A DNA stretch of 44,680 nt, taken from Ignavibacterium sp. GTDB taxonomy: Bacteria; Bacteroidota; Ignavibacteria; Ignavibacteriales; Ignavibacteriaceae. Made by a program: the position numbers and the translations under genes. The DNA is taken from NCBI GenBank assembly GCA_020354005.1, contig CP070637.1, forward strand, positions 2,585,654-2,630,333, read 5' to 3'. Positions 1-44,680 of this stretch are shown piece after piece; position 1 is the first letter of the stretch; the number at the start of each line of letters is the position of its first letter. The notes below the pieces were generated by a model. That model saw only the letters and a program-made list of their open reading frames with translations. It did no database searches and was not told the DNA's origin.

Positions 1-162
1 GAAACATCCAAAAGCCTCAAGAATAAGCCAGTTGGCCAGAATAATGCCGATGCAAAGTTCATTGCCTGAAAAAACAATCAGAAGTTCCCTTAAAAGGAGA
101 ATCTGAGCAACCAAACCGCTAAATCCTATAACTAAGATAGCTATACAAATGCGTCTTTTCAT
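1..162 (-). CDS. Spermidine-synthase-like integral membrane protein, N-terminal part (cut by window edge)
   Basis: An ATG at 162 (minus) opens a frame that runs off the window start, giving 54 residues. It begins with a basic tail (MKRR), then a hydrophobic helix, then the segment LLLRELLIVFSGNELCIG and ILANWLILEAFGC. This pattern (RELL..FSGNEL.IG..LANWL) is what I know from the membrane-embedded N-terminus of bacterial fused MFS/spermidine-synthase-like proteins. Only the first one and a half membrane segments are visible, so the catalytic part cannot be judged. It points away from the amidohydrolase gene, and the 5' side holds gene debris rather than a partner gene. Confidence 0.6.
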   Translation of the reverse strand, partial: MKRRICIAILVIGFSGLVAQILLLRELLIVFSGNELCIGIILANWLILEAFGCF

Positions 163-178
163 TAAACTGAATCTTTTC

Positions 179-243
179 TAACGCGCTGATAATTCCACCC
201 TCTAAAACTTAGTCATTTCGGGTCTGTCTACCCCGACGCGTTA
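179..243. repeat. Inverted repeat with nested hairpin beside a truncated gene
   Basis: TAACGCG at 179-185 is the exact reverse complement of CGCGTTA at 237-243. Inside lies a second hairpin: TCGGG at 218-222 pairs with CCCGA at 232-236 around a 9-nt loop. The element sits between the start of the spermidine-synthase-like gene and the stop of a VOC gene stub, so it may mark the rearrangement that removed the rest of that gene. It could also act as a terminator for the stub, but no T-tract follows on either strand. Confidence 0.4.
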
Positions 244-246
244 AAG

Positions 247-333
247 TTAGTAGCCGAAAACAGCGGCGTAGAAAGCAATGGTCCATTCAAGATCAGTAAC
301 AGGGATTTCGTAGTAATAAACTGCTTTCTTCAT
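247..333 (-). pseudogene. Truncated VOC (glyoxalase/bleomycin-resistance) family gene, N-terminal stub
   Basis: Minus strand, ATG at 333 to TAA at 247, only 28 residues, starting MKKAVYYYEIPVTDLEWTIA and ending AFYAAVFGY. This is the typical first beta-alpha unit of small VOC-superfamily proteins (EIPV.DL..AI.FY..VFG). A full protein would be about 115-130 residues. The codons stop at a TAA four bases from the inverted repeat at 179-243, and no continuation is visible in other frames before 163. A GGGAAAG lies upstream of the ATG as a plausible ribosome site, so the 5' end looks intact and the 3' end lost. I cannot tell whether the stub is expressed. Confidence 0.6.
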
Positions 334-563
334 TCAGACTTTCCCTGATTAGAGTTGGTTTTCATAGTGACTGGAGTGCGAGTTCTCTGACGCCTAACTA
401 TTACTTATCAGGAAATGCCAATACCTGTTTTTCAGCTATTCCTGTTTTTTCAAATCTTAATATCATTATTATCTTCAATTAAATCAAAATATAGTCTCCC
501 AATCGTTCTGGTTTTTAATAATTTCACAATGCAACAATACATTCTCAACAACAAATAATTTTT
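334..563. other. Intergenic stretch without a recognised gene
   Basis: Together with the preceding debris this makes a gap of over 400 bases before the amidohydrolase. Apart from the VOC stub and the inverted repeat I see only frames of less than about 25 codons and A/T-rich sequence. No tRNA-like cloverleaf or clear terminator was found. Confidence 0.5.
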
Positions 564-571
564 TATTTTTG
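564..571 (+). promoter_or_regulatory. Possible -7 box (TATTTTTG) of the amidohydrolase
   Basis: TATTTTTG fits the Bacteroidetes-type -7 consensus TAnnTTTG and lies 27 bases before the ATG at 599. No good -33 TTG is present at the expected 19-21 base distance, so the call rests on one box and its position. Confidence 0.3.
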
Positions 572-598
572 CTTTGTCACAATCAGGGAAATAAATTA

Positions 599-2311
599 AT
601 GAAACAAATCACTATTCTTCTATTTATATTTTTAACAATGAATATTACATCACATTCACAAGAATTAAAAAGTGTTAAAGGTATGTACCAACGGACAGCT
701 TTTATTAAAGGAAAAATTTATACAGTGGATGATAATCAGCCGTATGCAGAGTCAGTGGTTGTTGAGGGAAATAAAATCATTTACGTTGGTTCAGAGAAAG
801 GTGCACTGGATTATATTACTGCCCAAACAAAATTAGTTGACCTGGAAGGAAAACTAATGCTGCCCGGTTTTAATGATGCACATTTACATATGATGAACGG
901 TGGCTTTTACACAATCGGTGTTGATCTTCGTCCTGCTAAATCACTAATTGAATTTTCAAAAATACTAGAGAACTATGTTAAAAAATATCCGGGCAGGTGG
1001 GTTACTCAGGGAAGATGGGATAATGAAAAATGGAATGATAATGCTCTCCCAACCAAAGATAATATTGATGAATTTTCTAAGGAAACTCCAATTCTCGTAA
1101 AAAGAATAGACGGACATATAGCACTTGCAAATTCGTATGCACTTAAGCTTGCTGGTATTACAAAGGATACGCCTGATCCTGCAGGTGGATTAATTGAAAG
1201 AGATCCGGAGACAGGTGAACCAAACGGATTACTGAAAGATCTTGCCATTGATTTAGTTGATCCTTTAGTATCAGAACCAACGGAAGAAGATTACATTGAA
1301 GCAGGTCTTGCAGCATTGAACGAATTCAGGAAGTATGGTATAACTAGCATTCAGGATATTACCTATAATTATACAGGCGATGATAACAGGCCTTTATCCG
1401 ATCTGGAAACATATCAACAGCTTGAAAAGCAAAATAAGCTAACTTGCCGTATATACTCTATCATCCCTTTTGAATATTATAAAGAGTTCAAGGAAATAAA
1501 AGCTCAATACAATTTCAGTGATAGTAAAATTAAACTAGGTTCGTTGAAGGCATACGTTGATGGTGCTCTCGGCTCAAGAACGGCGTGGTTCTTTGAGCCA
1601 TATATAGATGATTCCACAAACTATGGAATCCCATATGATATCATAACTGATGGTTCGCTCAAAGAATGGGTTCTTGATGCAGACAAGAAAAATCTACAGC
1701 TTTGTGTGCATGCTATTGGTGACAGAGCGAATGATTACCTTCTTGATTTGTATAAGCAAATAAAGGATGAGAATCCCGAATGGGAAAGAAGATTCAGGAT
1801 TGAACACGCACAACATCTTCAGCCTGATGATATGAAACGATTTTCAGATATTGGAGTTATAGCTTCTGTGCAGCCATATCATTGCATTGATGACGGTACT
1901 TGGGCAGAAAACAGAATTGGACCTGAAAGAATTAAATTCACACACCCTTATAAATCTTTCTTGGATAACAATGTCGTGATGGTATTTGGTACTGATTGGC
2001 CTGTTGCACCTATTAATCCGCTATTAGGTATTTATGGTGCGGTAACGAGAAGAACAGTCGATGATATAAATCCGGATGGTTGGATACCCGAACAAAAGAT
2101 TTCCGTTGAGGAAGCGATTAAGTGTTACACACTAAGTGCCGCATATGCTTCCTTTGAAGAGGATATAAAAGGAAGTATTGAAGTTGGAAAGCTTGCAGAC
2201 TTTGTGGTTTTGAGTGATGATATATTAACGATCGATCCGGTAAAAATTAAAGATGTTGAAGTTGATATGACTGTTTTTGATGGGGAGATAATATATCAGA
2301 GAGAGAAATAG
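599..2311 (+). CDS. Exported amidohydrolase, YtcJ-like (amidohydrolase family 3)
   Basis: A 570-residue metal-dependent hydrolase of the YtcJ-like branch of the amidohydrolase superfamily. It probably cleaves an amide or imide bond of a small substrate, which the sequence does not reveal. Visible motifs in order: the metal-binding HxH in PGFNDAHLHM, the VDGALGSRTAWF segment characteristic of this branch, HAIGDRAND, RIEHAQ, and the FGTDWPV aspartate near the C-terminus. The first 20 residues (MKQITILLFIFLTMNITSHS) look like a signal peptide, so the enzyme should act in the periplasm or outside. I chose ATG 599 over the in-frame TTG at 569 because the signal peptide begins there and an AGGGAA lies just upstream. 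It is a single gene facing the prmA end; the gap between them is a dispersed repeat. Confidence 0.85.
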   Translation: MKQITILLFIFLTMNITSHSQELKSVKGMYQRTAFIKGKIYTVDDNQPYAESVVVEGNKIIYVGSEKGALDYITAQTKLVDLEGKLMLPGFNDAHLHMMNGGFYTIGVDLRPAKSLIEFSKILENYVKKYPGRWVTQGRWDNEKWNDNALPTKDNIDEFSKETPILVKRIDGHIALANSYALKLAGITKDTPDPAGGLIERDPETGEPNGLLKDLAIDLVDPLVSEPTEEDYIEAGLAALNEFRKYGITSIQDITYNYTGDDNRPLSDLETYQQLEKQNKLTCRIYSIIPFEYYKEFKEIKAQYNFSDSKIKLGSLKAYVDGALGSRTAWFFEPYIDDSTNYGIPYDIITDGSLKEWVLDADKKNLQLCVHAIGDRANDYLLDLYKQIKDENPEWERRFRIEHAQHLQPDDMKRFSDIGVIASVQPYHCIDDGTWAENRIGPERIKFTHPYKSFLDNNVVMVFGTDWPVAPINPLLGIYGAVTRRTVDDINPDGWIPEQKISVEEAIKCYTLSAAYASFEEDIKGSIEVGKLADFVVLSDDILTIDPVKIKDVEVDMTVFDGEIIYQREK

Positions 2312-2312
2312 A

Positions 2313-2393
2313 ACACTGATAATGCAGATTGAGCAGATTTTCACAGATATTAATCAGCGAGGATCAGTTAAATCCGCATCATCTGCGTGCCAT
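2313..2393. repeat. Dispersed intergenic repeat of the AATCAGCG / ATCTGCG type
   Basis: The convergent gap contains degenerate units such as CTGATAATGCAGATTGAGCA, TTAATCAGCGAGGATCAG and ATCCGCATCATCTGCGTG. I recognise the style of short tandem, degenerate units (AATCAGCG, ATCTGCGT) as common between genes in Bacteroidota and relatives. The repeat runs into the 3' end of prmA and supplies its last codons. Confidence 0.5.
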
Positions 2394-3227
2394 TACAAGC
2401 ACAACCCATTCTTCCATCGATACAGATTCAATATGTTTAAAGCCAATTGATTGGTAATGGTTAATCACGTCCAATTCATCTTTATCCAGCAAACCAGCCA
2501 GAATAATAATTCCATCTGATTTAACTTTTTTATAAGTGTCTTCTGCAATTAAAATTAAAATATTTTTCTGGATGTTTGCTGCAATAATGTCAAAGTCTTC
2601 TTCTTTTATAGAATTGATGGTTCCGTTAATAATATTAATTCTTTCTTCAACATTATTTAGTTTAGAATTTTCCAGACAGTTCTCATAACAGCCCTCATCA
2701 TTATCAACAGCAACCGCAAATGATGCACCAAGATTTAATGCGGCGATTGAAAGAATGCCTGTACCCGATCCGACATCAAGAATTTTCATTCCCGGCTTGA
2801 TATATTTTTCAATCATCTGAATGACTTGTTTTGTTGTTTGGTGATCACCTGTACCGAATGACATTTTGGGATCAATCGTAATTACAATCTCTTCGGGTTT
2901 TGCTTTATAATTTTTAAATGTTGGCTTAACAAGAATGCGATCTGAAACTTTAATGACTTCCCTGCTCTTCTCCCATAGCTCATTCCAATTCTTATCTTCA
3001 GTAACTTCGCTGCTTAAAGAGTAACTCTCTATTATACTTTGGGTTTTAAGAATATTTAATAAATCTGAAATTGCATCATCATTCACTTTGGATCCATCAT
3101 CAGCATAAGCAATTAAAAAATCCTTTTCTTCGTTGATACCGGTAATATCCAGTTCCCATAATAGACCAGAAATTAAATCCGGCTGATATGGTGTTGAATG
3201 AATTCTGAATGCGGTAAATTTTTTCAA
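2379..3227 (-). CDS. prmA: Ribosomal protein L11 methyltransferase PrmA
   Basis: A 282-residue SAM-dependent methyltransferase that methylates ribosomal protein L11. The N-terminal half is the L11-recognition part; the C-terminal half is a Rossmann methyltransferase with the SAM motif LDVGSGTGILSIAALNLGA, the acidic residue in AVDNDEGC, and AANIQKNIL in the place of the usual N-x-x-x-N-P loop. FGTGDHQTTK before the SAM motif is also typical. It is the last gene of the purM / TatD-rSAM / dacB run, beginning 9 bases after the dacB stop. The start is TTG at 3227 with no clear Shine-Dalgarno sequence, so reinitiation from dacB is likely. The last four residues (MARR) and stop are encoded by the dispersed repeat. 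Confidence 0.92.
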   Translation of the reverse strand: MKKFTAFRIHSTPYQPDLISGLLWELDITGINEEKDFLIAYADDGSKVNDDAISDLLNILKTQSIIESYSLSSEVTEDKNWNELWEKSREVIKVSDRILVKPTFKNYKAKPEEIVITIDPKMSFGTGDHQTTKQVIQMIEKYIKPGMKILDVGSGTGILSIAALNLGASFAVAVDNDEGCYENCLENSKLNNVEERINIINGTINSIKEEDFDIIAANIQKNILILIAEDTYKKVKSDGIIILAGLLDKDELDVINHYQSIGFKHIESVSMEEWVVLVMARR

Positions 3228-3236
3228 AGAGGTGGT

Positions 3237-4664
3237 TTATTTATAATTTACTAAAATATTACAAATCTCATCCTGCAAAACCCTGGCTACACGAGTCTTT
3301 TCAACAAAGTTTTGCATCAGAATTGAGAAGACAAGAAGATGGTCGTTTAGAGTTGTAACATAACCGGAAAGTGTACTGACACCATTAAGTGTCCCGGTCT
3401 TGGCATGTACCCTTCCTTCGGCATCGGTATCAATCATCCTTTTTTCAAGCGTACCATCCACTCCGCCTATTGCCAGTGAATTATAAAACCGGTTGAACTC
3501 CGGATGATTGTACATATAAATTAGTATTTCGACTAACAATTCAGCGCTTACCAAATTATAACGTGAGACACCCGATCCATCTGCAAAGGAATATTTTTCA
3601 GGCTCTAATCCAATTGAATCAACAAGTTTTCTAATTGTCTCAATACCATTTTCGGCAATTGCAGGTGCACCTGAATCATTAAGTGCCAATGCGTATAATA
3701 GCATTTCTGTGCTCAGATTATCACTTTCTTTATTTACCTGCACGAGAACCGAATCAATTGATCTATGTATGGAATAAAGATAAACAGGATTAGCTGGCAA
3801 CTTTTTTACCTCCGTTATTCCATTAACAACAATTCCTTCTTTTTTAAGATGCTCTTTAAATAAGGTTAAAAAATATTTTTCCGGCTCCAGCAAACTTAAC
3901 TTTTCAGTGTGATCAGAAGAATCAATGTATTCGCCACGACGAACCTCACCTTCTACGATGATTGTATTTTTTCTGTTCAGCCAGTCCCGGTCAATTTTGA
4001 GATCATTAAGTTCTCTTGCGGGAACTGTTTTAGTTCGATTATCAACAATAACATATTCAGTTTCAGGTGTTAAAATTATGTTAGCCTGCGAATCGATTTC
4101 AGTCCCTTCAACAAAAACCTCAATTGAATTATCATTAATATTCAAAGCACTTAAATGAGGTGCACCGGGATCGGGTTCATCATCCCACATCCAGCCTTCT
4201 CCCCAATAAATTGAATCCTTTATCGATATATCGGCGTAGATATTGTTTGAGATATATTTTATACCGAGAGACTTTACTATTTGCACTAAAGAATCAAGAT
4301 CATCAGTTGTAAATTCCGGATCAAGTCCGCCTAGAAGGTAGAGATCCCCATACAAGGTATCACCTTCTATAACTCCAGTGTGATAAAGCGATGTCAAAAA
4401 ATTATAGGAAGAATCTAAATAAATTATTGCGGCTGCAGAAGTAAGCAGCTTCATGTTAGATGCCGGATGCAATAATAATTTATCATTATTCCGGAATAAT
4501 GATTCTCCCTCGGTTAAATCATAAACTGAAGCAGCAACTTGAGATTGTTCAAAGAAGTCGTCATTGATAATCTGAAACAAGTCATCATGCAGCTTAATAA
4601 TATTGCTTTGTGCAAACAAACAGCCGGATGATAATAGAAGAAAAATAAGTTTTATTAATTGCAT
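3237..4664 (-). CDS. D-alanyl-D-alanine carboxypeptidase/endopeptidase, PBP4 type (peptidase S13)
   Basis: A 475-residue low-molecular-weight penicillin-binding protein that trims or cuts peptidoglycan cross-links in the periplasm. A signal peptide is visible (MQLIKLIFLLLSSGCLFAQ). The three active-site motifs are intact: S69-N-M-K72 in HPASNMK, S314-D-N316, and K422-T-G in HAKTGTLNG. The long insertion between the first two motifs is as in the S13/DacB family, and the length is normal. A Cys at residue 15 sits in SSGC inside the signal region, so a lipoprotein cannot be fully excluded, but FAQ/S cleavage looks better. It lies between the TatD-rSAM fusion and prmA on the same strand, 9 bases ahead of prmA; no functional link to those genes is evident. 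Confidence 0.9.
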   Translation of the reverse strand: MQLIKLIFLLLSSGCLFAQSNIIKLHDDLFQIINDDFFEQSQVAASVYDLTEGESLFRNNDKLLLHPASNMKLLTSAAAIIYLDSSYNFLTSLYHTGVIEGDTLYGDLYLLGGLDPEFTTDDLDSLVQIVKSLGIKYISNNIYADISIKDSIYWGEGWMWDDEPDPGAPHLSALNINDNSIEVFVEGTEIDSQANIILTPETEYVIVDNRTKTVPARELNDLKIDRDWLNRKNTIIVEGEVRRGEYIDSSDHTEKLSLLEPEKYFLTLFKEHLKKEGIVVNGITEVKKLPANPVYLYSIHRSIDSVLVQVNKESDNLSTEMLLYALALNDSGAPAIAENGIETIRKLVDSIGLEPEKYSFADGSGVSRYNLVSAELLVEILIYMYNHPEFNRFYNSLAIGGVDGTLEKRMIDTDAEGRVHAKTGTLNGVSTLSGYVTTLNDHLLVFSILMQNFVEKTRVARVLQDEICNILVNYK

Positions 4665-4702
4665 TCCAGATTAGAATAGAATTGTATTACTTTTTTAGAA
4701 AT

Positions 4703-4724
4703 CTGCTTAGCTCAAATTAAGCAG
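4703..4724 (-). terminator. Hairpin after the TatD/radical-SAM gene
   Basis: CTGCTTA at 4703-4709 pairs perfectly with TAAGCAG at 4718-4724 around an 8-nt loop. On the minus strand it is followed only by ATTTCTAAAAAAG, a poor U-tract. It lies in the 89-base gap between the fusion gene and dacB and may attenuate rather than stop transcription. Confidence 0.35.
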
Positions 4725-4753
4725 CAACGGTTATAAAATTATTATCAGTACTC

Positions 4754-6115
4754 TTAGAAATAAGGTCTGATTCTAAACTCAGCACCTATCTTTTCTTCAA
4801 CTGTCTGTCTTGCTTTTTCCACATCCACCTCATCCATAGACAATATGGTCATCACAACCTTGTTAACATAATCTTTTACCTTCTTTGCAAAATCGATCAT
4901 TTCATTAAACATTCTCCTTTCAAGTCCCATAAGCTCAGCATACTGTTTGGGATTGAAAGAATTTAAACTTATGGATACCTCATCAATTAAACCGCTGCAT
5001 TCTGGAGCGATGTTTCTTTTATTAATAAAACTACCATGTCCATTTGTATTAAGTCTAGTAGTACCACCTCTGTTTTTAACATACTTCGAAATCTGTTTAA
5101 CTACATCCCATCTGATTGTGGGTTCGCCATAACCGCAATAAACAATTTCTTTATAGGCTTTTGGGTTACCAATTTCTAACATATATACTTCTGCATCGGG
5201 TTCTTCTGATCTTTCCATTCCCAAATCGTACCCTCTTAAAATCGGATCTGTTCTTCTTCTGCAAAAGGAACAATGAGAATTACACCTGTTAGTTATATTA
5301 ACATAAAGCGAATTGCCAATCTTGTAGGTTAAAGCCTTTTTAGGTCTACTCCCAATACCAAAAGTTCTAAATGTATTAAACGATGTAATTCTACCCACTT
5401 CCTCAACACTAAGCTCCTGAACTTCTGCAATCTTCTCTGCTACATACTTAACATAGGAAGGTTCATTCCTTTTACCTCTGAATGGTTCCGGTGTAAGAAA
5501 TGGTGAATCGGTTTCCAATAAGAGCTGATCAATTCGTATACACTTAAGTAACTCCCTGAGATCATCAGCATTTTTGAATGTTATATTTCCTGTAAAGGAG
5601 ATCATGTAGCCCATATGAACAAGCTCAATAGCATTTTTTAACGAGCTGTTAAAGCAATGAAACTGTGCTTTCAATCCCGATCCGCAATAGCTATTAATAA
5701 TTTCCATTAAATCATCATCGCTATCCCTGTTATGAACGATGATTGGTTTATCCAATTTTAAAGCGAGATCTATCTGGTCTTTAAAGGCTTGTATTTGTTT
5801 TTCCTTAGGTGAGTAATCGTAGCAGTAATCCAAACCGATTTCTCCAATGGCAACAATTTTATCATTTGCTGCTAAAGCTTCTATCTTTTCGATTAACGAT
5901 GAGTCCCAATCTTTTGTTTCATGAGGATGAATCCCGACAGCACCATAAATCATATCATATTTTTCAGTCATCGCAATAACTTCCTGCGCAGTTTCTAAAT
6001 CTGTTGCAGGAACTATTATGTAATCTACACCAGCGTCTTTAGCTCTCTGAATTATTTCATCAAGATCATCCTTGAAGTTAGGATAGAATAAATGTGCGTG
6101 GGTATCTATTAACAT
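4754..6115 (-). CDS. TatD-family metal-dependent nuclease fused to a compact radical SAM domain
   Basis: A 453-residue two-domain protein. Residues 1 to about 255 are a complete TatD-type hydrolase: H6-x-H8 in DTHAHLF, GEIGLDY, IVHNRDSDDD, FHCFN and LLLETDSPFL supply the metal ligands. Residues about 265-453 form a short radical SAM domain with the [4Fe-4S] motif C278-NSH-C282-SF-C285 and a GYGEPT segment matching the GGE SAM-binding motif, followed by RLNTNGHG and DEVSISLNS strands. Radical SAM proteins linked to TatD genes are a known family (TatD-linked rSAM); here both are one uninterrupted frame. The radical SAM reaction is not known to me. The gene follows purM by 33 bases on the same strand. 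TatD alone would suggest 3'-5' exonuclease or DNA repair, but I would not assume that for the fusion. Confidence 0.88.
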   Translation of the reverse strand: MLIDTHAHLFYPNFKDDLDEIIQRAKDAGVDYIIVPATDLETAQEVIAMTEKYDMIYGAVGIHPHETKDWDSSLIEKIEALAANDKIVAIGEIGLDYCYDYSPKEKQIQAFKDQIDLALKLDKPIIVHNRDSDDDLMEIINSYCGSGLKAQFHCFNSSLKNAIELVHMGYMISFTGNITFKNADDLRELLKCIRIDQLLLETDSPFLTPEPFRGKRNEPSYVKYVAEKIAEVQELSVEEVGRITSFNTFRTFGIGSRPKKALTYKIGNSLYVNITNRCNSHCSFCRRRTDPILRGYDLGMERSEEPDAEVYMLEIGNPKAYKEIVYCGYGEPTIRWDVVKQISKYVKNRGGTTRLNTNGHGSFINKRNIAPECSGLIDEVSISLNSFNPKQYAELMGLERRMFNEMIDFAKKVKDYVNKVVMTILSMDEVDVEKARQTVEEKIGAEFRIRPYF

Positions 6116-6148
6116 TTATTAAAATTTGATCTAATAATTAAAAAAGAA

Positions 6149-7144
6149 TTACTCTACTTCCCCAACAACGATTGCATGTTCTTTCTGAGAAATGGCCACT
6201 TGCATTGTCATCTCTTCTTGCTCTTGCGGAACTACTGCTATTAATCCAATGCCTACATTAAATACTTTCCGCATTTCTTCGTTACTTATACCGCCGGTTT
6301 CCTGAATCAGTTTGAAGATAGGAGGAATATCCCAGTTTCCCCAATGAATTTTAATTTTTAATCCATCGGGTATTACTCTCTTTGTGTTGCCAATAATGCC
6401 TCCGCCCGTTATATGAGAGAATGCTTTTACATCGGTATTTTCTTTTAACTCACGAATAAGTTTAAGATATGATTTATGAACTCTTAATAGTTCTTTTCCC
6501 AATGTTTTGTTTAACAAATCAATATGATCGTTTAGATTATAACTGTTTTGCAGTACTTTTCTAACAAGAGAATAACCATTTGTATGAAGACCGTTTGATA
6601 AAAAGCCAATTAGTAAATCACCAGCATGGATGTTATTTCCTGTAAGGACTCCCTCCCTCTCAACAGCGCCAACAATGGTACCTGATAAATCATAATCCCT
6701 TTTGGTGTAAATACCGGGCATCTCTGCTGTCTCACCACCAATCAATACACAATCATTTGCAATACAAGCGATAGAAAAGCCTTTAACTACTTCGGATGCA
6801 ACCTCCGGATCAAGTTTTCCAAACGCCATATAATCTAAGAAGAACAAAGGTTCTGCTCCGCACACGGCAATATCATTTACACAGTGATTCACAAGATCCT
6901 GTCCGATAGTATCATGTTTATTCAATTCAACAGCAATTTTTAGCTTGGTTCCTACACCATCTGTACTGGATACAAGCACCGGCTGAGTGTATTTGTCCTT
7001 ATCAAAATTAAACAAGCCACTAAAATGCCCTACTTCTGATAGAACATTTTTATTAAATGTTGATTTTGCATAGTCCTTTATACGGTTAACAGTATCTTCG
7101 CCAGCTAAAATATCTACACCAGATGACTTGTAAGTATCATTCAA
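6149..7144 (-). CDS. purM: Phosphoribosylformylglycinamidine cyclo-ligase (AIR synthetase)
   Basis: A 331-residue enzyme of purine synthesis that closes the imidazole ring of FGAM with ATP to give AIR. The N-terminus YKSSGVDILAGEDTV and the glycine-rich TDGVGTKLKIA are family signatures, as are VLIGGETAEMPG, HTNGYSLVRK and FSHITGGGIIGN. The length is normal. The start is TTG at 7144; the nearby ATG is out of frame, and the reading MNDTYKSSGVD matches where PurM proteins begin. No other pur gene is visible. It heads the run purM, TatD-rSAM, dacB, prmA and shares its 242-base upstream region with the divergent hrcA. Confidence 0.93.
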   Translation of the reverse strand: MNDTYKSSGVDILAGEDTVNRIKDYAKSTFNKNVLSEVGHFSGLFNFDKDKYTQPVLVSSTDGVGTKLKIAVELNKHDTIGQDLVNHCVNDIAVCGAEPLFFLDYMAFGKLDPEVASEVVKGFSIACIANDCVLIGGETAEMPGIYTKRDYDLSGTIVGAVEREGVLTGNNIHAGDLLIGFLSNGLHTNGYSLVRKVLQNSYNLNDHIDLLNKTLGKELLRVHKSYLKLIRELKENTDVKAFSHITGGGIIGNTKRVIPDGLKIKIHWGNWDIPPIFKLIQETGGISNEEMRKVFNVGIGLIAVVPQEQEEMTMQVAISQKEHAIVVGEVE

Positions 7145-7356
7145 TTTAAATGCTAAAATCCTATATATTTTTTCAATTTTTCAGCAAAATTTAATACTTA
7201 TTGGAATCTTAAACAAAATAGTCCATTCTTAAAATGCATACTTCTTAATCTAATCAATCCAATAAAGCGGGGCTTAATAGTACTTAATGAATGTGATCTA
7301 GAACAGTAAAATATATAGGGAACAAAGAATGCATAATAATATTTAGTTGATTTTAA

Positions 7357-7364
7357 TATATTTG
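7357..7364 (+). promoter_or_regulatory. Possible -7 box (TATATTTG) of the hrcA operon
   Basis: TATATTTG is an exact TAnnTTTG match, 22 bases before the hrcA ATG. A TTG occurs 7 bases upstream, but none at the 19-21 base spacing expected for a -33 element. No CIRCE operator (TTAGCACTC, 9 bases, GAGTGCTAA) is visible in 7145-7386. Confidence 0.4.
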
Positions 7365-7386
7365 CAGGTTCAAAATTAATCCTATT

Positions 7387-8451
7387 ATGACTTTAATAAA
7401 TCAGAACATAGAAGATCTGAATGATAGGGAGAAAAATATTCTCCGCTCAATAGTGCAGCAGTTTATACTTACTGCTTCACCAGTGGGCTCTCGTAATATC
7501 ACTAAAAAATATCATATGGGTATATCACCTGCAACTGTAAGAAATATTATGGCTGATCTTGAAGATTCGGGCTTCATAAATCATCCGCACACTTCTGCAG
7601 GCAGAGTTCCAACTGATAAAGGTTACAGGTATTATGTAGACAGCCTGATGGAATTGAAGCATCTCAAAAATTCTGAAAAAGGACTGATTGATAAATCATT
7701 AACAAAAGAGATATTAGATACAGAAGAACTATTCAGAGTTGCATCAGCTTTGCTTAGTACAATAACAAAGCAATTAGCTTGCGTTACTTACCCCGATATT
7801 GACTCTGGAATTTTTGAAAAGCTCCAGATTGTAAGCTTAACTTCTACAAGGCTAATGGTTGTTATAAGTATAAAGAGTGGATTAGTTAGAACAATAACCC
7901 TTGAAATTACTAGTGATATAAAGGAAAGCCATTTAGAATCAGTCCAGAATTTGCTTAACGAACGACTGGTAGGATTAAGATTGAGTGATATAAGAATGAC
8001 GTTGAAGGATAGGTTAAAAGATGCTGAAGAGATACAGAAACCTATAATTAGATTATTTATAGATTCCGTTGATAAGGTTTTTAAGGATGACAGAAAAACC
8101 GAGAACCTGATCCTGATGGGTGCCCGAAATGTTATAAAGCAGCCAGAGTTTGAAAACCCGGAAAACATTGAAGGCATTATTGAGCTAATGGAAAATAAGG
8201 ATATCATTATTCACATAATGGAGAAAACTGGTGAGATTAATCACGATGATGTTTATATATCAATTGGAAGTGAGAATGAAGATATTAAAATGAAGGACTA
8301 TAGTCTAATAAGTAAGGAATATGAATTCGGTGATACAATTGGAACATTAGGAATTGTTGGACCGAAAAGAATGGAATATTCAAAAGTTGTGACAATTGTT
8401 GATTACATAGCAAAGATGCTATCAGAATTTTTAAAGAGTCCCACTAAATAA
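7387..8451 (+). CDS. hrcA: Heat-inducible transcription repressor HrcA
   Basis: A 354-residue repressor that in other bacteria binds CIRCE operators upstream of groESL and dnaK operons, with GroEL tuning its folding. The N-terminal winged helix is clear: LNDREKNILRSIVQQFI, then SPATVRNIMADLEDSGF and HTSAGRVPTDKGYRYYVD, all HrcA signatures. The middle and C-terminal parts are the usual dimerisation region, ending with SEYEFGDTIGTLGIVGP-like sequence (KEYEFGDTIGTLGIVGPKRM) and YIAKMLSEFL. It is first in hrcA-grpE-dnaJ, with grpE starting 17 bases downstream. No CIRCE is seen before this operon, so autoregulation through the classical site is not supported here. Confidence 0.95.
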   Translation: MTLINQNIEDLNDREKNILRSIVQQFILTASPVGSRNITKKYHMGISPATVRNIMADLEDSGFINHPHTSAGRVPTDKGYRYYVDSLMELKHLKNSEKGLIDKSLTKEILDTEELFRVASALLSTITKQLACVTYPDIDSGIFEKLQIVSLTSTRLMVVISIKSGLVRTITLEITSDIKESHLESVQNLLNERLVGLRLSDIRMTLKDRLKDAEEIQKPIIRLFIDSVDKVFKDDRKTENLILMGARNVIKQPEFENPENIEGIIELMENKDIIIHIMEKTGEINHDDVYISIGSENEDIKMKDYSLISKEYEFGDTIGTLGIVGPKRMEYSKVVTIVDYIAKMLSEFLKSPTK

Positions 8452-8468
8452 GAGGAGAAACAATTTTT

Positions 8469-9080
8469 ATGAGCAAAGGGAAAAAAGAAAAAGAGATAAA
8501 AGAAATTGAGATAAATGATGAAGAAGCAACTGAAGAAGTTACAAATGAGGGTGTACAGGAAGAAGTAAAAGAAACTGTAAAAGAAGAGGACAAAGTAAAA
8601 GATTTGCAATTAGAGGTTTCCGAGCTGAAAGATAAGCTGCTTAGAAAAGCTGCAGAATTTGAAAATTATAAAAGAAGAACAGAAAATGATCAGCTAAGCT
8701 TATTAACATATGCTGCAGAATCATTTATACAAAAACTATTGCCAGTTATTGATGACTTTGAAAGATCACTGGAACACATTAATGATGCACAGGATATCGA
8801 CGCAATTAAAAATGGATTAAAACTCATCTACGATAAATTTATGAAAGCCCTGGATGAGCAAGGTGTTAAGAAAATAGATGCAGTTGGAAAATTATTCGAT
8901 GTAGATTTTCATGAAGCGTTGATGCAAAGACCGGATGACTCTGTGGAACCTCACACTGTTCTGGAAGAAATAGAAAAAGGATACACTTATAAGGATAAAG
9001 TTCTACGCCATTCCAAAGTAATTGTTAGTGAGGATAATGGTGGAGCATCCGGGAATGAAGAAAAAGAAGAAGAGAATTAA
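8469..9080 (+). CDS. grpE: Nucleotide exchange factor GrpE
   Basis: A 203-residue co-chaperone that releases ADP from DnaK. The first 50 residues are highly charged and low in complexity (K/E rich), then a long coiled coil (KVKDLQLEVSELKDKLLRKAAEFENYKRR) of the GrpE dimer, and the beta-wing domain with GVKKIDAVGKLFDVDFHEALMQ and YTYKDKVLRHSKVIVS. A strong AGAGGAGAAAC ribosome site lies 11-20 bases before the ATG. It sits 17 bases after hrcA and 18 before dnaJ, an evident operon. The acidic, disordered N- and C-terminal tails are longer than strictly needed but usual for the family. Confidence 0.95.
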   Translation: MSKGKKEKEIKEIEINDEEATEEVTNEGVQEEVKETVKEEDKVKDLQLEVSELKDKLLRKAAEFENYKRRTENDQLSLLTYAAESFIQKLLPVIDDFERSLEHINDAQDIDAIKNGLKLIYDKFMKALDEQGVKKIDAVGKLFDVDFHEALMQRPDDSVEPHTVLEEIEKGYTYKDKVLRHSKVIVSEDNGGASGNEEKEEEN

Positions 9081-9098
9081 TTATTATAAAAAGACTTT

Positions 9099-10247
9099 AT
9101 GGCTAAAAGAGATTATTACTCAGTATTAAATGTAGATAGAAACGCTTCTAAAGAAGAACTGAAAAAGGCTTACCGCAAACTTGCTATGGAATATCATCCC
9201 GATAGGAATCCGGGTAACAAAGAAGCGGAAGAAAAATTTAAAGAAGCCGCAGAAGCATATGAAGTGCTTAACAATGATGATAAAAGAGCCAGGTACGATA
9301 GGTTCGGACACGATGGATTACGAAGCGGCGGATACGGAACTTCAGGCTTTTCGGATATTAACGATATCTTTTCACACTTTTCAGATATTTTTGGTGGAGG
9401 ATCGTCAATATTTGATGACTTCTTTAGCAGTGGCAGCCAGCGAGGCAGAAGAAGAGGTACTGGTACTGCAGGTGCTGATCTGCGTGTTAATTTAAAGTTA
9501 ACATTAGAAGAGATTGCTGACGGAACCACTAAGAAAATTAAAATAAAAAAACATGTTAAATGTGATAAGTGCGGCGGAACCGGTGCTGATGAAGGAACTG
9601 CAATTAAAACCTGCACTGTGTGTAATGGACTTGGTGAAGTTAAATCTATTTCACGTTCGGTATTTGGTCAGTTTGTTAATATTACTACATGTCAAAACTG
9701 TGGTGGTGAAGGTAAAGTTGTTGACACACCCTGCAGGAAATGTTTGGGAGATGGTAGATATCAGGATGAAGTGATGATGAATGTCGATGTACCTGCTGGT
9801 GTTCACGAAGGCAGCTATATGACTTTGCGTGGTGAAGGTAACTTTGGGAAACGTGGTGGTGAGGCAGGTGCTATAATAGTAGTATTTGAAGAATTGTCAC
9901 ACAAGCACTTTGTTCGGGAAGAAGATGATATAATTTACAATTTGTTTATAACCTACCCGCAAGCTGCACTTGGAGCTGAAGTGGAAGTACCTACGCTTAA
10001 CGGTAAGGCAGTTTTAAAAATTGATTCGGGAACTCAATCCGGAAAATTTTTAAAGATGAGGGGAAAAGGAATCAAACACTTAAATTCTTCAGGAATAGGA
10101 AATCAGATTGTGAAAATAAATGTAGCAGTTCCGAATAAAATAAGTTCCAAAGAAAAAGAACTGCTAAAACAACTTTCAGAAATGCCGAATATTAAGGATT
10201 CATCAAAAACCGAAGAAAAAAACTTTTTTAAACGCTTTGGTCGTTAG
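9099..10247 (+). CDS. dnaJ: Chaperone protein DnaJ (Hsp40)
   Basis: A 382-residue class A J-protein that delivers unfolded clients to DnaK and stimulates its ATPase. J domain at 1-70 with the HPD triad in [11 protein letters not shown]; a Gly/Phe-rich linker ([19 protein letters not shown]); four complete zinc-binding repeats [24 protein letters not shown] and CRKCLGDG; then the substrate-binding C-terminal beta domains. All parts are intact. It closes the hrcA-grpE-dnaJ operon; dnaK, often between grpE and dnaJ or next to them, is not in this window, so it must lie elsewhere. Confidence 0.96.
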
Positions 10248-10344
10248 TTATTGCATTCAGTTCGCTGACCAATCTATTTGCTACCTCCCTTAACTATTCT
10301 TATATTTTTACTCAACCTAATTAAATCAACCGGCGCTAATTTGA

Positions 10345-10857
10345 ATGTTAGAAAAGCTTTCAAAAAAAATTGGTTTTACCCAGACAGAGATAAAAGTTAT
10401 ACTTTTTATTGTTGTAAGTTTTTTAATTGGAATTGGAATCAAAACTATTAAGGAAAACTCCACCGTAGAATCCAAGCCTTTTGATTATTCGAAAGAAGAC
10501 AGTCTATTTAATTATTATAAAAAGAACGCAGAACAAAATCTGGAGAAAGAAAAAGGGAAAAGGAATACAGAAAAATTTGATTCTAAGGCAGAAGTTTTAG
10601 ATTTTGAATCCGACAGATTTGCTGAAAAGGAGAAACCAGCGCTTCCAGCTGAAAAAAGTATTGACATAAATACTGCTGATGTGGCAACGTTAGTAAGTTT
10701 GCCCGGTATAGGGGAAATAACAGCTCAAAAAATGATAGATTTACGTGCTGAAAGAGGGAAATTCGAAAGCCTTGATGAATTAATGGATGTTAAGGGAATA
10801 GGAAAATCAAAGTTTAATAAAATTAAAAAGTTTTTATATATTAAAACAACATTCTGA
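10345..10857 (+). CDS. ComEA-like membrane-anchored helix-hairpin-helix protein
   Basis: A 170-residue protein with a membrane helix at about 17-35 (VILFIVVSFLIGIGI), a charged linker, and a tandem helix-hairpin-helix domain at about 106-168: INTADVATLVSLPGIGEITA, then FESLDELMDVKGIGKSKFNK. This is the arrangement of ComEA, which binds incoming DNA on the outer face of the inner membrane during natural transformation. Similar HhH proteins also exist outside competence. The two downstream genes code for a single-pass membrane protein and a PilM-like protein, which fits a type IV pilus or DNA-uptake setting. It is 24 bases upstream of the next gene. No comEC, comF or pilin is in the window. Confidence 0.75.
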   Translation: MLEKLSKKIGFTQTEIKVILFIVVSFLIGIGIKTIKENSTVESKPFDYSKEDSLFNYYKKNAEQNLEKEKGKRNTEKFDSKAEVLDFESDRFAEKEKPALPAEKSIDINTADVATLVSLPGIGEITAQKMIDLRAERGKFESLDELMDVKGIGKSKFNKIKKFLYIKTTF

Positions 10858-10881
10858 ATATTTTTTTAGTCCGGAGGAAAA

Positions 10882-11439
10882 ATGGACACAAAATCTGATC
10901 CCTGGTATGTTCATGCTGCTCTATATGTTGTTATCGCAATACTTACAATAATTCTAATAAAGGTTGCTATTATAGACCCAAGAGAATATGTAGCAGCTGA
11001 GAAATACTATAAGTCAGAATCACGACTTCGAATGGACAATATTAAAGAAGCTGAAATTCTCTGGGAAAGAAAAAATAAAAGCTTTACCGATAATCTTGAC
11101 AGTCTTATCTTCTTTGTTAAAAACGATCCGTTTGTTGATAGTGTTACTACTACCTTTGATTCATTAATAATGAAAATTCCCAATCCGTTTACTCCATTAA
11201 ATCACGGTGAGTTTACAGCCGATAGCCTTAAACTATCCCCTAAAACTTTTTCAATGTATATACTACAGATTGATACTTCAATGATAATCGATACTGTAGT
11301 TAATAGGAGAGGTAAGATTACCAGGGTAGATTCCACAATAACTTTAGGCACACGATATTATCTTGAAGATCCTGATGGATACGGTACCATAGGCAGTTTG
11401 GATAATGATGCACTCAAAAATACAGCTTCGTGGGAATAA
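10882..11439 (+). CDS. Single-pass membrane protein of unknown function, between comEA-like and pilM-like genes
   Basis: A 185-residue protein I do not recognise from sequence. A short N-terminal tail is followed by a membrane helix at about 11-30 (AALYVVIAILTIILIKVAII), a charged helical stretch (about 35-75), then a probably periplasmic domain ending in GTRYYLEDPDGYGTIGSLDN. The translation start is well supported by a GGAGG at 10873-10877. It lies 24 bases after the comEA-like gene and its stop is 10 bases before the PilM-like start, so the three are likely co-transcribed. By position and topology it could play the part of PilN/PilO (membrane partners of PilM), but I see no PilN signature, so this is inference only. 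A pseudopilin-like role is another possibility, though no prepilin cleavage site is present. Confidence 0.6.
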   Translation: MDTKSDPWYVHAALYVVIAILTIILIKVAIIDPREYVAAEKYYKSESRLRMDNIKEAEILWERKNKSFTDNLDSLIFFVKNDPFVDSVTTTFDSLIMKIPNPFTPLNHGEFTADSLKLSPKTFSMYILQIDTSMIIDTVVNRRGKITRVDSTITLGTRYYLEDPDGYGTIGSLDNDALKNTASWE

Positions 11440-11449
11440 TCTCTCATAC

Positions 11450-12376
11450 ATGTCTGGATCAAATATCCATGCCGGACTAAATTTATCGACTAAGAAATTA
11501 CAGGTTGTAGAAATATTTGGTTCTCGTGAACAGGTCCGTTTAGACAATCTTAACGAAGCGGCGTTCCCACAGCCGTTAAACTTTAAATCTGACCAGGAAA
11601 ATATAATTCTCTCACAGCTTCAGGTTGCATATGATGAAATGCGTAAGAACCAACCTGTAAAAAGTGATACGCTTTCATTTTCTCTTCCACTCGATCTCTT
11701 TTATATCTCTCAATTACCTTACGATAATACGCTATTGCAACGTGACCTAATTGAGGAATTCAGGTGGGAGTATTCCATTATGTTCCCATTTGTAAAAAAT
11801 GACGATTTAATACTTCAGTATCTTGAAGTTGAGAAGAACATGATTTACACTAAAAACACAGCCATAGTATATGGAATTGAACGCAAGTACTTAAAGCTCC
11901 TTGAAAGATTCTGCGAGAAGAATTATTTGAAGTTAGGTTTTATTGATAATGTCCATCTTTCCTCCGAAAGTGCACTTGCGCTTAGTAACTCGTTTGTAAA
12001 TGTTGGTCTTCGTTTAAGCGTTTATGTTTCGGAAAAATTGATGTCGATTATTTTTTCCTTGGATGGCCGCCCTATTTCACAGAAGGTTTACGCTATTAGT
12101 AATTATGATGATATCTCCAAAAATATTTTAGATGAGATTTCATTATCCAAATCTAAAAATATAATTAAAGGGCTTATCCAGGCTTGTTATATTACGGGTG
12201 AAAGGATTCCGAACTCAGCAGTTCAATCAATTAATGAAGCAACTGGATTAAATTTTATTGTGTTCAACCCGTTTGATAAATTAATTGCAACTCCTGATCT
12301 AAAAGCAAATCCATTTTACTATCAGAGGTATAACTCATTCTCTTCAGCTACCGGAATAGCTTACAGAATTGGATAG
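11450..12376 (+). CDS. PilM-like actin-fold protein (divergent)
   Basis: A 308-residue protein that reads like a divergent PilM/FtsA-type actin fold. The N-terminus IHAGLNLSTKKLQVVEIFG resembles the PilM opening (IGIDIGSSSIKVVEL); the middle has a second phosphate-type strand pair (GLRLSVYVSEKLMSIIFSLDG); the C-terminus (YITGERIPNSAVQSINEATG, NPFDKL, SSATGIAYRIG) parallels the PilM tail with its NPF..I motif and A-x-GLALR ending. The aspartate and glycines that bind ATP in the first loop are partly replaced (NLST), so nucleotide binding is uncertain. I chose ATG 11450, just after the upstream stop, over 11405 because the fold begins there. PilM is a cytoplasmic scaffold of type IV pilus and related machines. 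Confidence 0.6.
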   Translation: MSGSNIHAGLNLSTKKLQVVEIFGSREQVRLDNLNEAAFPQPLNFKSDQENIILSQLQVAYDEMRKNQPVKSDTLSFSLPLDLFYISQLPYDNTLLQRDLIEEFRWEYSIMFPFVKNDDLILQYLEVEKNMIYTKNTAIVYGIERKYLKLLERFCEKNYLKLGFIDNVHLSSESALALSNSFVNVGLRLSVYVSEKLMSIIFSLDGRPISQKVYAISNYDDISKNILDEISLSKSKNIIKGLIQACYITGERIPNSAVQSINEATGLNFIVFNPFDKLIATPDLKANPFYYQRYNSFSSATGIAYRIG

Positions 12377-12409
12377 CTTACCCCACCGATTATTTTTATT
12401 ATTACTTAT

Positions 12410-12964
12410 ATGAGACTACGAATTATTTCAGGAGAGTTTAAAGGCCGCTGGATTAACGTGCCTAAATCGAATTTAATAAGACCAACCACCGACCGGGTTC
12501 GGGAAACTCTGTTTAATTTATTAACCAACGAACTTAATTTCGAAAATATTAAAGTTTTGGATCTTTATGCTGGATCAGGTGCACTGGGACTAGAATTTTT
12601 AAGCAGGGGTGCTTTGGAAGTACACTTCGTGGAAAAAAATTTGAGGATTTATAATAATCTTCTAAGGAATATTAAAAGTTTAGATGTTGAGAATTACTGT
12701 TCTGTTTATAAGATAAGTGCAGAAAAGTTTTCTCAAACTCAAAGAAAAAATACATACGATTTGATACTTGCAGATCCGCCTTTCTTCAAGAATGACATTT
12801 ATCAGGTTGCTCAAAATATTATTGCTAATAAATACCTACAAAAAGATGCATTCATGGTCATCGAGAGATCTGTTCAAACAAAGGAAAAAGATATTAGAAA
12901 TTTTAATACCACTCCATTCAAGATTATAGGCGATACTTGTTTATACAAAATAAATTATCACTGA
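12410..12964 (+). CDS. rsmD: 16S rRNA (guanine(966)-N(2))-methyltransferase RsmD
   Basis: A 184-residue methyltransferase that modifies G966 of 16S rRNA. Signatures: LRIISGEFKGRWI at the N-terminus, RPTTDRVRETLFN, the SAM motif VLDLYAGSGALGLEFLSRGA, and the catalytic D122-P-P-F motif (ILADPPFF). The length is normal. In many bacteria rsmD is followed directly by coaD; here coaD lies about 6 kb further on and three exported-protein genes intervene. The 3' end overlaps the start of the first of them by 28 bases. Confidence 0.93.
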   Translation: MRLRIISGEFKGRWINVPKSNLIRPTTDRVRETLFNLLTNELNFENIKVLDLYAGSGALGLEFLSRGALEVHFVEKNLRIYNNLLRNIKSLDVENYCSVYKISAEKFSQTQRKNTYDLILADPPFFKNDIYQVAQNIIANKYLQKDAFMVIERSVQTKEKDIRNFNTTPFKIIGDTCLYKINYH

Positions 12965-15048
12965 TTATCACAGTTATATCTTTTGTAACCATATTGAGTT
13001 CCAGCGTTTTCCCTCAAGAAGAATTTGTACGAAGATTGAACTGGATACCTGTTAGTGATGGTTCCGGATCGCTAACAAATATATATGCAGGCGGAATCAA
13101 TAACATTGAACATCAGTTCATTGATATTGACGGAGACAATGATCTTGATATTCCCTTCCTTGATAGTGATGGAACTTTTGGCTGGTATGAAAACATTGGT
13201 GATTCTTCAAAAGCTAAATTCAAATATTCACTTGCAGAGATTCCAGGATTATTCTTTACAGACTGGTTTTATTTTGTTGATATAGATGATGATAATGATC
13301 TTGATTACTTCACAGGTAATGGTGATCAAATATCGCTTATAAAAAATATTGGAACTGTAACTTCTCCTTCATTTCAAATAGAGCTGGATACAATTTACTC
13401 AAGTGAAGGTGATCCAATATTTAGCGAGTTTGGAAGTAATCCTCTGTTTGCTGATATAGATAACGATGGCGACTTTGATTTCTTTTCAGGAAACTCTGGT
13501 GGCACCGTAATCTTCTATGAGAATATTGGTACTACAGATAATTTCTCGCTAAAATTTATTACAGATGTTTGGCAGGGTATTGAAATTATAGGAGTATTGA
13601 AAATTTACAAAAGACATGGTTCCAGTTCACTAGAATTTGTTGATATTGATGATGATAATGATCTCGATCTCTTTTGGGGAGATTTTTTTAGTAACAGCTT
13701 ATATGTTATCGAAAATATAGGCAACAAGTTTGTCGCCGAAATGGATACCAGTAATATTATACCGATCTATCCTCCTGCCCCAAACACTATCATTACCAGC
13801 GGATTTAATATGCCAAGGTTTGTAGATATAGATGGTGATGATGATTATGATCTTTTTGTTTCCGTATTATTTAATACTACTGTAAACCAGTCTTTAATAT
13901 ATTATAAAAATGAGGGGACTTGTCAAATTGCAAACCATCAATTCGTAACTAACAATTATCTAAAGCCACTTGATGTAATTTCAAATAGTTATCTTTCATT
14001 TGCTGATCTTGATAATGATGGAGATACAGATTTTCTGCTTGGTTCGCTGGATAATCCTCTTGGGACTTTAAATTATTTGGAAAACACTGGCAGCTCAACA
14101 AATCCGTTGTTTGAGTATTTAGATTCGGCATATTTTAATATTACAGGGGATCTAAGTGTTATTCCTTCGCTCGGAGATCTTGACGGGGATGATGATATAG
14201 ATTTGTTAGTTGGATTATTTGACGGTAAAATAGATTACTACCGAAATGATGGAAATGTAAACAGCCCCGATTTTATATTTCAAGGAAAGTTATCTGACAG
14301 CAGTGGTACAATAATAGATATCGGAACACTTGCCGCACCATTTCTTTTGGATGTTGATAATGATGATGATCTTGATCTAAGCGTTGGGGAATTTAGTGGT
14401 AAGTTCAATTATTTTGAGAACACTGGTAGCCGATTTTTCTTTGAGTTTACTGAAACAAGTTCGTTCTTTAGTGATCTCGACGTTGGCGATAACAGCTCAC
14501 CTTTTCTTTATGATTATAATAACGATAGTGTGTTTGATCTATTTTCTGGAAATCGTGCAGGCAACTTTTATTTCTTCAAAAACAACGGTATAAATCAAAA
14601 TCCTGTTTGGCATCAAATAACGGATCAGTTTATCCCGGAAAATTTTGGTGGTATTACTGCGCCATCATTTATTGATATTGATAATGATAGTGATATGGAT
14701 TTATACATTGGAAATGTAAAAGGTGGACTATATCTTTACGAAAACACAACAATAGTAAATTCTGTTAGTAAAACTAGTGAGCTGCCTTCTACATTCAATA
14801 TAACAGCTCATCCAAATCCATTTAATTCTTCAACAAATATTGATTTCAGTATTCCCGCATCAGGTATTGTTACACTTAAGGTATACAATGTAATTGGAGA
14901 AGAAGTTGCAGAAGTGGTTAATGAATTTATGACTGCCGGGAGTTACACTTTTAAATTCACTGCATCTAGTCTTCCTTCCGGTATTTACTTTGCTAGATTA
15001 ACATCTAACGAGAATCATCAGATAATCAAAATGAACTTATTAAAATAA
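12937..15048 (+). CDS. Secreted FG-GAP/VCBS-type repeat protein with T9SS sorting domain
   Basis: A 703-residue exported protein. A signal peptide (about 1-26) ends near SSSVFPQ. The body has ten units of a DxDxDxDxD loop (for example FVDIDDDNDLDLFWGD and FIDIDNDSDMDLYIGN), the calcium-binding loop style of FG-GAP/VCBS propeller blades. The last 95 or so residues are a T9SS type A sorting domain: HPNPFNSSTNIDFSIP, LKVYNVIGEEV and PSGIYFARL. The start is TTG at 12937 inside the end of rsmD; there is no ATG that would keep the signal peptide, and an AGGCGA precedes the TTG by a few bases. Such proteins are carried across the outer membrane and released or attached to the surface. The ligand or substrate is unknown. 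Ninth loop (DYNNDSVFD) is degenerate. Confidence 0.85.
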   Translation: MFIQNKLSLIITVISFVTILSSSVFPQEEFVRRLNWIPVSDGSGSLTNIYAGGINNIEHQFIDIDGDNDLDIPFLDSDGTFGWYENIGDSSKAKFKYSLAEIPGLFFTDWFYFVDIDDDNDLDYFTGNGDQISLIKNIGTVTSPSFQIELDTIYSSEGDPIFSEFGSNPLFADIDNDGDFDFFSGNSGGTVIFYENIGTTDNFSLKFITDVWQGIEIIGVLKIYKRHGSSSLEFVDIDDDNDLDLFWGDFFSNSLYVIENIGNKFVAEMDTSNIIPIYPPAPNTIITSGFNMPRFVDIDGDDDYDLFVSVLFNTTVNQSLIYYKNEGTCQIANHQFVTNNYLKPLDVISNSYLSFADLDNDGDTDFLLGSLDNPLGTLNYLENTGSSTNPLFEYLDSAYFNITGDLSVIPSLGDLDGDDDIDLLVGLFDGKIDYYRNDGNVNSPDFIFQGKLSDSSGTIIDIGTLAAPFLLDVDNDDDLDLSVGEFSGKFNYFENTGSRFFFEFTETSSFFSDLDVGDNSSPFLYDYNNDSVFDLFSGNRAGNFYFFKNNGINQNPVWHQITDQFIPENFGGITAPSFIDIDNDSDMDLYIGNVKGGLYLYENTTIVNSVSKTSELPSTFNITAHPNPFNSSTNIDFSIPASGIVTLKVYNVIGEEVAEVVNEFMTAGSYTFKFTASSLPSGIYFARLTSNENHQIIKMNLLK

Positions 15049-15076
15049 ATATTTCAGGATCAACTAAGAGGAATTG

Positions 15077-17038
15077 ATGATTAAGAAAACATTTTTAGCT
15101 TTATGGATCTGTGCACCAGTACTGTTTTCCCAAACTAACGTCGATTTAGTTAGTAACCTTAATCCGTATCCATCTATTGGATATAACGATATTTGGGGAT
15201 ATGTTGATGGACAGGGAATTGAATATGCCTTACTTGGCACAAGGCATGGAACATCCATCATCAGACTGGATACCCCGTCAAATCCGCAAGAAGTTGCATT
15301 CATACCGGGACCACCTTCTATATGGCGGGATATAAAGGTTCACAATAATTATGCTTACATTATTACAGAGCAAACCGGGACAGGACAGGGCTTGCAAATA
15401 ATAGAGCTTTCGTCGCTCCCAAACTCCGCAATGCTTGTTGAAACTATTGATACTTGGTTTGTAAGAGCACATAATATCTTTATTGACAATGGATACGCAT
15501 ATGTAATTGGAACTGAGGGAGGTGGAGGAATGCATATACTTGACCTTTCCAATCCCATAAGTCCGGTACGAACAGCATATTACTCTGCTAGTGGTTACAT
15601 ACACGATGTATATGTTTGGGATGATACTTTGGTTGCTTGTGCAGGATCTTCCGGCCAATTTCATCTTGTAGATGTAAGTGATAAATCTAATCCGCAGTTT
15701 ATAAGTGCCAGTCCTTCTATACCAGGTATATATGCACACGCAGGTTGGATGACTGAAAATAAAAGATACTTTTATGGCACTGAAGAATTTAATCAAGTCG
15801 ATATTACAGTCTGGGATTTACAAGATAGATTTTCATGGGAATTGGTTATTCCCACCTGGGAAACAAATTCGGATGCAACTGTACATAATTTATTGATACA
15901 CGGTAACTATGCACATATATCTTATTATTATGACGGTTATGTTATTTTGGATATTTCCAATCCTGAAGCACCATATTTAATTGGGCAATACGATACAACT
16001 CCAATTAACCGAGGAACATTGGACGGAGCATGGGGAGTTTATCCTTATCTACCATCAGGTCTTACTATAATATCAGATACCGAAACCGGTTTATATGTTT
16101 TTCAGTTTACGCCCGGGGATGTACCACCAACAATTCTTCATACAGAAATTGATGATGTCCTCAATAATGATCCGATTACAATCAGTGCAAATATAGTAGA
16201 CAACGACCAGATTGTAGATCCCAATATGCACTATCGAACTACTTTTGAAGGCAGCACCAGTGAATGGTTTTTGGTTAATGATCCTGATGGACCAACAAAT
16301 AATATTTATGAATTTGAAATTCCCGGACAAGATTTTGTAAAAACAGTAGAATATTATCTTGCTGCTGTTGATAATAACAATAATGTTACTACATTACCTT
16401 CAGGAGGTTCAGGTATAAATCCGCCCGGAGCAATACCACCTCCTGAATTATTCTCATTTAAAGTAATTAATCCAGGAATTCCAATTATCACATCGTTTTT
16501 TCCTTTGGGAGATACAACAATAAATAAAAATGATGAAATTGATTTTGAGGTTGTTGCTATAGACACAAGCGGATTGGAACTAAATTACCAGTGGTACAAT
16601 GATGATTTCCCGGTTGGTACTAATACTACATATCATTACAGGCATTCTTCCTTTGATCCACCACCGCATACAGATGTGATAAAAGTTGTTATTTCAAATG
16701 GTTATTTCACAACGGAAAATATATGGAATGTTTTTGTTCAAATACCTACCTCGGTAGAAGATGAAAATAACATCCTTAGTTATAATTTAAATCAGAATTA
16801 CCCAAATCCCTTTAATCCGACCACTCAAATTAATTTTAGTATTCCGAAAACAGAATTTGTGAATCTGTCGGTATACAATTCATTAGGCGAAAAGGTATCT
16901 GAATTAGTGAATGAAACTAAACCTCCCGGTAAATATTCAGTTCGGTTTGATGCATCAAATCTATCGTCCGGAATTTACATAGCTAAAATTACTGCGGGTA
17001 ATTTCAATCAATTAATAAAAATGGCACTCTCAAAATAA
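15077..17038 (+). CDS. Choice-of-anchor-B family secreted protein with T9SS sorting domain
   Basis: A 653-residue exported protein. After a signal peptide (1-19) residues about 20-340 match the choice-of-anchor-B (LVIVD-type repeat) pattern: GYVDGQGIEYALLGTRHG, IPGPPSIWRDIKVHNNYAYI, AHNIFIDNGYAYVIG, SGYIHDVYVWDDT, AHAGWMTENKRYFYGTEEF, TVHNLLIHGNYAHISYYYDG, GAWGVYPYLPSG. Residues about 350-465 form a domain also present in the next gene (VEYYLAAVDNNNNVTTLP, GGSGINPPGAIPP). An Ig-like segment (467-560) follows, then a T9SS sorting domain (NYPNPFNPTTQINFSIP, SSGIYIAKI). ATG 15077, preceded by AAGAGGAA, is preferred over the TTG one codon earlier. It begins 28 bases after its neighbour. Function is unknown; the family name reflects that the same module occurs with different surface anchors. 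Confidence 0.85.
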   Translation: MIKKTFLALWICAPVLFSQTNVDLVSNLNPYPSIGYNDIWGYVDGQGIEYALLGTRHGTSIIRLDTPSNPQEVAFIPGPPSIWRDIKVHNNYAYIITEQTGTGQGLQIIELSSLPNSAMLVETIDTWFVRAHNIFIDNGYAYVIGTEGGGGMHILDLSNPISPVRTAYYSASGYIHDVYVWDDTLVACAGSSGQFHLVDVSDKSNPQFISASPSIPGIYAHAGWMTENKRYFYGTEEFNQVDITVWDLQDRFSWELVIPTWETNSDATVHNLLIHGNYAHISYYYDGYVILDISNPEAPYLIGQYDTTPINRGTLDGAWGVYPYLPSGLTIISDTETGLYVFQFTPGDVPPTILHTEIDDVLNNDPITISANIVDNDQIVDPNMHYRTTFEGSTSEWFLVNDPDGPTNNIYEFEIPGQDFVKTVEYYLAAVDNNNNVTTLPSGGSGINPPGAIPPPELFSFKVINPGIPIITSFFPLGDTTINKNDEIDFEVVAIDTSGLELNYQWYNDDFPVGTNTTYHYRHSSFDPPPHTDVIKVVISNGYFTTENIWNVFVQIPTSVEDENNILSYNLNQNYPNPFNPTTQINFSIPKTEFVNLSVYNSLGEKVSELVNETKPPGKYSVRFDASNLSSGIYIAKITAGNFNQLIKMALSK

Positions 17039-17051
17039 GAAGCGAAAGTTG

Positions 17052-18848
17052 ATGAAGAATTATATTAAGATATTTGCAATTGCTACAATATTATTATTTA
17101 GTTTCTTTGCTTGCAGTGATGATTCAACCGAGCCCCCATCTACGGATAATCAAGGACCAGAAATTACTCATACTAAACAGCAAGATATCCTTGACTCAAT
17201 ACCAATCGTTATTACTGCAAAAATTATTGAATCTAACTTATTTAGAACGGTTCTTTACTTTAAAAACATAACAAATTCAATTTCAACTCAGTGGACACTT
17301 GTTGATGGAGCTCAGGATTCAACCGATAGTGAGATATTTGTTTATATTATTCCTGGTCAAACTCAACCAACATTAATCGAATATTATATTACCGCAATTG
17401 ATTTAGATAATAACCTAAGCACTTTGCCAGTGGGAGGTTCAGGTAATGATCCACCTGGCAATATTCCCCCTTCTGATTTATTTTCATTTCGAATATTTAT
17501 TAATGGGGTAGACTACAATTTCAATGGATTCGAAAATTTTTCAATAGCTTCAATCTTTTCTTTAAATTGTGCAACTTCAGGATGTCATTCCAGAGCAAGA
17601 CCATCAAGTGGTCTTTCGCTATATACTCATTCAAATCTTCTACAGGGCAGCCTAAATCGTTCTAACGGGCAAGTTCCGAATTATGGTGGTGATGTTGTAA
17701 TACCTTTTAGATTGGATGAGAGTCTTATTTACCAATTTATTACAGGTAATGTTACTCCAATAGCACCACACGATGCAATAAATTTATCCCAAGAACAAAT
17801 TGATTTAGTAAAGAACTGGCTGGAAAATGGCGCGAGGAATAATAACGGAGAAACACCATTTGGAAACGCATCTTATCGTGTATATGTATGTAACCAGAAG
17901 AGCGATAAAATATCTGTTATCGATGGATATGCAAATGTAGTTTCGGCGTTAATTGATGTAAACGTGAGTCCAACCACAAATTCTCCTCATATGTGTAAGT
18001 ACAAGGATGGATTTCTTTACAATACGTTAATCGGTTCAGGAAAATTTCTGAAAACAAGAATATCAGATTACCGCATTGTTGGAGAAGTTAACGGAATTAC
18101 TAAAGCTGGAATGATTCAAATATCACCAGATGGAACAAAAGCTTATGTTTCCCGATCATCCACTTCCGATCCGATTTTTAATACCATCTTTGTGGTTAAC
18201 ACCATTACTATGTCTGTAACAAAAGAAATACTACTTCCGGCACCAGGCATTCCACACGGAATTGCTTTAACTCCAGATGGTACAAAGTTGTATGTTGCTA
18301 ACCTTTCATTAAGTAGAATTAGTATTGTTGATGCTACCAACGATGAATTCATTGATGATATTGTTTTAAGTCCGGGCACAGAGCCAATGCAAACAACTAT
18401 TTCTCCTGATGGTACCTATCTTTATGTATCTGCCAGAGGTACAAGTAAATTGCTTGTATTGGATACAGCTACGAATACAATTGTTGCCGAAGTTCCTGTC
18501 AGCCCTGCTCCAATGCATATCGCAGTTACCAGTGATGGCAATAAAATTTATATACCTTCAATGATGGGAAAGGTTGTAAATGTAATTAATAAAAATGGCT
18601 CCACCTGGACAAAAGTAAAAGAAATTTCACATCCCGGATTCAGTATGTTGCATGGCGCAGATTTAACTGCAGATGATAGATATCTTTATGTATCAAGCAG
18701 GAACACAAATAATGCTTTTAATCCCTACTTTTCTGTTGGAGGTGAGGGACCACCTGGAACCATTGGAATAATAGACACACAAACTGATGAAGTTGTTAAG
18801 TTAATTGAGATTGAAGAACACGGTGCAGGCTTGGTTGTAGAGAAGTAA
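17052..18848 (+). CDS. Lipoprotein with Ig-like domain, CX4CH cytochrome-like region and YVTN-type beta-propeller
   Basis: A 598-residue surface or periplasmic lipoprotein: lipobox FFAC with Cys21. Residues about 35-155 are homologous to the third quarter of the upstream protein (IEYYITAIDLDNNLSTLP, GGSGNDPPGNIPPSDLFSF). Residues about 160-265 resemble the c-type cytochrome regions found in many Bacteroidota and Planctomycetes proteins: C173-ATSG-C178-H179, then LSQEQIDLVKNWLENGARNN. The motif is CX4CH rather than CXXCH, and no Met is found where the distal ligand normally sits (VTPIAPHDAINLSQ). Residues about 275-598 make a seven-bladed YVTN/NHL-like propeller (DGTKLYVANLSLSRISIVDA, DGTYLYVSARGTSKLLVLDT). 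ATG 17052 is chosen over TTG 17049. It lacks a T9SS tail. It may tether or work with the upstream protein. Confidence 0.8.
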   Translation: MKNYIKIFAIATILLFSFFACSDDSTEPPSTDNQGPEITHTKQQDILDSIPIVITAKIIESNLFRTVLYFKNITNSISTQWTLVDGAQDSTDSEIFVYIIPGQTQPTLIEYYITAIDLDNNLSTLPVGGSGNDPPGNIPPSDLFSFRIFINGVDYNFNGFENFSIASIFSLNCATSGCHSRARPSSGLSLYTHSNLLQGSLNRSNGQVPNYGGDVVIPFRLDESLIYQFITGNVTPIAPHDAINLSQEQIDLVKNWLENGARNNNGETPFGNASYRVYVCNQKSDKISVIDGYANVVSALIDVNVSPTTNSPHMCKYKDGFLYNTLIGSGKFLKTRISDYRIVGEVNGITKAGMIQISPDGTKAYVSRSSTSDPIFNTIFVVNTITMSVTKEILLPAPGIPHGIALTPDGTKLYVANLSLSRISIVDATNDEFIDDIVLSPGTEPMQTTISPDGTYLYVSARGTSKLLVLDTATNTIVAEVPVSPAPMHIAVTSDGNKIYIPSMMGKVVNVINKNGSTWTKVKEISHPGFSMLHGADLTADDRYLYVSSRNTNNAFNPYFSVGGEGPPGTIGIIDTQTDEVVKLIEIEEHGAGLVVEK

Positions 18849-18945
18849 GACTTGTTTTAAAGGAGCATGCTTTTTGTCTTTAATAATTTCAATCTTTCTT
18901 GGGAATCTTTATATTTACATAAAGTTTAACAAGCATAATAATTAA

Positions 18946-19428
18946 ATGCGAAAAGTAATATATCCGGGCACCTTTGATCCTGTAACAAATGGGCATATTG
19001 ACGTAATAAAAAGAGCATCAGAACTTTTCGAAGCTGTTGTTGTTACAGTAGCTGTAAATCCCGGTAAAGAGCCACTATTTTCTACCGAAAAGCGGGTTGA
19101 AATGCTAAAGGAATGTTTGAGTAAGTTCAAAAACGTTGCAGTCGATTCATTTGAGGGCCTTGTTGTTGAACGTGCCAGGCAAGTAGGTGCAATGGGAATT
19201 ATAAGGGGATTGCGAGCGATAAGTGATTTTGAATATGAATTTCAAATGGCGCTGATGAACAGAAAACTTGCCGAAAATATTACCACAATTTTTTTAATGC
19301 CGCACGAAAAGTATACTTACCTGAATTCTACGATTATACGAAATCTAGCCAGCTTGAACAGTGATGTAAGTGATTTTGTACCTATTGTTGTTCAAAAGGC
19401 ACTTAAAAATAAATTCAAATTGAAATAA
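18946..19428 (+). CDS. coaD: Phosphopantetheine adenylyltransferase
   Basis: A 160-residue enzyme that adenylates 4'-phosphopantetheine in coenzyme A synthesis. Nucleotidyltransferase signature PGTFDPVTNGHIDVIKRA (the (T/H)xGH motif as NGH), then RGLRAISDFEYEFQMALMNR and the STIIRNLASL loop that replaces the ISSTMVRE segment. The length is exactly typical. No Shine-Dalgarno sequence is obvious. It is separated from rsmD, its usual neighbour, by the three exported-protein genes, and is followed 21 bases later by the M19 peptidase gene. Confidence 0.95.
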   Translation: MRKVIYPGTFDPVTNGHIDVIKRASELFEAVVVTVAVNPGKEPLFSTEKRVEMLKECLSKFKNVAVDSFEGLVVERARQVGAMGIIRGLRAISDFEYEFQMALMNRKLAENITTIFLMPHEKYTYLNSTIIRNLASLNSDVSDFVPIVVQKALKNKFKLK

Positions 19429-19449
19429 TATTTCATCAATCAGCATTTA

Positions 19450-20718
19450 ATGTCCTATTCCCAAATCCCCAAAAGAAAATCCACAAAAGTTGTAAGTTCT
19501 ATTTTTATGCTAATTATCTTGTTACTTCTAACCTGTTGTAATGAAGTACAAAATAATAGTAATAAGATGGATCCGGAGTTATTAAATAAAGCTGAGCAAC
19601 TCGCGTCTCAATTCCTTATAATAGATACACATATAGATTTACCCTACCGTCTTGAAGAAGAATGGGAAGATATATCTGAAAGAACAGAAAAAGGGCATTT
19701 CGATTATCCACGGGCAAAGCTTGGCGGATTAAATGCAGCTTTTCTGTCAATTTATGTTCCAGCAAAATTTGAAGGAATTGATGGAGGAAAAGATCTTGCT
19801 GAAAGTTTGATACGAATTGTTGAAGAGATAACCGCAGATAACCATGATAAATTTAGAATAGCACTTTCTGTAGAAGATGTAAGAAATAATTTTAATAAAG
19901 GTATAATCTCCTTCCCACTCGGAATGGAAAACGGAACCCCAATAGAGGGAGAAATAAGGAATTTACAATACTTTTATGATAGAGGAATCAGATATATAGG
20001 TCTTGCACATTCAAAGAGCAATCACTTAGGTGATTCATCATATGATGAAAACAGGCAATGGAACGGGCTAAGTGATTTTGGAGAAAATGTTGTAAGAGAA
20101 ATGAATAGGTTAGGAATTATTGTCGATGTCTCTCATTTATCAGACAGTACATTTTACGATGTTATAAAAGTTTCATCAGCACCAGTTATAGCTTCACATT
20201 CTTCCTGCCGATATTTTACTAAAGGGTGGGAAAGAAACATGGACGATATGATGATTAAGAAGCTTGCTGAATATGGTGGGATAATTATGATAAACTTTGG
20301 TTCTTCATTTCTCGATAACGATTTTAGAGTGGGACGTGCAGAGTGGAAAAAGAAAGTGAAAAAGAGGCAGAAAAAAAACGAACTCGATGAGCACGATGAG
20401 AAAACTCAGGATTATATTAAGAGTACATCCCGAGAGTATAAAGAAAATAAGATATATGTTTCTCAATTAGTCGATCACATTGATCACGTTGTAAAGATTG
20501 TTGGAATTGATTACGTTGGATTCGGTTCTGATTTTGATGGCGTAAGCGATCTTCCGATTGGTTTAGAGGATGTAACAAAATACCCGAATATTATCTACGA
20601 GTTATTAAAGCGAAATTATTCGGAAGAAGATATTCAGAAAATATGTTCGGGGAACTTACTTAGAGTTTGGAGTGAGGTTGAAGATGTATCTAAGCGAATT
20701 CAATTGATCGAAGATTAG
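19450..20718 (+). CDS. Membrane dipeptidase (peptidase M19) lipoprotein
   Basis: A 422-residue zinc dipeptidase of the renal-dipeptidase family, which hydrolyses various dipeptides (in some bacteria D-amino-acid-containing ones). Zinc ligands are in place: H61-x-D63 in IDTHIDLPYRL, the bridging Glu in PLGMENGTPI, and the His residues of VDVSHLSDSTF and IASHSSCRYF; the GFGSDFDGV motif near the C-terminus is also a family mark. The N-terminus is a long lipoprotein signal with lipobox LLTC (Cys29), so the enzyme is membrane-anchored and extracytoplasmic. A Lys/Glu-rich insertion at about residues 298-325 (KKKVKKRQKKNE) is typical of the subgroup. Starts 21 bases after coaD. Confidence 0.9.
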   Translation: MSYSQIPKRKSTKVVSSIFMLIILLLLTCCNEVQNNSNKMDPELLNKAEQLASQFLIIDTHIDLPYRLEEEWEDISERTEKGHFDYPRAKLGGLNAAFLSIYVPAKFEGIDGGKDLAESLIRIVEEITADNHDKFRIALSVEDVRNNFNKGIISFPLGMENGTPIEGEIRNLQYFYDRGIRYIGLAHSKSNHLGDSSYDENRQWNGLSDFGENVVREMNRLGIIVDVSHLSDSTFYDVIKVSSAPVIASHSSCRYFTKGWERNMDDMMIKKLAEYGGIIMINFGSSFLDNDFRVGRAEWKKKVKKRQKKNELDEHDEKTQDYIKSTSREYKENKIYVSQLVDHIDHVVKIVGIDYVGFGSDFDGVSDLPIGLEDVTKYPNIIYELLKRNYSEEDIQKICSGNLLRVWSEVEDVSKRIQLIED

Positions 20719-20733
20719 AGATTTACAAAAAAA

Positions 20734-20755
20734 AGGGTGTTCTTTCGAACACCCT
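20734..20755 (-). terminator. Strong intrinsic terminator of the minus-strand Ig-like lipoprotein gene
   Basis: AGGGTGTTC at 20734-20742 pairs perfectly with GAACACCCT at 20747-20755 around a TTTC loop. On the minus strand the stem is followed directly by a run of eight T, a textbook rho-independent terminator. It lies 43 bases beyond the stop of the 20799-22229 gene. On the plus strand it also follows the M19 gene closely but lacks a T-tract there. Confidence 0.85.
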
Positions 20756-20798
20756 AAGTCATCTCCACTCAACTTACCTTAATCAAATTACTTAGATA

Positions 20799-22229
20799 TC
20801 AATTAGTAACTCCACCGATTGTCATAAAAGCACCTCCATTTGGTCCCGAGGTTTCAACTCTTACCGTAACTGGTTTCGTTTGCAATGAGTCATTAGTATC
20901 ATACAAGAGGAAAAAGAATTGAGTCCAGGATGCACTTTGTGTATCCGGTAAGGTAATATTAATATCACCTTGCGAGTCTACATTTTCTCCCTCAACAGAA
21001 ACACTTATGTTTGTACCAGATGCTAATGGATTACCATTCTGATCACCGACATAGTAGCTAAATGATTGAGAACTTCTATTCGGAACGTTTATAGAAGTTG
21101 GAGAGATTGATACTTGCGGTATTCCCGAAAAAAGTACAATTGTTTCCTTGCTAATAACATTTGAGTTTTCGTTAATGGTGCTAGCGGTTATAGTCGCAAA
21201 TCCAGCACCAAGAATCGGATGTGAAGGTTTAGGTGCAGCAGATATCAAATTTACTGATCCAATCCCTTCTATATCCGTAAGTGTGGAACCTTCAATTATA
21301 CCTCCGGTTGTAGTAAAGTAAACTGCAGTCTCCGGTCTAACAGGATTAGCATACTTATCGCCAACGAAAGCTGTAATAGGATTATGTAACCCATAAATAT
21401 TATAGCCAGGGAAGTTTGCTTTCGCGGGGGCGATGCTAAAATGAGTATCATCCGGTAATCCTCCATGGATTGTCACTGCCACAGGCAGCGATGAAATCAT
21501 ACTACCACCAAGATCTACTTCAGCAATAACCTGTACTGCCCCAGCCTTCGTTCCACTGGTTAAATTTACCAATGCTGTACCGCTGCCATTTGTACTTGCA
21601 CTACCAGGACTCAAAAATTCGCCACCACCGGGACCAGATCCCAATCGGAAATTTACAGTTACCTGATGAATTAGATCGATTGGAGTACCTGCTGAATCCT
21701 GCACAACAAATGCAATTTGTGTAGTTTCTTCAGAACCACTCTCCTTTACACCTATTATGGTTGAACTAATAGAAGAGAGAAATATACTGACAGGATCACC
21801 AGAAGGACCTGTACCATCATCTAATTTTTCCAAATGAATAGTTTCAACTGTTAAATCTTGTCCTGCAAAAGCAGTTGTACTTGTAGTATCCGGTTTGTAA
21901 TCCTGTTTGTATGCGATAATCGTTAAATTTTCATCTTCAATTAATTGTACCTGAGAAAAGAATTGACCGGATTCATCAGAATAAACTATTGAATTTACTG
22001 AGGTTCCTGCAATATGTACCAATCCGCTATCAACAGGAAATCCGGTCTGTTTGTCTACTAATTGACCTGATATGATTGTAAACAATGTTACGATTTCATC
22101 ATCTCCACCATCAATATCTGATACAATACCGGATTCTTCTTTACAACTGAATAGAAAAACTGTAATTCCTAAAATAAAGAGGATGAAAAATGATTTCGAA
22201 ATAGACTTCAGAGAAGTACGACCAGACAT
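20799..22229 (-). CDS. Lipoprotein with tandem Ig-like (Big_1/invasin-type) domains
   Basis: A 476-residue cell-surface or periplasmic lipoprotein (lipobox LFSC, Cys29). After a linker there is a carboxypeptidase-regulatory-like beta-sandwich (about 47-125: ISGQLVDKQTGFPVDSGLVH), then at least two bacterial Ig-like domains of the invasin/Big_1 style: VVQDSAGTPIDLIHQVTVNF with GSGTALVNLTSGTKAG, and FVGDKYANPVRPETAVYF. A last sandwich domain ends at IGGVTN. I see no enzymatic motif; adhesion or a structural role is the usual guess. ATG 22229 is preferred over GTG 22235 because AAGGTGTG is well spaced from the ATG. It is a stand-alone gene with its own terminator, convergent with the M19 peptidase gene. 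Confidence 0.8.
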   Translation of the reverse strand: MSGRTSLKSISKSFFILFILGITVFLFSCKEESGIVSDIDGGDDEIVTLFTIISGQLVDKQTGFPVDSGLVHIAGTSVNSIVYSDESGQFFSQVQLIEDENLTIIAYKQDYKPDTTSTTAFAGQDLTVETIHLEKLDDGTGPSGDPVSIFLSSISSTIIGVKESGSEETTQIAFVVQDSAGTPIDLIHQVTVNFRLGSGPGGGEFLSPGSASTNGSGTALVNLTSGTKAGAVQVIAEVDLGGSMISSLPVAVTIHGGLPDDTHFSIAPAKANFPGYNIYGLHNPITAFVGDKYANPVRPETAVYFTTTGGIIEGSTLTDIEGIGSVNLISAAPKPSHPILGAGFATITASTINENSNVISKETIVLFSGIPQVSISPTSINVPNRSSQSFSYYVGDQNGNPLASGTNISVSVEGENVDSQGDINITLPDTQSASWTQFFFLLYDTNDSLQTKPVTVRVETSGPNGGAFMTIGGVTN

Positions 22230-22235
22230 ACTCAC

Positions 22236-22635
22236 ACCTTTTGTTTAAATATAAATTGCCATTAAATAAGCTTAGGTCGCGCAACTTTTATACCGTACAA
22301 ATGACTCAAAAAGTCAATTTTATTAACATTTTCATCAAAATTTGTAAGTAATATTTACTTTTCAATTGTAAAATCAATTTGGGTAATTCCATTCGCTTTG
22401 TTTGTAATTTTTGATTAAATAGATTCGGTCAGAAGCAGCGGATTGTGACAGTAATTATTATAGAGATTTTATTATTTCTGATTTGATAGAAATTGATCAG
22501 ACACAGATTGCTTTCATATTGAGTTTTCTTTTTAAAATATTGCCAATTCATTAAATATTAATTTGCTTCTCGTAATTTCTACAAATAATTTTCTCAATAC
22601 TATATTCATCATTTCTAAAAAATACAGGAATCGCA
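22236..22635. other. 400-base divergent intergenic region
   Basis: Very A/T-rich space between the Ig-like lipoprotein and the aminotransferase, which point away from each other. It must hold both promoters, but no full -33/-7 pair is evident. Small palindromes are present: TGACT-CAAAA-AGTCA near 22301-22316 and AAGTAA-TAT-TTACTT at 22346-22360, possibly operator-like. No coding frame of note was seen. Confidence 0.4.
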
Positions 22636-23853
22636 ATGAGTTTAAGTTTAATTGCTCAATCAATTGAAGGATCCCCCACTCTCGGCCTCAACAAAAAGTT
22701 TGCCATCTTAAAAGCAAAAGGAGAACCGGTAATTCATCTGGGTGGTGGTGAACCAAAAAGTAAAGTACCGATGGCTGCAATTAATGCAACCATTGAACAT
22801 TTAAATACGAGAGAAATAAGATATACACCTGCTGACGGCATCCCTCCACTTAAAGAAGCGATAATTGGATACACTGAAAAATTTTACGAGCGGAAAGTCG
22901 ATCCTAAAAATGTTTGTGCTTCCGGTGGCGCAAAGCAGGCAATTATGGTTGCACTACAGGCAGTTGTAAATCCTGGTGATGAAATTGTATACCCTGCACC
23001 ATACTGGGTGAGTTATCCGGATATGGCAAAATTGTGCGGTGCTAAAGGAGTTGCGGCCTATCCAGAATACGGAACCTTCTACCCGGAACTAAAGGACATC
23101 ACTGACAAGGTAAATTCAAAAACAAAGTTAATTATTATTAACAGCCCCAATAATCCCACGGGAGTTATGTACTCGGAAGAATTTATAGCTGATTTAGTAA
23201 AATTCTGCAGCGAAAAAGAAATCTACCTGATAATGGATGATATTTACCATCGATTAATATTTGATGGTAGAACACAAATAAATCCCTACAAATACGAAAA
23301 GGAAAATATTGAATGTTCAAAGTTGATTGTAATTAATGGAGTATCTAAACAGTATGCAATGACAGGTTTTAGACTTGGGTGGGCAATAGCAAATAAAGAT
23401 GTAATTGGAGCAATGGCTAGAATTCAGGGTCATCAAACATCCGGACCTTCTGTATTATCTCAAAAAGGGGCAATAGGTGCTTTGGATGGTGACCAAACAA
23501 GTGTTGAAACTTTACGTTCTGAATTGGAACTCAAACGAAATATGATGATGGATATGTTGAATTCATTTGAAGGTGTAAAAGTAACCATCCCTGATGGAAC
23601 GTTTTATTGTTTTGCCGATTTTAGTTTCTATGATGAAGATTCAAATAGATTATCCGAACTACTAATTGATAAAGCAAAAGTACTTACGGTACCTGGAACC
23701 GGATTTGGCCTGGATGGACATTTACGTATTAGTTATTGTGGATCTGAGGAAGACATTACTGAAGGTATCAATCGTATGAAGTGGGCACTTGATCTAAATT
23801 CTCCGGAAGAAATTAAGATTGGGGATCAAAAATTAGTTAGGGATTGGGTATAG
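22636..23853 (+). CDS. Pyridoxal-phosphate aminotransferase, class I (aspartate aminotransferase-like)
   Basis: A 405-residue fold-type I aminotransferase. Landmarks: GGGEPKSKVPMAAI at the substrate entrance, ASGGAKQAIMVALQAV (PLP phosphate loop), YPAPYWVSYPDM, NSPNNPTGVMYS, and the Schiff-base lysine K238 in VSKQYAMTGFRLGW; the C-terminal HLRISYCGSEEDI carries the substrate-carboxylate arginine. It is closest in style to aspartate/prephenate aminotransferases (subgroup I-gamma), but substrate cannot be fixed from motifs. It stands alone, with A/T-rich gaps on both sides, the downstream one holding a foldback element. Confidence 0.88.
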   Translation: MSLSLIAQSIEGSPTLGLNKKFAILKAKGEPVIHLGGGEPKSKVPMAAINATIEHLNTREIRYTPADGIPPLKEAIIGYTEKFYERKVDPKNVCASGGAKQAIMVALQAVVNPGDEIVYPAPYWVSYPDMAKLCGAKGVAAYPEYGTFYPELKDITDKVNSKTKLIIINSPNNPTGVMYSEEFIADLVKFCSEKEIYLIMDDIYHRLIFDGRTQINPYKYEKENIECSKLIVINGVSKQYAMTGFRLGWAIANKDVIGAMARIQGHQTSGPSVLSQKGAIGALDGDQTSVETLRSELELKRNMMMDMLNSFEGVKVTIPDGTFYCFADFSFYDEDSNRLSELLIDKAKVLTVPGTGFGLDGHLRISYCGSEEDITEGINRMKWALDLNSPEEIKIGDQKLVRDWV

Positions 23854-23862
23854 TTTATAAAT

Positions 23863-24000
23863 TGATGAGACCGTCTCAAAAGTAATTATTAACAAGTTTC
23901 TCATTCCCACTCAAGAGGAAATCATTTAATATTAATGATTTCAGCTTCCTATCATAATTGGAGCGGCATAAGAAACATAGCTTTTGAAGCATTCTCATCA
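23863..24000. repeat. 138-bp foldback (MITE-like) element
   Basis: Left end TGATGAGACCGTCTCAAAAG (23863-23882) and right end CTTTTGAAGCATTCTCATCA (23981-24000) are inverted copies matching at 16 of 20 positions. At the centre GAAATCATT (23918-23926) and AATGATTTC (23934-23942) form a perfect 9-bp stem. Between them, GTTTCTCATTCCCACTC on the left (from 23896) resembles the complement of 23958-23976 on the right. The whole piece can fold on itself and has no coding capacity. No clear target-site duplication is seen. The rest of the gap (24001-24211) is plain A/T-rich sequence. Confidence 0.5.
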
Positions 24001-24211
24001 GCAATAATTCTTTAACACTATTTGGTATTTGTTATCGACAATTCCCCAATCAATCAATAGATGATTTAATATCACTAATCACATTACCATAATTATCAAA
24101 AACATGTTGGAAATCTAGTATTCAAATTGGTTAAATAAAAAATCTTGTTTCTACCTTCATAAAAAATTAGGTTAGCAATACCGATTATATCATTTTGTTT
24201 TTAAAGTAATA

Positions 24212-24874
24212 ATGATGATTAAACGAATATCAATAACTCTTCTGTTTTTAATTTCAGTTCCACACTTAGCATTAGCGCAGAATAATGAATCCGGTAATAC
24301 ATACTTAAAAGGTAGAAGTGGAATCGATTTAAATGTTGGCTTATACGATAATACCAGTACAACGAAAATTGCTATTGCACCAACAGTAGTTACGACTAAT
24401 GCATCTACAGGTTTTATGGGCTCAATTTCATACCAATACTGGATTGAAGATTATCTATCCTTAAGAGTCGGAATTGGAGCACTAGTGATTAATGCAAATA
24501 CAGCAGCTGGAGTAACGGAAGTTTCAACTGAGACAGCAACAATAGTTCCAATACTGGTTGGTGTTAACTTTTATCCAATCCAGATGAACAAACAAAGCAA
24601 TTTTTTACCTTACATTTCAGGGTATATTGGGCCATACATTGGAATCTACACCAGCAATGTAACAGGTACAACTGGCGTAAAGAGCGAATCAATAGTTGAA
24701 AATGCTTTTGGTGCAAGACTTGGTGCCGGTTTAGATTTATTAATTGGAGATATTTTTAAATTAGGTATCGGTATTGCTTATCACTTTATTACAGATTTTA
24801 GCAAGCCAATAGGAAGTGAGACTAACTACAGTGGTCCTGAATATTCAATATCTTTTGGAATAGTGTTCAATTAA
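24212..24874 (+). CDS. Outer-membrane beta-barrel protein, OmpW/OmpA-barrel-like
   Basis: A 220-residue protein with a signal peptide (about 1-22, ending LALAQ) and alternating polar/hydrophobic strands typical of an 8-stranded outer-membrane barrel: SYQYWIEDYLSLRVGIGAL, TATIVPILVGVNFYP, PYISGYIGPYIGIY, FGARLGAGLDLLIGDIFKLG, and a final strand YSISFGIVFN ending in the aromatic/hydrophobic pattern recognised by the Bam machinery. No further domain is present. The small lipoprotein gene follows 21 bases later and may be co-transcribed. Function unknown; general porin, OmpW-like or structural roles are possible. Confidence 0.7.
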   Translation: MMIKRISITLLFLISVPHLALAQNNESGNTYLKGRSGIDLNVGLYDNTSTTKIAIAPTVVTTNASTGFMGSISYQYWIEDYLSLRVGIGALVINANTAAGVTEVSTETATIVPILVGVNFYPIQMNKQSNFLPYISGYIGPYIGIYTSNVTGTTGVKSESIVENAFGARLGAGLDLLIGDIFKLGIGIAYHFITDFSKPIGSETNYSGPEYSISFGIVFN

Positions 24875-24895
24875 CTACAACAAAAACACTCTCTT

Positions 24896-25393
24896 ATGAA
24901 AATCATTTACTTATTTATTCTAGCACTAAGTTCATTCCTTATTATCGCCTGTGGTGGTAAGGAATACACCGAAAAAGGAATTGTTGAAATAGTTGAAAAG
25001 ACTGATTCAATATTGGCAACTTTAGAAGGACAAGAATATAAATGGGCTTCGGCAAGAGCTTTTTCCAGAATGAAAACTTATTATCCTGAGTCTGATATAA
25101 TTTTTATAAATGAAAAGTTAACCTACAGAAAACCCGGTAACGCCTTTAATAGATATTATTATAAGGATGGCAAATTAATTCACTTTATCGGGAAGAAACT
25201 TGCCTACATTAACGCGACGGAATCTAAAATGAAAAAAGAATTATCAGATTTAACTTTATATCTTGATCCGGATGGTGATGTGATCAGTTACAATAAAATT
25301 CTTAACAACCAGTTGGTTAACCTAGATGATGCGGAATTACAGGAAATTTTATCACACTCTAAAGAGTTGTATAGTTTAGTGGGAGATAAGTAG
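24896..25393 (+). CDS. Small lipoprotein of unknown function
   Basis: A 165-residue protein with a lipoprotein signal (MKIIYLFILALSSFLIIAC; lipobox IIAC, Cys19). The mature part is mixed helix and strand, with a central hairpin-like segment (NRYYYKDGKLIHFIGKKLAYIN) reminiscent of MORN-like or toxin-immunity strands and a C-terminal helix. I do not recognise a family. It lies 21 bases after the barrel gene on the same strand, suggesting the two act in the same envelope layer. The next gene is convergent. Confidence 0.65.
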   Translation: MKIIYLFILALSSFLIIACGGKEYTEKGIVEIVEKTDSILATLEGQEYKWASARAFSRMKTYYPESDIIFINEKLTYRKPGNAFNRYYYKDGKLIHFIGKKLAYINATESKMKKELSDLTLYLDPDGDVISYNKILNNQLVNLDDAELQEILSHSKELYSLVGDK

Positions 25394-25457
25394 TCTGTTT
25401 TGTTGGTCTGACTTAATGAATGTTACATTAGCACAAAATCATTTGGGACGGAATTGG

Positions 25458-26114
25458 TTAAAAACCTCTTCTATTCATATAATATCTAACACCAAAAGTA
25501 AAATTAACTGCATTTAATGCATTTGCATGATATGGTGCATCGCTTTGTGCATAATTATACTGCGCTTCAGCAAAGGTAGTAACGTTTGTATCGTCCCAAC
25601 CTTTTTCTATCATTAACCCACCAAAGTAACCCCATATTGCTTCGTTGTCTATACTAGAAATTACGTGACCACCGATCAATTGAGCTTCCTGGTTTATAAC
25701 CGCAAATGAAACTCCACCACTAACTCCTAAAGTAAATTCCTTGGATAAATAAAATGTGTACAGCAGTCCAGTATTCAACAGCAGCTGGTTAAATGATGAG
25801 TTTACCTCAACAAATTGATCAGATAATTGAAATTGTGTTGTAAGATAAGATGTATTGTAATAAGATTGAAAATTTGATTTCGAACTGTACGAACCACGAG
25901 TATAAATGTACAAGTTTTTAGTAATTGGAAATCCAAAACTTCCTCCGAATGTTAAAGCAACAGAGCCAGCGCGGTTGCTGCTACCTGAATTACTAACCTG
26001 TGCTGCACCTACCAAACCGGAAATAAATGAAGATTTTTTCTTTAACGTTTGCGCTTCAACACCTGATAATTGCATTAACACGAGAAGTGATAAGAGGGCT
26101 ACAAAATATTTCAT
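25458..26114 (-). CDS. Outer-membrane beta-barrel (porin-like) protein
   Basis: A 218-residue exported barrel. The ATG at 26114 starts a proper signal peptide (MKYFVALLSLLVLMQLSGVEAQ); the in-frame upstream start at 26165 would add 17 basic residues and spoil it. Strand-like segments: VALTFGGSFGFPITKNLYIY, LLNTGLLYTFYLSKEFTLG, VSGGVSFAVI, IWGYFGGLMIEKGW, TTFAEAQYNYAQSD and the final NFTFGVRYYMNRRGF. The length and pattern suggest an 8- to 10-stranded barrel of the OMP_b-brl type. No plug or periplasmic domain is present. It sits 123 bases downstream of aroE on the same strand but is probably separate. Function unknown. Confidence 0.7.
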   Translation of the reverse strand: MKYFVALLSLLVLMQLSGVEAQTLKKKSSFISGLVGAAQVSNSGSSNRAGSVALTFGGSFGFPITKNLYIYTRGSYSSKSNFQSYYNTSYLTTQFQLSDQFVEVNSSFNQLLLNTGLLYTFYLSKEFTLGVSGGVSFAVINQEAQLIGGHVISSIDNEAIWGYFGGLMIEKGWDDTNVTTFAEAQYNYAQSDAPYHANALNAVNFTFGVRYYMNRRGF

Positions 26115-26236
26115 TTTCAGTTCTAATTTTTTCTTAAAGCTAAAAATTCTTTTCAATTTTGTCAAATCACAAATTGTGCGCTGCTGATACTTTGATGGAA
26201 TATGTTGTGGAGTAAATTTGGGAAAATAATTCTGAA

Positions 26237-27121
26237 TTATTTTTTAATCATCGCCTCTAAAGACTGTGATAACTTTTCGATCGGCATCTCTTCACCCGTC
26301 CATAATTCAAAAGATTTTGCAGCTTGATGGACTAACATTTTTAAGCCGCCAAATACATTTGCACCCTGCATTCTCGCTAATGATAATAGTTTTGTTTCGG
26401 TAGGATTGTAGACCATATCAAACACTATTTGGTCTTTGTGGAATGCTTCTTCTAAATTAATTGGTGAGTCTTCTGTAACAGGATACATGCCAACAGAAGA
26501 TGCGTTTATAATAAGCTTTGATGAATTTAAGGTTTCAATCAAATCGGGAGGAAATAGTTCCGCGGAATTTAAATGTTCAAATCTCATCTTATCGTAAAAA
26601 TATACCTGCAATGTCTCGGCACGCTGAAGTGTACGATTAATGATATTTATTTCCTTTGGTTTGAAATATCTTATCAAAGTAAAGATAGATGCTCTTGCTC
26701 CTCCACCTGCACCAATTATGGAAACCTTCTCACCAATAATTTCATTTTTAAATTGGTTAAGAGTAGCTAATATTCCATGCACATCTGTATTATATCCTTT
26801 TAAACTACCTTGTTCGATGGTTATTGTATTTACTGCTCCTATCATAGATGACTCTTCAGAAAGATCATCAAGGTAATCTATTATTTTTACTTTATGTGGA
26901 ATTGTAACGTTTAATCCATTCATACCAAGAGCTACAATTCCGTTCAGTGCATTTTCCAGGTCATCAGTTACAACATCGAATGGAAGATAAATATAATCTA
27001 ATTCTCTAAACTGAAATGCAATGTTATGGATAAAGGGTGAGTATGACTGTTTAATTGGATGTCCGAGAAGCCCAATTAATTTTGTATTTGTATAAAATGA
27101 ATTTTTCATTAAATGGTTCAA
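26237..27121 (-). CDS. aroE: Shikimate dehydrogenase (NADP+)
   Basis: A 294-residue enzyme of the shikimate pathway reducing 3-dehydroshikimate to shikimate. Motifs: GLLGHPIKQSYSPFIHN (substrate-binding serines), GLNVTIPHK (catalytic lysine), GAVNTI, YNTDVHG, the NADP-binding loop IGAGGGARASIF with NRTLQRA, DMVYNPTETKL, and GLKMLVHQAAKSFELWTG at the C-terminus. Start choice is open: TTG 27121 has a GAGGG seven bases upstream, whereas ATG 27109 gives MKNSFYTN with no ribosome site. An A/T palindrome (26223-26245) overlaps the stop. It lies 55 bases after the TPR gene on the same strand. Confidence 0.93.
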   Translation of the reverse strand: MNHLMKNSFYTNTKLIGLLGHPIKQSYSPFIHNIAFQFRELDYIYLPFDVVTDDLENALNGIVALGMNGLNVTIPHKVKIIDYLDDLSEESSMIGAVNTITIEQGSLKGYNTDVHGILATLNQFKNEIIGEKVSIIGAGGGARASIFTLIRYFKPKEINIINRTLQRAETLQVYFYDKMRFEHLNSAELFPPDLIETLNSSKLIINASSVGMYPVTEDSPINLEEAFHKDQIVFDMVYNPTETKLLSLARMQGANVFGGLKMLVHQAAKSFELWTGEEMPIEKLSQSLEAMIKK

Positions 27122-27176
27122 TATTTAGCCCTCAAAATATAATCAAACCACAATTAAGATTGGTAAAAAATTTAAG

Positions 27177-28592
27177 CTAACTTTCTCTCATCAACCTATT
27201 AACAAGCTGTGAAAATTTTATTTCTGAATACTCGTTTTTGAAATCCTGTTTAATATTCGGATTGATTGCAAATGCTTTCTTTAAACATTCAATTGCATCC
27301 TCTGTTTGGTTTAATAAATATTTAACTTTCGCTTTCCCAAAAAGTGATAGAGCATCATCAGGTTGAATACGCAAGCATTCATCAAATGCTTGTAAAGCAT
27401 TAATGCATTTACCCATTTCAAAGTATGTTTCAGCAAGGCTAAACCAATAGAGGTGGTGATTAGGGGCAATTTTAACAGCTTTCAAATAACTCTCCGATGA
27501 ATCCGCTAATCTTCCAAGTGAAAATTCCAAATCAGCTTTTGCACACCATGCTTCGGCTCTATCTTTTGAAACTGAGATTGCCTTGTTGAAATCGTTAAAT
27601 GCGCAGCTATATCTGCCTAAAGAATCAAAACAAAAGCCACGTGCAAGTAGGGCATCATAATAATGATTGTTTATCTGAAGTGCTTTAGTATAATAATTTA
27701 TGGCATTTTCTATTTTCCCCTTGCTTTCATACAAGTTACCAATATAATAGCATGTTGCTTCGTCAAAACAATCTAACTGATGCGCTTTTTTAAAGCATTC
27801 TAATGCTTCATTATTTCTACCAAGATCCGTAAGAATATTACCCTTGTTAAACCATGCATTGTAAAAATTATCATTCAGAGAAACAGCAAGATCATAACTA
27901 TTTAGTGCAAGTTCCGGTTTGTGTAACTTTGAAAGAACAACTCCCCTATTATACCACGCATTGGCGTTATAAGGATCCAACTCCAAAAATCTATCATATG
28001 CATCAAGTGCTTCAATATGATTATTCATACCCTCATAACAATAACCTAATTCGTAAATTGCCTCAGCATAATCAGGATCTTGCTTTAATACTTTTTTAAA
28101 ATAAAGTACTGCTATTTCAAAATTTTCTTTTCGCTGATTTAGTGATCCTAAGCAATATAATGCTTCTTCATTATTCGGTTCACTATTAAGAACATATTTT
28201 AATGTCTCTTCTGCCTCAGCAAACTCACCCAAATTTTCTTCAACCGATGACTTATCAATAAGGATTTCTGTATCACCCGGATTTAATGACAGCGCCCTAT
28301 TAAAACAATCAATTGCATTCTCAAATTCACCTGATAAATTATAAAGGGTTCCTTTCTTCGCCCAGTAATCGGAGTTATATGAAGAGATATCAAGGAGGTA
28401 ATTTACGAAGTACAAACCATCGTCTATTAAACCATGATCAATACAAAGAGTTATTACATCTTCAATTCGTTCAACGGCATTAAAAATTACATTATCTTCA
28501 ATTAGTTTTCGGCAGGCATTTATTTCCTCCTCCACCTGGTTTCCCTCAGGTTCGGTATAATCATCATTAAAACCTGTATCGTAGAAGGACAT
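27177..28592 (-). CDS. Tetratricopeptide-repeat protein (11 TPRs)
   Basis: A 471-residue, apparently cytoplasmic protein without signal peptide or membrane helix. About residues 73-446 are eleven consecutive 34-residue TPR units with no gap, for example AEAIYELGYCYEGMNNHIEA and ANAWYNRGVVLSKLHKPELA. The first 70 residues are acidic then helical. TPR arrays form a superhelical groove for protein binding; no partner or catalytic domain is attached. The start is supported by GGAG eight bases before the ATG. Genes on both sides (sucC upstream, aroE downstream) are metabolic and give no clue. It probably has its own promoter in the 163-base gap after sucC. Confidence 0.85.
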   Translation of the reverse strand: MSFYDTGFNDDYTEPEGNQVEEEINACRKLIEDNVIFNAVERIEDVITLCIDHGLIDDGLYFVNYLLDISSYNSDYWAKKGTLYNLSGEFENAIDCFNRALSLNPGDTEILIDKSSVEENLGEFAEAEETLKYVLNSEPNNEEALYCLGSLNQRKENFEIAVLYFKKVLKQDPDYAEAIYELGYCYEGMNNHIEALDAYDRFLELDPYNANAWYNRGVVLSKLHKPELALNSYDLAVSLNDNFYNAWFNKGNILTDLGRNNEALECFKKAHQLDCFDEATCYYIGNLYESKGKIENAINYYTKALQINNHYYDALLARGFCFDSLGRYSCAFNDFNKAISVSKDRAEAWCAKADLEFSLGRLADSSESYLKAVKIAPNHHLYWFSLAETYFEMGKCINALQAFDECLRIQPDDALSLFGKAKVKYLLNQTEDAIECLKKAFAINPNIKQDFKNEYSEIKFSQLVNRLMRES

Positions 28593-28713
28593 TTAGTTCT
28601 CCATTAATTAATCGGGTTGCGAAATAGATAATACCTAATAATTAATTAATGATAGTCTCAATTTGTAAATGATTAACCTATCAATAATGGACAAAACACA
28701 AATGCCGTGCCAC

Positions 28714-28751
28714 AGAAGTACTTCTATTTTATATACGTGTTTATATAAAAT
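28714..28751 (-). terminator. Two abutting palindromes after sucC
   Basis: ATTTTATATA (28726-28735) pairs perfectly with TATATAAAAT (28742-28751) over a 6-base loop, starting 4 bases beyond the sucC stop. It is followed directly, in minus-strand direction, by the 12-base perfect palindrome AGAAGTACTTCT (28714-28725). There is no clean U-tract, so it may be a processing or stabilising structure rather than a true terminator. Confidence 0.4.
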
Positions 28752-28755
28752 TGAA

Positions 28756-29922
28756 TTAATTATCTAATACAGAAGTAACTTTTTCAGCCGCATCTTTCAA
28801 ACTGTTTGCAACTTCAAAGTTTAAACCGGAATTATTTAACAACTCTGCGGCTTCCTCTGCGTTAGTACCTTCGAGTCGTACTACTATCGGCACAGTAACG
28901 TGCATCTCCTTTGCAGCATCAATTACTCCTTGTGCAACTCTGTCGCATCTAACAATTCCCCCAAATATATTTATAAGAATGGCCTTTACATTAGCATCCG
29001 AAAGAATAATTTTAAATCCGTTTGCAACCGTTTCTTTGCTTGCGCCGCCACCAACATCCAAAAAATTTGCGGGTTCGCCTCCGGCTAATTTTATAATATC
29101 CATAGTTGCCATTGCCAGCCCTGCACCATTAACCATGCAGCCAACATTTCCATCGAGCTTTATGTAATTCAAATCATATTTTGATGCCTCAACTTCCAAT
29201 GGATCCTCTTCATCCAAATCGCGAAATTCATTTATCTCTTTGTGTCTGTAAAGTGCGTTGTCATCAAAATTCATCTTTGCATCCAGTGCAATAACATCCC
29301 CTTCCTTGGTAACTACTAATGGATTAATCTCTGCAAGTGAGGCATCTGTTCCTTCGTATGCTTTGTATAATCCTAAAAGAAATTTAACTGCATTTTTATG
29401 TTGTGTGCCACTTAAGCCAAGTGCAAACGCAAGTTTTCTTGCTTGATAAGGCTGCATACTAACAGAAGGCTCAACTGTTTCTTTAATAATTTTTTCCGGT
29501 GTTTCAGCAGCAACTTTTTCAATTTCCACTCCACCTTCCGTTGAAACCATAATTACATTTTTAGATAGTGCTCTATCTAAGGTAATTCCAACGTATAGTT
29601 CTCTATCTATGTTCACACCTTCTTCAACAAGCAACCTTTTTACAATTTTACCTTCCGGTCCTGTTTGATGAGTAACTAAGTTCATTCCTAATATTTCGCA
29701 GGCATGTTCCCAAACTTCGTGAAGTGATTTTGCTACCTTCACTCCCCCGCCTTTTCCTCTGCCGCCAGCATGTATTTGTGCTTTAACTACCCAGGTGTCT
29801 CCACCCATTTCTTCCTTTGCTATCTTAACAGCTTCTTCTCCGGTAAATGCAACACCACCTCTTGGAACCGCAACATTATATTTTCTTAATATTTCTTTTC
29901 CTTGATACTCATGTATCTTCAT
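28756..29922 (-). CDS. sucC: Succinate--CoA ligase (ADP-forming), beta subunit
   Basis: A 388-residue ATP-grasp subunit of succinyl-CoA synthetase, which makes ATP from succinyl-CoA in the TCA cycle. N-terminus [66 protein letters not shown] (Mg-binding) and [16 protein letters not shown] are all characteristic; the length equals that of the E. coli protein. The alpha subunit gene sucD is not adjacent and not in this window. AAGGAA lies just upstream of the ATG. It follows pruA by 61 bases on the same strand, so glutamate/proline oxidation and this TCA step may be co-expressed. Confidence 0.95.
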
Positions 29923-29983
29923 AAAAATTCCTTCTTTTGATACTAATCAGTTTGAATTCAGTATTAATTATTATATAACCGCA

Positions 29984-31531
29984 TTATACTTTTTCACTAA
30001 GTGTTTGCGCCTGCAAGAAGAGCAACAAATAATCTCTTCCACCAGCTTTAGAATCTGTTCCGGACATGTTAAATCCTCCGAATGGCTGACTTCCAACCAA
30101 TGCTCCGGTACATTTTCTATTGAAATACAAATTACCTATCAATAAATGTTTTTTTGCAGCATTTATCTTATTACGGTTTCTTGTATAAACAGCACCTGTT
30201 AAACCATAAATAGTATTGTTGGCAATCTTTAAGCTCTGCTCATAGTTGTTTGATTTTATTACTGCCAGTACAGGACCGAATATTTCCTCCTGTGCTAATC
30301 TATCGGTTGGTTTGATATCTTTAATTACTGTTGGCTCAATAAAATATCCATTACCTTTTGCTTTTCTACCGCCGGTTAATAGCTTCCCTTCTTTTTTCCC
30401 TATCTGGATATATTTTAAAATGCTTTTTTGAGCAGCTTCATTTATTACAGCACCCATAGCATAATTTTCTTCTCCCGGACCAACTGTAATTTTTTCAACT
30501 TCGGTTTTTAACCTGCTTACAAATTTTGAGTACACTCTCTTATCAACAATTACTCTCGAACAAGCTGAACATTTCTGACCCTGAAAACCAAAAGCGGAAA
30601 CAGCTACACCTTTAGCTGCCTCGGTTAAATTTGTTTCGTTATCGACTATAATACAATCCTTTCCTCCCATTTCAGCAACGACTCTTTTAAGCCAGATTTG
30701 TCCCGGCTGCACCCTTGAGGCTAATTCATAAATATGCGTTCCCACTTCCATCGAACCTGTAAATGAAACAAATCTTGTTTTAGGATGACCAACTAAAGTG
30801 TCGCCAACTTCGCCACCTGAACCGGGGAGAAAATTGATTACACCATCCGGTAAACCGGTTTCTTGCATAACATCATAAAATATTTTTCCCATCATTGGTG
30901 AATCACTGGATGGTTTTAAAACCACTGTATTACCTGTAACAACGGCTGCCGAAGTCATCCCTACTAAAATTGCAAATGGAAAATTCCACGGTGGAACTGT
31001 AACACCAACACCCAACGGCAAATAAACCAGTTCATTCTTTTCACCTTTCAATGGTGTTATTGGCTGTTTGGATGCATACCTGAGCATTTCCCTACCATAG
31101 AACTCCATAAAATCAATCGCTTCTGCTGTATCTGCATCTGCTTCTAAATAATTTTTCCCTGTTTCGAGAATCATCCATGCATTTATTTCAAATCTTCTTT
31201 TTCTAACAATGTTAGAAGCTTTAAAGAGGTAACTGGCTCTTTTTTCAGCTGGAACAAGTTTCCATTCATCAAACTTTTTATAAGCAGTTACAATAGCCTT
31301 GTTGGCTATTTCCTTTGTGCCTTTATGGAATTTTGCAATGACTTCATCTTTGTTGGAGGGATTATAAGATACAGTTCTACCCTTAGAGCGTAGTTTCTTA
31401 CCACCAACTATCATTTCATAAGTTTTGCCTAATTGTTTTTTTACGTGTGCAATTGCTTTTTCCTGTTTCACGAGATTTGATTTTTTGGAAAAATCCGTAA
31501 ATGGTTCGTTCCGGAATGGTTTGACTCTCAT
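29984..31531 (-). CDS. pruA: L-glutamate gamma-semialdehyde (1-pyrroline-5-carboxylate) dehydrogenase
   Basis: A 515-residue aldehyde dehydrogenase of the RocA/PruA type, oxidising glutamate semialdehyde from proline or ornithine to glutamate with NAD. Motifs: PPWNFPFAI, VVLKPSSDSP, FTGSMEVGTHIYE, VAEMGGKDCIIVD (general base Glu) and FGFQGQKCSACSR with catalytic C321; the end (GGFNMSGTDSKAGG, LLFLQAQTLSEK) is the P5C dehydrogenase tail. I start at ATG 31531 because AGGAG (31540-31544) lies 8 bases upstream; the longer reading from 31570 adds 13 residues without support. No proline dehydrogenase gene is visible nearby. Upstream it is divergent from the acyl-CoA synthetase gene. Confidence 0.92.
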   Translation of the reverse strand: MRVKPFRNEPFTDFSKKSNLVKQEKAIAHVKKQLGKTYEMIVGGKKLRSKGRTVSYNPSNKDEVIAKFHKGTKEIANKAIVTAYKKFDEWKLVPAEKRASYLFKASNIVRKRRFEINAWMILETGKNYLEADADTAEAIDFMEFYGREMLRYASKQPITPLKGEKNELVYLPLGVGVTVPPWNFPFAILVGMTSAAVVTGNTVVLKPSSDSPMMGKIFYDVMQETGLPDGVINFLPGSGGEVGDTLVGHPKTRFVSFTGSMEVGTHIYELASRVQPGQIWLKRVVAEMGGKDCIIVDNETNLTEAAKGVAVSAFGFQGQKCSACSRVIVDKRVYSKFVSRLKTEVEKITVGPGEENYAMGAVINEAAQKSILKYIQIGKKEGKLLTGGRKAKGNGYFIEPTVIKDIKPTDRLAQEEIFGPVLAVIKSNNYEQSLKIANNTIYGLTGAVYTRNRNKINAAKKHLLIGNLYFNRKCTGALVGSQPFGGFNMSGTDSKAGGRDYLLLFLQAQTLSEKV

Positions 31532-31796
31532 CAGTTGTTCTCCTGAATAAAATTTATAAATTGTCCGCAAAAATTAACCCTTTCGTTTCTGATAAGCAAT
31601 TTAAGTAACAGTATTTATCTAAGGAATAGCTGCTTTGCCAATAAGAATAAGTATTAAGGACTACTTTCGATTTTGCCGGAATGGTGTTATATTCTATCTG
31701 CACTTTTACTACCACTGACAATTTTAACGTTCCGCAATTCTGTTATTGCTTTGAGTGGTAATAAATAAGTTAAAATTCTTTAGGAGGGTATATAAG

Positions 31797-33620
31797 ATGG
31801 CACTATTAAAATCATGTCCCACTATTACCGATCTTTATCAATTTTTAACCGAAGAGTATGGAAAAAGTACGGATAAAGATTTACTTAGATATAAAGTTGA
31901 TGGAAAATACACCGGTATCTCTTATGCAAAATTTAAAGAAGAAACTGATAATTTTGGATTTGGAGTGTCAACATTAGGATTAAAGCGCGAAGACAAAGTA
32001 GCAATAATTGCCGAGAACAGACCTGAATGGGTTTATTCAGATATGGGTACACTTGCGTTGGGATCAGTAAACGTTCCTCTTTATCCTTCATTAACTTCCG
32101 AATCAGTAGAGTATATATTAAACAACTCGGAATCAAAAGGTGTAATAGTATCAAATCAGTTTCAATTAAATAAACTTCTAAAAATCCGTGATAATTGTAG
32201 TCACTTAAAGTTTATAATCATTATGAATGAAACTGATTTTGAACCATCAATAAAAGACCTTTATAGTTTTAAGCAAATACAGGAAAAAGGAATTGAGAAA
32301 AAAAATGAATCTCCGAACCTTCTTAAAGAGAATATGAAGTTAGTAAAGGAAGAAGACGTATGCACAATTATTTATACTTCCGGAACAACGGGAGTTCCGA
32401 AAGGTGTAGTTCTCACACACAAAAACATTATGTCTAATGTTACAAGTGCCCTCGAAACATTTCCAATCACTAAAGATGATGTATTCTTATCATTTTTACC
32501 TCTTTGTCATATTTTCGAAAGGATGACTGGTTACTATACAGCCTTTGCCTCTGGTGGTACTGTTTGTTATGCAGAAAGTATAGAAAAGGTTGCAACAAAT
32601 CTAATTGAAGTTAAACCAACTATAATGACTTCCGTCCCACGATTGTTTGAGAGGATATATTCAAGAATAATAAAAAATGTTGAAAGCCAGCCTGAAAAGA
32701 AACAAAAAATATTTTTCAGCGCCATTAACATTGGAACCGAATATGCTAAAGCAAAAAAAACTGGTAAAATTCCACTTGCTCTTAGAATAAAAAATAAAGT
32801 TGCAAGCAAACTTGTATTTAAAAAATTAGTTGAACGCACCGGGGGTAATGTTCGATTTTTTGTTTCCGGTGGAGCAGCATTATCACGAGATCTCGGTGAG
32901 TTCTTTGAAGCAGTAGGTATTAAGATTATTGAAGGTTATGGATTAACAGAATCTTCACCTGTTATATCTGCTAACAGAGTTGATGATTATAAATTTGGTT
33001 CTGTTGGAAAACCTTTACCGGGTGTGGAAGTTAAGATTGCATCGGATGGTGAAATACTTGCAAAAGGACCTAACATTATGCAAGGCTATTATAAAAACAA
33101 AAAGGAAACTGAAGAAACGATAAAGGATGGTTGGCTGCATACAGGTGATATTGGTGTTTTTGATTCCGATGGCTTTTTGATGATTACCGATAGGAAAAAA
33201 CACCTATTTAAAACAACAGCCGGAAAGTATATTGCACCAACTCACATCGAAAATACTTTTCTTGCCAGCAAATATATCGACCAGTTTATAGTAATTGGTG
33301 ATAGAAGAATGTTTTTAAGCGCACTTATTGTCCCGGATTTTGAAGCTGTTAAAGAATATGCAGACTCTAATAAAATTCCGTACGCTGATGAGAAAGATCT
33401 TGTTAAAAATGATACAATCTATAAACTTCTTGAAGATGACATGGTTCAGTTTCAAAAGAAGCTTGCCAATTACGAACGTGTAAGAAAGTTTGTACTGTTA
33501 GATCGTCCCTTTACTATCGATTCCGGTGAGATTACACCAAGTATGAAAATAAAACGTAAGATTGTTGAAGAAAATTATAATGATCTAATAGAGATGATGT
33601 ACCAGGGAATGAATAATTAG
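31797..33620 (+). CDS. Long-chain acyl-CoA synthetase (AMP-forming)
   Basis: A 607-residue adenylate-forming enzyme that activates fatty acids to acyl-CoA at the membrane. Motifs: the P-loop TIIYTSGTTGVPKGVVLTHK, the FLPLCHIFERM segment typical of long-chain ligases, EGYGLTESSPVI, and GWLHTGDIGVFDSDGFL followed by TDRKKHLFKTTAGKYIAP; the C-terminal lysine is in EITPSMKIKRK. This is the FadD15/ACSL-like branch. AGGAGG at 31782-31787, 9 bases before ATG 31797, fixes the start; the 14 extra codons of the longer frame are discarded. Convergent with the inositol-monophosphatase gene, only 23 bases apart. Confidence 0.9.
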   Translation: MALLKSCPTITDLYQFLTEEYGKSTDKDLLRYKVDGKYTGISYAKFKEETDNFGFGVSTLGLKREDKVAIIAENRPEWVYSDMGTLALGSVNVPLYPSLTSESVEYILNNSESKGVIVSNQFQLNKLLKIRDNCSHLKFIIIMNETDFEPSIKDLYSFKQIQEKGIEKKNESPNLLKENMKLVKEEDVCTIIYTSGTTGVPKGVVLTHKNIMSNVTSALETFPITKDDVFLSFLPLCHIFERMTGYYTAFASGGTVCYAESIEKVATNLIEVKPTIMTSVPRLFERIYSRIIKNVESQPEKKQKIFFSAINIGTEYAKAKKTGKIPLALRIKNKVASKLVFKKLVERTGGNVRFFVSGGAALSRDLGEFFEAVGIKIIEGYGLTESSPVISANRVDDYKFGSVGKPLPGVEVKIASDGEILAKGPNIMQGYYKNKKETEETIKDGWLHTGDIGVFDSDGFLMITDRKKHLFKTTAGKYIAPTHIENTFLASKYIDQFIVIGDRRMFLSALIVPDFEAVKEYADSNKIPYADEKDLVKNDTIYKLLEDDMVQFQKKLANYERVRKFVLLDRPFTIDSGEITPSMKIKRKIVEENYNDLIEMMYQGMNN

Positions 33621-33643
33621 CAGAATAATAGCTCACATTTCAA

Positions 33644-34411
33644 TTAAATATTATTCATCACTTTAATAATCTGATCATGTATTCTGCCATTTGTTGATAG
33701 AATTTTTTTTGAGTAAATATTAATTGCATTCCCAATAAAATCTGTTACCAGACCACCGGCTTCCTCAGCAATAAGTTTTCCTGCACATAAATCCCATGGA
33801 TGTAAATGTACTTCCCAGAATCCGTCAAATACACCCGATGAAAGGTAGCAAAAATCAATTGCCGCTGACCCCAGTCTTCTTATTCCACGAGCATTTTTAG
33901 TGAGTGCAATAAATAATTCGAATGCACCTTCCGGATTTTCAGCTACATTGTATGGAAAGCCTGTTACAAGTAGACTTTGTTTGAGTGATTCTGTACTGCT
34001 TACTTTTATTTTTTCTGAATTTGCAAAGGCTCCCCCACCAAGCTCTGCTGAGTAAATTATATTTTGCATAACATCATAAACAACTCCTGCAATGGTTTCA
34101 TTATTTTTTTGCAGTCCAATCGATACTGAAAAGATTGGTAATCCATGTGTAAAATTCGTAGTGCCATCAAGTGGATCTACTACCCAGATGTATTCAGAAT
34201 CTTTCGTAACACCTCCACATTCCTCTGCAAGAATGCTGTGTGATGGATATTTTTTCTGAATGAAATCAATTATCAACTTCTCAGATGCCTTATCAATCTC
34301 TGTAACTAAATTGATTTCAGTAGTTTTGTACTCGATGTGTAGAGACTTTCCAAAACCTTCCCTTATTAAGTTTCCTGCTTGTTTACTAATTTCAATTATA
34401 TCATCAATCAT
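33644..34411 (-). CDS. Inositol-1-monophosphatase family phosphatase (SuhB-like)
   Basis: A 255-residue Mg-dependent phosphatase. Metal-site motifs are complete: LAEECGG (Glu), WVVDPLDGTTNFTHGLP (the DPLDGT core), and WDLCAGKLIAEEAGG near the C-terminus. The N-terminal TEIDKASEKLII is also typical. The length is normal. Likely substrates are inositol phosphates or related sugar phosphates; members can also be NADP(H) phosphatases or fructose-1,6-bisphosphatases, which I cannot separate by motif. It is divergent from lon, with 149 bases between the starts. Confidence 0.9.
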   Translation of the reverse strand: MIDDIIEISKQAGNLIREGFGKSLHIEYKTTEINLVTEIDKASEKLIIDFIQKKYPSHSILAEECGGVTKDSEYIWVVDPLDGTTNFTHGLPIFSVSIGLQKNNETIAGVVYDVMQNIIYSAELGGGAFANSEKIKVSSTESLKQSLLVTGFPYNVAENPEGAFELFIALTKNARGIRRLGSAAIDFCYLSSGVFDGFWEVHLHPWDLCAGKLIAEEAGGLVTDFIGNAINIYSKKILSTNGRIHDQIIKVMNNI

Positions 34412-34560
34412 TAGTACATAGTCTTTAAATAATTATTAAAAAGTTAGTTTGATGTGAACTAAGCAAGCATTAATCACTCAATTCTAAGTTCCTTGAAAGC
34501 CCTATTCTAATTTGGTATATTCACCATCCAATTATATGTAAAAAATAGGAGTTTTTTTCT

Positions 34561-36999
34561 TTGAATCAGTTAGATAAGATTGAAATTAGGCACTCGAATG
34601 AAGGATCTATTGTTGAAGATATACCTGAAATTTTACCGATTTTGCCCCTGCGCGATATTGTTATATTCCCCTATATGATTTTCCCCGTTTTGGTTGGAAG
34701 AGAACAATCGATTAAAGCAGCAAACTTTGCCTCGGACAAAACTAAATACATATTCCTCTCCACACAGAAGAAATCAAATATTGAAGCACCTACTAAAAAG
34801 GATATCTATTCAGATGGAACAATCGCAAAGATTGTACAGATTCTTAAGCTCCCGAATGGCCTAATGAAAATCCTCGTCGATGGATTAATACAAGCACGAA
34901 TTGTCAAATTTACAGATCGGGAAGAATTTTTTGAGGGTAAAATTGAAGTCGTTTTGCCTGAGTTAGTCAGGGATCATGAGATGAACGCTATGGAAAGGCA
35001 AATGTCTCAGTTGTTCAAAGAATATGTAAAGATAAGCAGGAATATTCCTGCAGATACTTTAACTGCTTATGAAAATATTGAAGAACCGGACAGGAAATTA
35101 TTTTATGCGGCGGCAAATATCAACCAGCTAATAGAAGTTAAGCAGGCGATTCTTCAAAAGTACACATTAAAAGATCAGTTTTATGAAGTGATAAAAATTC
35201 TGAACTCCGAAATAGATATTCTTAAAATAGAAAAAGAAATCGACAACAAAGTCCAGGAGAATATTTCTAAAACACAGAGAAAATTCATTATACAAGAACA
35301 AATAAAAATTTTACAAGATGAGTTGGGTGATGATGAGGATACTACACCTGAATTTGTAAAAATCAGGGATCAGATAAAAAAAGCAAAAATGCCAAAGGAA
35401 GTTGAAGAGAAAGCTTTCGAAGAATTGAGTAAGCTGAAAAAAAGTTCACCTATGTCACCTGAGTCAACCGTTATCCGTAACTATCTTGATTGGTTAACGG
35501 ATGTGCCATGGTCGAAAAAAACAAAGGATAACCTTGATATCAAGCATGTACAGGAAATACTTGATGATGATCATTTCGGACTGGAGAAACCTAAGGAAAG
35601 AATAATTGAACATATAGCTGTATTAAACCTTGTTAAACAAATGAAAGGCCAGATCCTATGTTTTGTAGGACCTCCCGGTGTTGGAAAAACTTCTTTGGGT
35701 AAATCAATTGCAAGAGCTCTGGGACGAAAATTTGTAAGGATAAGTTTAGGTGGCGTTCGTGATGAAGCTGAAATAAGAGGACATAGAAGAACTTACATTG
35801 GTTCTATGCCGGGTAAAATTATTCAGTCTATGAAAAAAGCCGGGACCATAAATCCAGTTATTCTTTTAGATGAAATTGATAAGATGAGTGTTGATTTCAG
35901 GGGTGATCCATCATCTGCAATGCTTGAAGTACTTGATCCGGAACAGAACCATACATTTAATGATCATTATTTAGAAGTTGATTACGACTTAAAGCAGGTT
36001 ATGTTTATTACGACAGCAAATGTACGGTATAACATACCGCTTCCTCTACAGGATAGAATGGAAATAATTGAACTGCCGGGTTATTTGGAATATGATAAGT
36101 TGGAGATTGCAAAACGTCATCTTATACCCAAACAACTTAAAGCACACGGACTCAGTAATAAAAATGTACAGTTCAATACAAGCGCAATTAATAAAATCAT
36201 TAGGGATTATACACGAGAAGCCGGTGTTAGAAATCTTGAACGTGAAATAGCATCTATATGTAGAAAAGTTGCCAGAGAGATTGTTGTAAAGGAATCGACA
36301 AATGGTAAAGGAAAGAGTAAAATTAAAAATTCTATCAATGATAAAAAGGTGGAAACGTATTTAAAGAGCCCAAAGTTCCGTACACAACGTCACGAAAAGA
36401 CCAGGAGAGTTGGCAGTGTAACAGGTTTGGCATGGACAAGCGTTGGTGGCGATATCCTTAATGTTGAAGTTACAATAATGAACGGTGCAGGTAAATTGAG
36501 TCTTACAGGTCAACTCGGCAATGTTATGAAAGAATCCGCTCAAGCAGCACTAAGTTATTTAAGGTCTTCAGCAAATAAATTAAATCTTGATGCAGATTTC
36601 TTTAAGAACAAAGAAATACATATTCACGTACCGGAAGGTGCAATACCGAAAGACGGACCGTCTGCGGGGATTACAATGGCTATGGCAATGCTTTCTGCAA
36701 TTAGTAAAAAAGCTGCCTCTAACAATGTTGCGATGACCGGAGAAATAACTTTAACAGGTTCTATTCTTGCCATAGGTGGTTTAAATGAAAAACTACTGGC
36801 TGCAAAGCGTAACAATATAGAGACAGTTATTATACCAAAGGATAACGAAGTTGATTTGTTGGAAATTTCGGATAAGGTAAAAAGCGGTATAAAAATAATA
36901 ACAATTGAAAAAGTAGAAGATGCAATACCGTATGTCTTCCCAACACTGATAAAAAGTAAATCATCATCTAAAAAAAAAGTAAAAAGTAAAACTTCTTGA
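34561..36999 (+). CDS. lon: ATP-dependent protease Lon
   Basis: An 812-residue cytoplasmic AAA+ protease that degrades misfolded and regulatory proteins. N-terminal LON substrate domain (about 24-215, LPILPLRDIVIFPYMIFPVLV), helical linker, AAA+ module with Walker A G370-PPGVGKTS and Walker B ILLD437-E438-IDKM, and the S16 protease domain with the catalytic dyad S701 (GPSAG) and K744, 43 residues apart as in E. coli Lon. The start is TTG 34561; no ATG fits, and AGGAG (34547-34551) is well placed. The C-terminus carries a Lys/Ser-rich tail (KSKSSSKKKVKSKTS). The stop overlaps the start of the next gene (TTGA). Confidence 0.95.
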   Translation: MNQLDKIEIRHSNEGSIVEDIPEILPILPLRDIVIFPYMIFPVLVGREQSIKAANFASDKTKYIFLSTQKKSNIEAPTKKDIYSDGTIAKIVQILKLPNGLMKILVDGLIQARIVKFTDREEFFEGKIEVVLPELVRDHEMNAMERQMSQLFKEYVKISRNIPADTLTAYENIEEPDRKLFYAAANINQLIEVKQAILQKYTLKDQFYEVIKILNSEIDILKIEKEIDNKVQENISKTQRKFIIQEQIKILQDELGDDEDTTPEFVKIRDQIKKAKMPKEVEEKAFEELSKLKKSSPMSPESTVIRNYLDWLTDVPWSKKTKDNLDIKHVQEILDDDHFGLEKPKERIIEHIAVLNLVKQMKGQILCFVGPPGVGKTSLGKSIARALGRKFVRISLGGVRDEAEIRGHRRTYIGSMPGKIIQSMKKAGTINPVILLDEIDKMSVDFRGDPSSAMLEVLDPEQNHTFNDHYLEVDYDLKQVMFITTANVRYNIPLPLQDRMEIIELPGYLEYDKLEIAKRHLIPKQLKAHGLSNKNVQFNTSAINKIIRDYTREAGVRNLEREIASICRKVAREIVVKESTNGKGKSKIKNSINDKKVETYLKSPKFRTQRHEKTRRVGSVTGLAWTSVGGDILNVEVTIMNGAGKLSLTGQLGNVMKESAQAALSYLRSSANKLNLDADFFKNKEIHIHVPEGAIPKDGPSAGITMAMAMLSAISKKAASNNVAMTGEITLTGSILAIGGLNEKLLAAKRNNIETVIIPKDNEVDLLEISDKVKSGIKIITIEKVEDAIPYVFPTLIKSKSSSKKKVKSKTS

Positions 37000-37490
37000 A
37001 AGAGATAGTCAGCACTGAACATATCGAGTCTGAGGAGGGAAAATATAAACTGCTCCTCAAACAAGTAAAGGAGTTGTTAAGTACCGATGATGATGAACTA
37101 TCAAACCTATCCAATTTAACGGCAGCAATAAACCAAACTTTTGACAAAGTAAGTTGGGTGGGATTTTATCTATTCAAAGACAAAAAACTAATCCTTGGAC
37201 CATTTCAAGGAAAGGTGGCTTGCACCGAAATAGAAATTGGAAAAGGTGTTTGTGGTACTGCTGCAGAAAAAAGGGAAACTATAATAGTGGAGGATGTAAA
37301 TAAATTTCCCGGTCATATTTTCTGTGATGCAGATTCAAAATCAGAAATAGTTGTTCCAATAATTAAAAGTGATGGCTTACTTTATGGAGTACTTGATTTG
37401 GATAGCAGCGAGTACAACTCATTTAACAATGTAGATAAGCAATACCTCGAAGAAATTTGTAAATTTCTTGCAAAGGAAATTTTTACTTAA
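36996..37490 (+). CDS. Free methionine-(R)-sulfoxide reductase (GAF-domain, fRMsr type)
   Basis: A 164-residue single GAF-domain enzyme that reduces free methionine-R-sulfoxide. The family landmarks are VSWVGFYLF, LGPFQGKVACTEI, GKGVCGTAA, PGHIFCDADSKSEIVVPI and GVLDLDS. The three cysteines C76, C86 and C110 have the same spacing (10 and 24) as the catalytic and resolving cysteines of the E. coli enzyme. The TTG start overlaps the lon stop in the tetranucleotide TTGA, so translation is probably coupled to lon; this would tie oxidative repair to protein quality control. It is followed by dnaX 28 bases later. Confidence 0.88.
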   Translation: MKEIVSTEHIESEEGKYKLLLKQVKELLSTDDDELSNLSNLTAAINQTFDKVSWVGFYLFKDKKLILGPFQGKVACTEIEIGKGVCGTAAEKRETIIVEDVNKFPGHIFCDADSKSEIVVPIIKSDGLLYGVLDLDSSEYNSFNNVDKQYLEEICKFLAKEIFT

Positions 37491-37518
37491 AATAATTCAT
37501 CTATAATTCAGGACTGGA

Positions 37519-39213
37519 ATGGAATATCTTGTTACTGCAAGAAAATGGCGGCCACAGAAATTTGATGATGTAGTTGGACAGGAACATATTACACAGACAT
37601 TAAAGAATGCCATAAACAATAAACGGATTGCACACGCTTATCTTTTTACCGGACCACGTGGGGTAGGGAAGACAACAACAGCCCGCATTTTTTCTAAGGC
37701 GCTAAATTGTAAAAACCAAAAGAATGCTGAACCTTGTAATAAATGTGATATCTGTAATGAAATCCAAAATGGTCAATCTTTGGATTTTATTGAGATCGAT
37801 GGAGCATCTAATAGGGGTATTGATGAAGTGCGAACATTAAGAGAATCTGTAAAGTATGCACCAACACGAGGTAAGTATAAAATCTATATTATAGATGAAG
37901 TACATATGTTAACAAAAGAATCGTTTAACGCATTCCTAAAAACTTTAGAAGAACCGCCCGAACACATAATCTTTATTTTTGCAACAACTGATGCTCACAA
38001 GGTACCACTAACAATAATATCTCGCTGCCAGAGGTTTGATTTTAGAAGAATCCAAATGGCAACGATAAAGGGCACACTTGCTAAAATTGCTGAAGCAGAA
38101 AAAATAAATATCGATGATAAGACTCTTACCATCATTGCAAAAAAAGCCGATGGAGCTTTAAGGGATGCTGAAAGTTATTTTGACCAGGTTGTTTCCTTTT
38201 GCGGAAGCAAAATTGATTCGGAAACTGTTGCGCAAATGTTGAACCTGATAGACGATGAAATTTATTTTAATATCTCGGAAGCAATACTCAATAAAGACTT
38301 CAGTATGGTATTTAATGTTACCAATACAATCTATGAAAACGGTTGGGACTTTATAGACTTTACAGAAGGGCTTATTGAACATTTCAGAAATATAATGACG
38401 GTAGTGCTGACAGAGAAAACTTCACTCACAGAGACAGCTGATGTTTATCGTGCACGCTATCAAGAATATATGGATCGGTTCTCGAAAGGCGACCTGCTAA
38501 GAATATTAAATTATTTATCAAGAGTTCAGCAGGAGCTAAGATTTTCATCGAACCAAAAACTGAAGATAGAAATAGCACTAAGTCATCTAATAGGATTAGA
38601 AAAAACAACAACATTAACCGATATTATTTCTGAAATAAACTCAGTAACTGGAATCGAAAAAAAAAATCTTCTTAAGGAACAAGTAACTCCAGCAAGTCTG
38701 AAGGGAACTTACTCCGATAGCAAAACCTTTGAAAAAAAGCCAGTAGTTACAAAAACAGCTGAGCAGATCGTATCCTATCCCCTAAAAAATAGAAAACTTG
38801 TTAAACAAGAATCGGATGAGGTAGGTACCAGCAATCTGGGATTTGATACTGTAAGCAAAAAATGGCAATACTTTTTAGATGAAATTTCCAAAGATAGAGG
38901 ACTTACTTTGAGTCCTGCATTAAGCTCATTAAAATTGCACTCGTTGACGGGGAATAAACTCTCAGTCTCTTCAAAAATAAAAGATAGTAGAAAAACGATT
39001 GAATTAAACAGAAGTTATCTCGAAAACAAATCCAAAAGTGTATTTGGTAAGAGACTGCATTTTCTTTTTTCGACCGATAAAGTTGCTGGAATTAAAGATA
39101 ATTTAGAATCAGTAAATCTCGAAAATGATAGAGTACAAAAGAAAAGTACTACGACAGGAAATCCCATTGAAGATTTTATAGTTGAGGAACTGAAAGGAAT
39201 ACAAATTAAGTAG
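37519..39213 (+). CDS. dnaX: DNA polymerase III subunits gamma/tau
   Basis: A 564-residue clamp-loader ATPase. N-terminus KWRPQKFDDVVGQEHITQTL, Walker A GPRGVGKTTTAR (residues 45-56), a zinc-binding cluster around ALNC and CNKCDIC, Walker B IYIIDEVHMLT and the sensor region TTDAHKVPLTIISRCQRFDF. Domains I-III end near residue 370; beyond lies a less conserved tail (to 564) that in tau contacts polymerase and helicase. An A10 run at 38657-38666 begins at residue 380, just past domain III, and a shift of one base in either direction leads to a stop within a few codons (see separate entry). It lies in the lon / fRMsr / dnaX / cmk / rpsA run. Confidence 0.95.
   Translation: MEYLVTARKWRPQKFDDVVGQEHITQTLKNAINNKRIAHAYLFTGPRGVGKTTTARIFSKALNCKNQKNAEPCNKCDICNEIQNGQSLDFIEIDGASNRGIDEVRTLRESVKYAPTRGKYKIYIIDEVHMLTKESFNAFLKTLEEPPEHIIFIFATTDAHKVPLTIISRCQRFDFRRIQMATIKGTLAKIAEAEKINIDDKTLTIIAKKADGALRDAESYFDQVVSFCGSKIDSETVAQMLNLIDDEIYFNISEAILNKDFSMVFNVTNTIYENGWDFIDFTEGLIEHFRNIMTVVLTEKTSLTETADVYRARYQEYMDRFSKGDLLRILNYLSRVQQELRFSSNQKLKIEIALSHLIGLEKTTTLTDIISEINSVTGIEKKNLLKEQVTPASLKGTYSDSKTFEKKPVVTKTAEQIVSYPLKNRKLVKQESDEVGTSNLGFDTVSKKWQYFLDEISKDRGLTLSPALSSLKLHSLTGNKLSVSSKIKDSRKTIELNRSYLENKSKSVFGKRLHFLFSTDKVAGIKDNLESVNLENDRVQKKSTTTGNPIEDFIVEELKGIQIK
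38657..38666 (+). promoter_or_regulatory. A10 slippery run in dnaX, candidate frameshift/slippage site for a gamma form
   Basis: Ten consecutive A in frame GAA AAA AAA AAT. A ribosomal -1 shift, or one extra A in the mRNA, gives AAA TCT TCT TAA and stops at 38673-38675, making a 385-residue protein that ends after the AAA+ core. One A fewer stops at about 10 codons. It contains the -1 heptamer A AAA AAA in the correct phase. Comparable sites make gamma in E. coli (ribosomal) and Thermus (transcriptional). Confidence 0.5.
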
Positions 39214-39301
39214 AAATACGCCTTTATTACTATCATCTGACTACCTTCCAATTCTTTAGAATGATTTGATATAATTTGATTTTTGGCTATTTTTATTGTC
39301 T

Positions 39302-40003
39302 ATGTCAAAAAATCTTATCATTGCGATTGATGGACCTGCCGGTTCCGGAAAAAGTACTACTGCAAAAATTGTTGCTCAAAGATTAGGTTTTCTGTACATC
39401 GATACCGGTGCAATGTATAGAGCGATAACCTATATGGCAATTCGTAATAAGATTTTAGATGACCAGCGTAAAATTGTTGATATGGCAGGAAAAAGTGAAA
39501 TTGAACTTGATTTCACTGATGGACTTACAAAGATTAAAATCAACGGTGAAGAATTAACAGATCATATACGTTCGATTGATGTAAATGAAAATGTTAGTAA
39601 TGTAAGCAAAATTGAAGAATTGAGAAAAATTCTGGTAAACAAGCAGAGAGAGATGGGCACAAAAGGACAAAGTGTTGTTATGGAAGGAAGGGATATCGGA
39701 ACAGTTGTTTTTCCAAACGCTGATGTAAAAATTTTCCTTACTGCTATAATTGATGAGAGAGCAAAGAGACGTGCAAAAGAGTTTGCTGATAATGGTACAC
39801 ACGTTCCGTTAAATGAAATAAAAGCGAATCTGCAAAACAGAGATATAATTGATTCGAACAGAGACACGAGTCCGCTGAAACAGGCACTGGATGCTGTTGT
39901 AGTTGATACAAGTAACGTAACGATTCAAGAGCAGGTAAATACGATAATAGATGAAGTACACAAAACTGCAAACAAATTAGGAATAGAATTAAATATTAAC
40001 TGA
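39302..40003 (+). CDS. cmk: Cytidylate kinase
   Basis: A 233-residue (d)CMP kinase. P-loop IAIDGPAGSGKSTTAK, IDTGAMYRAITYMAI, VVMEGRDIGTVVFPNADVKIFL, and RDIIDSNRDTSPLKQA are the family signatures; the length fits the long (with CMP insert) type. I start at ATG 39302; the TTG two codons earlier is less likely. It phosphorylates CMP/dCMP to the diphosphates in nucleotide recycling. Adjacent to rpsA, as in many bacteria, with a 102-base gap that contains a long-range inverted repeat. Confidence 0.95.
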   Translation: MSKNLIIAIDGPAGSGKSTTAKIVAQRLGFLYIDTGAMYRAITYMAIRNKILDDQRKIVDMAGKSEIELDFTDGLTKIKINGEELTDHIRSIDVNENVSNVSKIEELRKILVNKQREMGTKGQSVVMEGRDIGTVVFPNADVKIFLTAIIDERAKRRAKEFADNGTHVPLNEIKANLQNRDIIDSNRDTSPLKQALDAVVVDTSNVTIQEQVNTIIDEVHKTANKLGIELNIN

Positions 40004-40007
40004 GTTT

Positions 40008-40071
40008 TAAAGCCAAAATAATTTCAATTGTAAAACTAAAATACCTGTGTTATTGTTTTTTATTGGCTTTA
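40008..40071 (+). promoter_or_regulatory. Inverted repeat in the rpsA leader
   Basis: TAAAGCCAA at 40008-40016 and TTGGCTTTA at 40063-40071 are a perfect 9-base inverted pair with a 46-base A/T-rich loop, between the cmk stop and the rpsA ribosome site (GGAGG at 40096-40100). It could be an mRNA leader structure for S1 autoregulation or the cmk 3' end. There is no U-tract right after it. Confidence 0.35.
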
Positions 40072-40105
40072 GCAATAGTACAGATGATAACTAATTGGAG
40101 GATTA

Positions 40106-41965
40106 ATGTCCGAAGAGACGAATGAAACAAGTAGGGTTATTGCAACCGATACCGATTACGAAAAAGCAAAGACCAAATTTCACAGTGAAGAATATTCTAA
40201 AGATGAATTTCTAACACTGGCACAAATGTATGCTGATTCTTTCCACGATGTGAAAGAAGGCGAACTTATAAAAGGAACAATTGTCGGAATTCAGGATGAT
40301 TATGTGATTGTTGACGTTGGGTTTAAATCGGAAGGAACTATTCCAATGATTGAATTTCCTGAAGATGCAGAATTAAAAGTTGGCGATAAAATAGAAGTTG
40401 TTCTAGAAAGCCTTGAAGATAATTATGGAAACCTCATCTTAAGCAAACAAAGAGCTGATTTTCTAAAGATATGGTCACGTGTTATGAATGCTCATGAGAC
40501 GGGTGAAATCCTTGAAGGTAAGATTATTAAGAGAATTAAAGGTGGGATGGTTGTAGATTTATTTGGGATGGAAGCATTTCTGCCAGGTTCACAAATTGAT
40601 GTTAGACCGATTAGAGACTTTGATGCTTTTGTTGGACAAACGATGGACTTTAAGGTTGTTAAAGTAAACGTACCTACAGAAAATGTTGTAGTGTCACACA
40701 AGGCGTTGGTTGAAGAAGAAATTGCAGATCAAAGAAATGCAATTCTAGAAGGTCTCGAGAAGGGACAGATACTTGAAGGTACTGCAAAAGCTATAACAGA
40801 TTTTGGTGTGTTTGTTGACCTTGGCGGAGTTGATGGTTTAATACATATAACTGACCTTAGCTGGGGGAGAATTAACCATCCAAGTGAAGTTGTAAAACTT
40901 GATGAAGTTATTAAAGTAGTTGTGACTGACTTTGATGAAGAGAAGAAGAGAATATCTCTCAGTCTAAAGAAACTTATGCCGCATCCATGGGAAGATATTG
41001 CTTCCAAGCATCAGGTTGGCGATAAAGTTTCAGGCCGAGTTGTTTCACTTACAGATTATGGTGCATTCATTGAAATTGAAAAAGGTATTGAAGGACTTAT
41101 CCATAACTCAGAGATGAGCTGGACTCAGCATATTAAGCATCCTTCACAGGTTGTTGCAATGGGACAGGTAATCGAAGCCGTAATACTTAGTCTTGATAAA
41201 GATGAAAAGAAAATATCACTAGGAATTAAACAATTGGAACCCGATCCATGGGAAACTCTTATGCAGAAGTACCCCATCGATTCCAAGCACAGTGGAGTAG
41301 CACGAAATCTTACAAACTTCGGTGTGTTCGTTGAACTTGAGCCTGGTGTTGATGGACTTGTTCACATTTCGGATCTCTCGTGGACCAAAAAGATACGTCA
41401 TCCAGGAGAAGTTGTTAAAAAAGGTGAATCGATTGATGTAGTTGTACTTGGTGTTGATGTTGACCAAAGAAAGATTTCACTTGGACACAAGCAAATGATC
41501 GAAAATCCTTGGGATAGTTTTGAAAAGCAGTATTCAGTTGGGAAGTTCACCGATGGCAAGGTTGTAAGAATTATTGAAAAGGGATTGATTGCTGAGCTTC
41601 ATAATGAAGTTGATGGATTTGTTCCTGCGACACAACTTTCAACTTCCAGACTAAAAAATATTTCAAACCATTTCCCAATTGATGATATAATTCCTCTTAA
41701 GGTAATTGAGTTTGATAAAGAGAATAAGAAAATTGTGTTAAGCGCAATCTCAGCTCTCAAAGAAAAAACGGAAGAGGAAATTCAAGAATACTTAAACAAG
41801 CACAAGCTTGACAGGGTATCGGTACAGAGCATTAAGAGCGCCGAAACAGGAACTATAGATTCATCTGAATTTCCGATATTTGAAGTCCCGGATAGTGAAC
41901 CGCCGGTGCAACCTCAGCCGCAACCGGAACTTCCGCCACAGGAAGAGAAGAAAGAAGAAAATTAA
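40106..41965 (+). CDS. rpsA: 30S ribosomal protein S1
   Basis: A 619-residue RNA-binding ribosomal protein with six S1 domains in a row, for example GTIVGIQDDYVIVDVGFKSE, GTAKAITDFGVFVDLGGVDG and GVARNLTNFGVFVELEPGVD. The central repeats have the typical DLSW...HP..VV linkers. The tail is rich in Pro, Gln and Glu (PVQPQPQPELPPQEEKKEE) and should be disordered. S1 unwinds and delivers mRNA to the ribosome. A clear GGAGG precedes the ATG, which begins MSEETNE. It lies right after cmk, a conserved pairing. A double-hairpin repeat lies downstream before mtaB. Confidence 0.96.
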   Translation: MSEETNETSRVIATDTDYEKAKTKFHSEEYSKDEFLTLAQMYADSFHDVKEGELIKGTIVGIQDDYVIVDVGFKSEGTIPMIEFPEDAELKVGDKIEVVLESLEDNYGNLILSKQRADFLKIWSRVMNAHETGEILEGKIIKRIKGGMVVDLFGMEAFLPGSQIDVRPIRDFDAFVGQTMDFKVVKVNVPTENVVVSHKALVEEEIADQRNAILEGLEKGQILEGTAKAITDFGVFVDLGGVDGLIHITDLSWGRINHPSEVVKLDEVIKVVVTDFDEEKKRISLSLKKLMPHPWEDIASKHQVGDKVSGRVVSLTDYGAFIEIEKGIEGLIHNSEMSWTQHIKHPSQVVAMGQVIEAVILSLDKDEKKISLGIKQLEPDPWETLMQKYPIDSKHSGVARNLTNFGVFVELEPGVDGLVHISDLSWTKKIRHPGEVVKKGESIDVVVLGVDVDQRKISLGHKQMIENPWDSFEKQYSVGKFTDGKVVRIIEKGLIAELHNEVDGFVPATQLSTSRLKNISNHFPIDDIIPLKVIEFDKENKKIVLSAISALKEKTEEEIQEYLNKHKLDRVSVQSIKSAETGTIDSSEFPIFEVPDSEPPVQPQPQPELPPQEEKKEEN

Positions 41966-42017
41966 TTTCTTTATTTCAGAGTTCTTAATTTTTCGAGGTT
42001 GTTTCATTAGCTTAAAT

Positions 42018-42098
42018 GTGTCAGTCTGTCCACCGCGGAGGACTGTCGATGACTGACACTTAATTAATAGCATCACACTCCGACGTACTATGTGTGAC
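42018..42098. repeat. Double-hairpin intergenic repeat, copy 1
   Basis: First hairpin: GTGTCAGTC (42018-42026) pairs perfectly with GACTGACAC (42051-42059), with an inner GTCC/GGAC arm around CCGCGG. Second hairpin: TCACAC (42073-42078) with GTGTGA (42092-42097). The second half aligns with the copy at 44269-44335 (shared CACACT-CGAC, GTGACAA). Lies in the rpsA-mtaB gap and may also act as the rpsA terminator. Confidence 0.55.
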
Positions 42099-42145
42099 AA
42101 TAAAACCGCCAAAGATGCAACCTCTTCATTCAATAATTTATTAGT

Positions 42146-43471
42146 ATGCCCGACACAGTTGCATTACATACCATTGGCTGTAAATTAAACTTCTCAGAAA
42201 CATCTACTATTGGCAATCAATTTCTGTTAAATGGATATAATCTAGTACCACTTGATAGCAGTGCAGATATATATGTTTTTAATACCTGCACAGTTACTGA
42301 AAATGCAGAAAGAGATTGCAGACAATTAATTCGAAAAGCACTGAGACGAAATCCAAATGCATATATAATTGTTACCGGATGTTACGCTCAGTTAAGACCA
42401 GATGAGATTGCCGGAATAGAAGGTGTGGATGCTGTTCTGGGAAGCAACGAAAAATTTCAGTTATTTTCCCTCCTGAATAATTTCAATAGTTCCAATATTG
42501 CTTGTGTTCATGTCGGCTCCTTAGATGATGTAAATGAATTTGGTGATGCACATTCCACCGATGCGGACAGCAGAACTAGAGCATATTTTAAGATACAGGA
42601 CGGGTGCGATTATAATTGTACATTCTGTACAATTCCTCTTGCCAGAGGTACCAGCAGAAGCATGGATCCAAACAAAGCTGTTGAAGAATTCAGAAAACTT
42701 GTTGAAGATGGATATAAGGAGATTATTCTGACTGGCGTTAATGTCGGTGACTATGGGAAGAAATATAATGTGGAGTTTTATGATCTTCTTTTAAAACTAA
42801 TACAGGTTGAAGGAGAATTTAGAATTAGGATTAGTTCTATCGAACCAAACTTATTATCTGATGGTATTATAGATTTAATTGCAGAAGAAGACAAAATTTG
42901 CAACCACTTACATATTCCTCTCCAAAGCGGGAGTCCTGAAATTTTAAATTCTATGCAAAGAAGATACACTATAAAAGATTATGAAAATGTAATTATGCAA
43001 GCTCACGAGAAAATTATTGATCTTGGAATTGGAGTAGATATAATTGTCGGCTTCCCGGGTGAAACTGAAAATCACTTTATAGAAACTCATAATTTCCTTC
43101 GTGACCTTCCAATTTCATATCTGCACGTTTTTACTTACTCAGAGCGGCCCGATACAAAGGCTATATATTTACCCAACATGGTTAAGATAAAAGAAAGAAA
43201 AAGACGAAACAAAATCCTCAGGATATTAAGCGAGAAAAAGAAGCGTAGCTTTTATGAAAATATGGTGGGCAAAATTTCAACTGTATTATTTGAAGATGCA
43301 GCCATAGATGAGATTATGAAAGGATTTACTTCAAATTATATAAGAATAATTAATGATTATGATAAATCTGTTATTAATAAGCTGGAAGATATTGAAATAA
43401 CTGGTTTAACAAATGATGGTTTTTGTACAGGTAGACTGATGGATACTAAATATTCAATTGACATAGTCTAA
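42146..43471 (+). CDS. mtaB: tRNA t6A37 methylthiotransferase MtaB
   Basis: A 441-residue radical SAM enzyme that converts t6A37 to ms2t6A37 in tRNAs decoding ANN codons. N-terminal methylthiotransferase domain with three cysteines in IGC12KLNFSE, FNTCTV and VTGCYAQ; radical SAM cluster C154-DYN-C158-TF-C161 in QDGCDYNCTFC; HLHIPLQSGSPEIL; and a TRAM-like C-terminal RNA-binding segment. GCKLNFSET is what separates MtaB from MiaB and RimO. It is preceded by a repeat element and followed 27 bases later by the DUF5683-like gene. Confidence 0.92.
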   Translation: MPDTVALHTIGCKLNFSETSTIGNQFLLNGYNLVPLDSSADIYVFNTCTVTENAERDCRQLIRKALRRNPNAYIIVTGCYAQLRPDEIAGIEGVDAVLGSNEKFQLFSLLNNFNSSNIACVHVGSLDDVNEFGDAHSTDADSRTRAYFKIQDGCDYNCTFCTIPLARGTSRSMDPNKAVEEFRKLVEDGYKEIILTGVNVGDYGKKYNVEFYDLLLKLIQVEGEFRIRISSIEPNLLSDGIIDLIAEEDKICNHLHIPLQSGSPEILNSMQRRYTIKDYENVIMQAHEKIIDLGIGVDIIVGFPGETENHFIETHNFLRDLPISYLHVFTYSERPDTKAIYLPNMVKIKERKRRNKILRILSEKKKRSFYENMVGKISTVLFEDAAIDEIMKGFTSNYIRIINDYDKSVINKLEDIEITGLTNDGFCTGRLMDTKYSIDIV

Positions 43472-43498
43472 GCTTACCACTAATATTCATCTAAAAAC

Positions 43499-44239
43499 AT
43501 GAAGATTTTTGCATTTCTGGTACTCATTTCATCCACCATAATTTATCCCCAACAAAGTAATTCCGAATCTATTTTAAAGCTAGAACACACTGTTATTAAT
43601 ACCACAAATCTTCAGGCAGAATATAAGGAAAATTTACTTTTAGATGAACAGCTTGAAAAGAAAAGTGCTGGTTTAGCAATCCTGTATTCCCTGCTGCTGC
43701 CTGGTATGGGTGAACTCTATGCAGATGCTTATGACAGTGGAAAATATTTTACCATTGCCGAAGGAGTTTTAGTAGCTACTTATATCGGGATGAGTGTTTA
43801 CGCAAACAACCAGGAAGATAACTATAAAGCTTATGCAACTTCTAACGCAAATGTTAATACAAATGGTAAAGATGAAACATACTTCGCTACGATAAGTGAA
43901 TTCGATAACATCTTTCAGTATAATGATGAGAAAGCATTGGAAAGAAATTTTAATCAGATGTATGAAACTCAATCATATTTTTGGAAATGGGCATCTACTG
44001 AGGACCGCCAGACCTACAGAAGCATGTGGTCTTCGAGTGAACAGACTTTTAATGATTTAAGATTTGTTGTTGGACTTATGCTATTAAACAGAGTTGTAAG
44101 TGCAATAAATGCAGCACGATTAGTTTCTGCTTACAACAGCCGAATAGATGAACAGATGAGCTGGAACATTTCACTAGGATTAAAAAATAATATTAACCTT
44201 CCTACAAGTGTTAATCTTAATTTTCAAACTACCTTTTAA
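43499..44239 (+). CDS. Exported DUF5683-like protein of unknown function
   Basis: A 246-residue protein with a signal peptide (MKIFAFLVLISSTIIYPQQ). The segment AGLAILYSLLLPGMGELYAD followed by a hydrophobic stretch (AEGVLVATYIGMSVYANN) is the usual core of the DUF5683 group common in Bacteroidota and relatives, where a YSLLLPG.GQ.Y motif precedes membrane or barrel segments. The middle is aromatic-rich (QSYFWKWASTEDRQTYRSMW), then another hydrophobic segment (VVGLMLLNRVVSAINAARLV) and a C-terminal strand. Location is probably the envelope. No function is known to me. It ends before the second double-hairpin repeat. Confidence 0.65.
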   Translation: MKIFAFLVLISSTIIYPQQSNSESILKLEHTVINTTNLQAEYKENLLLDEQLEKKSAGLAILYSLLLPGMGELYADAYDSGKYFTIAEGVLVATYIGMSVYANNQEDNYKAYATSNANVNTNGKDETYFATISEFDNIFQYNDEKALERNFNQMYETQSYFWKWASTEDRQTYRSMWSSSEQTFNDLRFVVGLMLLNRVVSAINAARLVSAYNSRIDEQMSWNISLGLKNNINLPTSVNLNFQTTF

Positions 44240-44268
44240 CAACATAATATATCACAAAAACTAAATTC

Positions 44269-44335
44269 GTTAGTCTGAGCTCGTCTAAGACTGACAATCA
44301 CTATTATTGTCACACTTCGACAGCCTTATGGTGAC
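44269..44335. repeat. Double-hairpin intergenic repeat, copy 2
   Basis: First hairpin: GTTAGTC (44269-44275) with GACTGAC (44289-44295), one G-U pair in RNA. Second: GTCAC (44309-44313) with GTGAC (44331-44335). Aligns with copy 1 over its length, with small gaps. It follows the DUF5683-like gene. Confidence 0.5.
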
Positions 44336-44385
44336 AAAATAATCATATCTGAAACGGATTAAATAATAGTCTTATATCCGCATTA

Positions 44386-44640
44386 TCATTTCAATACAAT
44401 CATTTTCTTGGTATCAATATAAGAACCGGGTTTTAATGAATAATAATAAAAGCTGCTCGAGAGATCACTAGCACTAAAATGAATAGTGTCTTTGCCGGTA
44501 GCTCTTTGCTATTTGCTAAGGTAGTAAATTCATCACATTCAAATAATTGTAACCTCATTATCAACCAACGAAATTAAATTTTATTTGTCTATTCAAGTAA
44601 TTCAAAATAAATCATTCCCCAATAGTGGATTAAGACGAGG
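44386..44640 (-). pseudogene. Remnant of a T9SS-sorted protein (C-terminal sorting domain)
   Basis: On the minus strand the frame 44508-44386 reads ATGKDTIHFSASDLSSSF and YYYSLKPGSYIDTKKMIVLK, then TGA. This is the final part of a T9SS type A sorting domain (FdASdLsSGiYfYsL..G.y..tKKMvl.K). Further upstream the match continues only in broken pieces: LVDNEVTII (cf. LGNEVTTL) and, near 44640, LNPLLGND (cf. the NPFNP start), with stops TAG at 44509-44511 and several TGA/TAA beyond. No signal of the protein body remains within the window. I take it as a decayed gene end, not a working gene. Confidence 0.65.
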
Positions 44641-44680
44641 CAATCCTCAATAAAAATTTCATCCTTCTCTTGCAACAAAA

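Follow-up and report, generated by a model that had tools for sequence, protein, structure and literature searches.

The question raised by this locus is whether a TatD-family nuclease and a radical SAM enzyme that share one reading frame form a genuine two-domain protein and, if so, whether both halves work on the same substrate. The frame lies on the minus strand at positions 4754..6115 of the window, the 44,680-nucleotide stretch of Ignavibacterium sp. DNA analyzed here, and runs from an ATG start to a stop codon at 4754-4756, encoding 453 amino acids plus the stop; the plus-strand reading of the same interval contains many stops. In NCBIfam, residues 2-253 matched TIGR00010, the YcfH/YabD-type TatD model, with 282.3 bits (cut-off 206), and residues 262-452 matched TIGR04038 with 203.6 bits (cut-off 129.7) over model positions 2-191 of 192. 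The Pfam models TatD_DNase (PF01026; residues 3-253, 284.9 vs 27 bits) and Radical_SAM (PF04055; residues 272-440, 69.1 vs 29.5 bits) agreed. With both halves above curated cut-offs, the original prediction of a TatD nuclease and a radical SAM enzyme in one frame was borne out, and on these matches the window protein is almost certainly a genuine fusion of a TIGR00010-type TatD with a member of TIGR04038. The host genome is a single contig of 2.8 Mb, 80% complete, in which a second TatD above the Pfam cut-off was not found, the next match scoring 19.9 bits, below the cut-off. Another radical SAM domain is encoded at 42593-43099 of the window (plus strand) within an ORF of 444 amino acids, and is the best of the 27 PF04055 matches in the genome.

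In order to see how widely the fusion occurs, relatives were gathered as named loci, the best 80 of at least 591 ranked by likeness to the radical SAM half of the window protein. Among these best 80 of at least 591, 74 are fused, five are stand-alone and one is cut off (L056), a share of fused forms that is biased upward because the 80 loci are those most like the window. The fused loci among them come from Ignavibacteria and their kin, Nitrospirota, Nitrospinota, Planctomycetota, Acidobacteriota, Zixibacteria, Thermodesulfobacteriota and others. In the order and class surveys, where the fused state was inferred from frame length and position rather than from each sequence, the main TatD lay in a frame of at least 452 amino acids in 56 of the 59 genomes sampled from the order, and the radical SAM domain was present in 62 of 149 genomes of the class, 60 of these in frames of at least 425 amino acids. 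The three exceptions in the order are cut at a contig end (G225) or begin at base 9 of their contigs (G219 and G203), and the two in the class (G250 and G303) are truncated by the ends of their contigs; a further TatD above the cut-off occurred in nine of the 59 order genomes. Across 198 genomes of the phylum, TIGR04038 exceeded its cut-off in 42, with 31 in frames of 453-605 amino acids and 11 stand-alone, all of the latter from family f20, probably Chlorobiaceae; many weaker matches fell under the cut-off, and the loose threshold also caught 13 of 14 control genomes, one of them over the cut-off. In the class survey the radical SAM match of the control genome of Methanosarcina acetivorans also exceeded the cut-off.

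That two separate genes were joined by a sequencing or assembly error, one of the outcomes that the original prediction had named as speaking against it, has negligible probability: nothing was found in its favor, and the long single frame recurs in 56/59 genomes of the order, in 60 of the 62 radical SAM-positive genomes of the class and in 74/80 named loci (best of at least 591). Because the one-frame fusion recurs across the order, the class and many other phyla, we rejected an artefact; the fusion is real, old and common to bacteria of many phyla. Selenocysteine insertion or other recoding was also rejected, as the single TGA in two stand-alone matches (L010 and L012) is the natural stop ending the frame. 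A search for viral carriage returned 18 pattern matches and three short relatives, none with a radical SAM or TatD frame over the thresholds. NrdD, taken as a marker of anaerobic life, was found in one of the 149 class genomes and is therefore uninformative about a link to oxygen.

Residue conservation was examined in an alignment of 69 fused proteins, comprising the window protein and 68 of the 74 fused named loci; the other six (L060, L065, L068, L081, L096 and L117) were left out because the start-motif pattern missed them. The N-terminal half (residues 1-253; 5357..6115, minus strand) belongs to Group II of the TatD nucleases on the basis of TIGR00010, Pfam and a Foldseek match to Staphylococcus aureus TatD 6l25. 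It carries the HxH motif as H6-A-H8 (6092..6100, minus strand) in the window sequence and in the alignment of fused proteins, and H6, H8, E92, H128, H153 and D203 are invariant in all 69. We take these six residues to be the TatD metal site, as in TatD structures, the HxH pair being described in PMC10085689; the full metal site proposed earlier for the N-terminal part is thus present and conserved. Against 6l25 the half gave a TMt of 0.96 with 42% identity in Foldseek, and a Z score of 40.7 (rmsd 1.2, 254 residues aligned, 41% identity) in VIA-align. It scored 78.3 bits against a cut-off of 230 for QatD (NF041926), the TatD of the Qat anti-phage system, and is not a member of that family. PMC10085689 describes the N-terminal HxH motif as defining Group II TatD, including Escherichia coli YcfH, and reports that YcfH acts as a 3'-exonuclease on single-stranded DNA and as an AP endonuclease on double-stranded DNA. 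On the strength of E. coli YcfH, 3'-5' exonuclease and AP endonuclease activity can be predicted for the TatD half of the window protein. E. coli TatD itself, which unlike the Group II YcfH belongs to Group I, digests single-stranded DNA and RNA and removes deaminated nucleotides, according to PMC4176340.

The C-terminal half (residues 264-453; 4757..5326, minus strand) has the expected features of the radical SAM superfamily, namely a CX3CX2C and a GGE-type motif in 63 of 63 fused and stand-alone members, a PF04055 match and a partial-barrel fold, and reductive cleavage of SAM is predicted for it from this membership. The cysteines C278-x3-C282-x2-C285 (5261..5284, minus strand), the expected [4Fe-4S] ligands for SAM binding, are invariant in 69/69 fused and in 63/63 fused plus stand-alone proteins. 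The same holds for the GxGE of G328-Y-G-E-P-T333 (5117..5134, minus strand), which we take to be the GGEP-type SAM motif, with G328, G330 and E331 unchanged throughout the 69. R450 (4766..4768, minus strand), the Arg of the last strand and a candidate substrate residue, is equally invariant in 69/69 and 63/63. In total, 17 residues of this half are invariant across the 63 members, among them Y264, Y271, R354, D378, Y392, F409 and R450. The complete but short domain that had been proposed, with C278, C282, C285 and GYGEPT, was found at exactly those positions, and the chain ends at a minimal core like that of pyruvate formate-lyase activating enzyme (PFL-AE), in agreement with the earlier remark that no extra domain is visible. 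An AlphaFold2 model of 192 amino acids (pLDDT 96.1, pTM 0.91) was compared with known folds using VIA-align; small gaps in Z between folds of this superfamily cannot single out a function, and a family missing from the VIA-align list of either half is not thereby excluded. PFL-AE 3c8f headed the list (Z 16.4, rmsd 2.7, 178 aligned), followed by NifB 6y1x (Z 16.2, rmsd 2.6, 175 aligned), viperin 5vsm (Z 15.0, rmsd 2.3, 169 aligned), TYW1 6djt (Z 14.4, rmsd 3.1, 172 aligned) and RlmN 3rf9 (Z 14.3, rmsd 2.7, 175 aligned).

Between the two halves lies a short linker (residues 254-263; 5327..5356, minus strand), and the gap from F252 to Y264 is 11-12 residues in 67 of the 69 fused proteins and 13 and 17 in the remaining two. 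Mean conservation in the 69 was lowest for the linker letters (0.46) and higher for TatD (0.59) and the radical SAM half (0.62). Mean pairwise identity was 0.518 for the radical SAM half vs 0.473 for TatD, and the radical SAM value was the higher in 1893 of 2346 pairs. In the comparison of the window gene with locus L041, dS was saturated, so dN alone was used, and it was 0.139 in each half. Sequence constraint on both halves is thus shown by these comparisons. The whole chain was modeled by AlphaFold2 with a pLDDT of 95.6 and a pTM of 0.88.

Separate forms of the two genes also exist. The co-occurrence of fused and split forms, proposed earlier as a check, was seen in part: of the five stand-alone named loci (best 80 of at least 591), two have TatD and radical SAM genes as direct neighbors and three do not. 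In L105, from an Elusimicrobia bin, the two frames are separated by one stop codon alone, and in L116 tatD lies directly upstream with 87 nt from the end of its frame to the start of the radical SAM gene. The tatD gene of L118 is 3.7 kb upstream of the stand-alone radical SAM gene, and TatD was not found in the stretch examined around that of L106 or L113. Among the family f20 genomes, TatD was absent from the flanks (up to 1.5 kb per side) of all 11 stand-alone loci and from seven larger regions, and the f20 proteins still score over the TIGR04038 cut-off. A tree of 63 chosen radical SAM sequences, six of them from f20, required four changes between fused and stand-alone states. In it, the six f20 sequences group with fused proteins of Geobacter and Malonomonas (clade support 100/99), and three of the four genes from Bacillota group with a fused protein from Zixibacteria (98/82); the remaining Bacillota gene, L106, falls in another part of the tree on a long branch, and its place is unsure. 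In a tree of TatD sequences, which included 46 of the 68 aligned fused loci, five further fused loci and the window, the TatDs of L146 and L154 (family f3, without radical SAM) nested within a fused clade (100/98), and because of this nesting the radical SAM half seems to have been lost in both. All six site residues are kept in these two and in all 23 TatDs checked. The existence of split neighbors and of stand-alone radical SAM genes far from TatD indicates that the halves are separable.

The surroundings of the f20 genes were read separately, with Pfam applied to genes of L128-L130 and the rest assigned by BLAST sharing. The seven larger regions hold eight radical SAM copies, five of which lie near probable ABC exporter pairs (the first copy of L124, at L124:2801-3412, and those of L127-L130); the exporters were assigned by reading the sequences, and the one in L129 is about 2 kb from the radical SAM gene. 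Homologues of HGD-D and NMT1-type importer genes also occur near the radical SAM gene in L127-L130, as does a BadF/BcrA-type ATPase in L127-L129, and no such cluster surrounds the remaining three copies. Presumably this cluster resembles that of the double-cubane cluster proteins; a literature search for such proteins encoded beside BadF and ABC genes found nothing on a TIGR04038 radical SAM protein. It is possible that these neighbors form a functional partner cluster of the stand-alone TIGR04038 proteins.

A different extension of TatD was observed in sister families of the same class. In 37 genomes of families f5, f6, f8, f10, f11, f12 and f50 (L131, L137, L139, L141, L142, L147, L149, L151, L152 and L161-L188), TatD lies in a frame of 474-674 amino acids without radical SAM; L189 (G290) is an ordinary single TatD outside the 37. 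In nine frames that were fully read, TatD ends at the usual LF/FF and is followed in frame by a hydrophobic, signal-peptide-like segment and a C-terminal half, and these nine form one clade in the TatD tree (98/98). The C-terminal half gave OMP_b-brl matches in three of the nine, and as these are weak and all below the cut-off, an outer-membrane barrel is taken as probable. The pattern was resolved in 32 of the 37 regions, each with a hydrophobic stretch; five regions missed the pattern, and with the out-of-register L171 set aside, 31 regions in register remain. In 23 of these 31, an ATG suitably placed to begin a signal peptide occurs 10-12 codons before the end of LF, compared with a Met at those positions in none of the 69 TatD-radical SAM proteins (Fisher p 3e-16, not corrected for kinship). 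The eight without it comprise every in-register f6 member (six), one from f50 and one from f10, the last having an ATG seven codons before the end of LF instead. The last TatD helix may therefore also serve as the beginning of a signal peptide, and both a nested start and a polyprotein cut by signal peptidase are possible.

The gene neighborhood was examined with one representative annotated per cluster. In the window, purM (6149..7144, minus strand; TIGR00878) lies 33 nt upstream of the fusion gene, and a PBP4-type D-Ala-D-Ala carboxypeptidase (3237..4664, minus strand; TIGR00666) and prmA for the ribosomal protein L11 methyltransferase (2379..3227, minus strand; NF001785, over cut-off) follow downstream. 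Among the 80 named loci (best of at least 591), purM homologues occur in 16, on the same strand and within 600 nt in 12; PBP4 homologues lie within 600 nt downstream in 18, prmA homologues are present in 15, metG is within 600 nt in 13, and upstream homologues of holB and ricT are found in nine and seven, respectively. In four loci, a frame that precedes holB is a candidate tmk. In planctomycetes, some of them anammox bacteria, trmD lies upstream with an L19-related gene (rplS) in between (L097, L102, L115 and L119), and ksgA is directly downstream in L112, L116 and L120; in L106 and L118 a single gene separates the radical SAM gene from a ksgA homologue downstream. In Bacillota the stand-alone radical SAM gene lies upstream of ksgA (L116:3842-4684 and L106:7595-8482), and in Bacillus the position upstream of ksgA is occupied by the 5S rRNA nuclease gene. 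Relatives of the fusion thus occupy housekeeping and information-processing positions (metG, ksgA and trmD). However, PMC3814617 ties yabD (= ycfH) to metG and ksgA, among others, and for this reason the metG/ksgA context may be that of TatD alone. A search for literature pairing TatD with an aminoacyl-tRNA deacylase found nothing relevant.

On the basis of these observations we propose, with a probability of roughly 0.35, that both halves act on a shared nucleic-acid or nucleotide substrate. The N-terminal half would be the housekeeping YcfH/YabD-type TatD of the organism, a metal-dependent phosphodiesterase expected to incise DNA at AP sites and to shorten single-stranded DNA or RNA from the 3' end. 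In the C-terminal half, C278, C282 and C285 would hold a [4Fe-4S] cluster that cleaves SAM to a 5'-deoxyadenosyl radical, and this radical would abstract a hydrogen atom from a substrate bound by invariant residues such as R450, R354, D378 and Y392, the roles of these residues being a guess. With the near-fixed spacing between them, the two halves could serve end clean-up, repair or RNA maturation on one and the same substrate, the sharing again being a guess. We know of no measured reaction for any TIGR04038 member. Joint action is favored by the nearly constant length of the linker and by the long persistence of the fusion, and the earlier claim that the two activities work together, supported by the 11-12 residue linker in 67/69, the confident whole-chain model and the neighbors in L105 and L116, is supported and not proved. 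The accompanying suggestion that TatD may supply substrate binding is not supported, because the radical SAM invariants do not depend on the presence of TatD: stand-alone proteins without TatD in their flanks keep all 17, including R450, and TatD keeps its six site residues in L146 and L154, where the radical SAM half is apparently lost.

Similar weight goes to the reading that the halves do unrelated jobs, the radical SAM half having a small-molecule or protein substrate of its own and having been joined to TatD as neighboring genes of a housekeeping operon. It draws on the stand-alone relatives in other clusters, with no TatD in the flanks (up to 1.5 kb per side) of any of the 11 f20 loci or in the seven larger regions and with five of the eight f20 copies near probable ABC exporters, those of L127-L130 also near HGD-D and NMT1-type genes; on the 17 invariant residues common to fused and stand-alone forms; and on the four changes of state in the tree, together with the persistence of TatD where radical SAM seems lost. 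A linker so nearly constant, a fusion kept over many phyla with both halves constrained, and the directly adjoining genes of L105 and L116 speak for the shared substrate instead, against which it counts in turn that the context may be TatD's alone and the named-locus sample favors fused forms, that f20 proteins lie far from TatD and L146 and L154 seem to have kept TatD without its partner, and that the minimal radical SAM half shows no nucleic-acid-binding domain. A special case of the shared substrate, in which a tRNA or rRNA is trimmed at its 3' end by TatD and modified at a nucleotide by the radical SAM half, appears rather unlikely; metG, ksgA, trmD and rplS beside relatives, digestion of RNA by E. 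coli TatD (PMC4176340) and the fold matches to TYW1 and RlmN agree with it, but no RNA-binding domain is present, the gene context may again be TatD's alone, and PFL-AE and NifB both outscore TYW1 and RlmN, the differences between folds being small. A role for the radical SAM half like that of PFL-AE, as an activase or in peptide modification, is very unlikely: PFL-AE 3c8f tops the fold list, and a large substrate would fit well with an open core, but NifB is tied with it, the half reaches 22.3 of the 231.75 bits required by the PFL-AE model, and no glycyl-radical enzyme was seen among the annotated neighbor genes, which are part of all neighbors.

The named family to which the window protein belongs had been correctly anticipated, as a TatD-linked radical SAM family is already known as TIGR04038 (tatD_link_rSAM), described in NCBIfam as "TatD family nuclease-associated radical SAM protein". 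A literature search, in which relevance was partly judged by title, found no paper naming TIGR04038, TIGR04100 or tatD_link_rSAM or describing a TatD-radical SAM pair, and the window protein adds a member to a family that is functionally uncharacterized. Because the fused nuclease has relatives with measured activities, the substrate class of the radical SAM half is a testable guess, and solving one fused member would annotate many genomes (56/59 of the order, 60/149 of the class and several other phyla). A long shot within the shared-substrate proposal is a widespread, unrecognized repair enzyme, mainly of bacteria presumed to live at low oxygen, in which the radical SAM half would reverse or remove a damaged nucleotide and TatD would trim or incise the same strand; it would then join spore photoproduct lyase as a second type of radical SAM enzyme that repairs nucleic acids, and would take the place of the housekeeping TatD in many phyla.

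Among known systems, no difference was found between the radical SAM half of the window protein and TIGR04038, and the fused form is also found in 74/80 named loci (best of at least 591). The TatD association of that family, adjacent or fused, was found for the window protein and not seen for the stand-alone f20 members. TIGR04100 (rSAM_pair_X) gives a near full-length match of 156.2 bits, which is under its cut-off of 262, and the half is not a member. PFL-AE, NifB and viperin share the minimal radical SAM core fold; however, identity in the fold alignments is 12-20%, and the half falls below the NCBIfam cut-offs for PFLA (TIGR02493, 22.3 vs 231.75 bits) and viperin, so that it does not belong to the PFL-AE family. 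Spore photoproduct lyase ties radical SAM chemistry to DNA maintenance but belongs to another family and is not known to have a nuclease domain; the fusion might work similarly, which we offer as a lead only. The closest likeness of the N-terminal half is to the YcfH/YabD-type TatDs (S. aureus 6l25/2gzx and E. coli YcfH 1yix), with which it shares HxH and the six site residues and whose association with metG or ksgA recurs beside relatives of the fusion. The window protein differs from them by its extra C-terminal radical SAM domain, and its gene by having purM, PBP4 and prmA as its own neighbors.
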